Source of the DNA: Streptomyces sp. NBC_01298
GTDB taxonomy: Bacteria > Actinomycetota > Actinomycetes > Streptomycetales > Streptomycetaceae
Assembly: GCF_035978755.1 (NCBI RefSeq)
Contig: NZ_CP108414.1
Coordinates: 7,502,001 to 7,566,000 of the forward strand
Reading direction: 5' to 3'
Length of the DNA stretch: 64,000 nt
Under the pieces are notes generated by a model. That model was not told where the DNA came from. It did no database searches and saw only the letters and a program-made list of their open reading frames with translations. The stretch's first letter is position 1. Each line of letters begins with the position of its first letter. The position numbers were made by a program, and so were the translations under genes. This document shows, in pieces, positions 1-64,000 of the stretch.

Positions 1-1511
1 TGCGGGCCGCCCGGATCGAGGACGGGGCCGTCATCGGCGACGAGTGCCTCGTCGGCGAGGAATCGATCATCCAGGGGAACGTGCGGGTCTACCCCTTCAA
101 GACGATCGAGGCGGGCGCCTTCGTCAACACCTCTGTCATCTGGGAGTCCCGGGGGCAGGCACATCTGTTCGGGGCGCGCGGGGTCACCGGGATCCTCAAC
201 GTGGAGATCACCCCGGAGCTGGTGGTCCGGCTGGCCGGTGCCTATGCGACGACCCTGAAGAAGGGGGCGACGGTCACCACGGCCCGCGACCACTCCAGGG
301 GTGCGCGAGCGCTCAAGCGGGCCGTGATCTCGGCGCTCCAGGCCAGCGCCATCAACGTCCGGGACCTGGAGAACGTACCGCTGCCCGTGGCGCGGCAGCA
401 GACCGCGCGCGGCAGCGCCGGCGGGATCGTGCTGCGGACCTCGCCCGGAGTGCCCGACTCCGTCGACATCATGTTCCTCGACGAGCGCGGGGCGGACCTC
501 TCCCTCCAGCAGCAGCGCAAGCTCGACCGGGTCTACGCGCGCCAGGAGTACCGGCGGGCCTTCCCCGGAGAGATCGGTGACCTGCAGTTCCCGGGAAGCG
601 TCTTCGACGCCTACACCGGCTCGCTGCTGCGGCGCGTGGACACCACCGGGGTCGCGGACTCCGGGCTCAAGGTGGTCGTGGACGCCTCCAACGGCAGCGC
701 CGGCCTGGTGCTGCCCAGCCTGCTGGGCCGGCTCGGGGTGGACGCCCTCACCGTCAACCCGGGACTCGACGAGTCCCGGCCCACCGAGAGCACCGAATCC
801 CGCCGGGCGGGACTGGTGCGGCTCGGGGAGATCGTGGCGTCCTCGCGGGCCGCGTTCGGAGTGCGCTTCGACCCGGTGGGCGAGCGGATCTCCCTCGTGG
901 ACGAGCGCGGCCGCATCATCGAGGACGACCGGGCCCTGCTGGTGCTGCTCGACCTGGTGGCCGCCGAGAAGCGCAGCGGCAAGGTGGCGCTGCCGGTGAC
1001 CACGACCCGGATCGCCGAGCAGGTGGCGGCGTACCACGGGACCCAGGTGGAGTGGACGACGACCTCGCCCGACGACCTGACGCGGGTGGGCCGGGCGGAG
1101 AACACCATCTTCGGTGGTGACGGGCGGGGCGGATTCATCGTCCCCGAGTTCAGCAGCGTCTTCGACGGCTCGGCCGCCTTCGTGCAGTTGATCGGGCTGG
1201 TGGCCCGGACACAGCTCACGCTGAGCCAGATCGATGCCCGCATCCCGCGGGCGCACGTGCTCAAGCGGGACGTGCCGACCCCGTGGGCGGTGAAGGGGCT
1301 CGTCATGCGGCGGGTCGTGGAGGCGGCCGGGGACCGGCAGGTGGACACCACCGACGGGGTGCGGGTCGTGGAGGCCGACGGACGGTGGGCGCTGGTGCTG
1401 CCGGATCCGGCGGAGGCGGTCACGCACCTGTGGGCGGAGGGACCCGACGACGCGTCCGCGCAGGCGCTGCTGGACGACTGGGCAGCGGTGGTGGACGGCG
1501 CCGGGAACTGA
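1..1511 (+). CDS. Mannose-1-phosphate guanylyltransferase/phosphomannomutase-like fusion protein, 3' part
   Basis: The frame is open from base 3 to the TGA at 1509-1511 and its start lies left of the window. The first ~40 residues show left-handed beta-helix hexapeptides (VIGDECLVGEESIIQGNV), the typical tail of a sugar-nucleotide pyrophosphorylase. The remaining ~450 residues have the layout of an alpha-D-phosphohexomutase. In Streptomyces this architecture is usually annotated as mannose-1-phosphate guanylyltransferase and linked to GDP-mannose supply; the nucleotidyltransferase domain itself is not in the window. The mutase half looks inactive. Where an active enzyme has TASHNP it reads RTSPGVPDS, and the metal loop DGDGDR reads FDPVGER. 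It may therefore be a structural or regulatory domain. Identification of the family is confident; the enzymatic role of this half is doubtful. Confidence 0.85.
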   Translation, partial: RAARIEDGAVIGDECLVGEESIIQGNVRVYPFKTIEAGAFVNTSVIWESRGQAHLFGARGVTGILNVEITPELVVRLAGAYATTLKKGATVTTARDHSRGARALKRAVISALQASAINVRDLENVPLPVARQQTARGSAGGIVLRTSPGVPDSVDIMFLDERGADLSLQQQRKLDRVYARQEYRRAFPGEIGDLQFPGSVFDAYTGSLLRRVDTTGVADSGLKVVVDASNGSAGLVLPSLLGRLGVDALTVNPGLDESRPTESTESRRAGLVRLGEIVASSRAAFGVRFDPVGERISLVDERGRIIEDDRALLVLLDLVAAEKRSGKVALPVTTTRIAEQVAAYHGTQVEWTTTSPDDLTRVGRAENTIFGGDGRGGFIVPEFSSVFDGSAAFVQLIGLVARTQLTLSQIDARIPRAHVLKRDVPTPWAVKGLVMRRVVEAAGDRQVDTTDGVRVVEADGRWALVLPDPAEAVTHLWAEGPDDASAQALLDDWAAVVDGAGN

Positions 1512-1653
1512 GCCGCCCGCGGGTGAGGGCGTAGGCCGCGACGGAGCGGCGTAGGGCCTGAAGTCCGGTGGAGCGGGCGGGGCGTAGGTCCCGTCCGCTC
1601 CACCGGGCGTCCGCATTCGGTGGGAGCGGCGCCGACATGCGACGATGTGCGGC

Positions 1654-2547
1654 ATGTCGCAGCCGCCCCACAACCGCAGTTCGGTACCTCCGGCGCGGCC
1701 GGACGCCTCCATGTCGCTGCTGACGCACGTGATGGACCACTCCCTCGACGAGGGCTACGCGGAGGCTTCGGCCCGGCGCGAGGCCGAGGGCACCTCCGGC
1801 CTGCCGCGGACCCTCAAGGCCAAGCTGGGTCTGGCCGCCGGGCTCGTGCTCGCCGCCAGCGTCGTCACCCTGGGCGCCGCGCAGGCACGGGCGACCGCGC
1901 CGGTGCTGGCCAAGGAGCGTCAGGAACTCATCGACCGGGTCGAACGGGCCGACGCGCACGCGGACGGTCTGGAGCGGGACATCGAGCGGCTCCGGGCCAC
2001 CGTCGCGGACCGCCAGCGCGAGGCGCTCAAGCAGCACGGCGGCGAACAGGGCCAGCTCGTGGCGCTGCTGTCGGGAGCCACCGAGGTGCACGGGCCAGGG
2101 GTCAAGCTGACCGTGGACGATGCCAAGGGCTCGTCGACCGGAGACGGCTCCGCGCCGCGCGAGAGCGCCGGATTCTCGGACACCGGGCGGCTCCGCGACC
2201 GCGATATGCAGAAGATCGTCAACGGGCTGTGGCAGTCGGGGGCGGAAGCGATCTCGATCAACGGGCAGCGGCTGACGTCGCTCTCGGCGATCCGGGCCGC
2301 GGGTGACGCGATACTGGTCGACAACAGGCCGCTGGTGCCGCCGTACGAAGTGCTGGCGATCGGCGACAAGAAGCGCCTCGGGACCGCGTTCCAGGACTCC
2401 GCGGACGGCCAGTACCTGCACGTGCTGCAGGAGAACTACGGCATCCGCTACACCTTGTCGTCCGAGGCAGAGATGCGCCTTCCGGCCGCGTCGAGCCTGA
2501 CCGTACGTACGGCTACAGCAGCAGAGCAGCAGAAGGGTGCATCGTGA
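1654..2547 (+). CDS. DUF881 family membrane protein (first copy)
   Basis: A 297-aa protein. It has a ~50-residue cytoplasmic N-terminus, one transmembrane segment (around LGLAAGLVLAASVVTLGAA), a charged coiled-coil stretch (RQELIDRVERADAHADGLER and on) and a C-terminal extracytoplasmic DUF881 domain with the family signature INGQRLTSLSAIRAAG and VPPYEVLAIGD. The ATG at 1654 was chosen because GACGAT, a possible -10 box, sits a few bases upstream; an in-frame ATG at 1645 is the alternative. The stop overlaps the GTG of the next gene by 4 bp (GTGA), so the two are probably translationally coupled. DUF881 proteins flank sbp in many actinobacteria and are suspected envelope or division factors; their biochemical function is unknown. 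Confidence 0.85.
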   Translation: MSQPPHNRSSVPPARPDASMSLLTHVMDHSLDEGYAEASARREAEGTSGLPRTLKAKLGLAAGLVLAASVVTLGAAQARATAPVLAKERQELIDRVERADAHADGLERDIERLRATVADRQREALKQHGGEQGQLVALLSGATEVHGPGVKLTVDDAKGSSTGDGSAPRESAGFSDTGRLRDRDMQKIVNGLWQSGAEAISINGQRLTSLSAIRAAGDAILVDNRPLVPPYEVLAIGDKKRLGTAFQDSADGQYLHVLQENYGIRYTLSSEAEMRLPAASSLTVRTATAAEQQKGAS

Positions 2548-2876
2548 TCGCGGTACTGGGCCTCGTGGTCGGAGTGGTGGTCGGACTTCTCGTCCGCCCC
2601 GAAGTGCCGGCCGTGGTGGAGCCTTATCTGCCGATCGCCGTGGTCGCGGCGCTGGACGCGGTGTTCGGAGGCCTGCGCGCGATGCTGGACGGCATCTTCG
2701 TGGACAAGGTCTTCGTGGTGTCGTTCCTGTCGAACGTGGTCGTGGCGGCGCTGATCGTCTTCCTCGGCGACAAGCTGGGCGTCGGCTCGCAGCTGTCCAC
2801 GGGTGTGGTGGTCGTCCTCGGCATCCGCATCTTCTCCAACGCCGCGGCCATCCGCCGGCACGTGTTCCGGGCGTGA
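2544..2876 (+). CDS. sbp: Small basic protein (Sbp/DUF1290), membrane
   Basis: A 110-aa, three-helix membrane protein beginning MIAVLGLVVGVVVGLLVRPE. The central loop PYLPIAVVAALDAVFGGLRA and the final segment VLGIRIFSNAAAIRRH are characteristic of the Sbp/DUF1290 family, whose Bacillus member lies near ftsAZ and whose actinobacterial members sit between two DUF881 genes as here. The GTG start overlaps the preceding stop by 4 bp, and the next ATG lies 5 bp after this stop, so the three genes form one tight unit. Function is not established; co-conservation with DUF881 suggests a membrane complex at the growing envelope (inference). Confidence 0.88.
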   Translation: MIAVLGLVVGVVVGLLVRPEVPAVVEPYLPIAVVAALDAVFGGLRAMLDGIFVDKVFVVSFLSNVVVAALIVFLGDKLGVGSQLSTGVVVVLGIRIFSNAAAIRRHVFRA

Positions 2877-2881
2877 GGCCG

Positions 2882-3736
2882 ATGAGTACGAACGACACCC
2901 CGCCCGAGGAGCCGACGGCCGGGCCCGTGGGCCAGGAGCCCGATCCCGGAGCCGCGCCGGCCGGGGCCGCTCAGCCCGGAGCGGCGCAGGCCCGTCCCGT
3001 TGAGGCCGGACCCCAGGAGACCGGCCGGCAGCGGCTGGCGGCCGGGTTGTGGCCGCCGCGGGTGAGCCGGGCCCAACTGATCGTCGCGGTGCTGCTGTTC
3101 GTCCTGGGGCTCGGTCTGGCCATCCAGGTACGGTCGAACAGCGACTCCAGCGCGCTGCGCGGTGCCCGTCAGGAGGACCTCGTACGGATCCTCGACGAGC
3201 TGGACGGGCGGACCAAGCGGCTGGAGGACGAGAAGCAGAAGCTCGACGACCAGCGGCGGGAGCTGGAGAGCAGCTCCAACCAGGCCGAGGAGGCCCGGAA
3301 GCAGACCGTGGAGAAGGAGCGCCAACTCGGGATCCTGGCCGGTACGGTGGCCGCGCAGGGTCCGGGAATCGTGCTGAAGATCACGGACCCCAAGGGTCAG
3401 GTGTCGTCGGACAAGCTGCTGGACACCCTCCAGGAGCTGCGGGCGGCCGGTGCCGAGGCGATCCAGATCAACGGGGTGCGGATCGTGGCGGACTCGTACT
3501 TCTCGGACGAGGAGGACGGGGTCGCGATCGACGGTAAGAAGATCACACAGCCCTACGAGTTCAAGGTGATCGGCAAACCGCAGGATCTGGAACCGGCGCT
3601 CAACATTCCCGGTGGCGTCGTCCAGTCGCTGGAGAAGGAGCAGGCCGTCGTCAGCGTCACACGTCCGGCGAAGATCATTGTGGATGCCTTGCGGGCTGCG
3701 AAGCAGCCTGACTACGCTCGGTCGTCATCGTCGTGA
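2882..3736 (+). CDS. DUF881 family membrane protein (second copy)
   Basis: A 284-aa protein. The N-terminal ~55 residues are rich in Pro, Ala and Glu and probably disordered. One transmembrane helix follows (QLIVAVLLFVLGLGLAIQV), then a long coiled coil (LDELDGRTKRLEDEKQKLDD and on) and the DUF881 domain with IQINGVRIVADSYFSD and QPYEFKVIGKPQDL. The ATG at 2882 is 5 bp past the sbp stop; GTG start codons further upstream in frame would run back through sbp and were rejected. It is the third member of the DUF881-sbp-DUF881 unit. Compared with the first copy, the N-tail is longer and acidic, so the two are unlikely to be interchangeable. Confidence 0.86.
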   Translation: MSTNDTPPEEPTAGPVGQEPDPGAAPAGAAQPGAAQARPVEAGPQETGRQRLAAGLWPPRVSRAQLIVAVLLFVLGLGLAIQVRSNSDSSALRGARQEDLVRILDELDGRTKRLEDEKQKLDDQRRELESSSNQAEEARKQTVEKERQLGILAGTVAAQGPGIVLKITDPKGQVSSDKLLDTLQELRAAGAEAIQINGVRIVADSYFSDEEDGVAIDGKKITQPYEFKVIGKPQDLEPALNIPGGVVQSLEKEQAVVSVTRPAKIIVDALRAAKQPDYARSSSS

Positions 3737-3925
3737 TGCGGGAGGTGCGGGAGAGCGGCTCACGCGGGCGGATGCCTGCGGGGGGTCGAGGCGCCGAAGT
3801 CGCGGTGCGTGGTGGAAACTGTCTGATGGTTACGGACGTTGTAAGTATGTCCGGGTCGGCAGGTGTTGCATTCGGAGTTCGTCCTGCCCCACGGGCGGGT
3901 CTGTTTCGGTCAAGGGGAATCGCCC

Positions 3926-4759
3926 GTGAAGTTGTTTGAGAAGTTGTTCGGCAAGAAGAACCGCGAGGAAAGCGGTGCGGCCAGGCACCGTGCGGGGCAC
4001 GGAGACGTGGAAGGGCAGGGCGACCGGCCGCTCTTCCGCGACGAGGTCGCCGGAGCGGGTGACATTTCGGGCGCGCACGGCGCGTCGACTGTTGACCCTG
4101 CCGGTACCGGACGCATAGGTTTCGGTGAACCATCAACCTCAAGTACGGGTGGAGGGTTTGCCCCCGACCCGTATGCCACCAATGCCTCCGCGGGGCAGCC
4201 GCGGCGCGAGGAGCCGTCCATGTCGGCCGAGCAGATTTGCAGCAGGTGCGGGCACCGCAGCGATGCGGCGAGCCGGTTCTGCTCCAACTGCGGGGCGCCG
4301 CTGCGGGCGGGTCTGACGCCGGAGCGTGCCTCGGAGACCACGTCCACCATCTCGATCTCGGGCCTGGAGGCCTACGAGGCCGAGGTGTCGGGACAGACGC
4401 ACGTGTCGTCCTCGCTGTCCCCCGAGGCCCAGGCCGCGGTGGAAGCGCTGCCGCCGGGTTCCGCTCTGCTGATCGTGCGGCGGGGCCCGAACTCCGGCAG
4501 CCGGTTCCTCTTGGACGGTGAGCTGACGACCGCCGGCCGGCACCCGCAGAGCGACATCTTCCTGGACGACGTCACCGTCTCCCGGCGCCATGTCGAGTTC
4601 CGCAGGAGCCACGACGGTTTCACCGTCTCCGACGTCGGCAGCCTCAACGGCACGTACGTGAACCGTGAACCGATCGACTCCGTCGCCCTGCACAACGGCG
4701 ACGAGGTGCAGATCGGCAAGTACCGGCTGGTCTTCTACGCGAGCCTGCGGGGGCACTGA
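3926..4759 (+). CDS. FHA-domain protein with zinc ribbon, GarA/OdhI relative
   Basis: A 277-aa protein starting at GTG 3926 (MKLFEKLFGKKNREE). The AAGGGGAAT upstream is a plausible ribosome site. Order: basic amphipathic N-terminus, ~80 low-complexity residues, a zinc ribbon (CSRCGHRSDAASRFCSNCG, four Cys), the motif ETTSTISISG, and a C-terminal FHA domain with TAGRHPQSDIFLDD, VSRRHVEF and SLNGTYVN. In mycobacterial GarA and corynebacterial OdhI an ETT(S/Q) motif is phosphorylated by Ser/Thr kinases, and the FHA domain then binds it internally, releasing inhibition of 2-oxoglutarate metabolism. The motif and gene position match GarA; the N-terminal extension and ribbon do not occur in GarA. 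An internal ATG at 4220 would give a form starting just before the ribbon. Confidence 0.85.
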   Translation: MKLFEKLFGKKNREESGAARHRAGHGDVEGQGDRPLFRDEVAGAGDISGAHGASTVDPAGTGRIGFGEPSTSSTGGGFAPDPYATNASAGQPRREEPSMSAEQICSRCGHRSDAASRFCSNCGAPLRAGLTPERASETTSTISISGLEAYEAEVSGQTHVSSSLSPEAQAAVEALPPGSALLIVRRGPNSGSRFLLDGELTTAGRHPQSDIFLDDVTVSRRHVEFRRSHDGFTVSDVGSLNGTYVNREPIDSVALHNGDEVQIGKYRLVFYASLRGH

Positions 4760-4778
4760 CCCTTCAAGGGAAGGTCCC

Positions 4779-5552
4779 ATGCTGCGTATCCCGGCAGGCG
4801 GTGCCGCCAAGAGCGGCGCCGCCACCGCGGCCTCCTCGGGCGTGCGGCTGGTGAGCATCGGAACGGTGCTCACGATGCTGCGCGACGAGTTCCCCGACGT
4901 CACGATCTCGAAGATCCGTTTCCTGGAGGCGGAGGGGCTCGTCGAGCCCCGGCGCACACCTTCCGGATATCGCAAGTTCAGCACCGACGACGTGGAGCGC
5001 CTCGCCCACGTCCTGCGGCTCCAGCGCGACCACTACCTTCCGTTGAAGGTCATCCGCGAGCAGCTCGACGCGCTCGCGCGGGGTGAGCAGATCCGTATCC
5101 CGTCGCCCACGGCGCACGGGGAGTCCGTGGACCCCGCGAGCCCCGTCGCCCTCTACGGCGAGGTGGGCCGCGAGCGGCCGACCGTGGCCCGGGTGGGCCG
5201 GGCCGAGCTGATGGCCGCCGCCGAGGTGGACGAGGTCCAGCTCGTGGAGTGGGAGTCGTACGGGCTCATCGCGGAGGCCCCCGGCGGTGGTTTCGACGCC
5301 GAGGCGGTCACGGTGGCCCGTCTGGTGGCCGATCTCGGCCGATTCGGTCTGGAGCCGCGTCACCTGCGCGCGATGAAGGCCGCCGCCGACCGGGAGGCCG
5401 GTCTGGTGGAGCAGGTCGTCTCGCCGCTGCGCCGGCACCGCAATCCGCAGACCAGGGCCCATGCGGAGGCCACCCTGAAGGAGCTCGCGGGGCTCTCCGT
5501 ACGGCTGCACGAGGCCCTCGTACAAACTGCTCTCGGGGTCCGGCTGCGCTGA
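4779..5552 (+). CDS. MerR family transcriptional regulator, FtsR-like
   Basis: A 257-aa protein. The N-terminal MerR helix-turn-helix is clear (SIGTVLTMLRDEFPDVTISKIRFLEAEGLVEPRRTPSGYRKFS), followed by the usual VERLAHVLRLQRDHYLPL dimer-helix start. The ~140-residue C-terminal part has no metal-binding Cys pattern, so it is not a metal sensor. It lies 19 bp downstream of the FHA gene and upstream of the DUF151 gene, the position of Rv1828/FtsR in other actinobacteria, where the protein has been linked to ftsZ control. ATG 4779 is preceded by AAGGGAAGG. Target genes cannot be inferred from the sequence. Confidence 0.85.
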   Translation: MLRIPAGGAAKSGAATAASSGVRLVSIGTVLTMLRDEFPDVTISKIRFLEAEGLVEPRRTPSGYRKFSTDDVERLAHVLRLQRDHYLPLKVIREQLDALARGEQIRIPSPTAHGESVDPASPVALYGEVGRERPTVARVGRAELMAAAEVDEVQLVEWESYGLIAEAPGGGFDAEAVTVARLVADLGRFGLEPRHLRAMKAAADREAGLVEQVVSPLRRHRNPQTRAHAEATLKELAGLSVRLHEALVQTALGVRLR

Positions 5553-5647
5553 TTCCGAGGGGTTTTCGGGCCGACTTCGGCCGACTTCGGAGGGGCTTCG
5601 GGGCAGGCTTGGGGGAGCCCGACTACCCAAACCTGCCGGGCAGGTCC

Positions 5648-5653
5648 TAGGGT
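5648..5653 (+). promoter_or_regulatory. Likely -10 box of a leaderless promoter
   Basis: TAGGGT lies 6 bases before the GTG at 5660. This spacing would put the transcription start at or next to the start codon, giving a leaderless mRNA, which is common in Streptomyces. No purine-rich ribosome site fits between. Confidence 0.4.
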
Positions 5654-5659
5654 TGCTGT

Positions 5660-6133
5660 GTGAACGAGCTCGACGTTGTGGGTGTCCGGGTGGAAATGCC
5701 CTCGAACCAACCGATCGTGCTCCTGCGTGAAGTGGGAGGCGACCGGTACCTCCCCATCTGGATCGGACCAGGGGAGGCGACCGCCATTGCCTTCGCGCAG
5801 CAGGGCATGGCCCCTGCCCGGCCGCTGACACACGACCTGTTCAAGGACGTGCTGGAGGCGATCGGCGAGGAGCTCACCCAAGTCCGGATCACGGATCTGC
5901 GGGAGGGCGTTTTCTACGCGGAGCTCGTCTTCGCCAGCGGGGTCGAGGTGAGCGCGCGGCCTTCCGATGCCATAGCGCTCGCCCTGCGGACCGGGACGCC
6001 GATCTTCGGCAGCGACGGCGTGCTCGACGACGCCGGCATCGCGATCCCGGACGAGCAGGAGGACGAGGTGGAGAAGTTCCGCGAGTTCCTCGACCAGATC
6101 TCGCCAGAGGACTTCGGCACCGGCCCGCAGTGA
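5660..6133 (+). CDS. Bifunctional nuclease family protein (DUF151)
   Basis: A 157-aa protein with the whole DUF151 fold. It starts MNELDVVGVRVEMPSNQP and contains the family core LREVGGDRYLPIWIGPGEATAIAF and SARPSDAIALALRTGTPIF. The C-terminus is acidic (DEQEDEVEKFREFLDQ). Members from plants and Thermotoga have been reported to cleave DNA and RNA, but the role of the actinobacterial protein next to MerR regulators is unknown. The gene lies between the two MerR genes, as in Rv1828-Rv1830. GTG 5660 is favoured because a TAGGGT box is 6 bases upstream (leaderless), while no ribosome site is seen. Confidence 0.88.
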   Translation: MNELDVVGVRVEMPSNQPIVLLREVGGDRYLPIWIGPGEATAIAFAQQGMAPARPLTHDLFKDVLEAIGEELTQVRITDLREGVFYAELVFASGVEVSARPSDAIALALRTGTPIFGSDGVLDDAGIAIPDEQEDEVEKFREFLDQISPEDFGTGPQ

Positions 6134-6253
6134 GGCGCGGGTCGCGCCGTCCTCCCGGATATTTCAGCCCATTCGAGTAGCCTTTCCCCGCAATGGGGTA
6201 CGGGAAACCACTCTCAGGGTGATTATCACTCGGCGTGCCGAGTGTGGCGATCG

Positions 6254-6292
6254 TTGACGCACCCCTGGTGACTGCCTACCTTCGAGGTGGCA
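6254..6292 (+). promoter_or_regulatory. Candidate promoter overlapped by an inverted repeat
   Basis: TTGACG (6254-6259) and TACCTT (6277-6282) are 17 bases apart, a good vegetative promoter. The -10 region is covered by an imperfect inverted repeat, TGCCTACCT-TCG-AGGTGGCA (6273-6292), a possible site for autoregulation by the MerR protein encoded just downstream. Confidence 0.4.
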
Positions 6293-6313
6293 GGTCAAGG
6301 ACGGAGGGTCGGC

Positions 6314-6979
6314 GTGAGAGTCACGGGCGACGGTATGACCGGGGGCATCCCCGCACGGAGTGACGGTGGGCCGTACCCGCTGCACGGTGGTGCGGTGAAC
6401 TCCGCGCGCCGTCAGCCGGAGCCCGCGCCGATCGGTTCGGTGGGGCCGGTGGGGTCAGTGGAGTCGGTGGGTGGCGAGACCGCACCGGAGCAGGTCGGAT
6501 ACCGGGGGCCGACGGCGTGTGCCGCGGCCGGCATCACGTACCGGCAGCTCGACTACTGGGCGCGCACCGGGCTGGTGGAGCCCACGGTGCGGCCCGCGTA
6601 CGGGTCGGGGACGCAGCGCCTCTACAGCTTCCGGGACGTGGTCGTCCTCAAGATCGTGAAGCGCTTCCTGGACACCGGGGTGGCGCTGCAGAACATCCGC
6701 ACCGCCGTGCAGCACCTGCGCGACCGGGGTTTCTCGGACCTGGAGCGGATGACGCTGATGAGCGACGGCGCCACCGTGTACGAGTGCACCTCGCCGGATC
6801 AGGTGGTCAGCCTGCTCCAGGGCGGCCAGGGAGTCTTCGGGATCGCCGTGGGCGTGGTCTGGCGCGATGTCGAGAACGCCCTGTCCCAGCTGCACGGGGA
6901 GCGCGTGGACACCGGCGAGACCGTGGTCGGGCACAACCCGGCCGATGAGCTGGCAGCCCGGAGGAACCGGGCCGTCTGA
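6314..6979 (+). CDS. MerR family transcriptional regulator (second, Rv1830-like)
   Basis: A 221-aa protein. About 55 N-terminal residues are rich in Gly, Pro and Val with short repeats (GSVGPVGSVESVGG). The MerR DNA-binding domain follows: GPTACAAAGITYRQLDYWARTGLVEPTV, then GTQRLYSFRDVVVLKIVKRFLD. The C-terminal part (VYECTSPDQVVSLLQGGQGVFGIAVG) matches the actinobacterial family next to DUF151. GTG 6314 has GGAGGG 5 bases upstream; an in-frame GTG at 6287 lacks such a site. Fourth regulatory member of the conserved block. Effector and targets are unknown; the low-complexity N-tail is probably disordered. Confidence 0.85.
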   Translation: MRVTGDGMTGGIPARSDGGPYPLHGGAVNSARRQPEPAPIGSVGPVGSVESVGGETAPEQVGYRGPTACAAAGITYRQLDYWARTGLVEPTVRPAYGSGTQRLYSFRDVVVLKIVKRFLDTGVALQNIRTAVQHLRDRGFSDLERMTLMSDGATVYECTSPDQVVSLLQGGQGVFGIAVGVVWRDVENALSQLHGERVDTGETVVGHNPADELAARRNRAV

Positions 6980-7068
6980 GACGGACGACGTCGGTGACGG
7001 GCGGGCCGTACGGCTCGCCCGTTCCGCGGTCGGGCCGATTGTCAGTGGCGTAGGGCAGCATCGGAGCC

Positions 7069-8802
7069 GTGAGATCCGCGCCGACCATCCTGCACCTGGA
7101 CATGGACGCCTTCTACGCCTCCGTGGAGCAGGCGTCGAAGCCGAGCCTGCGCGGCAAGGCAGTCATCGTCGGCGGACTCGGGCCGCGCGGGGTCGTCGCC
7201 ACCGCCTCCTACGAGGCCAGGCGCTTCGGGGTGCATTCGGCCATGCCGATGGCCCAGGCGCGGCGGCTCTGCCCGAACGGCGCGTGCCTCGTTCCGCGCT
7301 TCAGCCTGTACCGCGAGGTCAGCGACACGGTCATGGCGATGCTCCGGGAGCTGTCGCCCCTCGTGGAGCCGCTGAGCCTGGACGAGGCCTTCGTGGACCT
7401 GGAGGCGGGCGGCGTCGCCTTCGACGCGGAGGCCGCGCGGGCCGTGGGCGAGCGGCTGAGGGCTGATATCGCCGCCGTGACCGGGCTGAGCGGGTCGGTG
7501 GGGCTCGCGGGGTCCAAGATGCTGGCGAAGGTCGCCTCCGAGGAGGCCAAGCCGGCCGGGCTGCTGCTGATCGAGGTCGGCACGGAGCGGGCGCACCTCG
7601 CACCGATGTCGGTACGGACCCTGCCCGGGGTGGGGCCGGCCACGGGGGAGCACCTGCGGCGGGCCGGGATCACCACCGTGGGGGAGCTCGCCGAGGCCGG
7701 TGAGGACGAACTGGTCCGGATGGTGGGGCGCTCGCACGGGGTCGGGCTGTACCGGATGGCGCGGGGCGTGGACGAGCGGCCGGTGGTCGCCGAGCGCGAC
7801 GCCAAATCCGTCTCGGTGGAGGACACCTTCGACGTGGACCTGCACGACCGGGTGCGGATCAGGGGCGAGGTGCAGCGGCTCGCGGAGCGGTGCGTGGAGC
7901 GGCTGCGGGCGTCGGGGCACTCGGGGCGGACCATCGTGCTCAAGGTGCGGCGGTACGACTTCTCCACGCTGACGCGCTCGGAGACCCTGCGGGGGCCCAC
8001 GGACGACCCCGCGGTGGTGCGGGAGGCCGCCGGGCGGCTGCTGGAGGCGGTGGACACCACGGGTGGGGTGCGGCTGCTGGGTGTGGGGGTGACGGGGCTG
8101 GCGGACTACACGCAGGAGGACCTGTTCGCCTTCGCCGACGCGATGGCTGCGCGAGCCGGGGCGGGTGGGTCGGGTGTGGACCCGTGGCGGGGGCACGCCG
8201 ATGGGGCTGCGCCCTCGGGCGGGGGGCCGGATGCAGGCACCGACGGGGATCAGGCGGCTGCTGTTCCGGGCCGGGCCACGAGCGAGGGCGCGGGCGCGGG
8301 CGAGGGCGCGGGCGACGGGCCGGATGAGGCTGTCCCTCGGGGGCAGGGCGCCGAGCAGGGACCGGTCGATGCTGGCGGGGACGGACCTGGTGGCGCGTCC
8401 GTGCCGGGCGCCGGGCCGGTTCGGGCTGTCCCGCACAGCGAGGCCCCCGGGGAGGGGCAGGAGGCCGGGCCCGAGCAGGGTGTCGGGCCGGGGCAGGGCG
8501 AATCCGCCGGGCGGGGGCAGGGCGGCGAACCTGAGGCGGGGGTGGCGTCGGGCGCCGAAGGGGTCGTGGAGCGGCGGTGGGCGGCCGGGAGTGATGTGCG
8601 GCATGCGGTGTACGGGCCGGGGTGGGTGCAGGGCAGCGGGGTCGGGCGGGTGACCGTGCGGTTCGAGCAGCCCGGATCCCAGCCGGGGCGGGTCCGCACC
8701 TTCCTGGTGGATGATCCCGAGCTGGAGGCGTCCGATCCGATGCCGCTGGTCGGGGACCGGGTCTTGGAGGTCGGGGGCCCGACGGCTGTTGAGCGGGCCT
8801 GA
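7069..8802 (+). CDS. dinB: DNA polymerase IV with long disordered linker
   Basis: A 577-aa Y-family translesion polymerase. The catalytic carboxylates are present: D11 in HLDMDAFYASVEQ, and D105/E106 in SLDEAFVDLE. The helix-hairpin-helix TLPGVGPATGEHLRRAGI and a little-finger domain (KSVSVEDTFDVDL to YTQEDLFAF) complete the normal ~360 residues. Then comes ~130 residues made almost only of Gly, Ala, Pro, Glu, Gln and Arg, and a final ~75-residue folded-looking segment (VRHAVYGPGWVQGSGVGRVTVRF) found in streptomycete DinB proteins. No classical C-terminal beta-clamp motif is obvious. GTG 7069 follows CGGAG. The linker may be encoded by slippage-prone GC repeats. Confidence 0.92.
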   Translation: MRSAPTILHLDMDAFYASVEQASKPSLRGKAVIVGGLGPRGVVATASYEARRFGVHSAMPMAQARRLCPNGACLVPRFSLYREVSDTVMAMLRELSPLVEPLSLDEAFVDLEAGGVAFDAEAARAVGERLRADIAAVTGLSGSVGLAGSKMLAKVASEEAKPAGLLLIEVGTERAHLAPMSVRTLPGVGPATGEHLRRAGITTVGELAEAGEDELVRMVGRSHGVGLYRMARGVDERPVVAERDAKSVSVEDTFDVDLHDRVRIRGEVQRLAERCVERLRASGHSGRTIVLKVRRYDFSTLTRSETLRGPTDDPAVVREAAGRLLEAVDTTGGVRLLGVGVTGLADYTQEDLFAFADAMAARAGAGGSGVDPWRGHADGAAPSGGGPDAGTDGDQAAAVPGRATSEGAGAGEGAGDGPDEAVPRGQGAEQGPVDAGGDGPGGASVPGAGPVRAVPHSEAPGEGQEAGPEQGVGPGQGESAGRGQGGEPEAGVASGAEGVVERRWAAGSDVRHAVYGPGWVQGSGVGRVTVRFEQPGSQPGRVRTFLVDDPELEASDPMPLVGDRVLEVGGPTAVERA

Positions 8803-8980
8803 GAGGGCGTGGCCGTGCCTGACCCGCGGGCACGGGAGCTGTTCGCTGCTCGGGCGGGCGTGCCTGTTGCGGTGCCCGCCAGTAGGCGCTCATGCTGCCG
8901 GCAGGTGCCTGCTGTGGGGCGGGTGCGGGTGCGGGGGAGGCGGGAGGGGGTGGGCCCTGCGGGGGCTGTCCCCTACCCTC

Positions 8981-9047
8981 CCCTTCCACCGTTCCCCGGG
9001 GCTCCGCCCCGGGCCCCGCTCCTCAAACGCCGGAGGGGCTGGATTTG
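8981..9047. repeat. Streptomyces intergenic GC-rich hairpin repeat
   Basis: The stretch GGGGCTCCGCCCCGGGCCCC followed by GCTCCTCAAACGCCGGAGGG is a sequence family I recognise from the intergenic regions of many Streptomyces chromosomes. It can fold into a short strong hairpin (CCCCGGGGCTCCGCCCCGGGG). It lies between the converging ends of dinB and the PRC-barrel gene, so it may also terminate both transcripts. Confidence 0.6.
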
Positions 9048-9058
9048 GCCGCCCCCGG

Positions 9059-9424
9059 TCAGGGGGTGTCGGGGGAGGTGTGGCCGAAGTCGTGGGTGAA
9101 GTCTGAGGGGAGGGCCAGGTCCAGGCCGTAGTGGTGGTAGAGCTGGAGCTCCTGTTCGGGGGAGAGGTGGCGGCCCACGCCGAAGTCGGGGGCGTCTCGG
9201 ATGAGGGAGCGTTCGAAGGGAACGCGCAGGGTGTCGCCCACCATCTCGCTGGGCTCCAGCGGGACGAAGGCGTCCCGGCTGAAGAGGCCGGTGCGTACGG
9301 CGGCCCATTCGGGGACGCCCGTGGCGTCGTCGAGGTAGACCTCGTCGACGGTGCCGATCTTGGTGCCATTGCGGTCGAACGCCTTGCGGCCGATCAGGCT
9401 GCGGGGATCGATGTCGGTCTGCAC
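9059..9424 (-). CDS. PRC-barrel domain protein
   Basis: A 121-aa protein starting MQTDIDPRSLIGRKAFDRNG. The first ~80 residues form a PRC-barrel (KIGTVDEVYLDDATGVPEWAAV, FVPLEPSEMVGDTLRVPF), a beta-barrel shared by RimM and photosynthetic reaction-centre H subunits and often present in small stress or general proteins. The tail (LSPEQELQLYHHYGLDL) is typical of actinobacterial members. GTG 9424 (reverse strand) has GGAGGG 7-8 bases upstream. No partner is evident; gcvP and its riboswitch run divergently next to it. Binding target unknown. Confidence 0.85.
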   Translation of the reverse strand: MQTDIDPRSLIGRKAFDRNGTKIGTVDEVYLDDATGVPEWAAVRTGLFSRDAFVPLEPSEMVGDTLRVPFERSLIRDAPDFGVGRHLSPEQELQLYHHYGLDLALPSDFTHDFGHTSPDTP

Positions 9425-9549
9425 GGTCCGGTCCCTCCATCTGGGCGCGACTCCTCCGTAATGACTACAAAAGTGCATTTCCGGAGAGGGGGCCACTCGA
9501 AGGGAGGCGTCCACATCCTCGCTGGTAGGCTGGGTGGCGGCTGTTGACC

Positions 9550-9785
9550 CTGTGCGGGAGAGTCCTCCGAGTGAGTGAGACGGAGGCGCCGAAGGAGCAA
9601 ATCCTCCCCGGAATCTCTCAGGCATACGTACCGCACGTGGTGAGGCCACTCTGGAAAGCAGGTTGCGGGTACCGGGCGCGCAGTGCCGGTCCCTCTCCTC
9701 ACCGACGGTGAAAGCCGGACCCCGTGGGCGATCCCCGCGTGGCCCGGTGAAGCTCTCAGGTTGTGATGACAGAGGGGGAGGCCGT
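9550..9785 (+). promoter_or_regulatory. Tandem glycine riboswitch of gcvP
   Basis: The first aptamer begins at GCGGGAGAGTCC (9553) and shows the conserved core CGCCGAAGGAGCAAA (from 9587) and GGAATCTCTCAGGCA (from 9611), closing near CTCTGGAAAGC. The second shows ACGGTGAAAGCC (from 9704) and GTGAAGCTCTCAGGTT with TGATGACAGAGGGG closing near 9781. These are the signature elements of the double glycine aptamer. It ends about 60 bases before the gcvP ATG, so glycine binding is expected to switch gcvP expression on; no clear rho-independent expression platform was identified. Confidence 0.9.
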
Positions 9786-9842
9786 CCGGGTGCCCGCGCC
9801 GTGGTGCCCCTCGCAGGTCGTACGACCAGGAGGCCTCCGTAC

Positions 9843-12728
<2,886 letters not shown>

Positions 12729-12754
12729 TGCCTCAACTGGCGCGGTGACATGAC

Positions 12755-12799
12755 GAAGGGGCCGGTCCGGGAGTTTCCTCCTGGGCCGGCCCCTTTCGT
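12755..12799 (+). terminator. Terminator after gcvP
   Basis: GAAGGGGCCGGTCCGG and CTGGGCCGGCCCCTTTC form a long imperfect stem around a short TTTCCTC loop, 27 bases after the gcvP stop. It is followed by GTTTCC. It also lies beyond the end of the convergent DUF5999 gene and can serve both strands. Confidence 0.75.
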
Positions 12800-12811
12800 T
12801 TCCGTCGTCGG

Positions 12812-13018
12812 CTAGGCCGCCTTCATCACCTGCGTCGCCGCGAGCGGGCGGTTCGGGGCGATGATCTGGCCGTCCGGCAGCAGCTCACCGGTGTCCTCGA
12901 ACAGCAGGACGCCGTTGCACAGCAGGCTCCAGCCCTGTTCCGGGTGAACGGCCACGGGGTGCGCGGCCTCCCTGTCGGCGGAGTCGGCGGTCGGGCATGC
13001 TGGCTTGTGCTGGCACAT
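12812..13018 (-). CDS. DUF5999-type small protein
   Basis: A 68-aa protein, MCQHKPACPTADSADREAAH followed by PEQGWSLLCNGVLLFEDTGE and PDGQIIAPNRP. This family is widespread and highly conserved in Streptomyces, with no known function. The N-terminal C-x-H-x4-C spacing could bind a metal (inference). I use the MCQH start because it is the family N-terminus as I recall it; an in-frame ATG at 13075, better spaced from GGGGGGCGG, would add 19 residues. Confidence 0.8.
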   Translation of the reverse strand: MCQHKPACPTADSADREAAHPVAVHPEQGWSLLCNGVLLFEDTGELLPDGQIIAPNRPLAATQVMKAA

Positions 13019-13290
13019 GGATGCGTTCTTTCGCTGCGGTGTGGTCTGTGTGCTGCGGCTCGATGCGTTGTTCATGGCCGCCCCCCGTATCAACGACGAC
13101 TTGGCTCGGTCAGAGTCCCCAGTGTTCCCCCACGGCACGGTGTCCGGAGGGATTTCCCGGCAGCTGTCCTCATAGATTGATGACGCATCACCCGTGCGGG
13201 CGGTTCAGGTCAACTCCCCTGTCATTTCGGATGGTTCACGGGGGGCCCGAGTGGGCTAGGCCGAATGGGCAGAACCGGCCAGGGGCCGGG

Positions 13291-13911
13291 TCAGGCGGCC
13301 GGTGCGGCCATGGACGGCGGTACCGGAGGGGCCGTCGGCGTGAGCCTGTGGGTCAGTACGGGCAGCAGTTCGGACACGGGGTGCGGGCGGTAGGCGGCGA
13401 TGCCGGGTGGGGCCGGCGCCAGCGGGACCAGGAGGTCGGCGGCGGCCGGCAGGCCGGCGGAGGCGTCGGCGCCCACCGATCCGTGCAGCCACAGGGTCAG
13501 CATGTACAGCTCCGGTACGGACAGCAGGCGGGGCTGGTAGTTCTTGCCGAGCGATTCGGCCTGGCGCAGCGCGCGTTCGGTGGCGGCGACGTAGGGGCCC
13601 TCGAAGAAGTGGGAGAAGACCCACCCGTCCGGTGTCAGCCGGGTGTCGGCCGCGGCGACGTAGCGGTCCCCGCTGCGGATCAGGAACCGCCAGCCCGTCA
13701 GCCGGGTACGCGGCGGCCTGCCGCCTGCGGTCAGCCCGGAGATGTGCAGCCGGTCCAGGACGTGGACGGGCAAAGGCAGTTCGGCGGTCATCGGGCCCTG
13801 CAGGGCGCGCAGGGCCGGGGTGTGCGCCTCGTGGACGGCTGTGGGGGAACCGAGGGCCGCGAGGACACTGCGCAGGGCGGGCGCGGGAGCCGGAGGGACG
13901 TGCAGCGGCAT
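13291..13911 (-). CDS. Hypothetical protein
   Basis: A 206-aa protein I cannot assign. ATG 13911 has GAGAGG about 9 bases upstream. The body reads like one soluble alpha/beta domain (TGWRFLIRSGDRYVAAADTR, GWVFSHFFEGPYVAATERAL, LLSVPELYMLTLWLHG) flanked by Pro/Ala-rich ends. There is no signal peptide or membrane helix. Third-base GC is high, which supports real coding. It is divergent from the GCS2-family gene across a 512-bp gap that contains a palindrome, and neighbours give no clue to its role. Confidence 0.65.
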   Translation of the reverse strand: MPLHVPPAPAPALRSVLAALGSPTAVHEAHTPALRALQGPMTAELPLPVHVLDRLHISGLTAGGRPPRTRLTGWRFLIRSGDRYVAAADTRLTPDGWVFSHFFEGPYVAATERALRQAESLGKNYQPRLLSVPELYMLTLWLHGSVGADASAGLPAAADLLVPLAPAPPGIAAYRPHPVSELLPVLTHRLTPTAPPVPPSMAAPAA

Positions 13912-14423
13912 GGTGGGTCGCCTCTCGCTAGGGAGACCTGTGGAACGGGGCGGGTGCGGGGTGTGGACGGCGCTGTCGCATTCTGGGGTCAGAGGGGGGC
14001 TGAGGGGCAATGGCCGCGCGCCAACTCTCTGCCTCGCATGCGGAGTTTATCTGACATGTGTTCACGCAGTGTTTCGGCTAGCTGTCCCGCCTATTGCCGA
14101 CAAGGCGCTTACCGGTCCCGCTGACGTGGCATTCATGCCGGGTGCGCGCAAAAATTCCGCGCTGACCTCGGAGGTTACCGGATGAGGGCTCGGCTGAAAA
14201 GCGTCGGTTATCGATAACCGGCAAGTTCTACGCTGTATTTGCGTACGAGTGCTTGCCAGGTGAATGTGCCAAAGCGCCTGTCGGCCAAACCGGCGCGCGC
14301 TCCCCGCCAGTCACGCCCCCTCCGCGTTATCGATCACGCCGCCGGGGCATCATCGACCGTAACGCGCGCCCGGGTGGCGGATCATTCGACGCCGGCCGGG
14401 CCCAGTCGAGGAGGGACGCTCCG
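13912..14423. other. Long divergent intergenic region
   Basis: This 512-bp gap separates two divergent genes. It is visibly poorer in GC than its surroundings (for example TTTATCTGACATGTGTTCAC near 14046 and AAAAATTCC near 14151), as expected for promoters. It contains a perfect 16-bp palindrome at 14205-14220 and a second GTTATCGAT half-copy near 14326. No convincing gene was seen in it. Confidence 0.6.
14205..14220. promoter_or_regulatory. Perfect palindrome, candidate operator
   Basis: CGGTTATCGATAACCG reads the same on both strands. A related partial site, GTTATCGATCAC, occurs ~120 bases downstream. The pair sits ahead of the GCS2-type ligase gene and fits binding by a dimeric repressor; the regulator is unknown. 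Confidence 0.5.
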
Positions 14424-15938
14424 ATGGGGGAGAAGGTCGTGGCGGGCGGATTCGACCTGTCCGATCGGCAACGGTACCGGAGGAAGCTTCACGAGTGCCT
14501 GGAGGTACTGGAGCGACTTCTGGAGGAGAAGAGGTTCGATCGCCCCAAGAACATGATGGGGCTGGAGATCGAGTTGAATCTGGCGGGTGCCGACGGGTTG
14601 CCGAGAATGGTGAATGCCCAGGTCCTTGAGCGTATTGCGAGCAACGATTTCCAGACCGAACTGGGAATGTTCAACCTGGAGGTGAACGTCCTTCCCCACC
14701 GGCTCGGCGGCCGGGTATTCGACCAGCTCGCCGAAGAACTGAGTGCGGGTCTCGGCTATGCCCACCGGCAGGCTCAGGAGGTCGGCGCCGGGGTGGTCAT
14801 GATCGGAATTCTGCCGACGATCTCCCGCACCGACCTGGTCACCGCCAACCTCTCGGCGGTGGACCGCTACTCCCTGCTCAACGAGCAGATCCTGATGATG
14901 CGGGGCGAGGACTTCGTGCTCGACATCGACGGGGTCGAGCGGCTGACGTGGACCTCCGGGTCGATCGTGCCGGAGGCCGCCTGCACCTCCGTACAACTGC
15001 ACCTGCAGGTGACTCCCGCGCGGTTCGCGGACGTGTGGAACGCGGCGCAGGCGGTGGCGGCCGTACAGATAGCCGTGGGCGCCAACTCGCCCTTCCTGTT
15101 CGGGCGGGAGCTGTGGCGGGAGTCGCGGCCGCCGCTCTTCCAGCAGGCCACCGACACCCGGCCGCCCGAGCTCCAGGCGCAGGGGGTGCGGCCGCGCACC
15201 TGGTTCGGCGAGCGCTGGGTGGACTCGGCGTACGAGCTCTTCGCCGAGAACGTCCGCTACTTCCCGGCCCTGCTGCCGATCTGCGACGAGGAGGAGCCGC
15301 TGCGGGTGCTCGCCGAGGGCGGGGTGCCGAGCCTGCAGGAGCTGGTGCTGCACAACGGCACCGTCTACCGCTGGAACCGCCCCGTCTACGGGGTCGCCGA
15401 CGGGGTGCCGCACCTGCGCGTGGAGAACCGCGTGCTGCCCGCCGGTCCGACGGTGGCCGACGTCGTCGCCAACGCGGCCTTCTACTACGGGCTGGTACGG
15501 ACCCTCGCGGACGAGCAGCGCCCGGTGTGGAGCCGGCTGCCCTTCGCGGAGGCGGAGGCCAATTTCGACGCGGCCTGCCGTTACGGCATCGACGCCCGGC
15601 TGCGCTGGCCGCGCCGGGGCCGGGGCGGGGGGCTGGCGAGCGTGCCCGCGGTCCGGCTGGTGCTGGAGGAGCTGCTGCCGATGGCGGCCGCCGGACTGGA
15701 CGCGTGGGGCATCGAGCCCGCCGACCGGGACCACTACCTCGGCATCATCGAGGAGCGGTGCCGGCGCCGGGTGAACGGCGCCACCTGGCAGGTGGACACG
15801 TACCACCGGGCGCTGGCGGGCGGGCTGGAGCGGGACGCGGCGCTGGCGGCGACCACGCGCCGGTACAGCGAGCTGAGTCACCGGGGCGATCCCGTGCACA
15901 CCTGGCCGGCGGGGCTGGGGGGTGGGCCCACGGCCTGA
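14424..15938 (+). CDS. Glutamate-cysteine ligase family 2 (GCS2) protein
   Basis: A 504-aa ATP-dependent carboxylate-amine ligase of the GCS2 family. Conserved stretches include NMMGLEIELNLAG, ELGMFNLEVNVLPH (substrate and metal binding region), AACTSVQLHLQV, and VGANSPFLFGRELW. ATG 14424 follows GAGGAGGGA. Members of this fold join the gamma-carboxyl of glutamate to an amine; some make gamma-glutamylcysteine (EgtA in ergothioneine synthesis), others have unknown substrates. Streptomyces use mycothiol rather than glutathione, so a glutathione role is unlikely. No ergothioneine genes flank it. The family call is strong; the substrate is open. Confidence 0.82.
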   Translation: MGEKVVAGGFDLSDRQRYRRKLHECLEVLERLLEEKRFDRPKNMMGLEIELNLAGADGLPRMVNAQVLERIASNDFQTELGMFNLEVNVLPHRLGGRVFDQLAEELSAGLGYAHRQAQEVGAGVVMIGILPTISRTDLVTANLSAVDRYSLLNEQILMMRGEDFVLDIDGVERLTWTSGSIVPEAACTSVQLHLQVTPARFADVWNAAQAVAAVQIAVGANSPFLFGRELWRESRPPLFQQATDTRPPELQAQGVRPRTWFGERWVDSAYELFAENVRYFPALLPICDEEEPLRVLAEGGVPSLQELVLHNGTVYRWNRPVYGVADGVPHLRVENRVLPAGPTVADVVANAAFYYGLVRTLADEQRPVWSRLPFAEAEANFDAACRYGIDARLRWPRRGRGGGLASVPAVRLVLEELLPMAAAGLDAWGIEPADRDHYLGIIEERCRRRVNGATWQVDTYHRALAGGLERDAALAATTRRYSELSHRGDPVHTWPAGLGGGPTA

Positions 15939-16036
15939 CCGCCAGCCGGGCCGCCAGCCGGCCCGGCCTTCGACGGCCGGTTCCGGGGCCCGTCCGGTCC
16001 CGCCCGATGATCCGATCGCCCCGTGGAGGAGGCAGT

Positions 16037-16903
16037 ATGGGGTCATCGGGGCGGGACGCCCCGCGAGACGTCGCAGCGGGTGCGGGACGGGAGACGGGCG
16101 TGCGGACGGTGCCGGAACCGGTGGTCGGGGAGCTCGAAGAGGGCCCTGGCGGGCGCGGGACGCTGCGCTCCGAGACGCTGCTCGTGCTCGCGCTGTCCCT
16201 GGGCGCGAGCGGCGTCTCGGCGCTGATCAGCTTCATCGGTTCGCTGACCAAGCCCGGCGGGCTCAAGGACCAGGCCGCCACGCTCAACGGCTCGTACGCC
16301 CCCGGCCGGCCCTGGCTGGACCTGGCCTGGCAGCTGTTCGGCATCGCGAGCGCACTCGTCCCCGTCCTGCTCGTCGCGCACCTGCTGACCCGTGAGGGAG
16401 CGCCCGGACTGAAGGTGCTGGGCTTCGACCGGACCCGGCCCTGGTGGGACCTGGGCCGCGGCGCGCTCGTCGCCGCCTGCATCGGCAGCGCGGGACTGGC
16501 CTTCTACCTGGGGTCCCGGGCGGCCGGCTTCAACCTCACGGTGGTGCCGGAGGCGCTGCCCGAGGTGTGGTGGAAGTTCCCCGTGCTGATCCTCTCCGCG
16601 GTGCAGAACTCCGTGGTGGAGGAGGTCATCGTGCTGGCCTACCTGCTGCGCAGGCTCGGGCAGCTCGGCTGGTCGCCGATGGCCGCGCTGATGGCCAGCT
16701 CCGTGCTGCGCGGCTCGTACCACCTCTACCAGGGCATCGGCGGGTTCATCGGGAACATGGTGATGGGCGTCGTCTTCGTCCTCGCCTACCGGCGCTGGGG
16801 CAGGGTGGGTCCGCTGGTCGTCGCGCACGCGCTGCTCGACATCGTGGCCTTCGGCGGGTACGCCCTGCTGGCGGGCAAGGTGGGCTGGCTGCCCACCCCG
16901 TAG
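16037..16903 (+). CDS. CPBP family intramembrane metalloprotease
   Basis: A 288-aa polytopic membrane protein. After a ~45-residue soluble N-terminus come about seven hydrophobic segments. The Abi/CPBP motifs are present: EEVIVLAYLLRR (glutamate pair), SSVLRGSYHLYQGIGG (motif 2 with His), and VVAHALLDIVAFGG (motif 3 with His/Asp). ATG 16037 has GGAGGAGGC 5-7 bases upstream. CPBP proteins include CAAX-type proteases and bacteriocin self-immunity proteins; in Streptomyces single copies like this have unknown substrates. It lies ~100 bases after the GCS2 gene and could be co-transcribed. Confidence 0.85.
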   Translation: MGSSGRDAPRDVAAGAGRETGVRTVPEPVVGELEEGPGGRGTLRSETLLVLALSLGASGVSALISFIGSLTKPGGLKDQAATLNGSYAPGRPWLDLAWQLFGIASALVPVLLVAHLLTREGAPGLKVLGFDRTRPWWDLGRGALVAACIGSAGLAFYLGSRAAGFNLTVVPEALPEVWWKFPVLILSAVQNSVVEEVIVLAYLLRRLGQLGWSPMAALMASSVLRGSYHLYQGIGGFIGNMVMGVVFVLAYRRWGRVGPLVVAHALLDIVAFGGYALLAGKVGWLPTP

Positions 16904-16924
16904 GCCGGTGAAGGGCCCGCCCGC

Positions 16925-17749
16925 TCACGGTGCGGTGAGCAGCTCGCCGTCGACGACCGTGACCGCGCGTCCGATCAGCAGCGTACGGTCGCCCAGCAGC
17001 CGGACCCGGACGAGGCCGGTGCGGGCTCCGCCCTGGAGGCCGACGAGCTCCGTGCGGCCGAGGCGCCGCGCCCAGAAGGGGGCCAGTGCGGTGTGGGCGC
17101 TGCCGGTGACCGGGTCCTCGTCGATGCCGAGCACGGGGAAGAAGCCGCGCGAGACGAAGTCGTAGCCGCGGGAGGGGTCCTCGGCCGGCGCGGTCACGAT
17201 GATGCCGCGCCGGGAGTAGCCGCGCAGTGCGGCGTGGTCCGGCGTGAGCTCCCGTACGGTCCGCTCGTCGGCCAGCTCCACCACGAGGTCCCCGATGTGC
17301 TCGGACGTGTCGTGGACCGACTTGGACGTGGCGCCCAGCGCGCGCTCCATGGCGGTGTCCGGTTCGACCTCGGTCAGGGAGGAGGTCGGGAAGTCCATGA
17401 CCAGGGTCCCGTCCCCGGCGGCCGTGACCGTCAGGATCCCGCAGCGCGCCGAGAAGCGGACCGTCCCCGTCGCGAGGCCGTTCGTGGCCAGGACGTGGGC
17501 GGTGGCCAGCGTGGCGTGGCCGCACATGTCGACCTCGGCGGCCGGGGTGAACCAGCGCAGCGCCCAGTCGGCCTCGCCGCCCGGCGGGAGCGGATGGGCG
17601 AAGGCGGTCTCGGAGAGGTTGACCTCGGCGGCGACCTGCTGGAGCCAGGCATCCGGGGGGAACCCGCCGTCGCTCTCGAGGAGCAGGACCCCGGCGGGGT
17701 TGCCGCCGAAGGGGCGGTCGGAGAAGGCGTCGACGATTCGGATGCGCAT
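16925..17749 (-). CDS. PhzF family isomerase
   Basis: A 274-aa protein of the PhzF/diaminopimelate-epimerase fold, full length. It starts MRIRIVDAFSDRPFGGNPAG, with the catalytic glutamate region VNLSETAFAHP and the second-half motifs EVDMCGHATLATAHVLA and DEDPVTGSAHTALAPFW. PhzF converts an intermediate of phenazine synthesis, but no phenazine genes are nearby, so the substrate here is unknown. Convergent with the CPBP gene, 21 bp apart. Confidence 0.9.
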   Translation of the reverse strand: MRIRIVDAFSDRPFGGNPAGVLLLESDGGFPPDAWLQQVAAEVNLSETAFAHPLPPGGEADWALRWFTPAAEVDMCGHATLATAHVLATNGLATGTVRFSARCGILTVTAAGDGTLVMDFPTSSLTEVEPDTAMERALGATSKSVHDTSEHIGDLVVELADERTVRELTPDHAALRGYSRRGIIVTAPAEDPSRGYDFVSRGFFPVLGIDEDPVTGSAHTALAPFWARRLGRTELVGLQGGARTGLVRVRLLGDRTLLIGRAVTVVDGELLTAP

Positions 17750-17812
17750 GTCACCGACCGTAGGGACGCGGTGGATCCACCCGCAAAGGCCAATTCGGGA
17801 TGACTGGACTGG

Positions 17813-17923
17813 TCACCAGCCCATGTTCGCGGCCACCTCGCCCTGCGCGGTGGCGATGTCGTCCTCGGTGGACTCCATCAGGTCGCCCGTCTCCTCCAGG
17901 CGGGCCAACAGGTCCGCGAGCAT
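17813..17923 (-). CDS. Possible 36-aa ORF
   Basis: A short ORF with a strongly acidic content: MLADLLARLEETGDLMESTE and ending GEVAANMGW, with CTGGCAGG ahead of the ATG. An in-frame stop lies 4 codons upstream, so it is not the tail of a longer local frame. It may be a real small protein or the leftover 3' end of a degraded gene. It lies in the 334-bp gap between PhzF and PadR. Confidence 0.3.
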   Translation of the reverse strand: MLADLLARLEETGDLMESTEDDIATAQGEVAANMGW

Positions 17924-17997
17924 CCTGCCAGGTCAGCGGCCTATGGGCGGCGTGGATCCGGGTGAGCGAGGCTGTTCGTTGAAGAAGTTTCCGATAT

Positions 17998-18027
17998 ATC
18001 GTTGACGCATCGCGATGGGTCAACGAT
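17998..18027. promoter_or_regulatory. 30-bp palindrome ahead of padR, candidate operator
   Basis: Arms ATCGTTGAC and GTCAACGAT flank a second palindrome CATCGCGATG; only one base pair breaks the symmetry. It lies 56 bases upstream of the PadR ATG. PadR repressors usually autoregulate through such dyads, so this is the probable operator. Confidence 0.65.
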
Positions 18028-18083
18028 AGTAGAGACATCGCACTAGCGACAACGAATCACCGAATGAGGAAAGGAGCGCAGTC

Positions 18084-18704
18084 ATGCGTTCACACGGACA
18101 GCACGGACACGACCACGGACATGAGCACGGACGGGGTCACGGCCACTGCGGGCCGGACCGTCGGGAGGAGTTCCAGGGGCGGCGTGCCGCCTTCGGGCCG
18201 TTCGGGCCGCCCTTCGGCGGCGGGCCCTTCGGCGGGCGGGGCGGGCGCGGCGGACCGCGCGGCCGGGCCCGGCGGGGGGACGTGCGCGCCTCGATCCTGG
18301 CGCTGCTCGCCGACCGGCCGATGCACGGCTACGAGATGATCCAGGAGATCGGCGAGCGCAGCGGCGGGGCCTGGAAGCCCAGCCCGGGGTCGGTCTACCC
18401 GACCCTGCAGCTCCTGGAGGACGAGGGCCTCATCACCAGCGAGAGCGAGGGCGGCAAGAAGCTGTTCACGCTCACCGACGCCGGCCGCACCGAGGCCGAG
18501 TCCGGCCCCGACGCCCCCTGGGCGGAGGCCGGCCGGGGCTTCGACTTCGAGGCGATGAACGAGGTCCGGACGGCCGGATTCGGCCTGATGGAGGCCTTCG
18601 GGCAGGTCTTCAAGACCGGCACCCCCGCACAGCGGGAGAAGGCCCTCGCCGTCATCAACGACACCCGCAAGAAGCTCTACCTGATCCTGGCCGACGAGCA
18701 CTGA
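18084..18704 (+). CDS. PadR family transcriptional regulator with His/Gly-rich N-terminus
   Basis: A 206-aa protein. The first ~25 residues alternate His with Gly and Asp (GQHGHDHGHEHGRGHGHCG), followed by a Phe/Gly/Arg-rich stretch (FGPFGPPFGGGPFGG). The winged-helix PadR domain then begins (RASILALLADRPMHGYEMIQ, PSPGSVYPTLQLLEDEGL, KKLFTLTDAGR), with a C-terminal dimerisation helix. ATG 18084 has GAAAGGAGCG upstream. The His run may bind Ni, Zn or Cu or simply be a flexible tail (inference). PadR proteins usually repress an adjacent exporter; none lies next to it, so it may act mainly on itself or elsewhere. Confidence 0.88.
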   Translation: MRSHGQHGHDHGHEHGRGHGHCGPDRREEFQGRRAAFGPFGPPFGGGPFGGRGGRGGPRGRARRGDVRASILALLADRPMHGYEMIQEIGERSGGAWKPSPGSVYPTLQLLEDEGLITSESEGGKKLFTLTDAGRTEAESGPDAPWAEAGRGFDFEAMNEVRTAGFGLMEAFGQVFKTGTPAQREKALAVINDTRKKLYLILADEH

Positions 18705-18732
18705 GTGCGAGTGGGCCGGACGGATCCTCCGG

Positions 18733-18780
18733 TACGACGGCGCGCCCCGCGAGAGCCTTCTCGCGGGGCGCGCCGTCGTA
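18733..18780. terminator. Bidirectional terminator, 22-bp stem
   Basis: TACGACGGCGCGCCCCGCGA pairs with TCGCGGGGCGCGCCGTCGTA, including the inner GA/TC pairs, around a GCCT loop. It lies between the converging padR and SRPBCC genes and has no U-tract, as is common in Streptomyces. Confidence 0.85.
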
Positions 18781-18834
18781 TCCGCGTGTGTACGGACCTG
18801 CTCGTTCGGGAGGGGGAGCGGGGGCGGAGCGTGG

Positions 18835-19263
18835 TCAGGCGACCAGGCCTGAGAGCTTGCGGAGCGACTCGTTGAGGGCGGCGGTGGCCGAGTCCTTGAG
18901 CTTGCCCGCCATCAGGGAGACCGCGGCGCCGGTGAACTCGCCGTCGATGCGGACGGTGGTGGCCCCGCCGTCCGGGACCAGGGTGTAGCGGGTCAGGATG
19001 GCCACGCCCATGGGGCCCTTGCCGGTCAGCGCGAAGACGTGTCCGTCCTCCAGCTCCGAGATCGTCCAGAGGACCTCGGCGGGGAAGCCCATCATCTTCA
19101 TGTTCTCGGAGAAGGTGGACCCGATCGCGAGGGTCTCGGGGCCGCCCTTCGGGAAGTTGGTGTGGGTCATGCTCCACTGGCCGTAAGCGTCCCAGTCGGT
19201 CAGCTGGGACCAGAGCTTCGCGGCGGACGCCTCGATGCGTGATTCCGCGGTGACTTCAGCCAT
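18835..19263 (-). CDS. SRPBCC family protein
   Basis: A 142-aa protein with the START/Bet v1-like layout: MAEVTAESRIEASAAKLWSQ at the N-terminus, the WDAYGQWSMTHTNFPKG loop, FALTGKGPMGVAILTRYTLV strands, and a long C-terminal helix (LMAGKLKDSATAALNESLRK). These proteins bind hydrophobic ligands in a helix-grip cavity. No polyketide or lipid genes lie nearby, so the ligand is unknown. ATG 19263 is preceded by AAGGGGTGG. Confidence 0.85.
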   Translation of the reverse strand: MAEVTAESRIEASAAKLWSQLTDWDAYGQWSMTHTNFPKGGPETLAIGSTFSENMKMMGFPAEVLWTISELEDGHVFALTGKGPMGVAILTRYTLVPDGGATTVRIDGEFTGAAVSLMAGKLKDSATAALNESLRKLSGLVA

Positions 19264-19455
19264 GCGACCACCCCTTCTCGTCAGGTACGTGCGGCGGAAG
19301 GTAGTCCCGGGGGGCGCAACATTCAAGACTGACGACCTGTCAGATATTGGGGGGCGGGGTGGGCGCGGACCCCACCGGTATCGGGCCGGTCTCGGGAGCG
19401 TCTCAACAGGTGTCACGGCCTCGTCGCTCCTGACCGGGCCTGCCATGATGTCCGA

Positions 19456-20421
19456 ATGCAAGCGTCAGGGAGACATGCCGGACTGGGCCTCGCCCTCATT
19501 TCGGCGATCGCGTTCGGTGGTTCGGGAGTGGCGGCGAAGCCGCTGATCGAGGCGGGTCTGGACCCGCTCCACATGGTCTGGCTCAGGGTGGCCGGGGCGG
19601 CCCTCGTACTGTCCCCGCTGGCCTGGCGCCATCGCGATCTCGTACGCCGCAAACCCCTGCTGCTCGCGGGCTTCGGGATCGTCGCCGTGGCCGGGGTCCA
19701 GGCCTTCTACTTCGCCTCGCTGTCCCGGATCCCGGTCGGTGTGGCGCTGCTGCTGGAGTACCTCGGCCCCGCGCTGCTGCTCGGCTACATCCGCTTCGTG
19801 CAGCGCAGGCCCGTGACCCGGGCCGCCGCGGCCGGCGCCGCCGTGGCCGTCGCGGGTCTCGCCTGCGTGGTGCAGATCTGGGCCGGGCTGAGCCTGGACC
19901 CGCTCGGCGTGCTGCTCGGCCTCGCGGCCGCCTGCTGCCAGGCCTTCTACTTCGTCTTCGCCGACCAGGGCAGTGACGGGGACGACGTGCCCGACCCGAT
20001 GGGCATGATCGCGTACGGCATGATCGTCGGCACCCTCGTGATGACCGCGATCGCCCGGCCCTGGCGGATCGACTGGCAGGTACTGGGCGGCGACGCGGCG
20101 CTCGGGGACCTGACGGTGCCCGCGGGCGTCCTGCTCGGCTGGGTGGTGCTGATCGCGACCGTGTTCGCGTACCTGACCGGCGTGGTCTCCGTGCGCAAGC
20201 TGTCCCCGCAGGTCGCCGGCGTGGTGGCCTGCCTGGAAGCGGTCGTGGCGACCGTACTGGCCTGGGTGCTCCTCGGCGAGCACCTCTCGACCTGGCAGAT
20301 CATCGGCGGCGGGCTGGTGCTGGGCGGGGCCTTCATCGCGCAGACCTCCCGGCAGGGCGCGCCCGCGCCCGGGGTCGCGGAGCCGGTGGCCGCTCTGGAC
20401 CGCGATCCGAGCAAGGTCTAG
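19456..20421 (+). CDS. EamA family (DMT) transporter
   Basis: A 321-aa protein with ten predicted hydrophobic helices in two EamA repeats. The first repeat starts GLALISAIAFGGSGVAAKPL, and the second ends in LEAVVATVLAWVLLGEHLS, the usual EamA signature. A drug/metabolite exporter with unknown substrate. The gene stands in front of a second EamA gene on the same strand, 165 bp away; they are different enough to be separate functions rather than a recent duplication. Confidence 0.88.
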   Translation: MQASGRHAGLGLALISAIAFGGSGVAAKPLIEAGLDPLHMVWLRVAGAALVLSPLAWRHRDLVRRKPLLLAGFGIVAVAGVQAFYFASLSRIPVGVALLLEYLGPALLLGYIRFVQRRPVTRAAAAGAAVAVAGLACVVQIWAGLSLDPLGVLLGLAAACCQAFYFVFADQGSDGDDVPDPMGMIAYGMIVGTLVMTAIARPWRIDWQVLGGDAALGDLTVPAGVLLGWVVLIATVFAYLTGVVSVRKLSPQVAGVVACLEAVVATVLAWVLLGEHLSTWQIIGGGLVLGGAFIAQTSRQGAPAPGVAEPVAALDRDPSKV

Positions 20422-20586
20422 GCTCGCGATCATGCCGATGACCGTGCTTCCGCCTCCCGCCGCCTAGCGCGGGCGGCTGCCACCACGCAGGAGAACCCGG
20501 CCCGGGCCGTGTCCCGGGCCGATTCGCGCTGCCCGCGAAGCGATGACCCGTTCCTTTCATCCTTCACGCACGCGCGGAGACCTCTC

Positions 20587-21612
20587 GTGTCGATCCAGTC
20601 GGACCAAACGCCCGCCACCGGGCGCAGCCTGCTCTACCTCGTCATCGCCGGAACCGCCTGGGGCACGGCGGGGGCGGCGGCCTCGCTGCTCTACCTCGCC
20701 AGTGACCTCGGCCCGCTCGCCCTGTCGTTCTGGCGGTGCGCGGGCGGGCTGGCGGTGCTGCTCGCGGTACTCGCCGTACGCCGACGCCCGCGGGGCGGTG
20801 CCGTCGGGACGGGTGCGGTCCGGGCGGGTGCCGTCCGGGCGCGGGCCTCGGTGGGGTCGCTCATCGGGACCGGGCTCATGTTCACCCTCTTCCAGTCCGC
20901 GTACTTCGCCGCCGTGCGCGAGACCGGCCTCGCCGTGGCCACCGTGGTCACCCTCGGGTCCGGGCCCGTGCTCATCGCGCTCGGGGCCCGGTACTGGATG
21001 GCGGAGCGGCTCGGCCGGGGCGGGGCCGTCGCGGTCGGCGGGGCGCTGGCCGGGCTGGCCGTGCTCGTCCTCGGCGGCGGGGGCGGCGAGGTGCGGCCGC
21101 TCGGCGTCGGCTGGGCCCTGCTGTCGGCGGCCGGCTACGGGGCCATGACCCTGCGGGCCAGGCTGCTCGGGCGGCGCGGGACCGGCGGGGACCCGCTGGT
21201 CACCACCGTCTGGTCCGTCGGGGTGGGCACGGTGTGCCTGCTGCCGTTCGCCCTGGTGGAAGGGCTGATGCCGCATACCGCGGAGCCCGTCCGGGTGCTC
21301 TGGCTGCTCGCCTACATGGCCACCGTGCCGACCGCGCTGGCCTACGCGCTCTACTTCAGCGGGGCCGCCGCCGTGCGGGCCGCGACGGTGTCCGTGATCA
21401 TGCTGATCGAGCCCGTCGGAGCGGCGGCGATCGCCGTCCTGGTGCTCGGGGAGCGGCTGACCGGCGCCGTGGCGCTGGGCACCGTACTCCTGCTGACGGC
21501 GGTGGGGGCGCTGATCGCCGCCGAGTCCCGGCGTCCGGCGGACGCGGGTGAGGGCGGGCCGGACGAGGTCCGGCCCGCCCTCACCGCCGAGGCGGTCGTC
21601 AGAGCGCGGTGA
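20587..21612 (+). CDS. EamA family (DMT) transporter
   Basis: A 341-aa, ten-helix transporter. GTG 20587 has GGAG 7 bases upstream; a longer frame from 20509 lacks one and was not used. Features: [16 protein letters not shown] (helix 1), [20 protein letters not shown] (helix 3-4), and [20 protein letters not shown] in the second repeat. Its 3' end overlaps the convergent PPOX gene by 14 bp. Substrate unknown. Confidence 0.88.
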
Positions 21613-22327
21613 CGTAGGCCGGGACGGGGATGCCCGCGGCGAGGTCGGCGGCCGGGATCGGGGTCCCGTACGCCGGCGCGACCGGGACCACGCCCGACCA
21701 GAACGGCAGATCGAGGTCCTCGGCGTCGTCGCCCGGGCCGCCGCTGCGGACCTTGGCGGACACCTCGTTCAGGTCCAGGCGGATCACGGCGGTGGCCGCG
21801 AGCTCCTTGGCGTTCGCCGGCCGGGAGTCGGCCGAGCGGCCCGGGACGACCTGGTCGACGAGGGCGTCGAGCGCGATCCGGCGCTCCTGCGGGTCGGTCA
21901 CCTCGTAGGCCGTGCCGTGGACGACCACGGAACGGTAGTTGAGCGAGTGGTGGAAGGCGGAGCGGGCCAGGACCAGGCCGTCGAGGTGCGTCACGGTGAG
22001 GCAGACCGGCAGCCCCGGGTCGGCCTTGCCGGCCGCGAGCAGCGGGCGCGAGCCCGTGGAACCGTGGACGTAGAGGGTCTGGCCGACCCGGCCGAAGAGG
22101 GTCGGCAGGACCACCGGCGCGCCGTCGCGGACGAAGCCGAGGTGGCAGAGGTAGGCCGCGTCCAGTATCGAGTGCACCGTCTCGTGGTCGTAGTGCGCGC
22201 GGTCGCGGTACCGGCTCGGCACGCTCCGGTCGGTGGGCTCGTAGGTGGTGGCCGCTTCGGTCGGCGCTGCCGCTGCCGCTGCAGTGGGCCGTTCTGCGGT
22301 GGTCTCGGGGGCGGGCGTGACGCTCAT
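21599..22327 (-). CDS. Pyridoxamine 5'-phosphate oxidase family protein
   Basis: A 242-aa PPOX-fold protein. The N-terminal ~25 residues are Ala/Pro/Thr-rich. The split barrel follows ([60 protein letters not shown]). This subfamily binds FMN or F420 and often has unknown substrate. It is divergent from a MocR-type regulator with a 37-bp gap, a common pairing for vitamin B6-linked genes, so control by that regulator is likely. Confidence 0.85.
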
Positions 22328-22364
22328 GATGCGGACTCCGTTGTATTAGTGCATACTGTGCTTT
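22328..22364. promoter_or_regulatory. Divergent promoter between PPOX and MocR genes
   Basis: The 37-bp AT-rich gap contains TTGTATTAGTGCATACTGTG and repeats GTGC three times (22350, 22358, 22365). Such direct repeats are what MocR proteins bind. The short distance means both promoters overlap. Confidence 0.5.
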
Positions 22365-23696
22365 GTGCTAGGAGAGTATCTGATCATCGGGCGGCGCGCA
22401 TCGGAAATCGCCGCGAGTGTGGAAGCGGGCGTCGCCTCGGGCGCGCTCGCGCCGGGAGCGCTGTTGCCGCCGATGCGGGAGCTCGCCGGAGTGCTGGGGG
22501 TGAACCCCAACACCGTGGCCGCCGCGTACCGGACGCTGCGCGAGCGCGGGGTCATCGAGACCGACGGGCGCCGCGGCAGCCGGGTGCGGTCCCGCCCGGC
22601 GACCGCGCCGCGCGACCAGCTGCGGATGGACGTCCCGGAAGGGGTGCGCGACATCGCCTCCGGCAACCCGGACGTGCGGCTGCTGCCCGCTCTGGGGGAC
22701 GCGCTGGCGGGTGCGGCGCGCCGGTACGCCGCCGAGCCGACGCTCTACGGCCAGGATCCGGTCGCTCCGGAGCTGGCCCGGCTCGCCCGGGCCGCCTTCG
22801 AGGCGGACGGGGTGCCGGCCGGGGAACTGGCGGTGGTCTCGGGCGCGCTGGACGGCATCGAGCGGGTGCTGGCCGCGCACCTGCGCCCCGGGGACGCGGT
22901 GGCGGTCGAGGACCCGGGGTGGGGGAGCGTGCTCGACCTCGTGCCGGCGCTGGGGCTGCGGGTGGTGTCGGTGGCCGTGGACGACGACGGGCCGCTGCCC
23001 GACGCGGTGGAGCGGGCGCTGGCCCAGGGCGTCCGGGCGCTGCTCGTGACGGCCCGGGCGCAGAACCCGACCGGGGCGGTGGTGAGCGCGGAGCGGGCCG
23101 CGGAGCTGCGGGCGGTGCTGGCCGGGTATCCGGAGGTGCTGGTCATCGACGACGACCACGGACACGGCATCGTGGACCTGCCGCTGAACGTGCTGGGCGG
23201 GGTGACCCGTCACTGGGTGCTGGTCCGCTCCACCGCCAAGGCGTACGCGCCGGACCTGCGGATCGCGGTGCTGACCGGGGACGGGGTCACGCTCGACCGG
23301 GTCCGGGGGCGGCAGCGGCTGGGCCCCGGGTGGGTGAGCAGGCTGCTGCAGTACACCGTGGTGGAGCTGTGGCGGGCCGGAGCGGTCGATCACGCGGCGG
23401 TCGCGCGGTCCTACGGGGAGCGCCGCGACGGACTGGTCGCGGCGCTGGCCCGGCGCGGGGTGAGCGCGCGGGGGCGGAGCGGGATGAACGTGTGGGTGCC
23501 CGTCGCCGAGGAGACCGCGGTGGTGACGCGCCTGCTGGGCGCGGGCTGGGCGGTCGCGCCGGGGGCCCGGTTCCGGATGGAATCGGGGCCGGCGGTGCGG
23601 ATGACGATGTCGACGCTGTCCCTGGCGGACGTACCGGTGCTGGCGGAGGCGGTGGCCTCGGCCGTCCGTCCGGCGGCCGGGGGGCGGCTCGACTAG
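22365..23696 (+). CDS. MocR family regulator (GntR helix-turn-helix plus aminotransferase domain)
   Basis: A 443-aa protein. Residues ~8-70 are a GntR winged helix (ASVEAGVASGALAPGALLPP, LGVNPNTVAAAYRTLRERGV). The rest is a fold-type I aminotransferase (SGNPDVRLLPALGDAL, ARAQNPTGAVVSAERA, VIDDDHGHGIVD). The PLP-lysine region reads VRSTAKAYAPDLRIAVL, with the lysine in place. MocR proteins sense PLP or amino-acid adducts. The divergent PPOX gene suggests a PdxR/PtsJ-like role in vitamin B6 metabolism (inference). GTG 22365 is followed by AGGAGAG, so the transcript may be leaderless. Confidence 0.88.
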   Translation: MLGEYLIIGRRASEIAASVEAGVASGALAPGALLPPMRELAGVLGVNPNTVAAAYRTLRERGVIETDGRRGSRVRSRPATAPRDQLRMDVPEGVRDIASGNPDVRLLPALGDALAGAARRYAAEPTLYGQDPVAPELARLARAAFEADGVPAGELAVVSGALDGIERVLAAHLRPGDAVAVEDPGWGSVLDLVPALGLRVVSVAVDDDGPLPDAVERALAQGVRALLVTARAQNPTGAVVSAERAAELRAVLAGYPEVLVIDDDHGHGIVDLPLNVLGGVTRHWVLVRSTAKAYAPDLRIAVLTGDGVTLDRVRGRQRLGPGWVSRLLQYTVVELWRAGAVDHAAVARSYGERRDGLVAALARRGVSARGRSGMNVWVPVAEETAVVTRLLGAGWAVAPGARFRMESGPAVRMTMSTLSLADVPVLAEAVASAVRPAAGGRLD

Positions 23697-23751
23697 GCCG
23701 TCGCTTTCGGATCTTGCCCCGCCTGACCGGCAAGACTCGAAAGGGACGGCC
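23696..23751. terminator. Terminator after the MocR gene
   Basis: GGCCGTCGCTTTCGGATCTT and the matching arm AAGACTCGAAAGGGACGGCC form a long imperfect hairpin that starts at the stop codon. The GAAAGGGACGGCC element recurs at ~25890 near another gene end, so it is a dispersed terminator-like sequence. Confidence 0.65.
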
Positions 23752-23825
23752 CTAGGGTCTGTCGTCAAGCTCCCGTCGTCGCACGAAGGGCGGCCGCGCG
23801 GCAGGCGGGAGTGTGACGAGGGGCC

Positions 23826-24827
23826 CTAGCGGCGTCGGGTCTGGGTGAGGGCCGCGCCCGCCAGGACGACGGCCGCGCCCACCGGGGTGTTCCAGTGGAG
23901 CTGTTCGTCCAGAAGCAGGACGCCCGCCGTCGTCGCGATGACCGGGATGAAGTACGTGACCATCTGAGCGGTGGTCGGGCCGATCTCCGTGACGAGGCCG
24001 TACTGCATCTGGAGGGCCATGCCCGTGCCCAGGGCGCCCAGCGCGATCACCGACAGGGTCGGCCAGAGCGGGAACGAGGTCGGGGCCGAGGTGAACAGGG
24101 CACTGACCAGACCCAGTTGGAGGGTGGAGACCAGGAGCTGGGCGCCGGTCAGGGCCACCGGGGAGCCCGGCGTGGAGGCCAGGGTGCGGCGTACGTAGAT
24201 CCAGCCGATCGGATAGCAGAGCGCGGCCAGCAGGGCGAGCGCGGTGCCCTTGGCGTCGAGGCCCGAGAAGCCCTGCCAGGCGCCCAGGACGGTCAGAACG
24301 CCGAGGAAGCCCAGGCCCAGGCCCGCGAAGCGGCGGCGCGTCGGGCGGTCCTCGGAGAGGGCGACCAGGGAGAGGGCCATCCCCCACAGCGGCGAGGTGG
24401 CGTTGCAGATGCCCGCCAGGCTGGAGGGGATGCTCAGTTCCGCGTACGCGAAGAGGGAGAACGGGGCGGTGTTGAGCAGCAGCGCCGCCACCGTCAGGTG
24501 CCCCCAGGTGCGCCGGCCCCGGGGGAGCGGCTCGCGGCGGATCAGGAGCACGGTGAGCAGGGCGAGCGCGCCGAAGAAGACCCGGCCGAGGGCCACCTGG
24601 AACGGGGCGTAGGCCTCCGTGCCCACCTTGATCAGCAGGAAGCTGAAGCCCCAGATCACCGAAAGGACCGCGAAGCGCAGGCGCCAGTCCAGGCGGCCGC
24701 CGACGGGAGCCTTCGTGGTGGGGTTGGGGCTGGGGGTCGTGCTGGCTGTGGCCGGGGCCGTGGCGGCGGCCACAAGCCGGTGCGGGGCGGGGGTGGCGGC
24801 TGGGACCGGGATGCTGGGGGCGCTCAT
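23826..24827 (-). CDS. EamA family (DMT) transporter
   Basis: A 333-aa protein. About 45 N-terminal residues are Ala/Pro/Thr-rich and soluble, then ten hydrophobic helices (VIWGFSFLLIKVGTEAYAP, LSIPSSLAGICNATSPLWGM, VTYFIPVIATTAGVLLLDEQ). The ATG at 24827 has AAGGTGG upstream. It is divergent from a LysR gene with a 75-bp gap carrying a direct repeat, so it is probably the LysR target. The exported compound is unknown. Confidence 0.88.
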   Translation of the reverse strand: MSAPSIPVPAATPAPHRLVAAATAPATASTTPSPNPTTKAPVGGRLDWRLRFAVLSVIWGFSFLLIKVGTEAYAPFQVALGRVFFGALALLTVLLIRREPLPRGRRTWGHLTVAALLLNTAPFSLFAYAELSIPSSLAGICNATSPLWGMALSLVALSEDRPTRRRFAGLGLGFLGVLTVLGAWQGFSGLDAKGTALALLAALCYPIGWIYVRRTLASTPGSPVALTGAQLLVSTLQLGLVSALFTSAPTSFPLWPTLSVIALGALGTGMALQMQYGLVTEIGPTTAQMVTYFIPVIATTAGVLLLDEQLHWNTPVGAAVVLAGAALTQTRRR

Positions 24828-24846
24828 GGCAGCCACCTTCGCCCCT

Positions 24847-24894
24847 GGCGACCTCGTAGGACAAGCGAAAGTTGTTGGGGGCGACGTCGTAGGA
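24847..24894. promoter_or_regulatory. Direct repeat in the LysR/EamA divergent promoter
   Basis: GGCGACCTCGTAGGA (24847-24861) and GGCGACGTCGTAGGA (24880-24894) are 14/15 identical and 33 bases apart start to start, about three helical turns. The second copy runs into TAGGAT, the likely -10 box of the LysR gene, 7 bases before its ATG. This is a good candidate for binding by the adjacent LysR regulator. Confidence 0.6.
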
Positions 24895-24902
24895 TCGCTT
24901 AC

Positions 24903-25844
24903 ATGTTGAACCTGGAGCGACTGCGCACCCTCGACGCCCTCGCCCGCCACGGCTCCGTCAGCGGCGCCGCCGACGGGCTGCACGTCACCACCTCCGCCGT
25001 CTCCCAGCAGATGGCCAAGCTGGAACGGGAGGTCGGGCAGCCGCTGCTGGCCAAGAACGGGCGCGGGGTCCGGCTCACCGACGCGGGCCGGCTCCTCGCC
25101 GAGCACGCGGCCCGGATCATCTCGCAGGTCGAGCTCGCCCAGGCCGACGTCGAGGCCCGGCGCGGGTGCGCGCTCGGCGAGCTGCGGATCGGCGCCTTCC
25201 CGACCGCCATGCGGGGGCTACTGCCGCAGGTTCTGGCGCGGTTGCGTGCGGAACACCCCGAACTGCGGCCCCGGGTACGGGAGCAGGAGCCGGAGGAGAG
25301 CATGGCCGCCGTGGTGCGGGGCGATCTCGACATGGCCCTCGCCATCGACTGGCACAACAAGCGGATGCCCGTGCCGGCCGAGCTCACGCGGGCCCATCTC
25401 CTGGACGACTCCATGGACATCGCGGTGCCGGCGGGGCATCCGCTGGCCGGCCGCGCCGAGATCTCGCTGGCCGAGTTCGGCGAGGACGACTGGATCTCCT
25501 GGACCGAGGGGCAGTTCTGCCACGAGTGGCTCGTCTCCACCCTGCGCGGCACCGGCATCGAGCCCCGGATCGCGCACATCGCGGAGGAGCACCACACGCA
25601 ACTGGCCTTCGTCGAGGCCGGCCTCGGGGTGTGCGTGGCCCCCCGGCTGGGGCGCGGGCCCGTGCCGCCGGGGGTCCGGCTGCTGCCGGTGTCCGACAGC
25701 ACGCGGCGCCACGTGTACGTGGTCTGGCGGGCGGACGCCGACCGCCGGCCGTCGATCCGGGCCGCCGTCGAGGCCTTGCGGAGGGCGGCCGCCGCCGCGG
25801 CCGGGGAGGTCCGGGCGGTCGAGGGGGAGGGAGGCCGGGCCTGA
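24903..25844 (+). CDS. LysR family transcriptional regulator
   Basis: A 313-aa protein. The N-terminal helix-turn-helix is canonical (NLERLRTLDALARHGSVSGA, TTSAVSQQMAKLEREVGQPL, NGRGVRLTDAGRLL). The effector domain follows, with ELRIGAFPTAMRGLLPQVLA and LAFVEAGLGVCVAPRLG. The C-terminus ends in an Ala/Glu-rich tail. It faces an EamA exporter gene, the classical LysR layout. TAGGAT is 7 bases upstream of the ATG, suggesting a leaderless transcript. Confidence 0.9.
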   Translation: MLNLERLRTLDALARHGSVSGAADGLHVTTSAVSQQMAKLEREVGQPLLAKNGRGVRLTDAGRLLAEHAARIISQVELAQADVEARRGCALGELRIGAFPTAMRGLLPQVLARLRAEHPELRPRVREQEPEESMAAVVRGDLDMALAIDWHNKRMPVPAELTRAHLLDDSMDIAVPAGHPLAGRAEISLAEFGEDDWISWTEGQFCHEWLVSTLRGTGIEPRIAHIAEEHHTQLAFVEAGLGVCVAPRLGRGPVPPGVRLLPVSDSTRRHVYVVWRADADRRPSIRAAVEALRRAAAAAAGEVRAVEGEGGRA

Positions 25845-25899
25845 TCTGCGAGGCGCGGCACCGGGCGGCGCGGGCCAGGCGAGATCCGAAAGGGACGGC

Positions 25900-26448
25900 C
25901 TAGATCTTGCGGAAGTCCCAGGACACGATCGAGTCCGGTGTGAGCCGGATCCAGGCGTGCCGACCGTCGTGCGGCATCTCCGTGATGCCGAAGTTCTTGA
26001 CGGGGAAGAGGCGCTCCGGCTCGGCCAGTTCCTCGCAGGGCTCGCCCGTACGGGGGGCTTCGCCCACGAAGACGGCCGTGCCGGACAGCTCGACCCCGCG
26101 CAGCTCGTCGTAGGCCTCGCCGGAGTCCACGACCACCGAGATCCGCGGATCCTTGCGGAGGTCGGACCAGCGGCGGCTGCGGGTGATGGAGTACAGCCAC
26201 AGCGAGGTGCCGTCCCAGACGAACCAGAGCGCGCCCACGTGGGGGCGCCCGTCGGGGGAGACCGTGGCCACCCGGCAGGTGCGCTGCTCGCGCAGGAAGG
26301 TGTCCGTCTCCTCGTCGGTCATCATGATGCGGCGGCCCCGCCGCTGCGGCCTGTCCGCGGGTGTGCTGTCGGCGAGCGTGCTGTCCACGGGTGTGCTGTC
26401 CACGAGCGTGCTGTCCACGGGTGTGCTGTCCACGGGTGTGCTGTCCAT
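25900..26448 (-). CDS. PPOX-class flavoprotein with DSTPV repeats
   Basis: A 182-aa protein. Residues ~45-180 form a PPOX/split-barrel domain (DEETDTFLREQRTCRVATVS, PHVGALWFVWDGTSLWLYSI, WIRLTPDSIVSWDF), typical of F420- or FMN-binding oxidoreductases in actinobacteria. The first ~30 residues are a 5-residue repeat, DSTPV/DSTLV/DSTLA, encoded by a 15-bp tandem repeat. ATG 26448 has GAAGGGG about 10 bases upstream. A shorter form could start at the MM pair (26325), which matches the usual family N-terminus but has no visible ribosome site. Confidence 0.82.
   Translation of the reverse strand: MDSTPVDSTPVDSTLVDSTPVDSTLADSTPADRPQRRGRRIMMTDEETDTFLREQRTCRVATVSPDGRPHVGALWFVWDGTSLWLYSITRSRRWSDLRKDPRISVVVDSGEAYDELRGVELSGTAVFVGEAPRTGEPCEELAEPERLFPVKNFGITEMPHDGRHAWIRLTPDSIVSWDFRKI
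26363..26448. repeat. 15-bp tandem repeat inside the PPOX gene
   Basis: About six copies of GTGCTGTCCACGGGT (plus-strand reading) with two alternating variants (GGGTGTG and GAGCGTG). The unit is 5 codons long, so copy-number change keeps frame. Confidence 0.85.
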
Positions 26449-26524
26449 GTGGTCCGTGCCCCTTCACATCTGACTGTGTGTCAGGAATCATGCGTGCTCT
26501 TCCGTCGCCACGCCAGGGGGAGCC

Positions 26525-27139
26525 ATGCCCGATCTCGATCCCGCCACCACCGCACTGCTCACCGTCGAGTGCCAGAACGGTGTCGTCGGCGAGGAGAGCG
26601 CACTCCCCGAGCTGGCCAAGGAGGCGCGGGACTCCGGCATGCTGGACCGGGTCGCCGCGCTGGTCGAGGCCGCGCGCGGGGCGGGGGTGCAGGTGCTGCA
26701 CGCGGTCGCCGAGCGGCGGCCGGACGGGCTCGGGGCCAACACCAACGCGCGGCTGTTCCGGGCCGCGGGGAAGCTGCCGGTGCGGCAGCTGACCGGCAGC
26801 CGGGCCGTGGAGGTCGCCGCGCCCATCGTCGTCGCCGAACAGGACCTCGTGGTGCGCCGGCTGCACGGGCTCTCCCCGATGGCCGGCACCGACCTGGACG
26901 CCCTGCTGCGCAATCTCGGCGTCCGCACCCTCGTCGTCACCGGGGTCTCCTCCAACATCGCGATCCCCAACACCGTCTTCGACGCGGTGAACCTCGGCTA
27001 CCAGGTCGTGGTTCCCTCCGACGCCATCGCCGGGGTGCCCGCGTCCTGCACCGCCGAGGTGATCCGCAACTCCCTCTCCCTCGTCGCGGCCGTCACCACG
27101 GCCGAAGCGCTCATCGCCCAGTGGGCCCCGGAGCGCTGA
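26525..27139 (+). CDS. Isochorismatase-fold protein lacking the usual catalytic cysteine
   Basis: A 204-aa protein of the cysteine-hydrolase/isochorismatase fold: TTALLTVECQNGVVGEESAL, VQVLHAVAERRPDGLGANT, and VRTLVVTGVSSNIAIPNTVF. Active members use an Asp-Lys-Cys triad. Here the first position is Glu in place of Asp (VECQN), and the segment that normally carries Cys (TNVCV) reads SNIAI. It is either a hydrolase of changed chemistry or an inactive member. ATG 26525 has AGGGGGAG upstream. No metabolic partner genes are adjacent. Confidence 0.82.
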   Translation: MPDLDPATTALLTVECQNGVVGEESALPELAKEARDSGMLDRVAALVEAARGAGVQVLHAVAERRPDGLGANTNARLFRAAGKLPVRQLTGSRAVEVAAPIVVAEQDLVVRRLHGLSPMAGTDLDALLRNLGVRTLVVTGVSSNIAIPNTVFDAVNLGYQVVVPSDAIAGVPASCTAEVIRNSLSLVAAVTTAEALIAQWAPER

Positions 27140-27159
27140 CCTCCGTACGGACGCGGGGT

Positions 27160-27800
27160 CCTGGGCGGGCCGAAAGCGCCCGGCGTACGAGGATCGCGGG
27201 CGCCCCCGTCGAGCTGACGGGGCAGCCCGTCCTGTCCGGCCGGGACAGCGGAGCCCAGCGCAGCCCGGTCCACGCGACGCTGATCGGCGCGCTCGTGGTC
27301 CTGCCCGTGCCCCTCGCCGCGGTCGCGCTGACCCTGCTGCCCGTCCGGCTGTACGCGTGGGGCGACCGGCTCGACCGGCTCGACCGGCCGCGCCGGGCGC
27401 ACCGCCCGGACCCCGCGCTCGGTGGTCCTGCCCCTGCAGGCCCTGATCCTCAACGCGCTGTCCACCTGCGCGGCGTACGGCGTGGTCGTGCTGGTCTGGC
27501 AGGAGGGTCACGGCAGCGAGGCGCTGTTCGACGCCCCGGCGATCGGGGCGGTGACCCGATGGATCCCCATGGCGGTCTTCGCCTTCCTCTTCGGACCGTC
27601 CATGGACTACGAGGTGTTCATCCTCCACCGCATCCGCGAGACCCATCTGGAGCTGACCGCCCGGGGCGTGCGCGACACGGTGGTCCGCTCCGTCGTGACG
27701 GGCATCAGCCGGACCGGACGGCTGGTCACCTCCGCGGCGCTCATCCTCCTCTTCCTGGCCTTCACCGCACTGGCCGGCGGCCCCGCACCCACCGGGAGAG
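27160..27800 (+). pseudogene. Decayed MMPL/RND transporter gene
   Basis: Two frames carry pieces of an MMPL permease. In one frame (to ~27420): ATLIGALVVLPVPLAAVALT then LLPVRLYAWGDRLDR, like the end of a first transmembrane half. In a different frame (from ~27423): LQALILNALSTCAAYGVVVL, FAFLFGPSMDYEVFILHRIR and TGISRTGRLVTSAALILL, the typical second half. The intervening extracellular domain and the N-terminus are missing and the frame shifts, so the gene is a remnant. Its 3' end overlaps the next, opposite-strand gene. Confidence 0.75.
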
Positions 27801-28154
27801 GTGAAGCAGGGCGGCCGTGGCGGCCACCGCCGCGAGGGTGATCAGCCAGTTGCGCGGATAGTCCAGCGGGAGCACGGACGGGTTGTTCGGCGAACCGGGG
27901 CGCAGGAGTACGGGCAGTGCCACCACGGTCAGGGAGCCCGCGACGATCAGCGCCCCGCGTACGGTCGTGCGCGCGCGCAGGCCCGTCAGGAGCAGGCCGA
28001 GGGCCAGGACCAGCGGGGCGACGAAGCCGTCGTGCACGGCGACGGCGCCGGCCAGCCAGATCGCCACGTCGACGTACTGGCCGCCCCGGAGCAGCAGCGC
28101 CACGCCGTAGCCGAGGAGAGCGACGCCGAGGGCGCCGCAAGCCGCGCGGATCAC
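27762..28154 (-). CDS. Small integral membrane protein of the redox operon
   Basis: A 130-aa protein with four hydrophobic helices (AACGALGVALLGYGVALLLR, WLAGAVAVHDGFVAPLVLAL, GALIVAGSLTVVALPVLL, WLITLAAVAATAALLHLS). GTG 28154 overlaps the stop of the molybdopterin-type gene by 4 bp (GTGA), so the two are coupled. I do not recognise a named family. Partner role in the same membrane redox chain is inferred from coupling only. Confidence 0.75.
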   Translation of the reverse strand: MIRAACGALGVALLGYGVALLLRGGQYVDVAIWLAGAVAVHDGFVAPLVLALGLLLTGLRARTTVRGALIVAGSLTVVALPVLLRPGSPNNPSVLPLDYPRNWLITLAAVAATAALLHLSRWVRGRRPVR

Positions 28155-29293
28155 AGCACCTCCAGCCGGTGGACCCACTTGGTCTGCAGGACACCGGGCC
28201 GGTTCGGCGCGATGATCCGGGCCGGGAAGCCGTGGTCCGGTGACAGCGCCCCGCCGTTCAGCCGCAGGGCGAGCAGGGTGAGTTCGTCCCGGGCGTAGGT
28301 GTGGGCCAGCTCCGTGACGGAGTACGCGCCGCCCCGCTCCATGGAGACCACCCGCACCCGGGCTCCGCGGGGAGCCCCCGCCCGGTCGAGCAGATCCCGG
28401 ATCCGTACGCCGCTCCAGTCGGCGGACTTGCTCCAGCCCTCCACGCACGCGATCGGCAGCGTCGCCTCGTACTGCCTCATCGCCCGGAGCCCGTCGAGCG
28501 TCAGCTCGTACGGACGGGGCCCGGCCACCGTGAGCCGCCAGTCCCGGGCGGACACCGCCGCGACACCGGCGGCGACGGCCGTACGGTTCACCGGCAGGCC
28601 CTGCGGCCCGTGGTCGGGGTGGCGGGGGGCCAGCAGGTCGAACCGCCCCAGCGGGGTGAAGGACTGGCCGGCCGTCGTGAGGGTGACGGCGCCGACCGCG
28701 GCGAAGACTCCGGTGAGCAGCGCGCGCCGGTTCGGGCCGTCCTCGGCCGGCAGCGCGAGCGTGCCGGCCGACCCGCGGCTCCAATGTGCCTTGATCTCCG
28801 GTGCCTTGAGGGCGATGTGCAGCACCAGCGCGCCGGTGAACGTCCAGCCCAGGGCGTAGTGCACCTGGACGAAGTCGAACGGCCAGGGGTACCACTGCGC
28901 GGTGTTGAGCAGTCCGGTGAACAGTTCCAGGACGGCCGACGCGACGAGCAGCGCCGCCGACAGCCGTTCCAGTCCGTGGCGGACCGACCGCACGGCGGGC
29001 CACTCGAACAGGCGCGGATAGACGGTCCACATCTTCGCCAACAGCAGCGGAACGGCGGCGATGCCGCTCGCGACATGGAGTCCCTGGGTCAGCCGGTAGC
29101 CCCCTGAGGGACGGCTGGGCAGGTCGTCGGCGAGCCAGGCGGGCGGATGCTGGAGGTAGTGGCTGACGAGGCCGGTGACGAAGCACACCACGACCGCCAG
29201 GGCCAGCCAGCGGCCGATCGCCGTCGCCGTCCGGGCGTCGTGGAGCCGTCCGGAGAACGCCGGCGGACGCGGTGGAGGGACGCGCAGTTTCAT
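28151..29293 (-). CDS. Cytochrome b561-type membrane domain fused to sulfite-oxidase-like molybdopterin domain
   Basis: A 380-aa protein. N-terminal ~190 residues: four to five transmembrane helices with His residues at b-type haem positions (GLVSHYLQH, LTQGLHVASGIAAVPLLL, FVQVHYALGWTFTGALVLHI). C-terminal ~180 residues: the oxidoreductase molybdopterin domain, with PYELTLDGLRAM, the molybdenum-ligand cysteine in LPIACVEGWSKSADWSGV, and APNRPGVLQTKWVHRLEV. The fusion suggests an electron path between a periplasmic molybdoenzyme and the membrane pool. Substrate unknown. ATG 29293 lacks a perfect ribosome site. The downstream membrane protein overlaps by 4 bp. Confidence 0.85.
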   Translation of the reverse strand: MKLRVPPPRPPAFSGRLHDARTATAIGRWLALAVVVCFVTGLVSHYLQHPPAWLADDLPSRPSGGYRLTQGLHVASGIAAVPLLLAKMWTVYPRLFEWPAVRSVRHGLERLSAALLVASAVLELFTGLLNTAQWYPWPFDFVQVHYALGWTFTGALVLHIALKAPEIKAHWSRGSAGTLALPAEDGPNRRALLTGVFAAVGAVTLTTAGQSFTPLGRFDLLAPRHPDHGPQGLPVNRTAVAAGVAAVSARDWRLTVAGPRPYELTLDGLRAMRQYEATLPIACVEGWSKSADWSGVRIRDLLDRAGAPRGARVRVVSMERGGAYSVTELAHTYARDELTLLALRLNGGALSPDHGFPARIIAPNRPGVLQTKWVHRLEVL

Positions 29294-29491
29294 GAGCCCA
29301 TGACACCTGCCGCGGGTCCCGCGCGGGGGCGTGGGCGCCTTACGAAACCCTGACAGCGATCCGTCACGTGCGGCCGTCTTCCGAGTTGAGGTCCCGTGAC
29401 CGATCATCGACCCCGGGAACCCGCCCCACCGGGCCCCCGCGGTCCGTTGCCCGCCCGGCGGGCATCACCTGCGAAGAGGAGCGGCATCTTC

Positions 29492-29926
29492 ATGGAAGAC
29501 GAGGCGGGGGACGTGGTGGCCGCGGCCACGGCGATCGTGCGTGCGGCGGCCGCCAGGCGGGCGGGGCAGGACCGGGTCGTACGGGCCGGGGCGTGGCTGT
29601 CGGGCGCGGTGTTCCTCGCCGGGTGCCCGTCCGGCCTGTGGTGGCAGGGCGACCTGGCGAACATCCCGCTCGTCGGACGGGTGCTCGCGAGCTGGGGACC
29701 GGGCGGCGCGATGCCCTGCCCCACCGGCCTGGTCGGGCTGCTGCTGCTGGTGTTCGCGGCCCTCTTCGTGGCCGCCGGGGTCGGCGCGCTGTGGTGCGGC
29801 GCCGCCGACGTCGCCCGCCGCGAGAGCCCGTTCGCCCGCTACGACCGCTACGACCGCGACGACCGCTACGACCGCGACGACCGCGACGACCGCGACGGCC
29901 ACCGATCCGCCGAGCGCCGTAGGTGA
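29492..29926 (+). CDS. Membrane protein with charged Asp-Arg-Tyr repeat tail
   Basis: A 144-aa protein with two hydrophobic segments (AGAWLSGAVFLAGCPSGLWW and GLVGLLLLVFAALFVAAGVG) and a C-terminal repeat of YDR/DDR units (about 19 residues) followed by a basic end. ATG 29492 lies after GAAGAGGAG. The repeat is encoded by 9-bp units (GACCGCTAC, GACCGCGAC). No known family is recognised. It stands alone between the redox operon and the GH8 gene. Confidence 0.6.
   Translation: MEDEAGDVVAAATAIVRAAAARRAGQDRVVRAGAWLSGAVFLAGCPSGLWWQGDLANIPLVGRVLASWGPGGAMPCPTGLVGLLLLVFAALFVAAGVGALWCGAADVARRESPFARYDRYDRDDRYDRDDRDDRDGHRSAERRR
29843..29901. repeat. 9-bp tandem repeat coding for YDR/DDR
   Basis: CGCTACGAC and CGCGACGAC units alternate over ~58 bp inside the previous gene. 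Unit length keeps the frame, so length variation is tolerated. Confidence 0.8.
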
Positions 29927-29997
29927 TCCCGACCGGCCGGGCGGTGCGCGCTCCCCACGCCGCGCGCACCGCCCTCCAGAGCGACGGGGTTACGGGG

Positions 29998-32022
29998 TTA
30001 CGGCACCCAGTGGTTGCCGGATGCCGTGATCATGACCTGGAGCTGGATGCTCGCCGAGAAGTAGCTGCTGGTGTCGATGGGCGTGGTCAGCATCTTGTTC
30101 CACAGCGCGTCCAGCCAGGCCTGACTGCCCGCGTCCGTCATGGCCGCCAGCGCGAACGGAGCGAAGTACGCCGCTTCGCTCCCGGAGGAGATCTGCGTGC
30201 CGTCGAGCTTGTAGCCGATGGCGATCTTGTTCGGGTCGCCGCCCGTCTTGCCCTTGATCCAGCTGTTGATCTTCCGTGCCGACGCGAGGGACTTGGCGTC
30301 CCCGCTGGTCACCGCGTCGTCCGCGATGCGCCACGGGGTCCGGCAGGCGTTCCACCAGTAGGCGCCGTCGTTCGGGTCCTCGAGGACCTGACCGGGGGCG
30401 GGCTTGGGGGTGGTGTTGGTGTTGACGACGAAGTCGGGCAGCAGCCCCGTGTTCGGCGCGTAGGACGCCTGCAGGTTGGTGATCTGGTTCTGGTGCGCGG
30501 AGCGCACGGTGTCCCAGGCCGCGTCCCCGGTCGCGGTCCGGAAGGCCCGGAAGTGGTCGACCATCCAGTCCGAGGTGCGGGTGATGTAGTAGTACTGGTC
30601 ACCCGAGCTGCTCCAGTCGCCCAGCTTGAGCAGGTGGGTGGACGGGTTGAGCTCGTCCTTCTTGATCGCGTTGATGTGCTTGATCGCGAGCGCCTTGTAG
30701 TCGTACGTGCCCGCGCTGCCCCACTGCTTGTCGGCGAGCAGCAGCCCGTACGCGACGTCCATGTCGCCGTCGGTCGCGCCGTCACCGCCGTTGACGCTCC
30801 GGCAGGCGGTGTCCTGCTCGGCGGCCAGCAGGTCGGGGTTGACCGCCGAGGGGTGGTCGATCATCCACTTCGTCAGACCGTCGAATATCTTCTTCGCGTC
30901 GGGGTCGGCGCCGGCCATCGTCGCGGCGATCACCATGCCGTACCCCTGGGCCTCGGCCACGTACGGGTGGTCGGCGTCGGGGGAAATGATCTGGTACCAG
31001 CCGTTGCCGCAGTTCTGCCGGACGAACGCGGACTTCCAGGAGTTGTAGTAGGCGACGGTCTTCTGGTCGAGCGTGCTCTGGGTGCCGGTCGGCTTCAGCG
31101 TCCCGGCGGCGTAGGGGCGGCTGTGGCCGCCGAACGGAACCGCCGGGCCGGAGCCGCTCGCGGGCTGGGTGGTGACGCTGAGCGCGTTGCCGGCCGGGGA
31201 GACGTTGCCCGCCGCGTCCCGCGCCCTGACCGTGTAGCCGTAGCTCGTGGAGGCGGTGAGGCCGGTGTTCGTGTACGAGGTCCCGGTGACGCCCGCGACG
31301 TGCGTGGCGCCCCGGTAGACGTCGTAGCCGGTGACGCCCACGTTGTCGGTGGCGGCGTCCCAGGCCAGCGAGACGCTGGTCGACGTGGTTGCCGTCGCGC
31401 GCAGACCGCCCGGAGTGCTCGGCGCGGTGGTGTCGGAGCCGCCCGAGACCGGGGAGCCGTAGACCTCGAACGCGAAGAGGGAGTAGCCGTACGCGGTGCC
31501 CCGCGCGGTGGCGTACACGCGGACGTAGCGCCCGGTCCCGGTGACCGTCAGGTCGTCGGTCGCGCCGTTGCCGGTGCTGGTGGAGTAGATGTCGGTCCAG
31601 TTCGTCCCGTCGTTCGACGTCTGGATCCTGTACGCCTTCCCGTACGCGGCCTCCCAGTCGAGCTTGACGCGGCTGATGGTGTGCGCCGCTCCGAGATCGA
31701 CGCGGATCCACTGCGGGTCCACGCCCTCCACGCTGGCCCAGCGCGTCGTCGCGGAGGCATCGACGGCCTTGCCGGCCTCGAAACCGCTCGCCTCGACCGA
31801 CGAAGCGCTCGCGGGCTTTCCGGTGGAGACCAGTACCGCGGCGGCGGTAGCGGTGGTGGTAGCGGAAGCGGCCCGGACCGCGGTCCCGGCTGTCGCGGCG
31901 GGGGCGTTGAGGGCGGTGAGGCCGGCCATGGCGGCGGCGAGGGCGGCAAAGCCCGCCAGCGGGCGGTGCCAGTGGGGGCGGCGGGTGAGGTGCGCGGAAC
32001 GTTGCTGATGTGCTCGTGACAT
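29998..32022 (-). CDS. Secreted glycoside hydrolase family 8 with discoidin and fibronectin III domains
   Basis: A 674-aa protein. Residues 1-46 are a Sec signal peptide with basic N-region and APAATAG end. An F5/8 type C (discoidin) carbohydrate-binding domain follows (VSTGKPASASSVEASGFEAG to LFAFEVYGSP), then a fibronectin type III domain (TTAPSTPGGLRATATTS to ALSVTTQ) and the GH8 catalytic domain from ~residue 295. Catalytic acid E357 lies in VAEAQGYGMV, and the ATDGDMDVAYG region (D418, D420, D422) carries the other carboxylate. GH8 enzymes cut beta-1,4 glucans, xylans or chitosan; the exact substrate cannot be told. The promoter carries a large palindrome. Confidence 0.92.
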   Translation of the reverse strand: MSRAHQQRSAHLTRRPHWHRPLAGFAALAAAMAGLTALNAPAATAGTAVRAASATTTATAAAVLVSTGKPASASSVEASGFEAGKAVDASATTRWASVEGVDPQWIRVDLGAAHTISRVKLDWEAAYGKAYRIQTSNDGTNWTDIYSTSTGNGATDDLTVTGTGRYVRVYATARGTAYGYSLFAFEVYGSPVSGGSDTTAPSTPGGLRATATTSTSVSLAWDAATDNVGVTGYDVYRGATHVAGVTGTSYTNTGLTASTSYGYTVRARDAAGNVSPAGNALSVTTQPASGSGPAVPFGGHSRPYAAGTLKPTGTQSTLDQKTVAYYNSWKSAFVRQNCGNGWYQIISPDADHPYVAEAQGYGMVIAATMAGADPDAKKIFDGLTKWMIDHPSAVNPDLLAAEQDTACRSVNGGDGATDGDMDVAYGLLLADKQWGSAGTYDYKALAIKHINAIKKDELNPSTHLLKLGDWSSSGDQYYYITRTSDWMVDHFRAFRTATGDAAWDTVRSAHQNQITNLQASYAPNTGLLPDFVVNTNTTPKPAPGQVLEDPNDGAYWWNACRTPWRIADDAVTSGDAKSLASARKINSWIKGKTGGDPNKIAIGYKLDGTQISSGSEAAYFAPFALAAMTDAGSQAWLDALWNKMLTTPIDTSSYFSASIQLQVMITASGNHWVP

Positions 32023-32080
32023 CGGTCGTCCTCGGATGAGTGCAATGCGAGTGGGGAGCGGCCGGTCGGGGACCCCGGCG

Positions 32081-32111
32081 CCAATGGTTAGGAATGGTTC
32101 CTAACCATTGG
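32081..32111. promoter_or_regulatory. 31-bp palindromic operator upstream of the GH8 gene
   Basis: Arms CCAATGGTTAGGAA and TTCCTAACCATTGG are perfect inverse copies separated by TGG. The core TTAGGAA...TTCCTAA resembles operators of ROK-type sugar repressors reported for streptomycete hydrolase genes (recalled, not checked). It lies 58 bp upstream of the GH8 start and fits substrate-induced derepression. Confidence 0.7.
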
Positions 32112-32293
32112 CGGAGAGAGTAGGAACGGAAGGGGGTGCCGCGCAAGACCCCGCGCCCGATCCGCTCGGCACGCCGCGCAGTCGCTGCGCCCCCCGACGG
32201 GTCGCACGTCTCACACGGTCACGGCGAGCCATCGGCCGCCGCTGCGGCGGCATCCCCCGAATCCGATGTGTGATCGCCGGTTAGCCTGGGGAA

Positions 32294-33133
32294 ATGCTCA
32301 CAGAAGTGATCGCGACCCGTTACGTCACGCCTTTGCGGGAGGGCGGCTCGCTCCCCGGAATCGTCGAAGCCGACGACCTCGGTACCTACGTCATGAAGTT
32401 CACCGGAGCCGGCCAGGGCCGCAAGACCCTGGTGGCCGAGGTCATCTGCGGCCGGCTGGCCCAGCGGCTGGGGCTGCGCGTTCCCCGGCTGGTGCAGATG
32501 CAGCTCGACCCGGTCATCGGGCTCGGCGAACCCGACCAGGAGGTCCAGGAGCTGCTGAAGGCCAGCGGCGGGCTGAACCTGGGGATGGACTACCTCCCCG
32601 GCTCGATCGGCTTCGACCCGCTCGCGTACCAGGTGGACCCCGTGGAGGCGGGGCGCGTGGTCTGGTTCGACGCGCTGATCAACAACGTCGACCGGTCCTG
32701 GCGCAATCCGAACATGCTGGTCTGGCACGGGGACCTCTGGCTCATCGACCACGGCGCCACCATGATCTGGCACCACAACTGGCCCACCGCCGGGAGCGCC
32801 GCCGCCAAGCCGTACAACGCCTCCGACCACGTGCTGGCCCCGGTCGGCCCGGACATCGCAGCGGCGGCGGCCGCGCTCGCTCCGCTGGTCACCGAGGAAC
32901 TGCTGACCGAGGTCGCGGCCGACGTGCCCGACGAATGGCTGGTCGACGAGCCGGGCTTCGACTCCACCGACGCGCTGCGCCGCGCCTACGTGGAGGCCCT
33001 GCTGCCGCGTGCGGCCACGATCCACGAGAGGATCACGATGGAGGCCGAGGCGAAGGTCCGGTCGGGTCCGCCCGGCTGGCTCGCCGACCGCCTCGACCCC
33101 CGTCCCCGGAAGATGAAGAGCGACAGCGAGTGA
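32294..33133 (+). CDS. HipA family kinase-like protein
   Basis: A 279-aa protein of the HipA/PI4K-like kinase fold. Kinase signatures: catalytic D133 in ALINNVDRSWRNPNML, N140 in the same loop, and metal-binding D152 in LWLIDHGATM. The N-terminal part holds the nucleotide-loop region (DDLGTYVMKFTGAGQGRKTL). It is shorter than E. coli HipA (440 aa), has no HipB-type antitoxin gene beside it, and instead overlaps a DUF3037 gene by 4 bp (GTGA). TTAGCC about 10 bases upstream of the ATG suggests leaderless transcription. Substrate unknown; a persistence-toxin role is not proven. Confidence 0.85.
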   Translation: MLTEVIATRYVTPLREGGSLPGIVEADDLGTYVMKFTGAGQGRKTLVAEVICGRLAQRLGLRVPRLVQMQLDPVIGLGEPDQEVQELLKASGGLNLGMDYLPGSIGFDPLAYQVDPVEAGRVVWFDALINNVDRSWRNPNMLVWHGDLWLIDHGATMIWHHNWPTAGSAAAKPYNASDHVLAPVGPDIAAAAAALAPLVTEELLTEVAADVPDEWLVDEPGFDSTDALRRAYVEALLPRAATIHERITMEAEAKVRSGPPGWLADRLDPRPRKMKSDSE

Positions 33134-33513
33134 TCAAGCGGGACGTGTTCGAGTACGCGCTGGTGCGCGTGGTGCCCCGGATGGAGCGCGGCGAGTGTTT
33201 CAACGCCGGCGTGATCGTCTACTGCCGGGCGCATTCCTACGTCCGTGCCCGCACCCACCTCGACGAGGCCAAGCTCCTCGCACTGGATCCGGGGGCCGAC
33301 GTGGCCGGGGTGCGGGCCGCCCTGCGCGGCGTCGAGGGCCTGTGCGCCGGCGGTGAGTCCGCGGGGCAGGCCGCGGGTGACGACGCGGGGCGGCGCTTCC
33401 GGTGGCTGATCGCGCCGCGCAGCACGGTGGTGCAGCCGGGCCCGGTGCATACGGGCCTGACGGCCGACCCCGCCGCTGAGGTGGAGCGGCTGCTGGACCT
33501 CCTGGTCCGGTGA
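33130..33513 (+). CDS. DUF3037 family protein, partner of the HipA-like kinase
   Basis: A 127-aa protein with the family pattern FEYALVRVVPRMERGECFNA, GVIVYCRAHSYVRARTHLDE and RRFRWLIAPRSTVVQPGPVH. The GTG start overlaps the kinase stop by 4 bp, the signature of translational coupling and usually of joint function. DUF3037 is known mainly as a companion of short HipA-like proteins; it has no established activity. Confidence 0.85.
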   Translation: MIKRDVFEYALVRVVPRMERGECFNAGVIVYCRAHSYVRARTHLDEAKLLALDPGADVAGVRAALRGVEGLCAGGESAGQAAGDDAGRRFRWLIAPRSTVVQPGPVHTGLTADPAAEVERLLDLLVR

Positions 33514-33535
33514 GGCGCTGACGGCCATCGCGTCG

Positions 33536-33580
33536 GGAGCCCTGGAACCCGGTGGCGTTGACACCGGGTGCCAGGGCTCC
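33536..33580 (+). terminator. Terminator after the HipA/DUF3037 pair
   Basis: GGAGCCCTGG and CCAGGGCTCC close an outer stem around an inner CCCGGTG/CACCGGG stem, 22 bases after the stop. It separates this pair from the SDR genes. Confidence 0.75.
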
Positions 33581-33656
33581 TAGCGTCTCCTCAGCTGAAG
33601 CTACTAAGCGGTTGCTCACCTCTGAGGACCGCTTTCCCAGTGCGAGGAGATCCAGC

Positions 33657-34418
33657 ATGTCCACCACCGAGCAGCGCGTCGCGATCGTGACCGGGGCGGC
33701 CCGGGGCATCGGCGCGGCCACCGCCGTACGCCTGGCCGCCGAAGGCCGGGCGGTCGCCGTACTCGACCTGGACGAGGCGGCCTGCAAGGACACCGTGGAG
33801 ACCATCACGGCGGCCGGCGGCACGGCCGTCGCGATCGGCTGCGACGTGTCCGACAGCGCCCAGGTGGAGGCTGCCGTCGAGCGGGTGGCGAGCCTGCTCG
33901 GCGCCCCGACCATCCTGGTCAACAATGCGGGTGTGCTGCGGGACAACCTGCTGTTCAAGATGAGCGACACCGACTGGGACACCGTCATGAACGTCCACCT
34001 GCGCGGTGCGTTCCTGATGTCGAAGGCCTGTCAGAAGCACATGGTGGCAGCCAAGTTCGGCCGGATCGTGAGCCTCTCCAGCAGCTCCGCCCTCGGCAAC
34101 CGCGGCCAGGCCAACTACTCGGCGGCCAAGGCCGGTCTGCAGGGCTTCACCAAGACCCTGGCCATCGAGCTCGGCAAGTTCGGCATCACCTCGAACGCCG
34201 TCGCTCCCGGGTTCATCGTCACCGAGATGACCGCCCACACGGCCGCCCGTGTCGGCATGGACTTCGAGGACTTCCAGGCCGCGGCGGCCACCCAGATCCC
34301 GGTGCAGCGCGTCGGGCGCCCGGACGACGTGGCCAACGCCATCGCCTTCTTCACCGGCGAGGCCGCCGGCTTCGTCTCCGGCCAGGTCATGTACGTGGCC
34401 GGCGGCCCGCTCAGCTGA
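33657..34418 (+). CDS. SDR family NAD(P)-dependent oxidoreductase, FabG-like
   Basis: A 253-aa short-chain dehydrogenase. NAD(P) motif TGAARGIGAATAVRL, structural NNAG, and the catalytic Ser-Tyr-Lys in LSSSSALGNRGQANYSAAK are intact. The C-terminal part ends FVSGQVMYVAGGPLS, typical of 3-oxoacyl-ACP reductases. ATG 33657 has GAGGAGA upstream. The following SDR gene begins about 20 bp later; the pair is likely an operon. Whether it acts in fatty-acid synthesis or in degradation of a side substrate cannot be told. Confidence 0.9.
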   Translation: MSTTEQRVAIVTGAARGIGAATAVRLAAEGRAVAVLDLDEAACKDTVETITAAGGTAVAIGCDVSDSAQVEAAVERVASLLGAPTILVNNAGVLRDNLLFKMSDTDWDTVMNVHLRGAFLMSKACQKHMVAAKFGRIVSLSSSSALGNRGQANYSAAKAGLQGFTKTLAIELGKFGITSNAVAPGFIVTEMTAHTAARVGMDFEDFQAAAATQIPVQRVGRPDDVANAIAFFTGEAAGFVSGQVMYVAGGPLS

Positions 34419-34438
34419 GAGAAGGCAGGGTGCACGTC

Positions 34439-35200
34439 ATGACGTACGACGGAACGGACAGCGGCAAGGTCGCGCTGATCACCGGAGCGAGCCGGGGCAT
34501 CGGCTACGGCATCGCCGAGGCCCTGGTGGCGCGCGGAGACCGGCTCTGCATCACCGGCCGCAACGAGGAGGCCCTCAAGGAGGCCGTCGAGCGGCTCGGC
34601 GCGGACCGGGTGATCGCGGTCGCGGGCAAGGCGCACGACGAGGCCCATCAGGCCGTCGCCGTGGAACGCACGATGGAGGCCTTCGGCCGCGTCGACTTCC
34701 TGATCAACAACGCGGGCACCAACCCGGTCTTCGGACCGATCGCGGACCTGGACCTCGGGGTCGCCCGCAAGGTCTTCGAGACCAACGTGATCTCGGCGCT
34801 CGGCTTCGCCCAGCGGACCTGGCACGCCTGGCAGAAGGAGAACGGCGGCGCGATCGTCAACATCGCCTCCATCGCCGGGGTCTCCGCCTCGCCCTTCATC
34901 GGGGCGTACGGGATGAGCAAGGCGGCCATGGTCAACCTGACCCTCCAGCTCGCCCACGAGATGGCGCCGGGGGTCCGGGTCAACGCCATCGCGCCGGCGG
35001 TGGTGAAGACCAGGTTCGCGCAGGCCCTCTACGAGGGGCGCGAGCAGGAGGCGGCGGCGGCCTATCCGCTGGGCCGGCTCGGGCTCCCGGAGGACATCGG
35101 AGGGGCCGCGGCCTTTCTTACATCTGCACAAGCGGAATGGATCACAGGACAAACTCTCGTCGTCGACGGGGGAATGTTCCTCAATGCCGGGGTGCACTGA
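34439..35200 (+). CDS. SDR family NAD(P)-dependent oxidoreductase
   Basis: A 253-aa short-chain dehydrogenase with TGASRGIGYGIAEAL, NNAGTNPVFGP, and the Tyr-Lys pair in GAYGMSKAAMVNL. The end GQTLVVDGGMFLNAG is standard. It differs from the upstream SDR in most positions, so the two are not a fresh duplication. ATG 34439 was used; GTG 34430 is also possible and is nearer to AGAAGG. Probably same pathway as the upstream gene, substrate unknown. Confidence 0.88.
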   Translation: MTYDGTDSGKVALITGASRGIGYGIAEALVARGDRLCITGRNEEALKEAVERLGADRVIAVAGKAHDEAHQAVAVERTMEAFGRVDFLINNAGTNPVFGPIADLDLGVARKVFETNVISALGFAQRTWHAWQKENGGAIVNIASIAGVSASPFIGAYGMSKAAMVNLTLQLAHEMAPGVRVNAIAPAVVKTRFAQALYEGREQEAAAAYPLGRLGLPEDIGGAAAFLTSAQAEWITGQTLVVDGGMFLNAGVH

Positions 35201-35211
35201 CCGATAATCGG

Positions 35212-35244
35212 ACGCATTTGCCTCCGAAGGGGAGGCAAATGCGT
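35212..35244 (+). terminator. Terminator after the SDR pair
   Basis: ACGCATTTGCCTCC and GGAGGCAAATGCGT are perfect 14-base arms around GAAGG, starting 11 bases after the stop. It ends the SDR operon before the lipoprotein gene. Confidence 0.8.
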
Positions 35245-35352
35245 ACCGAATAGGCATGTAATCGGTCAAGTGCCGCACGAAACCTACCCATTGGTTTCGT
35301 GATGCTCTGCGGTAGGGTCTGCCGCACCCCTGGCTGATCGAGGAGCGTGCAC

Positions 35353-36936
35353 GTGTTCAACCGGACCAGATGCCTGCAGATCACTGCGGCCCTTGCGTCC
35401 ATATCCCTGCTCTCCGGATGCGGCCTGTTCTCGGACGACGGCGGCAATGGAGACCAGCGGATTGTCGTCGGAACGACGAGCGCACCCACGACCCTCGATC
35501 CGGCGGCGGCCTGGGACGGTTCCTGGGAGCTCTACCGGAACGTCTACCAGACCCTGCTGGCGTTCCCCACGGGTGCCACCAAGCCCCAGCCGGACGCCGC
35601 CTCGAGCTGCGAGTTCACCGACGCCGGGAACGAGTCGTACCGCTGCACGGTGCGCAAGGGCCTGAAGTTCTCCGACGGCGAGCCGCTCGACGCCAAGGCC
35701 GTCAAGCACTCGCTGGACCGGATCAAGACCATCGACGCCCCGTCCGGCCCCAAGGCCCTCTTCGGCAGCCTCGACAAGATCGAGACCCCGGACGCGCAGA
35801 CGGTGGTCTTCCACCTGAACACCCCGGACGCCACCTTCCCCTTCGTGCTCGGCTCCCCGGCCGCCTCGCTCGTCTCGCCGAAGCAGTACCCGGCCGACAA
35901 GCTGCGCGAGGGCGACAAGGTCACGGGCTCCGGCCCGTACACCCTGGAGTCGTACAAGGAGGCCGGCGAGGCGGTCCTGAACCGCAACGAGAGCTACAAC
36001 GGCTTCGCCAACCGCCGCAACGGCGGGGTCACCATCCGCTACTTCGCGGACTCCAAGAAGATGATCGCCGCCCTCAAGGGCAAGGAGATCGACGCGACCT
36101 ACCGCGGCCTCTCCGCCGACGAGGTCAAGGACCTCCAGGCCCCCGCCTCACACGACGCGGGCGTCCAGGTCGTCGAGAACGTCGGCTCGGAGATCCGCTA
36201 CCTGGTCTTCAACCCCACCGACCCGCAGGTCGCGAAGGTCGAGGTGCGCCGGGCCATCGCGCAGATCGTCGACCGCGGGGCGCTCGTCTCGAAGGTCTAC
36301 CAGGGCACCGCCGAGCCGCTCTACTCGATGGTCCCCAAGGGCGTCGTAGGCCACCGCACGCCGTTCTACGACTCCTACGGCCAGCCGGACGTGGCCAAGG
36401 CCAAGAAGGCCCTCAAGGACGCCGGGATCCCGACGCCGGTGCCCCTGACCTTCTGGTACACCACCGACCGCTACGGCGCCTCCACGGCGGACGAGTTCAC
36501 CGAGCTCAAGCGCCAGCTCGACGAGAGCGGGCTCTTCAAGATCACCCTGCGCGGGCAGCCCTGGAAGACCTTCCAGGAGGGCTACAAGAAGGGCGAGTAC
36601 CCGATCTTCGGCCGCGGCTGGTTCCCCGACTTCCCGGACCCCGACAACTTCATCGCGCCGTTCGTCGGCAAGGAGAACGCGGTCGGCACCCCGTACGAGT
36701 CCAAGGAGATCGTGGACGTCCTCCTGCCCAAGTCCCGCCGCGAGAGCGACCGGTCGGCCGGAGTCCACGAGTTCGAGAAGGCCCAGCAGATCTTCGCCGA
36801 CGACGTCCGGCTGCTGCCCCTGTGGCAGGGCAAGCTGTACGTCGCCGCCCGCGACGACATCGCCGGCGCCGAGCGGGCGCTCGACCCGCAGACCGTCATG
36901 CAGGTGTGGGAGCTGTACCGCAAGACCAGCTGGTAG
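35353..36936 (+). CDS. ABC transporter substrate-binding lipoprotein (peptide/nickel family 5)
   Basis: A 527-aa secreted lipoprotein. The signal peptide ends in the lipobox LLSGC (Cys23). The SBP family 5 pattern is clear: VRKGLKFSDGEPLDAKAVKH, VTGSGPYTLESYK, RRAIAQIVDRGALVSKVYQG and IFGRGWFPDFPDPDN. Such proteins bind oligopeptides, nickel complexes or sugars. GTG 35353 is chosen because GAGGAG is 7 bases upstream. No permease or ATPase genes follow, so this is an orphan binding protein that must share a transporter elsewhere or serve as a sensor. Confidence 0.92.
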   Translation: MFNRTRCLQITAALASISLLSGCGLFSDDGGNGDQRIVVGTTSAPTTLDPAAAWDGSWELYRNVYQTLLAFPTGATKPQPDAASSCEFTDAGNESYRCTVRKGLKFSDGEPLDAKAVKHSLDRIKTIDAPSGPKALFGSLDKIETPDAQTVVFHLNTPDATFPFVLGSPAASLVSPKQYPADKLREGDKVTGSGPYTLESYKEAGEAVLNRNESYNGFANRRNGGVTIRYFADSKKMIAALKGKEIDATYRGLSADEVKDLQAPASHDAGVQVVENVGSEIRYLVFNPTDPQVAKVEVRRAIAQIVDRGALVSKVYQGTAEPLYSMVPKGVVGHRTPFYDSYGQPDVAKAKKALKDAGIPTPVPLTFWYTTDRYGASTADEFTELKRQLDESGLFKITLRGQPWKTFQEGYKKGEYPIFGRGWFPDFPDPDNFIAPFVGKENAVGTPYESKEIVDVLLPKSRRESDRSAGVHEFEKAQQIFADDVRLLPLWQGKLYVAARDDIAGAERALDPQTVMQVWELYRKTSW

Positions 36937-37088
36937 CAGGCCCGTACGCCGCCCCCGCCCGTCCGCACCGCCCACCCGGGCGGGGCGGGCGGGCGTCGCG
37001 TTGTCAGTGGCCACCGGTAGGTTCTGGAGCAGTCGCGCGAAGCAGTTGCGCGAGTGCGCATGAACAACGTGTACCGGAGGTTGTCGCC

Positions 37089-37766
37089 GTGCCCCAGATG
37101 CTCCCCGATTCCTGGCTCCCCGTCCTTGGCGGAGAGCTGGAGCAGCCCTACTTCACGGAGCTCACCGAGTTCGTCGAGAAGGAGCGGGCGAACGGGCCGG
37201 TCTACCCGCCCCGCGAGCAGGTCTTCGCGGCCCTGGAGGCCACCGCGTTCGACCAGGTGAAGGTGCTGGTCCTCGGCCAGGACCCCTACCACGGAGCGGG
37301 CCAGGGCCACGGGCTGTGCTTCTCCGTGCAGCCCGGCGTGAAGACCCCGCCCTCGCTGCGCAACATCTACAAGGAGATGCACGCCGAGCTGGGCACCCCC
37401 GTTCCGGACAACGGCTACCTGATGCCGTGGGCCGAACAGGGCGTCCTGCTGCTCAACGCCGTGCTCACCGTCCGCGAGGCCGAGCCCAACTCGCACAAGG
37501 GCAAGGGCTGGGAGAAGTTCACCGACGCAGTGATCCGCGCGGTGGCCGAGCGCCCCGACCCGGCCGTCTTCGTGCTCTGGGGGGCCTACGCGCAGAAGAA
37601 GCTCCCGCTGATCGACGAGGAGCGGCACATCGTCGTCAAGGGCGCCCACCCCTCCCCGCTGTCGGCCAAGAAGTTCTTCGGCTCCCGGCCCTTCACCCAG
37701 ATCAACGAGGCCGTCGCCGCCCAGGGCCATGCGCCGATCGACTGGCGGATCCCGGACCTGGGCTGA
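37089..37766 (+). CDS. ung: Uracil-DNA glycosylase
   Basis: A 225-aa family 1 enzyme that removes uracil from DNA. Catalytic D65 lies in VLGQDPYHGAGQGHG, and the DNA-intercalation loop is GAHPSPLSAKKFFG with the catalytic His. The middle motif LLLNAVLTVREAEPNSH is also present. GTG 37089 has GGAGG 8 bases upstream. The length (225) matches the family. It is independent of its neighbours. Confidence 0.96.
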   Translation: MPQMLPDSWLPVLGGELEQPYFTELTEFVEKERANGPVYPPREQVFAALEATAFDQVKVLVLGQDPYHGAGQGHGLCFSVQPGVKTPPSLRNIYKEMHAELGTPVPDNGYLMPWAEQGVLLLNAVLTVREAEPNSHKGKGWEKFTDAVIRAVAERPDPAVFVLWGAYAQKKLPLIDEERHIVVKGAHPSPLSAKKFFGSRPFTQINEAVAAQGHAPIDWRIPDLG

Positions 37767-37862
37767 TGGCCGACCGCGCCTAGGCGGCATTGCAGGTGCC
37801 TCCGGCTAGCGTCTTGATGATCGGACCGGAGCAGGTCTGACGGGAACAAGCCGGAGGCCGCG

Positions 37863-38372
37863 TTGACGGAGCAGCAGGAGGCGTCCGAGGACGCCGTCAT
37901 GACCAGGATCGGCCAAGCGGTCATCCTGCTGCACGCCGGCGACCGCGAGGAGGCCCGCAACCGGCTCGGAGAGATCTGGTCCGAGATCGGCACGGAGGGC
38001 GACTCCCTGCACCGCTGCACGCTCGCGCACTACCTGGCCGACGCGCAGGACGACCCCGCCGAGGAGCTGGCCTGGGACCTGCGCGCCCTGACCGCCGCGC
38101 ACACCGAGGCCGACGGCCCCGGCCCGCCGGCGGCCGTACGGGTCTTCTACCCCTCGCTGCACCTGAGCCTGGCCGCCGACTACGTGAAGCTACGGCGTCC
38201 CGAGGCGGCCCGGATCCACCTGGCGCGGGCCCGCGCCGCCACCGGAGCCCTGGCCGACGACGGGTACGGGAACGGCGTACGGGCCGCCATCGCCCGGCTG
38301 GAGCGCCGCCTCGCGGCGGAGCCGACGGAGCCGGCGGAGCGGCGCCGGCCCTTCCCGGAGCAGAACCAGTAG
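37863..38372 (+). CDS. Tetratricopeptide-like hypothetical protein
   Basis: A 169-aa all-helical protein. Two to three helical hairpins resemble TPR units (IGQAVILLHAGDREEARNRL, FYPSLHLSLAADYVKLRRPE, ARIHLARARAATGALADDGY), and the C-terminus is charged. TTG 37863 follows GGAGGCCGCG with good spacing. The family appears in several Streptomyces by my recollection; function unknown. Confidence 0.7.
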   Translation: MTEQQEASEDAVMTRIGQAVILLHAGDREEARNRLGEIWSEIGTEGDSLHRCTLAHYLADAQDDPAEELAWDLRALTAAHTEADGPGPPAAVRVFYPSLHLSLAADYVKLRRPEAARIHLARARAATGALADDGYGNGVRAAIARLERRLAAEPTEPAERRRPFPEQNQ

Positions 38373-38398
38373 CGGGCCGGGTCTGCCGGGCCGGGCGG

Positions 38399-38992
38399 TC
38401 AGCCGCCCTGGACGCCCGCGCAGATACGGGCCTCCGGGCTGTCCGGATGCCAGCGCCCGTGCCGGCGGCCCAGCGCGCACACATCGGCCGGCCGCACCGG
38501 CAGCTCCCGCACCAGCTTGCGCGGCACCTCGCCGCCCTCGCCGCGCGCCCGGCCGGGGGGCCGGCCGGCAGAGCGCCCGTCGGCGTGCTCGCGGTTCAGG
38601 CCGGGCCGCCGGGGCTCCGGGATGTCCGGGACCGGAGCGGCCGCCGCCGGGGCTCCGCGGCCTCCCCGCCGGCCGCTTCCGGCGGCCTCCGCGGCCGGGA
38701 CCGCGGCCCGCGGGACGGCGGCCCGGCCGGACGCGGAGGGGGCCGGCCCCGCCGGTCGTCCCGGCGCGGCCTCCACGGCCTCCAGCGCCTCCAGAGCGGG
38801 TGCCCGGACGACCACCGGCGCGGCCTCCTGGCCGCCGAGGGGCTCGTGCCGGGGCGGAGCCCCCGGGGTGCCGGGGCCGGCGACCGCCCCCGGCATCCCG
38901 GGAGCCGGGGTCACGTTCACGCAGCCGGAGACGGCCGAGACCGCACAGGCGACGCCGAGCAGCAGCTTTGTCGTGGTTCGGGTTGGATGCAC
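38399..38992 (-). CDS. Putative lipoprotein, Pro/Ala/Arg-rich
   Basis: A 197-aa protein. The signal peptide (LLLGVACAVSAVSGC) has a lipobox with Cys24. The mature part is low complexity, rich in Ala, Pro, Gly and Arg up to ~residue 150, then a short folded-looking end with RELPVRPADVCALGRRHGRW and two Cys (VCALG, RICAG) that may form a disulfide. GTG 38992 is the start. No family is recognised. Confidence 0.6.
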   Translation of the reverse strand: MHPTRTTTKLLLGVACAVSAVSGCVNVTPAPGMPGAVAGPGTPGAPPRHEPLGGQEAAPVVVRAPALEALEAVEAAPGRPAGPAPSASGRAAVPRAAVPAAEAAGSGRRGGRGAPAAAAPVPDIPEPRRPGLNREHADGRSAGRPPGRARGEGGEVPRKLVRELPVRPADVCALGRRHGRWHPDSPEARICAGVQGG

Positions 38993-39064
38993 TCACCCAA
39001 CTCTGCTGTGCGGGCACCCCGTCGGGAAAACCCGGAGCCGATATTCACCCCGCACGGGTGACGG

Positions 39065-39589
39065 CTACTCGCCCGTGGCGCCGTCGAGGTGCTCGCGCAG
39101 CAGGTCGGCGTGGCCGTTGTGGCGCGCGTACTCCTCGATCATGTGGGTGTAGACCCAGCGCAGGCTGAACACCTCGCCCCGGCGGTGGCTCTCGGGCTTG
39201 GAGGCCAGCTCCAGGGAGCGGCCGGCCGTGGCCTGCCGGGCCAGCTCGATCTCGGTCTGCCACACCTTCTCGGCCGCGGTCCAGGTGTCCTCGTCGGTGA
39301 AGTGGAAGTCCCCGTCCGGGTTCTCGCGGGTGCTGTACAGCTCGGGCAGATCCTCGTCCAGCATGATCTCCCGGAACCAATACCGTTCCACCTCCGCCAT
39401 GTGGCGCACCAGCCCCAGCAGGCTCAGTCCGGACGGCAGCAGCGGGGTGGTGCGCAGCTGTGCGTCGGAGAGTCCCTCGCACTTCCAGGCCAGGGTGGAG
39501 CGGTGGTAGTCGAGCCAGCCGTCGAGCATCTCGCGCTCGCCGGCCGTGGTGGAGGGTTCGGAGCGGTGGGATCCGTCACTGATAGTCAT
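39065..39589 (-). CDS. DinB superfamily (DUF664) protein
   Basis: A 174-aa four-helix-bundle protein. Family signatures: MLDGWLDYHRSTLAWKCEGL, LSLLGLVRHMAEVERYWFRE (metal His), and SLRWVYTHMIEEYARHNGHA (second and third metal His). Many actinobacterial members are mycothiol-dependent transferases. An in-frame ATG 9 bases upstream (39598) is an alternative start. It is divergent from the Gfo/Idh gene, 82 bases apart. Ligand unknown. Confidence 0.85.
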   Translation of the reverse strand: MTISDGSHRSEPSTTAGEREMLDGWLDYHRSTLAWKCEGLSDAQLRTTPLLPSGLSLLGLVRHMAEVERYWFREIMLDEDLPELYSTRENPDGDFHFTDEDTWTAAEKVWQTEIELARQATAGRSLELASKPESHRRGEVFSLRWVYTHMIEEYARHNGHADLLREHLDGATGE

Positions 39590-39671
39590 GGGCCCCATCC
39601 TGGTCGAACACGTCGGTGGTCACCACCGATTAGGCTGCGTACTCCCACAAGGAACGAACCTGGAGGTCCCG

Positions 39672-40577
39672 GTGAAGGTCGGCTGTATCGGACTCGGCGA
39701 CATCGCGCAGAAGGCGTACCTGCCCGTCCTGACCACCCGCCCGGGGCTCGAACTGCACCTGCAGACCCGGACCCCGGCCACCCTCGAACGGGTCGGCGCC
39801 CAGCACCGCGTCCCGGCCGAACGCCTGCACACCGACCTCGACGCGCTGCTCGCGCAGAAGCTCGACGCGGCCTTCGTGCACGCCCCGACCGCCGTCCACC
39901 CCGAGATCGTGGAACGGCTGCTCGAAGCGGGCGTGCCCACGTACGTCGACAAGCCGATCGCCTACGAGCTCGCCGAATCGCGCCGCTTGGTCGAACTGGC
40001 CGAGGAGCGCGGGGTGTCGCTCGCCGTCGGCTTCAACCGCCGCCACGCGCCCGGCTACGCGCAGTGCGCCGACCACGCGCGGGACCTGATCGTCATGCAG
40101 AAGAACCGGGTCGGCCTGCCCGAGGACGTACGGACCTTCGTCCTGGACGACTTCATCCACGTCGTCGACACGCTGCGCTTCCTGCTGCCCGGCGAGGCCG
40201 ACCAGGTCGACGTACGGGCCGTGGTGCGGGACGGCCTGATGAGCCAGGTCGTGCTCCAGCTGTCCGGTACGGGCTTCACCGCGCTCGGCATCATGAACCG
40301 CCTCTCCGGTTCCACGGAGGAGGTGCTGGAGGTTTCCGGCCAGGACACCAAGCGTCAGGTCGTCAACCTCGCGGAGGTCATCGACCACAAGGGCCAGCCC
40401 ACGGTCCGGCGGCGCGGGGACTGGGTGTCGGTGGCCCGCCAGCGCGGCATCGAGCAGGTCGTCGACTCCTTCCTGGAGGCCGTCGCCACGGGCACGACCC
40501 TCAGCGCGCGCGACGCGCTGCTGACCCACGAACTGTGCGAGCGGGTGGTGCGCTCGGCGCTGGAACAGGCGTCCTGA
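39672..40577 (+). CDS. Gfo/Idh/MocA family oxidoreductase
   Basis: A 301-aa NAD(P)-dependent oxidoreductase. The Rossmann start is VKVGCIGLGDIAQKAYLPVL, the EKP-like motif reads VPTYVDKPIAYELAESR, and the substrate-side His region is DDFIHVVDTLRFLLPGE. GTG 39672 lies 5 bases after GGAGG. The 3' end overlaps the opposite-strand lnt gene by 77 bp. Substrates of this family are sugars, inositols or related compounds; none is implied by context. Confidence 0.88.
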   Translation: MKVGCIGLGDIAQKAYLPVLTTRPGLELHLQTRTPATLERVGAQHRVPAERLHTDLDALLAQKLDAAFVHAPTAVHPEIVERLLEAGVPTYVDKPIAYELAESRRLVELAEERGVSLAVGFNRRHAPGYAQCADHARDLIVMQKNRVGLPEDVRTFVLDDFIHVVDTLRFLLPGEADQVDVRAVVRDGLMSQVVLQLSGTGFTALGIMNRLSGSTEEVLEVSGQDTKRQVVNLAEVIDHKGQPTVRRRGDWVSVARQRGIEQVVDSFLEAVATGTTLSARDALLTHELCERVVRSALEQAS

Positions 40578-42132
40578 GCGAGTCCCGTACGGCGCGGGCG
40601 CCCGAGGCCGTGCAGTACGCGGCCAGGGCGGCCAGCGCCGCGCCCACCGCCCAGTCCCCGAAGCGGACGTAGAGGGTCGTGCCCCGGGCGAGGGGGACCT
40701 CGTACACCCGCGCGGTCCGCGCCGAGGTCGACAGCGCGGACCCGATCCGCTCGCCGGACGGGCCGTGCACCGCGCTGATCCCGGTGAGGGCGGCGTGCAC
40801 CTCGGGCCGGCCCGTCTCGGCCGCCCGCAGCGCGGACAGCGAGGCGTGCTGGGCCGGGGCCCAGCCGTCCTGGAAGCTGGACGTGGCCGACTGGTCGATC
40901 AGCACGGCGGCTCCGTCGCGGACGAGGCGCCGGCTCATGTCGGGGAACGCCGACTCGAAGCAGACCAGCGGGCCCAGGCGGACGTCGGCCCGGCCGGGCA
41001 GCTCCATCAGGACCTGAGCGTCGCCCGGGACGCGGTTCTCGTCCGCCGCCTTGCCGACCGAGGTGGCCCAGCCCAGCAGTTCGCGGGCCGGCACGTACTC
41101 CCCGAAGGGGACCAGGCGCATCTTGTCGTACCGGTCGCCGGTCGGGCCCGCGGGGCCGACGAGCACCGCCGATTTGCGGATCCCCGGCCGGTCGGTGGCC
41201 CGCGCGTCCACGTTGACCAGCAGCGGAGCCCCCACCCGCGCCGACAGCGCGGCGAGCCGCCGGGCCAGGTCCGGGCGGGCCGTCAGGTCCTCGCCGACGC
41301 TGCTCTCTCCCCATACGACGAGGTCGGGGCGGAGCCCCGCCAAGGAGCCCGTGGGGCTGAGCCCCGCCAGGGTCCCGGTCAGCCGCTCCCCGGCGGCGAA
41401 GCGCCGCTCCGCGCCGTCCGGGCCGTCCTCGACCGTGCCCGGCTGTACGACGGCCACGCGCAGCACGCCCGAGACCTCCGGGCGGGGAGCCCACAGCCAC
41501 ACCGCCCCCGTCAGCACCGCGCAGCCCGTCACCCCGGCCAGGGCCGCCGCCCGCGCCGCCCCCGGGGCCGTGACGATCAGCGCGAGCGCGCAGTTCACCG
41601 CCACGACCAGCAGGCCGACCAGCCAGACCCCGCCCACCGAAGCCAGCCGCAGCGCGGGCGCCACCTGCCACTGACTGGCACCGAGCAGCCCCCACGGCCC
41701 GCCCAGCCCGTTCCACGACCGGGCCAGCTCCGACAGCAGCCAGCCCGCCGGTACGAGGACCAGGGCGGCGCCCGCCCGGACCCCGCCGGGCCGCCCGCCC
41801 AGCAACTCGCGTACCAGCAGGGCCCAGGGGATCCAGAGCAGGCCCAGCAGCGCCGCCAGGGCGAACAGGAACACGTGCAGGCTGGGGAGCAGCCAGTGGT
41901 GCACGGCGAAGACGAAGCCGGCGCCGCCGAGCCAGCCCTCCAGGGCCGCGCGCCGGCCGGTGGGGGCCGACCTCAGCAGCAGGATCCAGGGCACGAGGGC
42001 GACGTAGGCGAACCACCACAGCGCGGGGGCGGGGAAGGCGAGGCAGGGCAGGGCTCCCGAGGCGACGGCCGCCACCGCGCGCCACCACGGGACCCGCTCC
42101 GGGGCCGTCGGGACCCCAAGGACCGTCAGCAT
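40501..42132 (-). CDS. lnt: Apolipoprotein N-acyltransferase
   Basis: A 543-aa membrane enzyme that adds the third acyl chain to lipoproteins. About seven N-terminal transmembrane helices precede a nitrilase-like domain. The triad is present: Glu in VVWGESSVGED, Lys in RYDKMRLVPFGEYVP, and Cys in LVCFESAFPDMSR. The C-terminus adds a final helix and a basic Pro/Arg tail. Streptomyces typically carry two Lnt homologues; this appears to be one. Many lipoproteins in this window (peptide SBP, GH3, small lipoproteins) are potential substrates. It overlaps the convergent Gfo/Idh gene by 77 bp. Confidence 0.9.
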   Translation of the reverse strand: MLTVLGVPTAPERVPWWRAVAAVASGALPCLAFPAPALWWFAYVALVPWILLLRSAPTGRRAALEGWLGGAGFVFAVHHWLLPSLHVFLFALAALLGLLWIPWALLVRELLGGRPGGVRAGAALVLVPAGWLLSELARSWNGLGGPWGLLGASQWQVAPALRLASVGGVWLVGLLVVAVNCALALIVTAPGAARAAALAGVTGCAVLTGAVWLWAPRPEVSGVLRVAVVQPGTVEDGPDGAERRFAAGERLTGTLAGLSPTGSLAGLRPDLVVWGESSVGEDLTARPDLARRLAALSARVGAPLLVNVDARATDRPGIRKSAVLVGPAGPTGDRYDKMRLVPFGEYVPARELLGWATSVGKAADENRVPGDAQVLMELPGRADVRLGPLVCFESAFPDMSRRLVRDGAAVLIDQSATSSFQDGWAPAQHASLSALRAAETGRPEVHAALTGISAVHGPSGERIGSALSTSARTARVYEVPLARGTTLYVRFGDWAVGAALAALAAYCTASGARAVRDSLRTPVPAPSAPPARTVRGSAARRAR

Positions 42133-42208
42133 TGCGCAGGCCTCCGCTTCCCGTGTGGAACAGCCCCGCCCGTCGGCGAGCCGGCCCGTCGGCCGGCCCG
42201 TCGATCCG

Positions 42209-42688
42209 TCAGAACGACATGTGCCGCCACTTCTCGTGGACGGTGACCCGCGAGAGCCGCCAGCCGGACCGGGCGGTACGGGCGACGGCGAAGGTGTAGC
42301 GGCCCGCCGCGACGAAGTTCGGCGCGGTCACGGGGGCCGCACCGTCGTCGGGCTCTTCTCCGGCCAGCCGCATGGGATTGAGGAAGTCGGCCCGGACCTC
42401 CGCCGTGTCACCGGGGGAGCCGCCCAGGTCCGGGATCCGGATCAGCCGGTTCACGATGAGGTGCTGGCGCACCGGGAACAGCTTCATCGTCTCCGCGAGC
42501 CAGTCCGCGACCTCCCCGGCCGGGCCCTCGATCCCGCCGGCCGAGGCGTAGTCGGCCCGCCCGCCCGGGGCGAACAGGGCCCGGTACGCGTCCCAGTCGC
42601 CGTCGTCCACGGCGATGGCGTACCCCGTGATCAGCTCGTCGATCGCCAGTCGGTCCATCACGCCCGCAAGGTCCACACGCTGCGTCAT
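42209..42688 (-). CDS. Nuclear transport factor 2 (SnoaL-like) family protein
   Basis: A 159-aa alpha+beta cone-fold protein: DLAGVMDRLAIDELITGYAI, DDGDWDAYRALFAPGGRADY, LFPVRQHLIVNRLIRIPD and AAGRYTFAVARTARSGWRLS. Members are ring-forming enzymes, dehydratases or simple ligand binders. It lies 76 bases from the lnt start on the same strand and may share a promoter with it. Function unknown. Confidence 0.85.
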   Translation of the reverse strand: MTQRVDLAGVMDRLAIDELITGYAIAVDDGDWDAYRALFAPGGRADYASAGGIEGPAGEVADWLAETMKLFPVRQHLIVNRLIRIPDLGGSPGDTAEVRADFLNPMRLAGEEPDDGAAPVTAPNFVAAGRYTFAVARTARSGWRLSRVTVHEKWRHMSF

Positions 42689-42757
42689 CGGGTCAGTGTG
42701 CGGGCGCGGGGCGCGGAGGCCAAGGGGCGTGCGCGGCCCGGATCTTCCGGCGCCGGA

Positions 42758-42934
42758 TCAGTGACCGGAACGCGCCTCCCGGGGGCGGACCACCACGAGG
42801 TAGGCATCGCTGGCCAGATCCATCACCACCTCCGCGGGCACGCCCTCGCGCATCCGCTGCGCCGCGTACTCCTCCGCCGGCCAACTCCCCCTCGGACTTC
42901 CGGCCGGAAACCGCTCCAACACCACTCGACCCAT
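42758..42934 (-). CDS. Conserved 58-aa Streptomyces small protein
   Basis: A 58-aa protein, MGRVVLERFPAGSPRGSWPA then EEYAAQRMREGVPAEVVMDL and YLVVVRPR. I recall highly similar proteins in many Streptomyces, all without known function. The ATG at 42934 follows AGGGGGTG. Just upstream on the same strand is the uppP gene and its palindromic terminator. Confidence 0.75.
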   Translation of the reverse strand: MGRVVLERFPAGSPRGSWPAEEYAAQRMREGVPAEVVMDLASDAYLVVVRPREARSGH

Positions 42935-42982
42935 GGGACACCCCCTGCTGTTCGTCTTCAGGTCTCTCCCTCCACAACGACG

Positions 42983-43018
42983 CGGAGGCCGCCCGGGAAC
43001 GTTCCCGGGCGGCCTCCG
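42983..43018. terminator. Perfect 36-bp palindrome, terminator of uppP
   Basis: CGGAGGCCGCCCGGGAAC is followed at once by its exact inverse, GTTCCCGGGCGGCCTCCG, with no loop bases. It starts ~30 bases beyond the uppP stop. As RNA it would make an 18-bp hairpin. Confidence 0.8.
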
Positions 43019-43048
43019 ATTCACGCGAAGCGGTGAGCGGGCGCCCTG

Positions 43049-43927
43049 TCAGCCGGCCGACTCGCCGGCGTGGGGGCTGAGCACACCCATGCCGATCAGC
43101 ACGAACAGCAGGATGCCGAGCAGGACCCGGTAGATCACGAACGGCATGAAGCTCTTGCTGGAGATGAACTTCATGAACCACGCGATGACCACGTAGCCGA
43201 CGAGGAAGGCGACGACCGTGGCGAAGATGGTCTGGGGCCATTCGATGTGCCCCGGGTCCTCCATCACGTCCTTGATCTCGAACAGGCCGGAGGCCAGCAC
43301 GGCCGGGATGGCGAGGAGGAAGGAGTAGCGGGCCGCGGCCTCGCGGGTGAAGCCCAGCAGCAGACCGCCGGAGAGCGTGGCACCGGACCGGGACACACCC
43401 GGGATCAGGGCCATCGCCTGGCAGAGACCGAAGATGAGGCCGTCCTTGACGCCCAGTTCCTTCAGGGTCTTGCGCTCGCGGATGGCGCGGTGCCGGCCGC
43501 CCTCCTCGTCGCGCGCGGCCAGCCGGTCGGCCACGCCGAGCACGATGCCCATCACGATGAGTGTGGTGGCGATCAGCCGCAGATCGCGGAACGGGCCCTC
43601 GATCTGGTCCTTGAAGGCGAGGCCGAGGACGCCGATCGGAATCGAGCCGACGATCACCAGCCAGCCCATCTTGGCTTCCTGCTCGGAGCGCAGCGCCTTC
43701 GTGTACAGCGAGCGGAACCAAGTGGAGATGATCTTCGCGATGTCCTTGCGGAAGTAGATCAGTACGGCGGCTTCGGTGCCGATCTGCGTGATGGCGGTGA
43801 AGGCCGCTCCCGGGTCGTGCCAGCCGGCGAACGCCGCGGTCAGCCGGAGATGGGCGCTGGAGGAGATCGGGAGGAACTCCGTAAGTCCTTGGACGAGACC
43901 GAGGATGAGGGATTCGATCCAGTTCAT
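43049..43927 (-). CDS. uppP: Undecaprenyl-diphosphatase
   Basis: A 292-aa polytopic membrane enzyme that recycles undecaprenyl diphosphate to the monophosphate for cell-wall synthesis. The two UppP motifs are present: GLTEFLPISSSAHLRLTAAF near the N-terminus and ALIPGVSRSGATLSGGLLLG (PGxSRSxxT) in the second half. The protein has about eight helices. Bacitracin resistance is associated with overproduction of this family. Confidence 0.95.
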   Translation of the reverse strand: MNWIESLILGLVQGLTEFLPISSSAHLRLTAAFAGWHDPGAAFTAITQIGTEAAVLIYFRKDIAKIISTWFRSLYTKALRSEQEAKMGWLVIVGSIPIGVLGLAFKDQIEGPFRDLRLIATTLIVMGIVLGVADRLAARDEEGGRHRAIRERKTLKELGVKDGLIFGLCQAMALIPGVSRSGATLSGGLLLGFTREAAARYSFLLAIPAVLASGLFEIKDVMEDPGHIEWPQTIFATVVAFLVGYVVIAWFMKFISSKSFMPFVIYRVLLGILLFVLIGMGVLSPHAGESAG

Positions 43928-43975
43928 GTCGGGGTGCGCTCGTCCTTGTGATCGTCGGGCAGTTCGGGTCCGATG

Positions 43976-44713
43976 CTAGGGCCCGTGGGGTGCGGCCGTG
44001 ACCACAGGGGGGTGCACAGCCGTCAGTTCCCGCGCGGGCAACGGCCGCTCGGCCCCGCGCACGGGCGCCAGCCGGTGCCGCTTGCGCCAGGCGACGACCG
44101 CCGCCCCGACCGCGGAGAGGGCGATGAAGCCGAACGAGGCGAGGAACGCGGGAGAGGTGGGGGAGGAGGCGCTGGCCCCCGCGACCACGTACGCGGCGGT
44201 GTTCGGGACCACGCCGATCGCGGTGGCGAGGAGGAAGGGGAGCCAGCCGCAGCGGGACAGCGCGGCGGCGTAGTTGGCCATCGCGAAGGGCAGACCGGGG
44301 AAGATCCGGATCGCCAGCATCGAGCGGAAGCCGTGCCGGGCCAGCTGGTCGTCGGCCGCCTGCAGCCAGCGGCCGCGGATCAGCGGACGCAGGGCGTCAC
44401 GGCCCATCATCCGGCCGAGGCCGAAGGAGATCCCCGCGCCGAGCACCGAGCCGCCGACCGCGGCGAGCAGGCCGAACTGGGAGCCGAAGAGGGCCCCGGC
44501 GGCCAGGTTCAGCAGGGGGCGCGGCACCAGGGCGGCCGTGCACACCCCGTACGCCGCGGCGAAGAGCAGGACGGCGGTGCCCACCGGGAGCCCCGGGGGC
44601 CAGCCCTCCGAGAGCAGGCGCTGGGGCTCGTACAGCACGACGCAGACGCCGGCCGCGAGGAGCAGCACGACGAGCAGCGAGAGCCGCGTCCACGGCGCGA
44701 GGAGGAGGGACAT
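43976..44713 (-). CDS. TVP38/TMEM64 (DedA-superfamily) membrane protein
   Basis: A 245-aa membrane protein. Core motif: LVPRPLLNLAAGALFGSQFG, then GLGRMMGRDALRPLIRG and MLAIRIFPGLPFAMANYAAA, as in VTT domains. These proteins are lipid scramblase- or flippase-like; DedA relatives recycle undecaprenyl phosphate. Its position 48 bp upstream of uppP on the same strand suggests a joint role in lipid-carrier handling (inference). Confidence 0.85.
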   Translation of the reverse strand: MSLLLAPWTRLSLLVVLLLAAGVCVVLYEPQRLLSEGWPPGLPVGTAVLLFAAAYGVCTAALVPRPLLNLAAGALFGSQFGLLAAVGGSVLGAGISFGLGRMMGRDALRPLIRGRWLQAADDQLARHGFRSMLAIRIFPGLPFAMANYAAALSRCGWLPFLLATAIGVVPNTAAYVVAGASASSPTSPAFLASFGFIALSAVGAAVVAWRKRHRLAPVRGAERPLPARELTAVHPPVVTAAPHGP

Positions 44714-44762
44714 TCCGGGAGACTAACCGACCCCCCTGTCCGGGCGCCGTAATCTGGGCCTC

Positions 44763-45488
44763 ATGCAGTCGAACGACCGGCGGTCGTCGCGGGTTCCGCG
44801 AAGCGACCTGGCCGACCTCGTGGTGGCGCGGCTCACGGAGTCCTACGGCGCCGCGGCCGACGGGGAGCGGGCCGGGCCCATGACCGCGTACATGAAGGAC
44901 GTCTCGCCCTTCCTCGGGATCCCCACCCCGCTGCGCCGCGAGCTGTCCCGGGCCGTGACCAAGGACACGCCGAAACCGTCCGAAACGGACTGCGCGGCCC
45001 TCGCGCTGCGCTGCTGGGAGCTACCGGAGCGTGAGTACCGGTACTTCGCCGTCGACTACCTGCGCCGGCACGTCCCGCGCTGCTCCTCCGGCCTCCTGCC
45101 CGTGGTCCGGCACCTGATCGTGACCGACTCCTGGTGGGACACCGTCGACCTGCTCGCCGCGCACACGGTCGGCCCGCTCGTGGCGGCGGATCCGGCGCTC
45201 GCCGCCGTCATGGACGAGTGGATCGGGGACGAGAACCTGTGGGTGGCCCGCACCGCCCTGCTCCACCAGCTCGCCTACAAGTCCGCGACCGACGCCGACC
45301 GGCTCTTCGCGTACTGCCGGCGCCAGGCCGGCCACCCCGACTTCTTCGTCCGCAAGGCCATCGGCTGGTGTCTGCGCGAGTACGCCAAGACGGACCCGGG
45401 CGCCGTACGCGCCTTCGTCACCGCCGAGCGGGAGTCGCTGTCCCCGCTCTCGGTGCGCGAGGCGCTGAAGAACACCGGCGGGGCGTAG
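44763..45488 (+). CDS. DNA alkylation repair protein, AlkD-like
   Basis: A 241-aa HEAT-like repeat glycosylase. Motifs: YMKDVSPFLGIPTPLRRELS, IVTDSWWDTVDLLAAHTVGP (the W-W-D catalytic patch with Asp) and DFFVRKAIGWCLREYAKTDP. AlkD enzymes excise bulky N3/N7 alkyl purines without base flipping. TAATCT lies 7 bases upstream of the ATG, so the transcript may be leaderless. Confidence 0.88.
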   Translation: MQSNDRRSSRVPRSDLADLVVARLTESYGAAADGERAGPMTAYMKDVSPFLGIPTPLRRELSRAVTKDTPKPSETDCAALALRCWELPEREYRYFAVDYLRRHVPRCSSGLLPVVRHLIVTDSWWDTVDLLAAHTVGPLVAADPALAAVMDEWIGDENLWVARTALLHQLAYKSATDADRLFAYCRRQAGHPDFFVRKAIGWCLREYAKTDPGAVRAFVTAERESLSPLSVREALKNTGGA

Positions 45489-45752
45489 GCGGGTAATTCG
45501 CTGGCCCCGCCGTGTCCGTTCCGGCAGGATCTGGCACATGTCCAGGCAGACCTTCCCCGCAGCGCCGTCCGCAGTCGCGGACGCGCCGGAGGCTGCCGTC
45601 CCCGCACCGCTCCCCGCGGGCGCGACCGCATTCGGCGGCGCACGAAGCTGACCCTTCCCGGATCGTCCGGCGGACCCCACAGGGGGAGGGTCGGTTCGCT
45701 CAGGGGGTCCCGTCATTCGAGCTTCAGCTTCGGAACCACACGGGAAGACATC
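45489..45752. other. Leader region of tuf3
   Basis: This 264-bp gap holds a possible 37-codon ORF (ATG 45538 to TGA 45651; starts [20 protein letters not shown]) with no ribosome site, and the AT-poorer run GGGGGAGGGTCGG (near 45680). TCATTCGAGCTTCAGCTTCGGA precedes the tuf3 ATG. No terminator or riboswitch was recognised. Function of the leader is open. Confidence 0.4.
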
Positions 45753-46934
45753 ATGGCCAAGACGGCCTTCGTGCGCACCAAGCCGCACCTCAACATCGGC
45801 ACCATGGGTCACGTCGACCACGGCAAGACGACGCTGACCGCCGCCATCACCAAGGTCCTCGCCGAGCGCGGCGGCGCCTCCTTCGTGCCCTTCGACCGGA
45901 TCGACCGGGCTCCCGAGGAGGCCCGGCGCGGCATCACCATCAACCTCACGCACGTCGAGTACGAGACCGACACCCGGCACTACGCCCACGTGGACATGCC
46001 GGGCCACGCCGACTACATCAAGAACATGGTCACGGGCGCGGCCCAGCTCGACGGGGCGATCCTCGTCGTCTCCGCCCTCGACGGGGTCATGCCGCAGACC
46101 GCCGAGCACGTGCTCCTGGCCCGGCAGGTCGGCGTCGACCACATCGTCGTCGCGCTGAACAAGGCCGACGCCGGGGACCCCGAGCTCACCGACCTGGTAG
46201 AGCTGGAGGTCCGCGAGCTGCTGACCGCGAACGGGTACGGCGGGGACGCCGCCCCCGTCGTACGGGTCTCCGGGCTCGGGGCGCTGGACGGCGACCCGCG
46301 CTGGACCTCCTCGATCGAGGCCCTGCTCGACGCCGTGGACACGTACGTGCCCACGCCCGTGCGGTACACCGACGCGCCGTTCCTGATGCCGGTGGAGAAC
46401 GTGCTGACCATCACCGGTCGCGGCACCGTCGTCACCGGCGCCGTGGAGCGGGGCACCGTGGCCATGGGGGACCGCGTCGCGCTGCTCGGCGCCGGCGAGG
46501 GTGCGGCCGTGGAGTCCGTGGTCACCGGGCTGGAGACCTTCGGGAAGCCGATGGACTCCGCCGAGGCCGGGGACAACGTCGCGCTGCTGCTGCGCGGGGT
46601 GCCCCGCGACGCGGTGCGCCGCGGGGACGTGGTGGCCGCGCCCGGCAGCGTCGTACCGGGGCGCCGCTTCACGGCTCGGGTGTACCTGCTGTCCGCCCGC
46701 GAGGGCGGCCGCACCACGCCGGTGGCGACCGGCTACCGGCCCCAGTTCTACCTCCGCACCGCCGACGTGGTGGGGAACGTGGACCTGGGCGAGGCCGGCG
46801 CGGCCCGGCCGGGGGACACGGTCACCATGACTGTCGAGCTCGGCCGGGACGTCCCGCTGGAGAGCGGCCTCGGCTTCGCGATCCGCGAGGGCGGGCGCAC
46901 CGTCGGGGCCGGGACGGTGACCGAGGTCGGCTAG
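45753..46934 (+). CDS. tuf3: Elongation factor Tu, divergent tuf3-type paralogue
   Basis: A 393-aa EF-Tu with all GTPase motifs: GHVDHGKT (G1), RGITINLTH (G2), [17 protein letters not shown] (G3 with catalytic His kept, but DMPG in place of DCPG) and NKADAGD (G4, Ala in place of Cys). It is too divergent from a housekeeping EF-Tu ([10 protein letters not shown] in place of ATDGPMPQT) and stands outside the str operon. In S. coelicolor tuf3 is known as a second, stringent-response-linked EF-Tu. The organism should have a canonical tuf1 elsewhere. No antibiotic cluster lies nearby to suggest self-resistance. Confidence 0.92.
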
Positions 46935-47052
46935 CGGCCCGGTGGTGGCCCAATGGTGGCCCCGTGGCGGGCGGGCGGTACCCGACTGTGGTGGCGGCGG
47001 TCGGCTTGCGCCAGACTGCCGTCACCACAGGCACGCGGGGAGGGAGCGGCAC

Positions 47053-47961
47053 ATGGGCAGCGGCAGCGAGGGCGGCAGCGGGAAAGGCAGCCAGGAAGGC
47101 AGCCGGAAAAGCGGGGGCACGGCTCTGGTGCTCGGCGGCGGCGGGCTGACCGGCGTCGGCTGGGAGGCCGGGATGCTCTACGGGCTCGCCCGCGCGGGCG
47201 TCGACCTGACCGGCGCCGACCTCGTCGTCGGGACCTCGGCCGGCTCGGTCGTCGGCGCGCAGCTCACCTCCGGACTGCTCACCCCGCAGGAGCTGTACGA
47301 GCGCCAGCTCGGCGACCCCGGCGGGGAGCTCCCCGCGAAGCTGGGCGCCTCCCTGATCGGGCGCTACGCCGTCGCGATGGTGCGCTCCCGCGACGCGAAG
47401 TCCTACCGGCGCCGGATCGGCGCCTTCGCGCTCGCCGCCGACACCGAGCCGGAGGGCGTGCGCCGCAAGGTGCTGGAAGCCCGGCTGGTGTCGCACGACT
47501 GGCCCGAGCGGCGCCTCGTCGTCACGGCGGTGGACGCGCTGACCGGCGAACTCGCCGCATTCGAGCGCGGGAGCGAGGCCGGGCTGCTCGACGCCGTCTC
47601 GGCGAGCTGCGCCGTACCCGGGGTGTGGCCGCCCGTGACCGTCGCGGGCCGGCGGTTCATCGACGGCGGGATCCGCTCCGCGACCAACGCCGACCTCGCC
47701 TCCGGCTACGGGCGCGTGGTGATCCTCGCGCCGATGGCCACGGGCGCCGGGCTGATCCCCTCGCCCGCGTCGCAGGCCGCGCGGCTGCGGGAGGCCGGGG
47801 CGAAGGTGCTGCTGATCACCCCGTCGCCGCAGGCCCGCAAGGTCTTCGGGCGCAACGTACTGGACCCCGCGCGCCGCGATCCCGCCGCCCGGGCGGGGCT
47901 GGAGCAGGCCGCGGTCCACGTGGAGCGGGCGCGCGAGGTGTGGGCGGCTCCGGGGGCCTGA
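47053..47961 (+). CDS. Patatin-like phospholipase family protein
   Basis: A 302-aa protein. Oxyanion loop GGGGLTGVGWEAGML, nucleophile elbow LVVGTSAGSVVGAQL (Ser in GTSAG), and catalytic DGG in RRFIDGGIRSATNADL form a full Ser-Asp dyad. The first ~20 residues are Gly/Ser/Lys-rich, encoded by a GGCAGC-type repeat. ATG 47053 has AGGGAG upstream. Acts on phospholipids or related esters; no signal peptide is seen, so probably cytoplasmic or exported without one. Confidence 0.88.
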   Translation: MGSGSEGGSGKGSQEGSRKSGGTALVLGGGGLTGVGWEAGMLYGLARAGVDLTGADLVVGTSAGSVVGAQLTSGLLTPQELYERQLGDPGGELPAKLGASLIGRYAVAMVRSRDAKSYRRRIGAFALAADTEPEGVRRKVLEARLVSHDWPERRLVVTAVDALTGELAAFERGSEAGLLDAVSASCAVPGVWPPVTVAGRRFIDGGIRSATNADLASGYGRVVILAPMATGAGLIPSPASQAARLREAGAKVLLITPSPQARKVFGRNVLDPARRDPAARAGLEQAAVHVERAREVWAAPGA

Positions 47962-47971
47962 CAATGGTGCG

Positions 47972-48820
47972 GTGAGTGACGAACAGATCCCGGTGATCCG
48001 GGACGTGGCCCAGGGCACCGCCAAACTGATGCCGGACATCGACCGGGAGCGGGCCTGGCTGCTCACCGTGGACGGGGCGCCGCAGTCCTACGTGGACCTC
48101 GACGACCCGGAGCACCTGGAGTTCGAGTACGTACGCCGCCTCGCGCACGTCCTGGACTGCGTGGGCGAGCCGGGGGCCGCGCTGGACCTGCTGCACCTGG
48201 GCGGCGGGGCACTGACCCTGCCGCGGTACGCGGCGGCGGGCCGGCCGGGGTCGCGGCAGGACGTGGTCGAGTTCGACGCCGGGCTCGTCGCGCTGGTCGG
48301 GGAGTTCCTGCCGGTAGCCGCCGGGAGCGGGATCACGGTGCACGTCGCCGACGCGCGGGCCTGGCTGGCCGCGGCGCCGGACGCGAGCGCGGACGTGGTG
48401 GTCGGCGATGTCTTCGGGGGATCCCGGGTGCCCGCTTCGCTGGCCTCGGTGGAGTACGCGCGGGAGGTCGCCCGGGTGCTGCGGCCCGGCGGGGTGTACG
48501 TGGCGAACCTCGCCGACGGGGCGCCGTTCGGCTTCCTGAAGGGGCAGCTCGCGAACTTCGGGGCGGCCTTCGGGGAGTTGGCCCTGATCGCGGAGCCCGG
48601 GGTGCTGCGGGGACGGCGGTTCGGGAACGCGGTGCTGCTGGCTTCGCGGCGGGAGCTGCCGGTGGCGGAGCTGACGCGGGTGTGCGCGGGGGACGCGTTT
48701 CCCGCGCGGGTGGAGGCGGGGGCGGCTCTCGCGCGGCTGATGCGGGGGGCCCTGCCGGTGTCCGACGCCGATGCGGTGGCTTCGCCGGAACCGCCGGAGG
48801 GGGCGTTCAGCCTCGGTTGA
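47972..48820 (+). CDS. Spermidine-synthase-like methyltransferase-fold protein
   Basis: A 282-aa protein with the polyamine-synthase/methyltransferase core: LDLLHLGGGALTLPRYAAAG, VVEFDAGLVALVGEFLPVA, VHVADARAWLAAAPDASADV and VVVGDVFGGSRVPASL. The catalytic-loop YPD pattern of true spermidine synthases is not apparent, so aminopropyl transfer is uncertain. GTG 47972 follows the patatin stop by 10 bases, suggesting an operon. Bacterial fusions of this type are often methyltransferases of unknown use. Confidence 0.8.
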   Translation: MSDEQIPVIRDVAQGTAKLMPDIDRERAWLLTVDGAPQSYVDLDDPEHLEFEYVRRLAHVLDCVGEPGAALDLLHLGGGALTLPRYAAAGRPGSRQDVVEFDAGLVALVGEFLPVAAGSGITVHVADARAWLAAAPDASADVVVGDVFGGSRVPASLASVEYAREVARVLRPGGVYVANLADGAPFGFLKGQLANFGAAFGELALIAEPGVLRGRRFGNAVLLASRRELPVAELTRVCAGDAFPARVEAGAALARLMRGALPVSDADAVASPEPPEGAFSLG

Positions 48821-48849
48821 GGTTGAGGTTGAGGGGGTTCCCCCGCGCC

Positions 48850-50163
48850 TCAGACCCCGGCGGGGCTGGACTGGGCGGGGCTCGGCTTGGTGAGGTCGGG
48901 GGCGCCGGGGCCGATGGGGGCGGTCGGTTTGCGTGTCATGCGGCGGACGTCCGGGACCAGGAGCACGGCGGCCGTCGCGATGATCACCAGGGCCGCGCAG
49001 CCCCAGAGGGCCGAGGTGCGGCCGATCGCCGATTCGACCGGGCCGGCCACCGCCATGGCCAGCGGGAGCATCGACAGCGAGCCGAACCAGTCGTAGGCGG
49101 AGACGCGGGAGAACATCTCCTCCGGGATCTCCTGGTGCATCGTCGTCATCCAGTTCACGGCGAACATCTCGATGCTGACGCCGCTCACGAGCATCGCCAG
49201 GCACAGCCCCCACACCGGCAGCGGCACGGCGAGTCCCGCCGCGGGGAGCGCGCTCGGGAACATGCACAGGGTGGCGACCAGCAGCAGCCGGCGCGGCTTC
49301 CAGAACATCATCAGGACGGCCCCGCCGATGGTGCCGAGACCGAAGAAGGCCAGGGCCACGCCCCAGGGAGCCGCCCCGCCCAGTCGCTCCACGGCGACCA
49401 GGGGACCGTAGACCGCTTCGGCTGCGCCGATGACGGCCACGACGACCGAGAACTGGAGCACGATGCTCCACAGCCAGGGGCGGCTCCTGAACTCCGCCCA
49501 GCCCTCGCGCAGATCGGCCAGCAGCCCGCCGCCGGGGGCGCGTTCGGGGATGTGGCCGACGTCGAGGAAGGCCCGTAGGGCTCCGGCGGCGGCGAACGCG
49601 GCCGCGTCCACGGCGAGGACCCAACCGGGGCCCATGAAGGCGACCATGGCTCCGCCGAGGGCGGCGCCGCCCACACCGGCGCCGTTCATCGCCATCCGGA
49701 AGAGGGCGAAGGCGCGGGTGGCCTGCGGGCCGGAGACGGTGGCCATGAGCATGCCCTCGGCGGCCGGGTTGAAGAAGGCCGTTCCGGTGCCGCACAGCGC
49801 CGTGAGCAGCATCATCTGCCACAGCTTCGGATCGCCGGTGAGGACGAGGACGGCGAAGACGCCCTGCGAGAGGAAGTTGAGGGCGTTGGCCGCGACCATG
49901 ACGTGGTGGCGGGGGATCCGGTCGGCGACGGCTCCGCCGATGAGGAGGAAGAGGACGAGCGGCAGCGTGCGGGCGGCGGCCACCAGGCCGACGTCACCGG
50001 CGGAGCCGCCCGACTGCACGACCGCCCAGGTGGTCGCGATGAGCGCTCCGTGGCTCCCGAGGTTCGTGATGACCGCGGCACCCGTCAGCAGGGTGTAGTT
50101 GCGGCCGGCCCACTCGGGCTTGCGGCCGGAGGGGCGGGGAGAGAGGGAGGGGAGTGAGCTCAC
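48850..50163 (-). CDS. MFS transporter
   Basis: A 437-aa protein with twelve hydrophobic helices. Motif A-like loop VADRIPRHHVMVAANALNFL and a MFS_3-type (enterobactin/macrolide exporter) layout (LPLVLFLLIGGAVA, FALFRMAMNGAGVGGAALGG) suggest a drug or siderophore exporter. N- and C-termini are soluble and Pro/Ser-rich. Convergent with the spermidine-synthase-like gene, 29 bp apart. Substrate unknown. Confidence 0.88.
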   Translation of the reverse strand: MSSLPSLSPRPSGRKPEWAGRNYTLLTGAAVITNLGSHGALIATTWAVVQSGGSAGDVGLVAAARTLPLVLFLLIGGAVADRIPRHHVMVAANALNFLSQGVFAVLVLTGDPKLWQMMLLTALCGTGTAFFNPAAEGMLMATVSGPQATRAFALFRMAMNGAGVGGAALGGAMVAFMGPGWVLAVDAAAFAAAGALRAFLDVGHIPERAPGGGLLADLREGWAEFRSRPWLWSIVLQFSVVVAVIGAAEAVYGPLVAVERLGGAAPWGVALAFFGLGTIGGAVLMMFWKPRRLLLVATLCMFPSALPAAGLAVPLPVWGLCLAMLVSGVSIEMFAVNWMTTMHQEIPEEMFSRVSAYDWFGSLSMLPLAMAVAGPVESAIGRTSALWGCAALVIIATAAVLLVPDVRRMTRKPTAPIGPGAPDLTKPSPAQSSPAGV

Positions 50164-50180
50164 CTCCGGACTATCCCCGT

Positions 50181-50216
50181 CCCGGGCCGGGAATCCAAAC
50201 GGATTTCCGGCCCGGG
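50181..50216. terminator. Terminator of the Pro-rich membrane protein
   Basis: CCCGGGCCGGGAATCC and GGATTTCCGGCCCGGG pair across AAAC with one G-U. It begins 17 bases past the reverse-strand stop at 50234 and also overlaps the MFS promoter region. Confidence 0.7.
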
Positions 50217-50233
50217 GGCGGAGGCGTCGGAGG

Positions 50234-51295
50234 TCAGCCCGCGTTGAGGCGGATGCTGCTCAGGATCTTCTCGTAGGTCTCCTTGCTCACTTCGCCCGGG
50301 ACGCCGGCGGCGCCGTAGAGGACCCAGGTGGAGAGGTCACCGTTGGCGGTCGTGAAGCTGAAGGCAACGGACTTGCCGTCCGAGGAGCACTTGTTCTCCT
50401 TGGGCAGGCCGCTGACGGTCGCGGTCGCCATGTGCCCCTTGAGCCCGGAGGAGGTCGTGTACTCCTTCGCCTGGACGACCTTGGTGGTGCCCTTCGGCGC
50501 CTTCTGCGCGTACGCGGCGAAGGCCCAGTTGCCGGCCTCGTTGTACGCGGCCTCGGCGGTGCTCTTCGCGCCCATGCCGCCCTTGGTGCCGACGGCGGCC
50601 AGGGAGGTCGAATCCTCCTTGCCGTCCTTGTCGGCGTCGACCAGGCACCACTCCTCCTTGAGGATGGCGGGCGCGCTCATCATGACGAGGGCCGATCCGT
50701 CGCTCTTGGACTCGTCCCCGAAGCCGATGGACAGGCCCGAGGACTGGACGTCCCAGTCCGGCGGGACGTCGAAGGCGGTGCCGCGCTTCGGGTTGAGGAC
50801 GACCTTCCAGCCGGGGATCACCGGCTTGACCTCGCCGCCGCCGCGCGGGTTGGCGCCGGAGCTCGCGGGCGCGGGCGCGGAGGAAGAGGCCGGGGCGGAG
50901 GGGGAGGAGCTCGGCTTGCCGTCCGCCTGGTCGGAGCCCTTGTCGTCCCGGGTCAGGACGAACGCGCCGGTGGCGGCGGCCGCCACGACGACGGCCGAGG
51001 CCGCGACGATGGCCACGGTCCTGGTCGCGAACGGGCTTCCGCCGCGCGGCGGCGGGGGCGGCGGGGTGCCGCCCCACTGGGGTACGGGAACGGTCGGGGG
51101 CTGCTGGCCCCAGCCCTGGGGAGCGGGGGGCTGCTGCGGGTACCCGTAGCCGGGCTGCTGCTGCTCCCCGTACGCCGCCGGGGGCGGCTGCTGCTGGTAC
51201 GGGTTCGGCGTTCCCGGCTGCTGCTGGTACGGGTTCTGATGCGCGTCCTGGGGGTTGGGTTCTCCCCCGGGCGGCTGCTGCTGTCCTGGCCACAT
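50234..51295 (-). CDS. Pro/Gln-rich single-pass membrane protein
   Basis: A 353-aa protein. The first ~95 residues are Pro/Gln/Tyr-rich (NPYQQQPGTPNPYQQQPPP) and probably cytoplasmic. One transmembrane helix follows (TVAIVAASAVVVAAAATGAF). A Ser/Ala/Pro linker and a ~200-residue extracytoplasmic domain come next (IPGWKVVLNPKRGTAFDVPP, ILKEEWCLVDADKDGKEDST, AFSFTTANGDLSTWVLYGAA), with two Cys (EEWCL, NKCSS) probably disulfide-bonded. This architecture is common in Streptomyces and has no known function. ATG 51295 is the start. Confidence 0.75.
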   Translation of the reverse strand: MWPGQQQPPGGEPNPQDAHQNPYQQQPGTPNPYQQQPPPAAYGEQQQPGYGYPQQPPAPQGWGQQPPTVPVPQWGGTPPPPPPRGGSPFATRTVAIVAASAVVVAAAATGAFVLTRDDKGSDQADGKPSSSPSAPASSSAPAPASSGANPRGGGEVKPVIPGWKVVLNPKRGTAFDVPPDWDVQSSGLSIGFGDESKSDGSALVMMSAPAILKEEWCLVDADKDGKEDSTSLAAVGTKGGMGAKSTAEAAYNEAGNWAFAAYAQKAPKGTTKVVQAKEYTTSSGLKGHMATATVSGLPKENKCSSDGKSVAFSFTTANGDLSTWVLYGAAGVPGEVSKETYEKILSSIRLNAG

Positions 51296-51390
51296 GGCCG
51301 GTAACGATAGTGGGAGTGCCGTCGGGGATCCACGGCCGCCCCCGGACGGGTATGGCCAAGGCCTACTACTCGCGGGTAACATCGCGTGCC

Positions 51391-51843
51391 ATGAGCGCTG
51401 AACAGATGAACGTGGGCGAACTGCTCGCCGCGACCGTGCCGATGGCCAAGACCCTGAACCTCCAGTTCGTGGAGACCACCCCCGAGCGTGCCGTCGTCCG
51501 GCTCCCCGACCAGCCCGACTTCCACAACCACCTCGGCGGCCCCCACGCCGGCGCCATGTTCACCCTCGCCGAGTCCGCGAGCGGCGCGATCGTCCTGGCC
51601 GCCTTCGGCGACCAGCTCTCGCGCGCGGTGCCCCTCGCGGTGAGCGCGGAGATCGGCTACAAGAAGCTCGCCAAGGGCGTCGTGACGGCCACCGCCACCC
51701 TCGGCCGCCCGGCCGCCGAGGTCGTCGCCGAACTCGACGCGGGCGGCCGCCCGGAGTTCCCCGTCACCATCGCGATCCAGCGCGAGGACGAGGCCGTGAC
51801 CGGCGAGATGACCGTGGTCTGGACCCTGCGCCCCAACGCCTGA
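51391..51843 (+). CDS. Hotdog-fold thioesterase (DUF4442/PaaI-like)
   Basis: A 150-aa single hotdog domain. The PaaI signature is present: PDQPDFHNHLGGPHAGAMFT then LAESASGAIVLAAFG. It probably cleaves an acyl-CoA thioester. ATG 51391 gives the family N-terminus MSAEQMNVGELLAATVPMAK; a later ATG (51409) is possible. The gene is divergent from the Pro-rich membrane protein with a 95-bp gap. Substrate unknown. Confidence 0.85.
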   Translation: MSAEQMNVGELLAATVPMAKTLNLQFVETTPERAVVRLPDQPDFHNHLGGPHAGAMFTLAESASGAIVLAAFGDQLSRAVPLAVSAEIGYKKLAKGVVTATATLGRPAAEVVAELDAGGRPEFPVTIAIQREDEAVTGEMTVVWTLRPNA

Positions 51844-51886
51844 GCCCGCTAGAGTCCCTCCTCCGACGACGGATGGAGGGGGTCCC

Positions 51887-52096
51887 GTGCCGGGCCGAGC
51901 CAAGATCAGCATCAGCCTCGACGCCGAGCTCGTGGTGGAGGTGATGGTCCTCGCCGGGATCGGTTCGCCCCAGGACGCGGTCGAGGCCGTCGTACGGGAC
52001 TACATCGAGCGCGGCCACCGCACCGAGGCACGGGTCCAGCTCCAGGACGGGCCCCGGCGCGAGGCCGACTGCGGGGACCGGCCGCCGCAGGGCTGA
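51887..52096 (+). CDS. DUF2191-type ribbon-helix-helix-like small protein
   Basis: A 69-aa protein, KISISLDAELVVEVMVLAGI then GSPQDAVEAVVRDYIERGHR. This looks like the beta-alpha-alpha pattern of VapB-type antitoxins. GTG 51887 follows GGAGGGGG. No PIN or other toxin gene follows; instead a 41-bp tandem repeat begins ~30 bases later. An orphan DNA-binding protein or antitoxin remnant. Confidence 0.7.
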   Translation: MPGRAKISISLDAELVVEVMVLAGIGSPQDAVEAVVRDYIERGHRTEARVQLQDGPRREADCGDRPPQG

Positions 52097-52128
52097 GCCT
52101 CGGCGGCCTCCGGCCCCGTGCCGGGGAC

Positions 52129-52251
52129 GGCGCGGGGTCTTCGGTGCCCGTAGGTCTCGGGCGGCAGCCGGCGCGGGGTCTTCGGTGCCCGTAGGCCTCG
52201 GGCGGCAGCCGGCGCGGGGTCTTCGGCGTCCGTAGGCCTCGGGCGGCAGCC
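52129..52251. repeat. Three tandem copies of a 41-bp repeat
   Basis: Units start at 52129, 52170 and 52211 with GGCGCGGGGTCTTCGG and end CTCGGGCGGCAGCC. They differ at a few sites (GTGCCC or GCGTCC; GTCTCGG or GCCTCGG). The unit is not a multiple of three. The flanks share CCGCCGCAGGGCTGA (52082 and 52285), so the whole ~200-bp block looks like an expansion of one end of the preceding gene. Confidence 0.9.
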
Positions 52252-52430
52252 GACACCGGGTGGAGCTTCGGCGCCCTCCGGCCGCAGCCGCCGCAGGGCT
52301 GAACATCGGGCTCGCGGTGGCGCGCCTGAAGCGGGCCCGCGCGGGGGGCGGCGCACAGTGGGGGCGGGAGCGGTCCGGCGCGGGCCGCTCCCGCCACCTG
52401 ACGCCGATGCCCACGCCGCAGGGAGCGCCC

Positions 52431-54956
52431 ATGAGCGAGGCCGTGTCCAGACGCCGTGCGATGCGCCTCCTCGGGGCGGTGGGCGTGGCCTTCGGCGCGG
52501 CCGGCTGCGTACCGGCGCCGCCGCCCGGCACGCGGCCCCGTAAGGCCTCCGCCCCCGCCGGATCCCCCGCCGCCGCGCCCGCGGCCGGCAGCGCCGCCCG
52601 GATCGACGCCCTGCTGGACCGGCTCACCCTGGAGGAGAAGACCGTCCTGCTGCACGGCGGCCCGGACCCCGAACCGCTCGGCCAGGCCGGCTACGTGCCG
52701 GGCATCCCGCGCCTGGGCATCCCGGCGCTGCGCCTCGCCGACGGTCCGGCGGGGGTCCGCGTCGCCCGGCCCGCCACCGCGCTGCCCGCGCCGGTCCTGC
52801 TCGCCTCCGCCTTCGACCCGGCGCTCGCCCGCGCGTACGGGCGGGTCATCGGCCGTGAGGGCCGCGCGCTCGGCATCGACGTGCTCCTCTCGCCGATGGC
52901 CAACCTCATCCGCACCCCGTACGCCGGACGGAACTTCGAGACGTTCTCGGAGGACCCGAAGCTGACGGCGGACCTGGTCGCCGAGGTCGTCCGCGGCATC
53001 CAGGACGAGGGCCTCATCGCCACCGTCAAGCACTTCGCGCTCAACAACCAGGAGAAGGGCCGCGACACCGTCGATGTGATCGCCGCCGAACGGACCCTCC
53101 ACGAGACGGAGCTACGGGGCTTCGAAGCCGCCGTGGCCGCCGGGACCGGCGCCGTGATGGGCGCCTACAACAAGGTCAACGGGGTCTACGCCTGCGAGAA
53201 CAAGCCGCTCCTCGACGAACTGCTCCGCGGGCGCTGGGGGTTCGACGGCTGGGTGATGTCGGACTGGGACGCCACCCACAGCACCGTCGCCTCGATCGGC
53301 GCCGGCCTCGACATGGAGATGCCCGCGGGCACCCACTACGGCGCCCCGCTGCGCGAGGCGGTGCGCGGCGGCTCCGTCCACGAGGACACCGTCGACCTCG
53401 CCGTACGCCGAATCCTGACCACCATGGACCGCTTCGGACTGCTCGCCGGGCACCCCGCCGCGCGGCCCGCCCGGGATGCCGCCGCCGGTGCCCGTACGGC
53501 GCGGCAGATCGCCACCGCCGGAGCGGTCCTGCTGCGCAACGAGCGGGCGACCCTGCCGCTGACCGGCCCCGCCGCCCGCTCCGTCGCGGTGATCGGCCCC
53601 ACCGGGCGGACCCCCTTCGTCGGTGGCGGCGGCAGCGCGCACGTGGTGCCGGACGCGGCCGCCGCCCCCCTCGACGAGATCCGGCGGCGGGCCGGGAGCG
53701 GCTCCACGGTGACCTACGCGCTCGGCGAGGACCTGTACGGGCGCCCGCTGCCGGCGAACCTGCTGACGCCCGGCGCGGGCCTCGAGGACCGGGCGGTGGC
53801 CCCGGGGCGCACCTGGGGCTACGAGGGGACCTTCCGGCTCGCCGCCGACGACGAGTGGACCCTGCTCGTCCACTACACCGGGAAACGGCCGGCCGTCCGG
53901 CTCGACGGGGAGGAACTCTTCCCCGTACGGCAGGGCGTGGCCGAGCAGTTCGCCGGAGGACTGCTGGGCGCCGCGCCCGACGGCCGCACCGTGCGCCGCC
54001 GCACCCTCGCGCTCAAGGCGGGCGAACACCGCCTCGCCGTCTTCGCCGAGGGCGGGCCGAAGGGGCAGCGGCTGCGGCTGCGGCACACCACGAAGGCGAC
54101 GCGGGCCGCCGACCTCGCCGAGGCCGTCAAGGCGGCCAAGGCGGCCCGCAGCGTGGTGCTGTTCGCCTACGAGGACGCCACCGAGGGCAGCGACCGCACC
54201 TCGCTCGCGCTCCCCGGCGGCCAGGCGGCGCTGATCGAGGCGGTCGCCGCCGCCAACCCGCGCACCACGGTGGTGCTCAACACCTCCTCCGGTACGGCCA
54301 TGCCGTGGCTGCCGCGCACCGGAGCGGTCCTCCAGATGTACTACCCGGGCCAGGAGGGCGCGGCCGCCACCGCCGACGTGCTCTTCGGCGACGCGGACCC
54401 CGGCGGCCGCCTCACCCAGACCTTCCCGGCCGACGAGCGGGCGAGCCCGGTCGGCGCGGACCCGGTCCGCTATCCGGGGGTCGGCGGGCGGCAGGAGTAC
54501 ACCGAGGGCGTGCACGTCGGCCACCGCTGGTACGACCAGCAGCGGGTGGCTCCGCTGTTCGCCTTCGGGCACGGGCTCTCGTACACGACCTGGGCGTACG
54601 AGAAGCTGGCGGTCCGGCGGGGCGGCGCGCACGGGAAGCACGGCGGGCTGCGCGTGGAGTTCACCGTCCGCAACACCGGACGCCGCGCCGGCACCGAGGT
54701 GGCCCAGGTCTACGTGGGCCCGTCCCCGGACCTGAAACTGGACCAGCCGGTCCGGGCGCTGGCGGGGTATCGGCGGCTCACTCTCAAGCCCGGCGAGGCG
54801 CGGCGGATCGTCCTGGACATCGACGCGCGCACCCTGTCTTCCTGGGATCCGGAGCGGGAGGCGTGGGTGGTGGGGACGGGGCGCCGCGAAGTGTTCGCGG
54901 GGCGTTCCTCGCGCGAACTGCCGCTGCGGGCAAAGGCTGTGGTGGCGACCGGATAG
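52431..54956 (+). CDS. GH3 beta-glucosidase-type lipoprotein with PA14 domain
   Basis: An 841-aa glycoside hydrolase family 3 enzyme. The N-terminus SRRRAMRLLGAVGVAFGAAGC is a signal with a lipobox (Cys26) and an Arg pair, so export may be by the Tat path. The GH3 N-domain spans ~60-330 (nucleophile D278 in GWVMSDWDATHS). The GH3 C-domain is interrupted by a PA14 domain (~470-560; EGTFRLAADDEWTLLVHYTG). A fibronectin III-like C-terminus ends the protein (GLRVEFTVRNTGRRAG). ATG 52431 follows GCAGGGAG. Substrate may be beta-glucosides or xylosides. Confidence 0.92.
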   Translation: MSEAVSRRRAMRLLGAVGVAFGAAGCVPAPPPGTRPRKASAPAGSPAAAPAAGSAARIDALLDRLTLEEKTVLLHGGPDPEPLGQAGYVPGIPRLGIPALRLADGPAGVRVARPATALPAPVLLASAFDPALARAYGRVIGREGRALGIDVLLSPMANLIRTPYAGRNFETFSEDPKLTADLVAEVVRGIQDEGLIATVKHFALNNQEKGRDTVDVIAAERTLHETELRGFEAAVAAGTGAVMGAYNKVNGVYACENKPLLDELLRGRWGFDGWVMSDWDATHSTVASIGAGLDMEMPAGTHYGAPLREAVRGGSVHEDTVDLAVRRILTTMDRFGLLAGHPAARPARDAAAGARTARQIATAGAVLLRNERATLPLTGPAARSVAVIGPTGRTPFVGGGGSAHVVPDAAAAPLDEIRRRAGSGSTVTYALGEDLYGRPLPANLLTPGAGLEDRAVAPGRTWGYEGTFRLAADDEWTLLVHYTGKRPAVRLDGEELFPVRQGVAEQFAGGLLGAAPDGRTVRRRTLALKAGEHRLAVFAEGGPKGQRLRLRHTTKATRAADLAEAVKAAKAARSVVLFAYEDATEGSDRTSLALPGGQAALIEAVAAANPRTTVVLNTSSGTAMPWLPRTGAVLQMYYPGQEGAAATADVLFGDADPGGRLTQTFPADERASPVGADPVRYPGVGGRQEYTEGVHVGHRWYDQQRVAPLFAFGHGLSYTTWAYEKLAVRRGGAHGKHGGLRVEFTVRNTGRRAGTEVAQVYVGPSPDLKLDQPVRALAGYRRLTLKPGEARRIVLDIDARTLSSWDPEREAWVVGTGRREVFAGRSSRELPLRAKAVVATG

Positions 54957-54966
54957 GCTGCCCGTT

Positions 54967-54990
54967 CGGCCCGCCACAGGGGGCGGGCCG
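54967..54990 (+). terminator. Short hairpin after the GH3 gene
   Basis: CGGCCCGCC and GGCGGGCCG pair across ACAGGG, 10 bases after the stop. It lies close before the DedA ribosome site, so termination may be partial. Confidence 0.45.
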
Positions 54991-55017
54991 GGCGGAGAAC
55001 CTCGGGAGGACGTACCG

Positions 55018-55719
55018 GTGCACATCCAGGAATGGCTGGAGACGATTCCGGCGGTCAGCATCTACCTCCTGGTGGGGCTCGTCATCGGACTGGAAAGCCT
55101 CGGCATCCCGCTGCCGGGGGAGATCGTTCTGGTCAGCTCGGCGCTGCTGGCCTCGCAGCAGGGGCACATCGACCCCGTGGTGCTGGGCATCTGCGCGACC
55201 ACCGGGGCGATCGTGGGCGACTCGATCGGCTACGCGATCGGGCGCAAGGGCGGGAAGCCGATGCTGGAGCGGCTGGGCCGGCGCTTCCCCAAGCACTTCG
55301 GGCCGGACCAGGTGGCCATGGCGGAGCGGTCCTTCGAGAAGTGGGGCATGTGGGCCGTCTTCTTCGGGCGGTTCGTGGCGCTGCTGCGGATCTTCGCGGG
55401 GCCGCTGGCGGGCGTCCTGCACATGCCCTACTGGCGGTTCCTCATCGCGAACGTCCTCGGCGGGATCCTGTGGGCGGGCGGGACGACGGCCGTCATCTAC
55501 TCGATCGGGATCGTCGCCGAGCCGTGGCTGAAGGGGTTCTCGTGGGTGGCCCTCGCCCTGGCCCTCGTCTGCGGGCTTGCCATGACCCTGGTGGTGCGCG
55601 GACGGATGAAGAAGGCGGCAGCGGCGGCGCGGGCCGAGGCCGGCGCGGACGGGGCCGCGGACGCGGCTGCTCCGGTGCCGGAGCAGGCCGCGGCCGCCCC
55701 GGCCGTACGCACCGACTGA
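55018..55719 (+). CDS. DedA family membrane protein
   Basis: A 233-aa protein of the DedA/VTT superfamily: LVIGLESLGIPLPGEIVLVS, GAIVGDSIGYAIGRKGGKPM and VFFGRFVALLRIFAGPLAGV are canonical. The C-terminal ~35 residues are Ala-rich and soluble. DedA proteins translocate undecaprenyl phosphate or act in membrane homeostasis. GTG 55018 follows GGGAGG. It is the second VTT-type protein of the window. Confidence 0.9.
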   Translation: MHIQEWLETIPAVSIYLLVGLVIGLESLGIPLPGEIVLVSSALLASQQGHIDPVVLGICATTGAIVGDSIGYAIGRKGGKPMLERLGRRFPKHFGPDQVAMAERSFEKWGMWAVFFGRFVALLRIFAGPLAGVLHMPYWRFLIANVLGGILWAGGTTAVIYSIGIVAEPWLKGFSWVALALALVCGLAMTLVVRGRMKKAAAAARAEAGADGAADAAAPVPEQAAAAPAVRTD

Positions 55720-55732
55720 GGGGCTCGCTCCC

Positions 55733-55776
55733 GGCCCGGCACTCGCTCCCCGCGGGCGGGGAGCGAGTGCCGGGCC
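55733..55776. terminator. Bidirectional terminator, 21-bp stem
   Basis: Arms of 21 bases each (55733-55753 and 55756-55776), beginning GGCCCGGCACTCGCTCCCC, are exact inverses with only GG between. It separates the convergent DedA and carbonic-anhydrase-like genes. Confidence 0.85.
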
Positions 55777-55783
55777 GCGCCCG

Positions 55784-56329
55784 TTACGCGCCCGCGGCCA
55801 CCGAGGCTCCGTGCTGCTTGGCCAGTTCGGTGTACATGAGCGCGTTGACCTTGATGCCCTCGCGCTCCTCCGCGGTCAGCTCGCGCCGCACCTTCGCCGG
55901 CACGCCCGCGACCAGCGAACCCGGCGGGACGATCATGCCCTGCGGGACCAGCGCCTGGGCGGCCACCAGCGACCCGGCCCCGATCACCGCGCCGTTGAGC
56001 ACCGTCGCGCCCATCCCGATCAGGCAGTCGTCCTCGACCGTGCAGCCGTGCACGACGGCGTTGTGACCGATGGAGACGCGCTCGCCGATGGAGACCGGGA
56101 AACCGGGGTCCACGTGCACGGTGCAGTTGTCCTGCACGTTGCTGTCGGCGCCGAGGGTGATGGGACCGCAGTCCGCGCGGAGCACCGCCGAGTACCAGAT
56201 GCTCGCGCCCGCGCCGAGGGTCACGTCCCCGACCACGACGGAGGTGGGAGCGGTGAACGCCGTCGGGTCGATCTCGGGGTTCTTCCCGCCGACACCCATC
56301 ACGAGTGCCTGGGCCGCCTGCTGCGTCAT
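55784..56329 (-). CDS. Gamma carbonic anhydrase family protein
   Basis: A 181-aa left-handed beta-helix protein. Zinc-ligand histidines are visible in NVQDNCTVHVD, VSIGHNAVVHGCTV and the adjacent coil; the family signature VLRADCGPITLGADSNVQD is present. Members hydrate CO2, act on acyl substrates or are inactive. The C-terminal helix TAEEREGIKVNALMYTELAK is typical. ATG 56329 is preceded by GGAAGAG. Confidence 0.88.
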   Translation of the reverse strand: MTQQAAQALVMGVGGKNPEIDPTAFTAPTSVVVGDVTLGAGASIWYSAVLRADCGPITLGADSNVQDNCTVHVDPGFPVSIGERVSIGHNAVVHGCTVEDDCLIGMGATVLNGAVIGAGSLVAAQALVPQGMIVPPGSLVAGVPAKVRRELTAEEREGIKVNALMYTELAKQHGASVAAGA

Positions 56330-56455
56330 GTGATCTCTTCCTCTTCCGGTACGTCGCGTCGCGCTACCGGAAACCGTAGGCCACGCCCCCGGGCCCGCGG
56401 GGATGGGGTGAAGATCACGGCGCGGCCCGGGCTCCCGGCGCGCTACGGTGACCCG

Positions 56456-57232
56456 GTGGCGAAGAACCAGAACACGTTCTCTTCTCTCTCTTCTCTGACG
56501 GCGCTCTCCTCCCTCGCGGGCCTGCGCCGCCGGCTCGCCGGGCGCGCGGTCCACGCGGGCTGGCGCTGGATGCAGCGGGCCGGCGCGGTCACCGCCCAGA
56601 CCCCCGGAGGGCTGCGCTTCGGCGCGATCGGGCACGGCACCCGGCTCGCGTTCCCGCAGGGCACGGTCTTCGGCGAGCCCTGGATCAGGCTCGGGGACCA
56701 CTGCATCATCGGGGAACAGGTCACGCTCACGGCCGGGATGATGCCGGACCTCGACCTCGGTGCGGAGCCGATGCTGGTCCTGGGCAACGGCGTGGTCATC
56801 GGCCGGGACAGCCACGTCATCGCCGACACCCGGATCACGATCGGCAACGACACCTTCTGCGGTCCCGGGGTGTACATCACCTCCACCAACCACAGCTACG
56901 ACGACCCGCACGAGCCCGTCGGCAAGCAGTGGCCGCGCAGCGCCCCGGTGGAGATCGGCCCGGGCTGCTGGCTGGGGACCGGAGCGGTGATCCTGCCCGG
57001 CGCGCGGCTCGGCCGCAACGTCGTGGTGGCGGCGGGGGCCGTCGTACGGGGCGAGGTCCCGGACCACGCCGTGGTGGCGGGGGCCCCCGCGCGGATCGTC
57101 CGCCGCTGGGGCCCCGAGACGGGCTGGCAGCCCCCCCTGCGCACCCCGGCCCCGGTCCCGATCCCCGACGGCGTGACCCCGGAGCAACTGCGCGCCCTGG
57201 GCGCCTTGGCGGACGTGTCGGAGCAGGAGTGA
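56456..57232 (+). CDS. Hexapeptide-repeat (LbH) acyltransferase
   Basis: A 258-aa O-acetyltransferase-like protein with an N-terminal ~45 basic residues. Hexapeptide coils (WIRLGDHCIIGEQVTL, VVIGRDSHVIADTRITIG) and the catalytic-site loop CGPGVYITSTNHSYDD with His are of the maltose/galactoside acetyltransferase type. The end VVAAGAVVRGEVPDHAVVAG is also conserved. GTG 56456 is divergent from the carbonic-anhydrase-like gene with a 126-bp gap. Acceptor unknown. Confidence 0.85.
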   Translation: MAKNQNTFSSLSSLTALSSLAGLRRRLAGRAVHAGWRWMQRAGAVTAQTPGGLRFGAIGHGTRLAFPQGTVFGEPWIRLGDHCIIGEQVTLTAGMMPDLDLGAEPMLVLGNGVVIGRDSHVIADTRITIGNDTFCGPGVYITSTNHSYDDPHEPVGKQWPRSAPVEIGPGCWLGTGAVILPGARLGRNVVVAAGAVVRGEVPDHAVVAGAPARIVRRWGPETGWQPPLRTPAPVPIPDGVTPEQLRALGALADVSEQE

Positions 57233-57278
57233 ACGCGGCGGGCGCCCGCGAGCAGCGGAACGGGTGCCCGGGAGGGCG

Positions 57279-58148
57279 TTAGCCCGCCGCGAGGAGGACC
57301 GTGCCTGCCAGGGCCAGGCCCGCGCCCGCCGCCTGGACGGTGCGCAGGCGTTCCTTGAGGACGGCGAAGGCGGCCAGGGCGGTGATCACCGGGTAGAGGG
57401 AGGACAGTACGGCGGCGGTGGTGACCGGGCCGTGCTGGGCTGCGATCGAGTAGGTGCCGTTCGCCGCGACGTCGGCCAGTCCGACGAAGGCGAGCGCCGG
57501 CAGCAGGCTCCACAGGATCCGCCGGCCGCCCGTACCCGCCGGGAGGGCCGGGACGCCGCGCCGGGTCCGCACCCACAGGGCCGTGCCGCCGACGGCGACG
57601 TTGGTGACGCGCTGGACGAACAGCGCGAGGAACAGGCCGGGCACGGTGGAGGAGGCGGGGGCGATCAGGGCCATCACCGCGCCGAAGCCGAAGGCCGCGA
57701 CGAGGGTGAGGACGACGGCCTGCCGCTGGACGGGAGCGCCGCGCAACTCGGGGCCGCCGGCGAGGACGATGCCCACCACGGCCACCGCGATCCCGGCGAG
57801 CTGGGCGGCTCCGGGGCGCTCGCCCAGCAGCAGCCCGGCGGCCATCGGCACCACCACGCCGAGGGATCCGAGCGGGGAGACCACGCCCATCGGGCCGAGG
57901 GCGAGCGCCTTGTAGAAGCTGAGCATCGCGACCGGCCCCACCAGCCCCGCCCCCACCGCGAACCAGAGCTGCGGTCCCGCCTCCCGCCACGCACCGGTGC
58001 CCAGGACCACCGTGCCGAGGACGAGGACGGCGAGGATCTGGGAGGCCACGACCACCGTGAGGGCCGGTATCCGGCGGGTCAGCAGCCCGCCGCCGAAGTC
58101 GGCGAGGCCCCACAGGACGGCGGTGGCCAGGGCGAACAGGGCGGTCAT
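57279..58148 (-). CDS. EamA family (DMT) transporter
   Basis: A 289-aa, ten-helix transporter: FALATAVLWGLADFGGGLLT, LALGPMGVVSPLGSLGVVVP and AAVLSSLYPVITALAAFAVL are characteristic. The gene faces an XRE-cupin regulator across 115 bp, so it is the probable target of that regulator. Exported compound unknown. Confidence 0.88.
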   Translation of the reverse strand: MTALFALATAVLWGLADFGGGLLTRRIPALTVVVASQILAVLVLGTVVLGTGAWREAGPQLWFAVGAGLVGPVAMLSFYKALALGPMGVVSPLGSLGVVVPMAAGLLLGERPGAAQLAGIAVAVVGIVLAGGPELRGAPVQRQAVVLTLVAAFGFGAVMALIAPASSTVPGLFLALFVQRVTNVAVGGTALWVRTRRGVPALPAGTGGRRILWSLLPALAFVGLADVAANGTYSIAAQHGPVTTAAVLSSLYPVITALAAFAVLKERLRTVQAAGAGLALAGTVLLAAG

Positions 58149-58209
58149 GGCGGGCCTCGCAGTACAGTGCGTTGAACGGTGGAGTACACCGTGGAGTACA
58201 GCGCACGAT

Positions 58210-58227
58210 AGTTCAGTCTAGTGAACT
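58210..58227. promoter_or_regulatory. Palindrome between EamA and XRE-cupin genes
   Basis: AGTTCA and TGAACT flank GTCTAG as an inverted repeat, 36 bases before the XRE start. GTACAGTGCG and GTACAGCGCA (58162 and 58197) form a second repeat set nearer the EamA gene. Suits autoregulation and control of the EamA gene. Confidence 0.6.
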
Positions 58228-58263
58228 CTGTCATCCAGAATATTGTACGGAGTGGATGGAACG

Positions 58264-58845
58264 GTGTCGGACCTCGAACAGCTCACCCAGGCACTGGGCC
58301 GCAACCTCAAGCGCTGGCGCGGGGAGCGCGGGTTCACCCTCGAGGCGCTCGCCGCCCGCGCGGGGGTGAGCCGCGGCATGATCATCCAGATCGAGCAGGC
58401 ACGTACGAACCCCAGTGTCGGCACGACGGTCAAACTGGCCGACGCGCTCGGCGTCAGCATCACCACCCTGCTCGACCATGACCGCGGTCCGCGGGTGCAG
58501 GTGGTCCTGCCGGGGCAGGGGGTGCGGATGTGGTCCACCGAGGGCGGCAGCGGCGCGAGCATGCTGCTCGGCGACGACCGCCGCGGGCCGGTGGAGATGT
58601 GGACCTACCGGCTCGAGCCCGGCGAGGGCACCGCCTCGGACCCGCACCCGCCGGGCACCTTCGAGATGCTGCACGTCACCGCCGGGGAACTGACGCTGCT
58701 GGTCGCCGACGAGACGTACGCGGTACCGGCCGGCGGGGCCGTCTCCTTCGAGGCGGACGCCCCGCACGCCTATCGCAACGAGGGGGCCGCGCCTATGGAG
58801 ATGACGATGGCGGTCTCCATCCCTCCGGTGACCGCCCACGCGTAG
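58264..58845 (+). CDS. XRE family regulator with cupin domain
   Basis: A 193-aa protein. Residues ~8-65 are an XRE helix-turn-helix (ALGRNLKRWRGERGFTLEAL, AGVSRGMIIQIEQARTNPSV). Residues ~110-185 are a cupin (MWTYRLEPGEGTASDPHPPG, MLHVTAGELTLLVADETYAV). GTG 58264 is favoured over GTG 58252 and TTG 58243 by a GGAG 11 bases upstream, though spacing is wide. Cupin regulators of this type control amino-acid or polyamine metabolism; here the divergent EamA gene is the likely target. Confidence 0.88.
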   Translation: MSDLEQLTQALGRNLKRWRGERGFTLEALAARAGVSRGMIIQIEQARTNPSVGTTVKLADALGVSITTLLDHDRGPRVQVVLPGQGVRMWSTEGGSGASMLLGDDRRGPVEMWTYRLEPGEGTASDPHPPGTFEMLHVTAGELTLLVADETYAVPAGGAVSFEADAPHAYRNEGAAPMEMTMAVSIPPVTAHA

Positions 58846-58875
58846 GCGGAGGGTTGGCCGGGCCCCGGTGAGCGG

Positions 58876-59600
58876 TCAGCGCGGGCCGGCGACCCCCGCG
58901 TCGGCGTCGGCGTCGGCGTCCCGGTTCGTCGCGCCGAGCACCGGGTGCGTCGCGATCAGGTCCTGGCAGACGGCCAGCACGTCGCGCCGGTCGGCCGTGA
59001 TCCAGTCCCGGTCCATCGCCCAGCCCCGCAGCACCGGGTCCGGTTCGAAGGCCACGGCCAGTCCGGCCTGCTCGAACACCTCGGCGTCGGAGGGGGAGTT
59101 CCCGATGGCGAAGGAGCTCCGGCGGTCCACGGGGCCGCCCCTGGTCGCGGTGCGCAGGGCCGCGCGCTTGCCACCGGGCAGGGCCGGGGTGGTGGTGAGG
59201 GCTCCGGTGCAGCGGCCGCGCCGGAACTCGGCCCGCGTGCCGTGGGCCTCGCCGATGCCGAGTTCGGCCGCGGCGCGCCGGACGATCTCGTACGGGCTCC
59301 CCGAGATCAGCACCGTCCGCAGCCCGGCCGCGTGCGGGAGCCGTACGAGCTCGTCGGCGAAGGGCAGGATCCTCTTGCGGGCCGCCGGCCAGGCGGCTTC
59401 GGCGGCCAGCTCCACCCGGGTGCGGTCCGCGCCTTGGAGGGCCCGCGCGAAGTGGGCGTAGAAGGCGGCGGCCGTGGGGGCGTGAGCGGCGGCGTCTGCC
59501 GGATCGGCGCTCCCCGGGGCGCCGGCCCCGGCGCTCTCGTCGTGGTAGCCCGCTATCGCGTCGAGCGCCGCCCGTCCCGCCTGCGGATGCTGGACTGGCC
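58876..59600 (-). pseudogene. HAD-superfamily hydrolase lacking its N-terminal motif
   Basis: The HAD-IB core is readable on the reverse strand: LDAIAGYHDES, RTRVELAAEAAWPAARKRIL, LRTVLISGSPYEIVRRAAAE (motif II, Ser) and FAIGNSPSDAEVFEQAGLAV (motif IV). The nucleophile motif DxDGT is absent. Upstream in frame there is no ATG, GTG or TTG between GTG 59415 and a TGA near 59695, and other frames of that stretch do not supply the motif. A short product could start at 59415 but would be catalytically dead. The 5' part was probably lost in a rearrangement. Confidence 0.65.
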
Positions 59601-59762
59601 GTGGGGCTGGCTGTGGGCACGACTGATCACGGCGGGGCTCCCTGGTCGGGGTCGGTCCGAGGTGCGCGGCAGACCCCGACGGGGAGGCGCGGTCTCAAGT
59701 ATTCGTACCGTTTGGGCGGTTTGGATACGTGAGCCGCGTTGAAAGGGTTGAAGGCGGGGCGG

Positions 59763-59783
59763 GCCCGTGGGGCCCCACCGGGC
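59763..59783. terminator. Short hairpin after the CoA-binding gene
   Basis: GCCCGTGGGG and CCCCACCGGGC pair with one bulged base just after the reverse-strand stop at 59785. Confidence 0.5.
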
Positions 59784-59784
59784 T

Positions 59785-60189
59785 TCAGAGAGCGGGGATC
59801 TCGATCGCCGGGCAGCGGTCCATGATCATGTCCAGGCCGGCCGCGCGGGTACGGGCGAAGGCGGCCTCGTCGATCACGTCCAGCTGGAACCAGACGGCCT
59901 CCGCCCCCTTCGCGACGGCCTCGTCGGCGACCGTGCCCGCCAGCGAGCTGTTCACGAAGACGTCCACCACGTCCACCTCGAACGGGATCGCCTCCAGCGA
60001 GGGATAGCCCTGCTCGCCGTGGACCGTCTCGGCCTTGGGGTGCACGGGGATCACGCGCTTGCCGTACCGCTGGAGGACCTCGGCCACGCGGTACGCGGCC
60101 CGGTCCCGGTTGTTGGACAGGCCCACCACGGCCCAGGTGTCGCCGAGCTCGGTGAGGACCTTGCGGATGGTTGCCGGATCGCCGTACAC
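59785..60189 (-). CDS. CoA-binding (YccU-type) protein
   Basis: A 134-aa Rossmann-like protein: TIRKVLTELGDTWAVVGLSN, RVAEVLQRYGKRVIPVHPKA, EQGYPSLEAIPFEVDVVDVF and EAVWFQLDVIDEAAFARTRA. GTG 60189 has GGAGG 8 bases upstream. YccU proteins bind CoA or related nucleotides; the physiological role is not defined. It is divergent from an unrecognised gene. Confidence 0.88.
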   Translation of the reverse strand: MYGDPATIRKVLTELGDTWAVVGLSNNRDRAAYRVAEVLQRYGKRVIPVHPKAETVHGEQGYPSLEAIPFEVDVVDVFVNSSLAGTVADEAVAKGAEAVWFQLDVIDEAAFARTRAAGLDMIMDRCPAIEIPAL

Positions 60190-60375
60190 GTGTGCCGCCT
60201 CCTGGTGCTGGTGCTTGCGCTGGTGCTGTGTCTGGCCGCTGATCGCCGCCCACCCGATCAACGGAAAAGACGCATGTCGGATTCCCGTAGACGCCTCAGG
60301 GCCCCACTCGTCAGGCTGTGGCGCCCGGCCCGCTGTGTAGCCTGTCGATCTGTTCCAACGGGATGAGGGCGGGAC

Positions 60376-60927
60376 GTGGAGACTCTGGTGGAGGGGACCG
60401 TCGAGGCGGCGCTTCGTGACGGGCCCGGCGACGCGGTCCGCCTGTATGTCGCCGCCTGTGCCGAACGCATGGCGCCGCTGTTCGTGGGACTGCGGGCGGG
60501 CGTATCGGGGCGGGAAGCCGACGTGGACCTCTATGTGGAGTCCGTGAGCGGTCTTTGGCATGCCGACCGGCCACTTGCCGACGTCGCCGAGCGCGTGCGC
60601 CTGCTGGAGCGGTTTCCGGAGCTCCAGCCGCACGAGGAGGGGATCACCGGTGTCGCCGACACCTACGCGTTCTTCGGCGCCCTCGGCCTGCGATATGCCC
60701 TGCTGGCCAATGGTTCGGGCAGCGCTGATGACGCGGTGTCCTGCGGCCATGCGGCGCTCACCGCGATGGGGATGCTGGACCAGAATGCGGTGGGCGCAAG
60801 TTTTCTCGCCGATGAGCAGCGGCTCCAGTCCCTGTCGCTGAGCGGTGACGCCGCAGGTCTGTGGGACGCGAGCGCGACGGCAGGGCGGGAGCGGTTCCGT
60901 GCCGTGGTGGGCCGGCTGCCCCGCTAG
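60376..60927 (+). CDS. Unrecognised 183-aa protein
   Basis: An all-alpha-looking soluble protein: LVEGTVEAALRDGPGDAVRL, RADVDL-like segment VSGREADVDLYVESVSGLWH, and YAFFGALGLRYALLANGSGS. The Gly-rich tract ALGLRYALLANG may be a turn. I do not recognise a family. GTG 60376 lacks a clear ribosome site. GC content is slightly below the neighbouring core genes, and the context (HAD fragment, IS110 remnant, RHS end) suggests an accessory gene. A role as an immunity or partner protein is possible but unsupported. Confidence 0.5.
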   Translation: METLVEGTVEAALRDGPGDAVRLYVAACAERMAPLFVGLRAGVSGREADVDLYVESVSGLWHADRPLADVAERVRLLERFPELQPHEEGITGVADTYAFFGALGLRYALLANGSGSADDAVSCGHAALTAMGMLDQNAVGASFLADEQRLQSLSLSGDAAGLWDASATAGRERFRAVVGRLPR

Positions 60928-60942
60928 GTCCTGCCTTTCGGA

Positions 60943-61314
60943 TCATGCAGGGCCGGCGAAAGGCTGGGTGGGGCTGGGCGGGAACGCCCAGCGCGGCAGT
61001 AGGTCTTCGTGCTCGGCCCACTCGCCGGGCATGACCCCCACCTGGTGGTTGTGGTCGGCATGCCAGACGACCTCGCCGGTGACACGCTGCCCCACGGTCG
61101 GCAGCTCCATGCACCTGGGCATCCTGTCGATCCTGGCCAGGCCCATGGCGTCGGGGTGGTCGTCGATGGAGAGGAAGACACCGAAGGGCTGCCGGCCGAC
61201 GACCTCACCGGTGATGCGGTTACCGACGGGCAGAACGCGGACGGTCTCGGTCCAGGCTGAGGCCGCGTCGGGAATGCGCCTGCCGTTCTCCCCGGGCCAG
61301 GAGTACTCGCTCAT
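60943..61314 (-). CDS. S1-like RNA-binding-domain protein
   Basis: A 123-aa protein. Residues ~28-55 read VLPVGNRITGEVVGRQPFGV then FLSIDD, an S1/OB-fold start, and a second similar beta-hairpin follows (TVGQRVTGEVVWHADHNHQV). ATG 61314 is the start. Together they suggest one or two OB-like barrels that bind nucleic acid (inference). It converges on the previous gene with only 15 bp between. Confidence 0.6.
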   Translation of the reverse strand: MSEYSWPGENGRRIPDAASAWTETVRVLPVGNRITGEVVGRQPFGVFLSIDDHPDAMGLARIDRMPRCMELPTVGQRVTGEVVWHADHNHQVGVMPGEWAEHEDLLPRWAFPPSPTQPFAGPA

Positions 61315-61383
61315 CCGCCGATCATGGCATGAGCCGGTCACGCCTGAGAGGCGTCGGTGAAATGGGCATGCTCACGCGCCCGA

Positions 61384-61645
61384 TCAGACTGCCAGGTGGG
61401 GCCGGGCGCCGAGCTGGGCGCCGAGGCCGGGAAAGCTGAGGATGACCTCAGCGTCCGGGTGCTGAGGGAACACCTCCTCGACCGCGTCCGCCAGGTTGTC
61501 GGTGGCGGTGCAGGCGGCTACCGGCTGGACCACGAGGGCGAGCATCTGTTTGCCGAGTGCGTCCTCGACCGGCGGCAGCTGGTGGGCCCAGGCACCTCGG
61601 ACGACCTCGTGGAGCCGTTCTACCTCGGCTGCGATGCCCCGCTGA
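61384..61645 (-). pseudogene. IS110 family transposase remnant
   Basis: The reverse strand encodes ~85 residues from the middle to late part of an IS110 transposase: EVERLHEVVRGAWAHQLPPV, ALGKQMLALVVQPVAACTAT, DNLADAVEEVFPQHPDAEVI and LSFPGLGAQLGAR. It then shifts and ends (PHLAV, stop). The DEDD catalytic N-terminus and the rest of the C-domain are gone, and no terminal repeats are visible. An old insertion scar. Confidence 0.8.
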
Positions 61646-61707
61646 CGACCGGCCCGCCCGGTTCTCCTCCGGCCGGACCGTCCTTGACCACGGATTAGGG
61701 TGGACGG

Positions 61708-62334
61708 GTGAAGGCAGACCAGTACGTGACGGTGGCCCGTGAGGGTGTGCACGAGTCCGAGATCAACCGCTCCCGGTTCCTGTGCGCGCTCGCGCCCGCG
61801 GCGACCGAGCGGGAGGCGCAGGAGTTCGTCGCCCGGATCCGCAAGGAGCACCCCACCGCCTCGCACAACTGCTACGCCTACGTCATCGGCGCCGATGCCT
61901 CCGTGCAGAAGGCCAGTGACGACGGCGAGCCCGGCGGCACCGCCGGGGTGCCGATGCTGCAGATGCTCACGCGCCGGGACATCCGCTACGCCGTCGCCGT
62001 CGTCACCCGCTACTACGGCGGCGTGAAGCTCGGCGCCGGCGGGCTCATCCGCGCCTACGGCGGGGTCGTCGGGGAGGCGCTCGACGTGCTCGGCACCGTC
62101 ACCCGGCACCGGTACCGGCTGGTCACCGTCACCGTCGACCACCAGCGGGCCGGCAAGACCGAGAACGACCTGCGCTCCACCGGCAGGACCGTGATCGACG
62201 TGCGCTACGGGGCCGCCGTGGAGATCGAGATCGCCCTGCCCGAGGCCGACCTGCCCGCCTTCGAGGCGTGGCTGGCCGACAGCACCGCGGGGAGCGCCAC
62301 CCTGACCCCGGGCGGGGAGACGTACGCGTCCTGA
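61708..62334 (+). CDS. YigZ family (IMPACT/UPF0029) protein
   Basis: A 208-aa protein with the UPF0029 signature EHPTASHNCYAYVIG then SDDGEPGGTAGVPMLQML and VVTRYYGGVKLGAGGLIRAY. The C-terminal domain has the EF-G domain V-like fold. Its function in bacteria is unclear. GTG 61708 is preceded by TTAGGGT, a possible -10 region. Likely the only core gene in this accessory-looking end. Confidence 0.9.
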   Translation: MKADQYVTVAREGVHESEINRSRFLCALAPAATEREAQEFVARIRKEHPTASHNCYAYVIGADASVQKASDDGEPGGTAGVPMLQMLTRRDIRYAVAVVTRYYGGVKLGAGGLIRAYGGVVGEALDVLGTVTRHRYRLVTVTVDHQRAGKTENDLRSTGRTVIDVRYGAAVEIEIALPEADLPAFEAWLADSTAGSATLTPGGETYAS

Positions 62335-62399
62335 GCGGCCGGGGGACGAGGGGGCTGGGGGACGAAGGAGACGGGGCCACGCCGGGGAGGCGTTAGCGT

Positions 62400-62697
62400 G
62401 GAGGGGAGAACGGGAGCGCAGCAGGGCATCTGCCGCGAGACCCGCGGTCAAGGGGATCGGAAGGGTCTTCAGCTCGTCCATGCCGAAGTGGAGCGTGCGG
62501 TCTGTGGCCAGTGCGCCGAGGAGGACGCCCAGGGCGGATGCCGCCGCGACCGGTGCCGAGAAGGACAGGCGGGGTCGCAGACCCCGGGGGGTTTTCTTGC
62601 GGGCCGCGCGGGCCGCCATCACCAGGAAGGCGGCGGTGATGACGCATGCGGCGGCGAGCGCGCCGAGTCCGGCGGTCTTCCATGTGCCGGGGGACAC
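62400..62697 (-). pseudogene. Truncated small membrane protein ORF
   Basis: From GTG 62697 the reverse strand reads TAGLGALAAACVITAAFLVM, SFSAPVAAASALGVLLGALA and TLPIPLTAGLAADALLRSR: two to three hydrophobic helices with strong coding bias (nearly all third bases G or C). The frame then has no stop where one would be expected and runs antisense through yigZ to the IS110 scar at 61384. The 3' end is therefore missing or shifted. It lies directly downstream of the RHS gene on the same strand, past a terminator. Confidence 0.4.
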
Positions 62698-62727
62698 GTG
62701 TACGTCCGATCCGTGGGGGTGAGGTGG

Positions 62728-62764
62728 CCGGTCCGGGGACCCGCGGCGCGGGTCCCCGGACCGG
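62728..62764. terminator. Terminator of the RHS gene, 18-bp stem
   Basis: CCGGTCCGGGGACCCGCG and CGCGGGTCCCCGGACCGG are exact inverse arms with one base between. It lies ~44 bases beyond the RHS stop on the reverse strand. Confidence 0.85.
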
Positions 62765-62807
62765 GGTTCATCTGTGGGGCGGGGGCTCGTTCAGCGACGA
62801 GCGCCTC

Positions 62808-64000
62808 CTACCTGAAGGCGTCCCAGCAGTCCTCCTGCACCGAGGAGAAGCCCATGAAGACGCTGAACGCCGAGAACAGCGCGCCTCCGTAGTACATGCC
62901 GGTCCTCCACCAGATGCGGCGCGGGGTGTTCCGCAGTGCCTTGAGCAGGTTGTACAGGCGGCTGAAGCCGACCGACCGGATGATGCGCACCGCCTGTCCG
63001 ATCTTGGCCGCCTTCATCAGCCAGCCGACACCGCCCGCCCACATGGCGAGCTCGAGGATGGCGTAGACACATTTGGCGATCTTCCACCAGGTGCTTTCCG
63101 ACCACCACCACTTGCCGCCCAGGTCGTACATGGTGATGGGGTCGGCCGGGTAGCCGTAGGCGTTCGCGCCGCCGTTGACGACCGCGTCGGACTGGAGGAA
63201 CCGTCCGGTCTTCGGGTCGTACGCCCGGGCGCCCATCAAGGTCAGCCCGGACAGGGTGTCGCCGGAACGCTGCTGGCTGCCCAGCCAGTCGTAGCGTGCC
63301 GACGGAGTGCTGGCACGCGTGTTGCCGTACTCGTCGGTGTCGAGGAGCGTCGGCGCGACGGAGGTGTCCAGTGGCAGCAGTGCCACGTCGCCGTGGATGT
63401 CGGTGAGCTGGAGGACCGTGTTGCCGGTCTTGCTGGTGGTGGCCGCCAGGCCGCCGCCGATGGAGTCGACGTTGCGGGTGACCGTTCCGGTGGCGGAGTC
63501 CTCCACGACCCAGCTCGGCCTGTCGCAGCCGCAGTCGTAGTGGTTGGTCTTCGACTGGGTCTGGGCCCAGGTGCTGCCGCTGCCGGATTCGACCGTCCAG
63601 GAGCGGATGCGCTTGGAGCTGTCGATCTTCCAGGTCTGGCGCTGGCCGCCGACCGTCTCCTGCTGGATCCGGTCGTTGGTGAAGTAGCCGAGGGTCACGT
63701 TGCCGGGCTTGGCAGTGGTGCGACCGAAGGCGTCGTAGGTGTAGCCGGCGCCGTTCAAGCGGTCGGCACTGTCGTAGGTGGACGTGGTGGTCGTGCCGCC
63801 GGTGGTCGGGCAGTCCAGCCCGGGAGTGCCGGTGGCGGTGACCAGGGACGTGCGGTTGGACCGCTTGTCGAAGGCGTAGTCGCGCTTGGTGCAGACCGTC
63901 TCAGCGGTGTCGGCCACCGAGGTGAGCCGGCCGATCGCGTCGTAGCCGTAGGTCTGCCCCGAGTTCTGCGCGTCCGTGGTCACCTGTCCGTGGATGGAGC
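62808..64000 (-). CDS. RHS-repeat protein, 3' part, with hydrophobic C-terminal tip
   Basis: The frame is open through the right edge, so the start lies outside. YD-repeat-type strands (YGYDAIGRLTSVADT, STYDSADRLNGAGYTYDAFG) lead into the RHS core: ARYDWLGSQQRS, LTLMGARAYDPKTGRFLQSD and NAYGYPADPITMYDLGGK. The last 100 residues after this are unlike the core and start WWWSESTWWKIAKCVYAILE; they include two long hydrophobic segments (IAKCVYAILELAMWAGGVGW and MYYGGALFSAFSVFMGFSSV) and a final EDCWDAFR. In polymorphic toxin systems this tip is the toxin domain. A membrane-active role is inferred from hydrophobicity only. Confidence 0.85.
   Translation of the reverse strand, partial: SIHGQVTTDAQNSGQTYGYDAIGRLTSVADTAETVCTKRDYAFDKRSNRTSLVTATGTPGLDCPTTGGTTTTSTYDSADRLNGAGYTYDAFGRTTAKPGNVTLGYFTNDRIQQETVGGQRQTWKIDSSKRIRSWTVESGSGSTWAQTQSKTNHYDCGCDRPSWVVEDSATGTVTRNVDSIGGGLAATTSKTGNTVLQLTDIHGDVALLPLDTSVAPTLLDTDEYGNTRASTPSARYDWLGSQQRSGDTLSGLTLMGARAYDPKTGRFLQSDAVVNGGANAYGYPADPITMYDLGGKWWWSESTWWKIAKCVYAILELAMWAGGVGWLMKAAKIGQAVRIIRSVGFSRLYNLLKALRNTPRRIWWRTGMYYGGALFSAFSVFMGFSSVQEDCWDAFR

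Follow-up and report, generated by a model that had tools for sequence, protein, structure and literature searches.

Pairs of a HipA-like kinase and a DUF3037 protein are a known kind of system, described in papers of 2025-2026, in their accessible text, as PDC-M66, an anti-phage, toxin-antitoxin-like pair. According to the available part of one of these papers, DUF3037 is strongly associated with HipA-like proteins, and the HipA-like/DUF3037 pair was identified as PDC-M66, a phage-defence candidate of PADLOC (PMC12548924). In the same part it was reported that, in Retron-Sda1, deletion of the kinase abolishes defence against Bas51 and deletion of DUF3037 is toxic (PMC12548924). The system DS-6, renamed HipAD, is comprised of a kinase and a DUF3037-DUF1829 protein that are predicted to form a complex, and its defence is lost when a catalytic residue of the kinase is mutated, as given in the accessible sections of PMC13092281; by the title of a reference therein, HipAD stems from a study of E. 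coli prophages. With regard to conservation, the HipBST system of Legionella serves, in the available portion of PMC10653801, as a precedent for a hip system that is highly conserved within a genus.

A pair of these two families occurs in the window, which is the whole stretch of 64,000 nucleotides from Streptomyces sp. NBC_01298 that was analysed. What is new about it is how minimal it is, and that it is a core, vertically inherited locus of Streptomyces which nearly all genomes of the family carry as well. In the literature searched, nothing presents the Streptomyces genes as a core pair, and the supplement of PMC12548924 on DUF3037 neighbourhoods may include Streptomyces loci. In its main text, the 2021 HipA phylogeny (PMC8262856) contains neither the word Streptomyces nor the word DUF, and that of the 2023 actinobacterial defence survey (PMC10482375) contains neither HipA nor PDC.

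Structure of the locus and its relation to described systems

The first gene (32294..33133, forward strand) starts with ATG and encodes a HipA_2-type (HipA-like) Ser/Thr kinase of 279 aa. The DUF3037 gene (33130..33513, forward strand) encodes 127 aa from a GTG start codon located within the end of the kinase gene, so that stop and start overlap in the 4 bp GTGA (33130..33133, forward strand; read in the sequence). The initial annotation had placed both open reading frames and their overlap correctly, and its family names agree with Pfam matches to HipA_2 and DUF3037 over the cut-offs. The upstream neighbour, transcribed divergently, encodes a protein of glycosyl hydrolase family 8; downstream are two SDR genes and genes for a solute-binding protein and uracil-DNA glycosylase (ung). 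A fabG-like SDR gene (adh_short_C2 by Pfam; 33657..34418, forward strand) lies outside the module and serves as the downstream synteny marker. In a family search, the 9.7-Mb source genome has a single match each to HipA_2 and DUF3037.

The kinase matches Pfam HipA_2 (PF20613, E 2e-14, over cut-off), and HipA_C reaches 12.2 bits in it, below the cut-off of 30.5. It consists of the core alone, about aa 1-249, plus a variable C-terminal tail. Its model and HipA align no earlier than about residue 119, so the N-terminal HipA subdomain is missing. In the Gly-rich loop G17-G18-S19-x-P21 (32342..32356, forward strand), to which a role may be assigned by position, G17, G18, S19 and P21 are invariant in 31/31 kinases of alignment set A2. 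The putative catalytic loop D133-R134-S-W-R-N138-P-N140 (32690..32713, forward strand) was located by the alignment of paired kinases, in which identical sequences were collapsed; D133, N138, N140 and D152 are invariant in 76/76 of them, window included. The D152-H153-G154 motif (32747..32755, forward strand), which was located by the same means and which we take from general kinase knowledge to be metal-binding, is invariant in 76/76 paired kinases and in the 4/4 orphan paralogues aligned, which were set apart. A second group of the residue alignment (n=31) was made up of 24 loci from other genera, 6 from within the genus and an accessory copy (L103), and one locus (L097) was excluded from the DUF3037 set. 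As far as alignment and model indicate, the kinase fold and catalytic residues are intact. The initial annotation had named D133, N140 and D152 as the catalytic residues, and all three are invariant; however, N138 is likelier than N140 to be the catalytic-loop Asn, because it is equally invariant and follows D133 at the D+5 distance that is usual in the catalytic loops of canonical kinases.

The DUF3037 protein matches Pfam PF11236 (E 9.1e-43, aa 9-126, over cut-off) as its sole Pfam family and is composed of this domain alone, with no C-terminal extension. A C-terminal domain is likewise absent in 23/24 loci outside the genus, where the protein ends within 15 residues of the DUF3037 profile end; in the exception (L069), DUF3037 reads differently near the end, perhaps through a frameshift. 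The best AlphaFold2 model has a pLDDT of 92.2 (five models, 92.2 to 66.9). When this protein was compared with known antitoxin folds, HipS and HTH, the fold search gave no match of any kind, an absence that is weakly informative, and no convincing sequence relative of solved structure was found for either protein.

Immediately ahead of the kinase start codon lies a conserved TAGCCTGGG element, and TAGCCTGGGGAA (32282..32293, forward strand), directly before the ATG, is probably the -10-like box of a leaderless promoter. TANNNT ends 5-8 nt before the kinase start in 52/80 upstream sequences (the window and 79 of the 80 named loci; the remaining locus, in which no full-length kinase was matched, is missing from this count and from that of kinase length), and it occurs at four control offsets 0, 0, 1 and 2 times. 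A sigma-70 consensus scan returned 0 promoters. At the other end, a stable hairpin (33535..33581, forward strand; 19 pairs; z -4.74 for a folded stretch of 101 nt) starts 22 nt after the DUF3037 stop. It had been read as a terminator that makes the pair a self-contained unit. The hairpin is indeed found at this distance; since a U-run is lacking and the consensus intrinsic terminator scan found 0, termination at this candidate is no more than plausible; the notion of a self-contained unit holds for co-inheritance, though not through a terminator of consensus type.

When scored without PADLOC's own score and coverage limits, the kinase matches PDC-M66A (E 4.8e-19, profile positions 9-176 of 270) and the DUF3037 protein matches PDC-M66B (E 4.1e-6, only profile positions 4-128 of 281), as do 31/31 kinases of set A2 and 30/30 DUF3037 proteins of set A1, respectively. 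In both PDC-M66/HipAD and the window, a HipA-family kinase adjoins a DUF3037 protein and no HipB is present. On the other hand, DS-6B carries DUF3037 plus DUF1829 in the published description available, whereas the 127-aa window protein carries DUF3037 alone, and HipAD comes, by the same partial source, from E. coli prophages, whereas the Streptomyces pair is a core chromosomal locus. Because its DUF3037 protein is without the C-terminal domain, the pair is, judged by sequence, a variant of PDC-M66/HipAD, short of a full member.

Retron-Sda1 contains the identical two families, a HipA-like kinase and DUF3037; however, in the accessible description its DUF3037 C-terminus resembles a type III-A1 retron DNA-binding protein and its pair resides in a retron operon, whereas no reverse transcriptase was found among the 8 neighbouring genes scanned here. 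The HipBA systems of E. coli and Shewanella differ in that the window kinase is without the N-terminal HipA subdomain, with HipA_C below cut-off, and in that a HipB-type HTH gene is absent among the 8 scanned neighbours. The earlier statement that no HipB-like antitoxin accompanies the pair was thus borne out for these 8 genes, which yielded neither an HTH nor a HipB family. The HipBST systems of E. coli and Legionella also differ in that no HipB-like gene lies near the window pair; DUF3037 has no detectable relation to HipS, a weak comparison since the fold search was matchless. CtkA of Helicobacter pylori is 13% identical to the window kinase and has the fold alone in common with it. CtkA is not known to have a DUF3037 partner.

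Linkage, distribution and selection

The two families are tightly linked. In a phylum sample of 246 genomes, 33 carry DUF3037 and 36 carry HipA_2, and HipA_2 lies immediately upstream on the same strand in 33/33 DUF3037 genomes, with 40 to 446 bp between the two family matches. Within the genus, a kinase lies upstream of DUF3037 in 30/30 loci inspected (the best 30 of 240), and the DUF3037 start codon shows the 4-bp overlap in 80/80 named loci of Streptomyces, taken as the best 80 among 590 confirmed matches. This overlap is above chance, because all 80 loci retain the 4 bp despite a kinase length of 248 to 299 aa across the 79 of them that were measured. There is strong support for DUF3037 as the cognate partner of the kinase, because all DUF3037 genomes of the phylum sample have the kinase immediately upstream. 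The initial annotation had suggested DUF3037 as the cognate partner and co-occurrence of the two families as a check, and on both counts the phylum sample agrees with it.

DUF3037 is present in 240/246 genus genomes, in one match per genome except for two genomes with two: the second match is an extra copy in G228 and a frame-broken gene in an 88%-complete assembly in G224. In the six genomes without a match, the place between kinase and fabG is a run of Ns (G010), the contig ends (G050), the paralogue is the sole kinase present (G079 and G152), a possibly hybrid kinase precedes an Rdx gene (G017), or both genes of the pair are missing (G008). As a control, classical HipA_C was searched in the identical genus genomes and occurs in 7/246, 6 of them over cut-off. 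In the family, a DUF3037 match was obtained in 119/121 genomes and 16/17 genera; 28 of the 121 belong to the own genus, and the other genera have a match in 91/93. In a second actinobacterial family tested, where 28/39 genomes (16/22 good ones) have a match and three of the 28 matches are partial, the pair is common, not core. It is patchy in the phylum outside the genus (25/238 sampled genomes).

The position of the pair is fixed in Streptomyces. A fabG gene is found downstream, within 2.2 kb, in all of the 80 named loci (the best 80 among 590), and the pair stands beside common fabG, SDR and ung genes in 18/20 large regions, which were hand-picked, mostly from long-contig assemblies. In one of the two exceptions fabG is some 9 kb off, and the other is an extra, ~51%-identical copy near a chromosome end. 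Among 8 loci of other family genera, fabG is downstream in 2; the other 6, L210-L215, all of one non-Streptomyces genus (g183), have the pair with no fabG within the fetched 1.5 kb.

The pair tree agrees with the trees of its neighbours. It has 26/78 splits in common with the tree of two downstream SDR genes (81 sequences), for which random expectation is a mean of 0.29 and at most 3 (200 relabellings); the fabG tree and the SDR tree taken singly have 18 splits in common. Median pairwise dN/dS is 0.237 for the kinase and 0.168 for DUF3037, compared with 0.206 for fabG, 0.197 for SDR and 0.157 for ung (19 sequences each) and 0.532 for the solute-binding protein gene (16 sequences), after two loci (L100 and L103) were dropped from the 20 hand-picked regions. 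Both genes are therefore under purifying selection, like the flanking fabG, SDR and ung. Two subset analyses of the named loci used 59/80 each, chosen for diversity. The pair is core, syntenic and vertically inherited in Streptomyces and near-universal in the family. This core syntenic status, its most unusual feature, is invisible from one genome; the initial annotation missed it because one genome alone was seen.

Orphan paralogues, losses and accessory copies

A second HipA_2 kinase, without DUF3037, is present in many Streptomyces genomes. In the 8 regions read, this orphan is 51-57% identical to the window kinase and is accompanied in 8/8 by genes for malate synthase, a MobA-like transferase, an IclR regulator and an allantoinase-like amidohydrolase (Pfam names taken from one region, L044), and an allantoicase gene is next in regions reaching far enough. 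Four aligned orphan copies have Ser at the N138 position, and one orphan (L044:7724-8632) also matches PDC-M66A. Since orphan kinases occur without DUF3037, kinases of this family can be maintained without a linked DUF3037, which limits a toxin-antitoxin reading.

Several loci depart from the intact pair. Genome G017 (L112) is without DUF3037; its kinase carries the N138 motif of the paired type, and an Rdx-family gene comes next. The first 240 residues of this kinase are about 75% identical to some paired kinases, and its full length aligns with orphans, which may point to a hybrid between the paralogues or, in an assembly of 1140 contigs, to an effect of assembly. The genome G202 (L123), of 4.8 Mb and included in the 240, retains a broken piece of DUF3037 immediately ahead of fabG, and no kinase was found in it. 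Having lost the core pair, G202 is also among the just seven genomes of the genus in which classical HipA_C gave a match. DUF3037 is matched along its full length in two plasmid records of Leptolyngbya boryana; in the one read closely (L207:3619-4408), a C-terminal remnant is all that is left of the kinase beside an intact DUF3037. That plasmid has an annotated IS110 transposase gene about 1 kb upstream, and the unannotated ORFs between it and the kinase remnant look transposase-like by eye.

Accessory copies were also detected. One near a chromosome end (L103, G228) and one on a plasmid (L206) are about 45-53% identical to the core copy. The plasmid pair, from Streptomyces globosus, has the identical 4-bp overlap and is located amid a beta-ketoacyl synthase gene, a phosphopantetheinyl transferase and ccrA. 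A Parabacteroides pair (L208) overlaps by 23 bp and has a DUF3037 protein of 127 aa. The corresponding Parabacteroides distasonis record, filed as a plasmid, has the short pair among argH, pyrE and gltA, genes that look chromosomal.

A mobile or viral origin of the window copy was considered and rejected. Viral contigs gave 18 and 6 pattern matches for the DUF3037 and kinase queries, none of them confirmed, and 50,697 phage records, searched with the kinase query alone, gave no relatives. Plasmid records gave 6 matches per protein, all under 60% identity and some atypical, such as an 11.85-Mb Nonomuraea replicon and the Parabacteroides record with argH and pyrE.

Possible functions of the core pair

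By analogy with the tested homologues, the pair would be a kinase/inhibitor module of the HipAD (PDC-M66) type, minimal and vertically inherited, in which DUF3037 restrains the kinase; we put the probability of this reading at roughly 60%. Briefly, a leaderless message with the -10 box would feed the kinase, and the DUF3037 frame would be translated from this common message by translational coupling, in step with the kinase. The DUF3037 protein would bind the kinase and hold it off until a signal, either phage infection or, in the core form, another stress, lifts the block. The HipA-like kinase would then phosphorylate a cellular target and halt or reprogram growth. The coupling on one message, the inhibition by binding and both the target and the trigger in Streptomyces are parts of this scheme that we infer. 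The toxin/antitoxin reading draws its support from homologues (PMC12548924 and PMC13092281, in their accessible text), which may favour the earlier proposal of a toxin/antitoxin module; its newness as a kind did not stand. Natural losses agree with the kinase/inhibitor reading in direction, in few cases (L207 and G202).

It is unusual for a toxin-antitoxin or defence system to occur once in nearly every genome at a syntenic locus, and this speaks against the reading, as do the orphan paralogues, the G017 kinase, the patchy presence outside the genus and the lack of fabG near the pair in L210-L215. The pair could instead be a housekeeping phosphorylation switch, in which the kinase is non-toxic at its natural levels and acts on a specific protein target in normal physiology, with DUF3037 as an adaptor, activator or substrate. 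The core distribution, the fixed locus beside the fabG, SDR and ung genes, and purifying selection resembling that on these neighbours are all in line with such a switch, and so are the lack of copies in viral contigs (both queries) and phage records (kinase query), the orphan at a malate synthase/allantoin-type locus without DUF3037 in 8/8 regions, and the Parabacteroides short pair, which is also between metabolic genes. However, in the nearest homologues that have been tested, lack of DUF3037 causes toxicity and the system protects against phage; loss of the kinase with DUF3037 retained or decaying also fits a toxin-antitoxin system, albeit in two cases and with G017 showing the opposite. 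A housekeeping switch is a less likely but serious explanation.

Far less probable is an ordinary mobile toxin-antitoxin or defence-island system that lies here by chance. Systems of this type are listed by PADLOC as phage-defence candidates, the ~51%-identical G228 copy near a chromosome end and the Streptomyces globosus plasmid copy are accessory, and the pair is patchy outside the genus (25/238 sampled phylum genomes). Yet chance residence agrees poorly with presence in 240/246 genus genomes at a common locus in the named loci (the best 80 of 590), with a pair tree congruent with its neighbours, and with classical HipA_C in merely 7/246 genomes. That the pair is a decayed, non-functional remnant of an old module is refuted by conservation: the catalytic residues are invariant in 76/76 paired kinases, the overlap is conserved and dN/dS is low, which leaves this notion a negligible chance.

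It is conceivable, and we propose it tentatively, that an anti-phage toxin-antitoxin type was domesticated in Streptomycetaceae, with the minimal pair fixed as a core innate-immunity gene or a growth/development switch. One expects toxin-antitoxin and defence systems to be mobile and patchily distributed, but the Streptomyces pair is as fixed as its housekeeping neighbours in a large and much-studied family of antibiotic producers. Its relatives elsewhere guard bacteria against viruses, and why soil bacteria that produce antibiotics should carry it permanently is a puzzle open to experiment. As for genome annotation, if PADLOC's own score and coverage limits let the pair pass, PDC-M66 annotation may count a core pair of nearly every Streptomyces as defence. 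An uncharacterised core gene pair of Streptomyces is now linked to a freshly described anti-phage mechanism and, if the domestication is true, a 'defence' kinase would now be within the normal physiology of antibiotic-producing bacteria.
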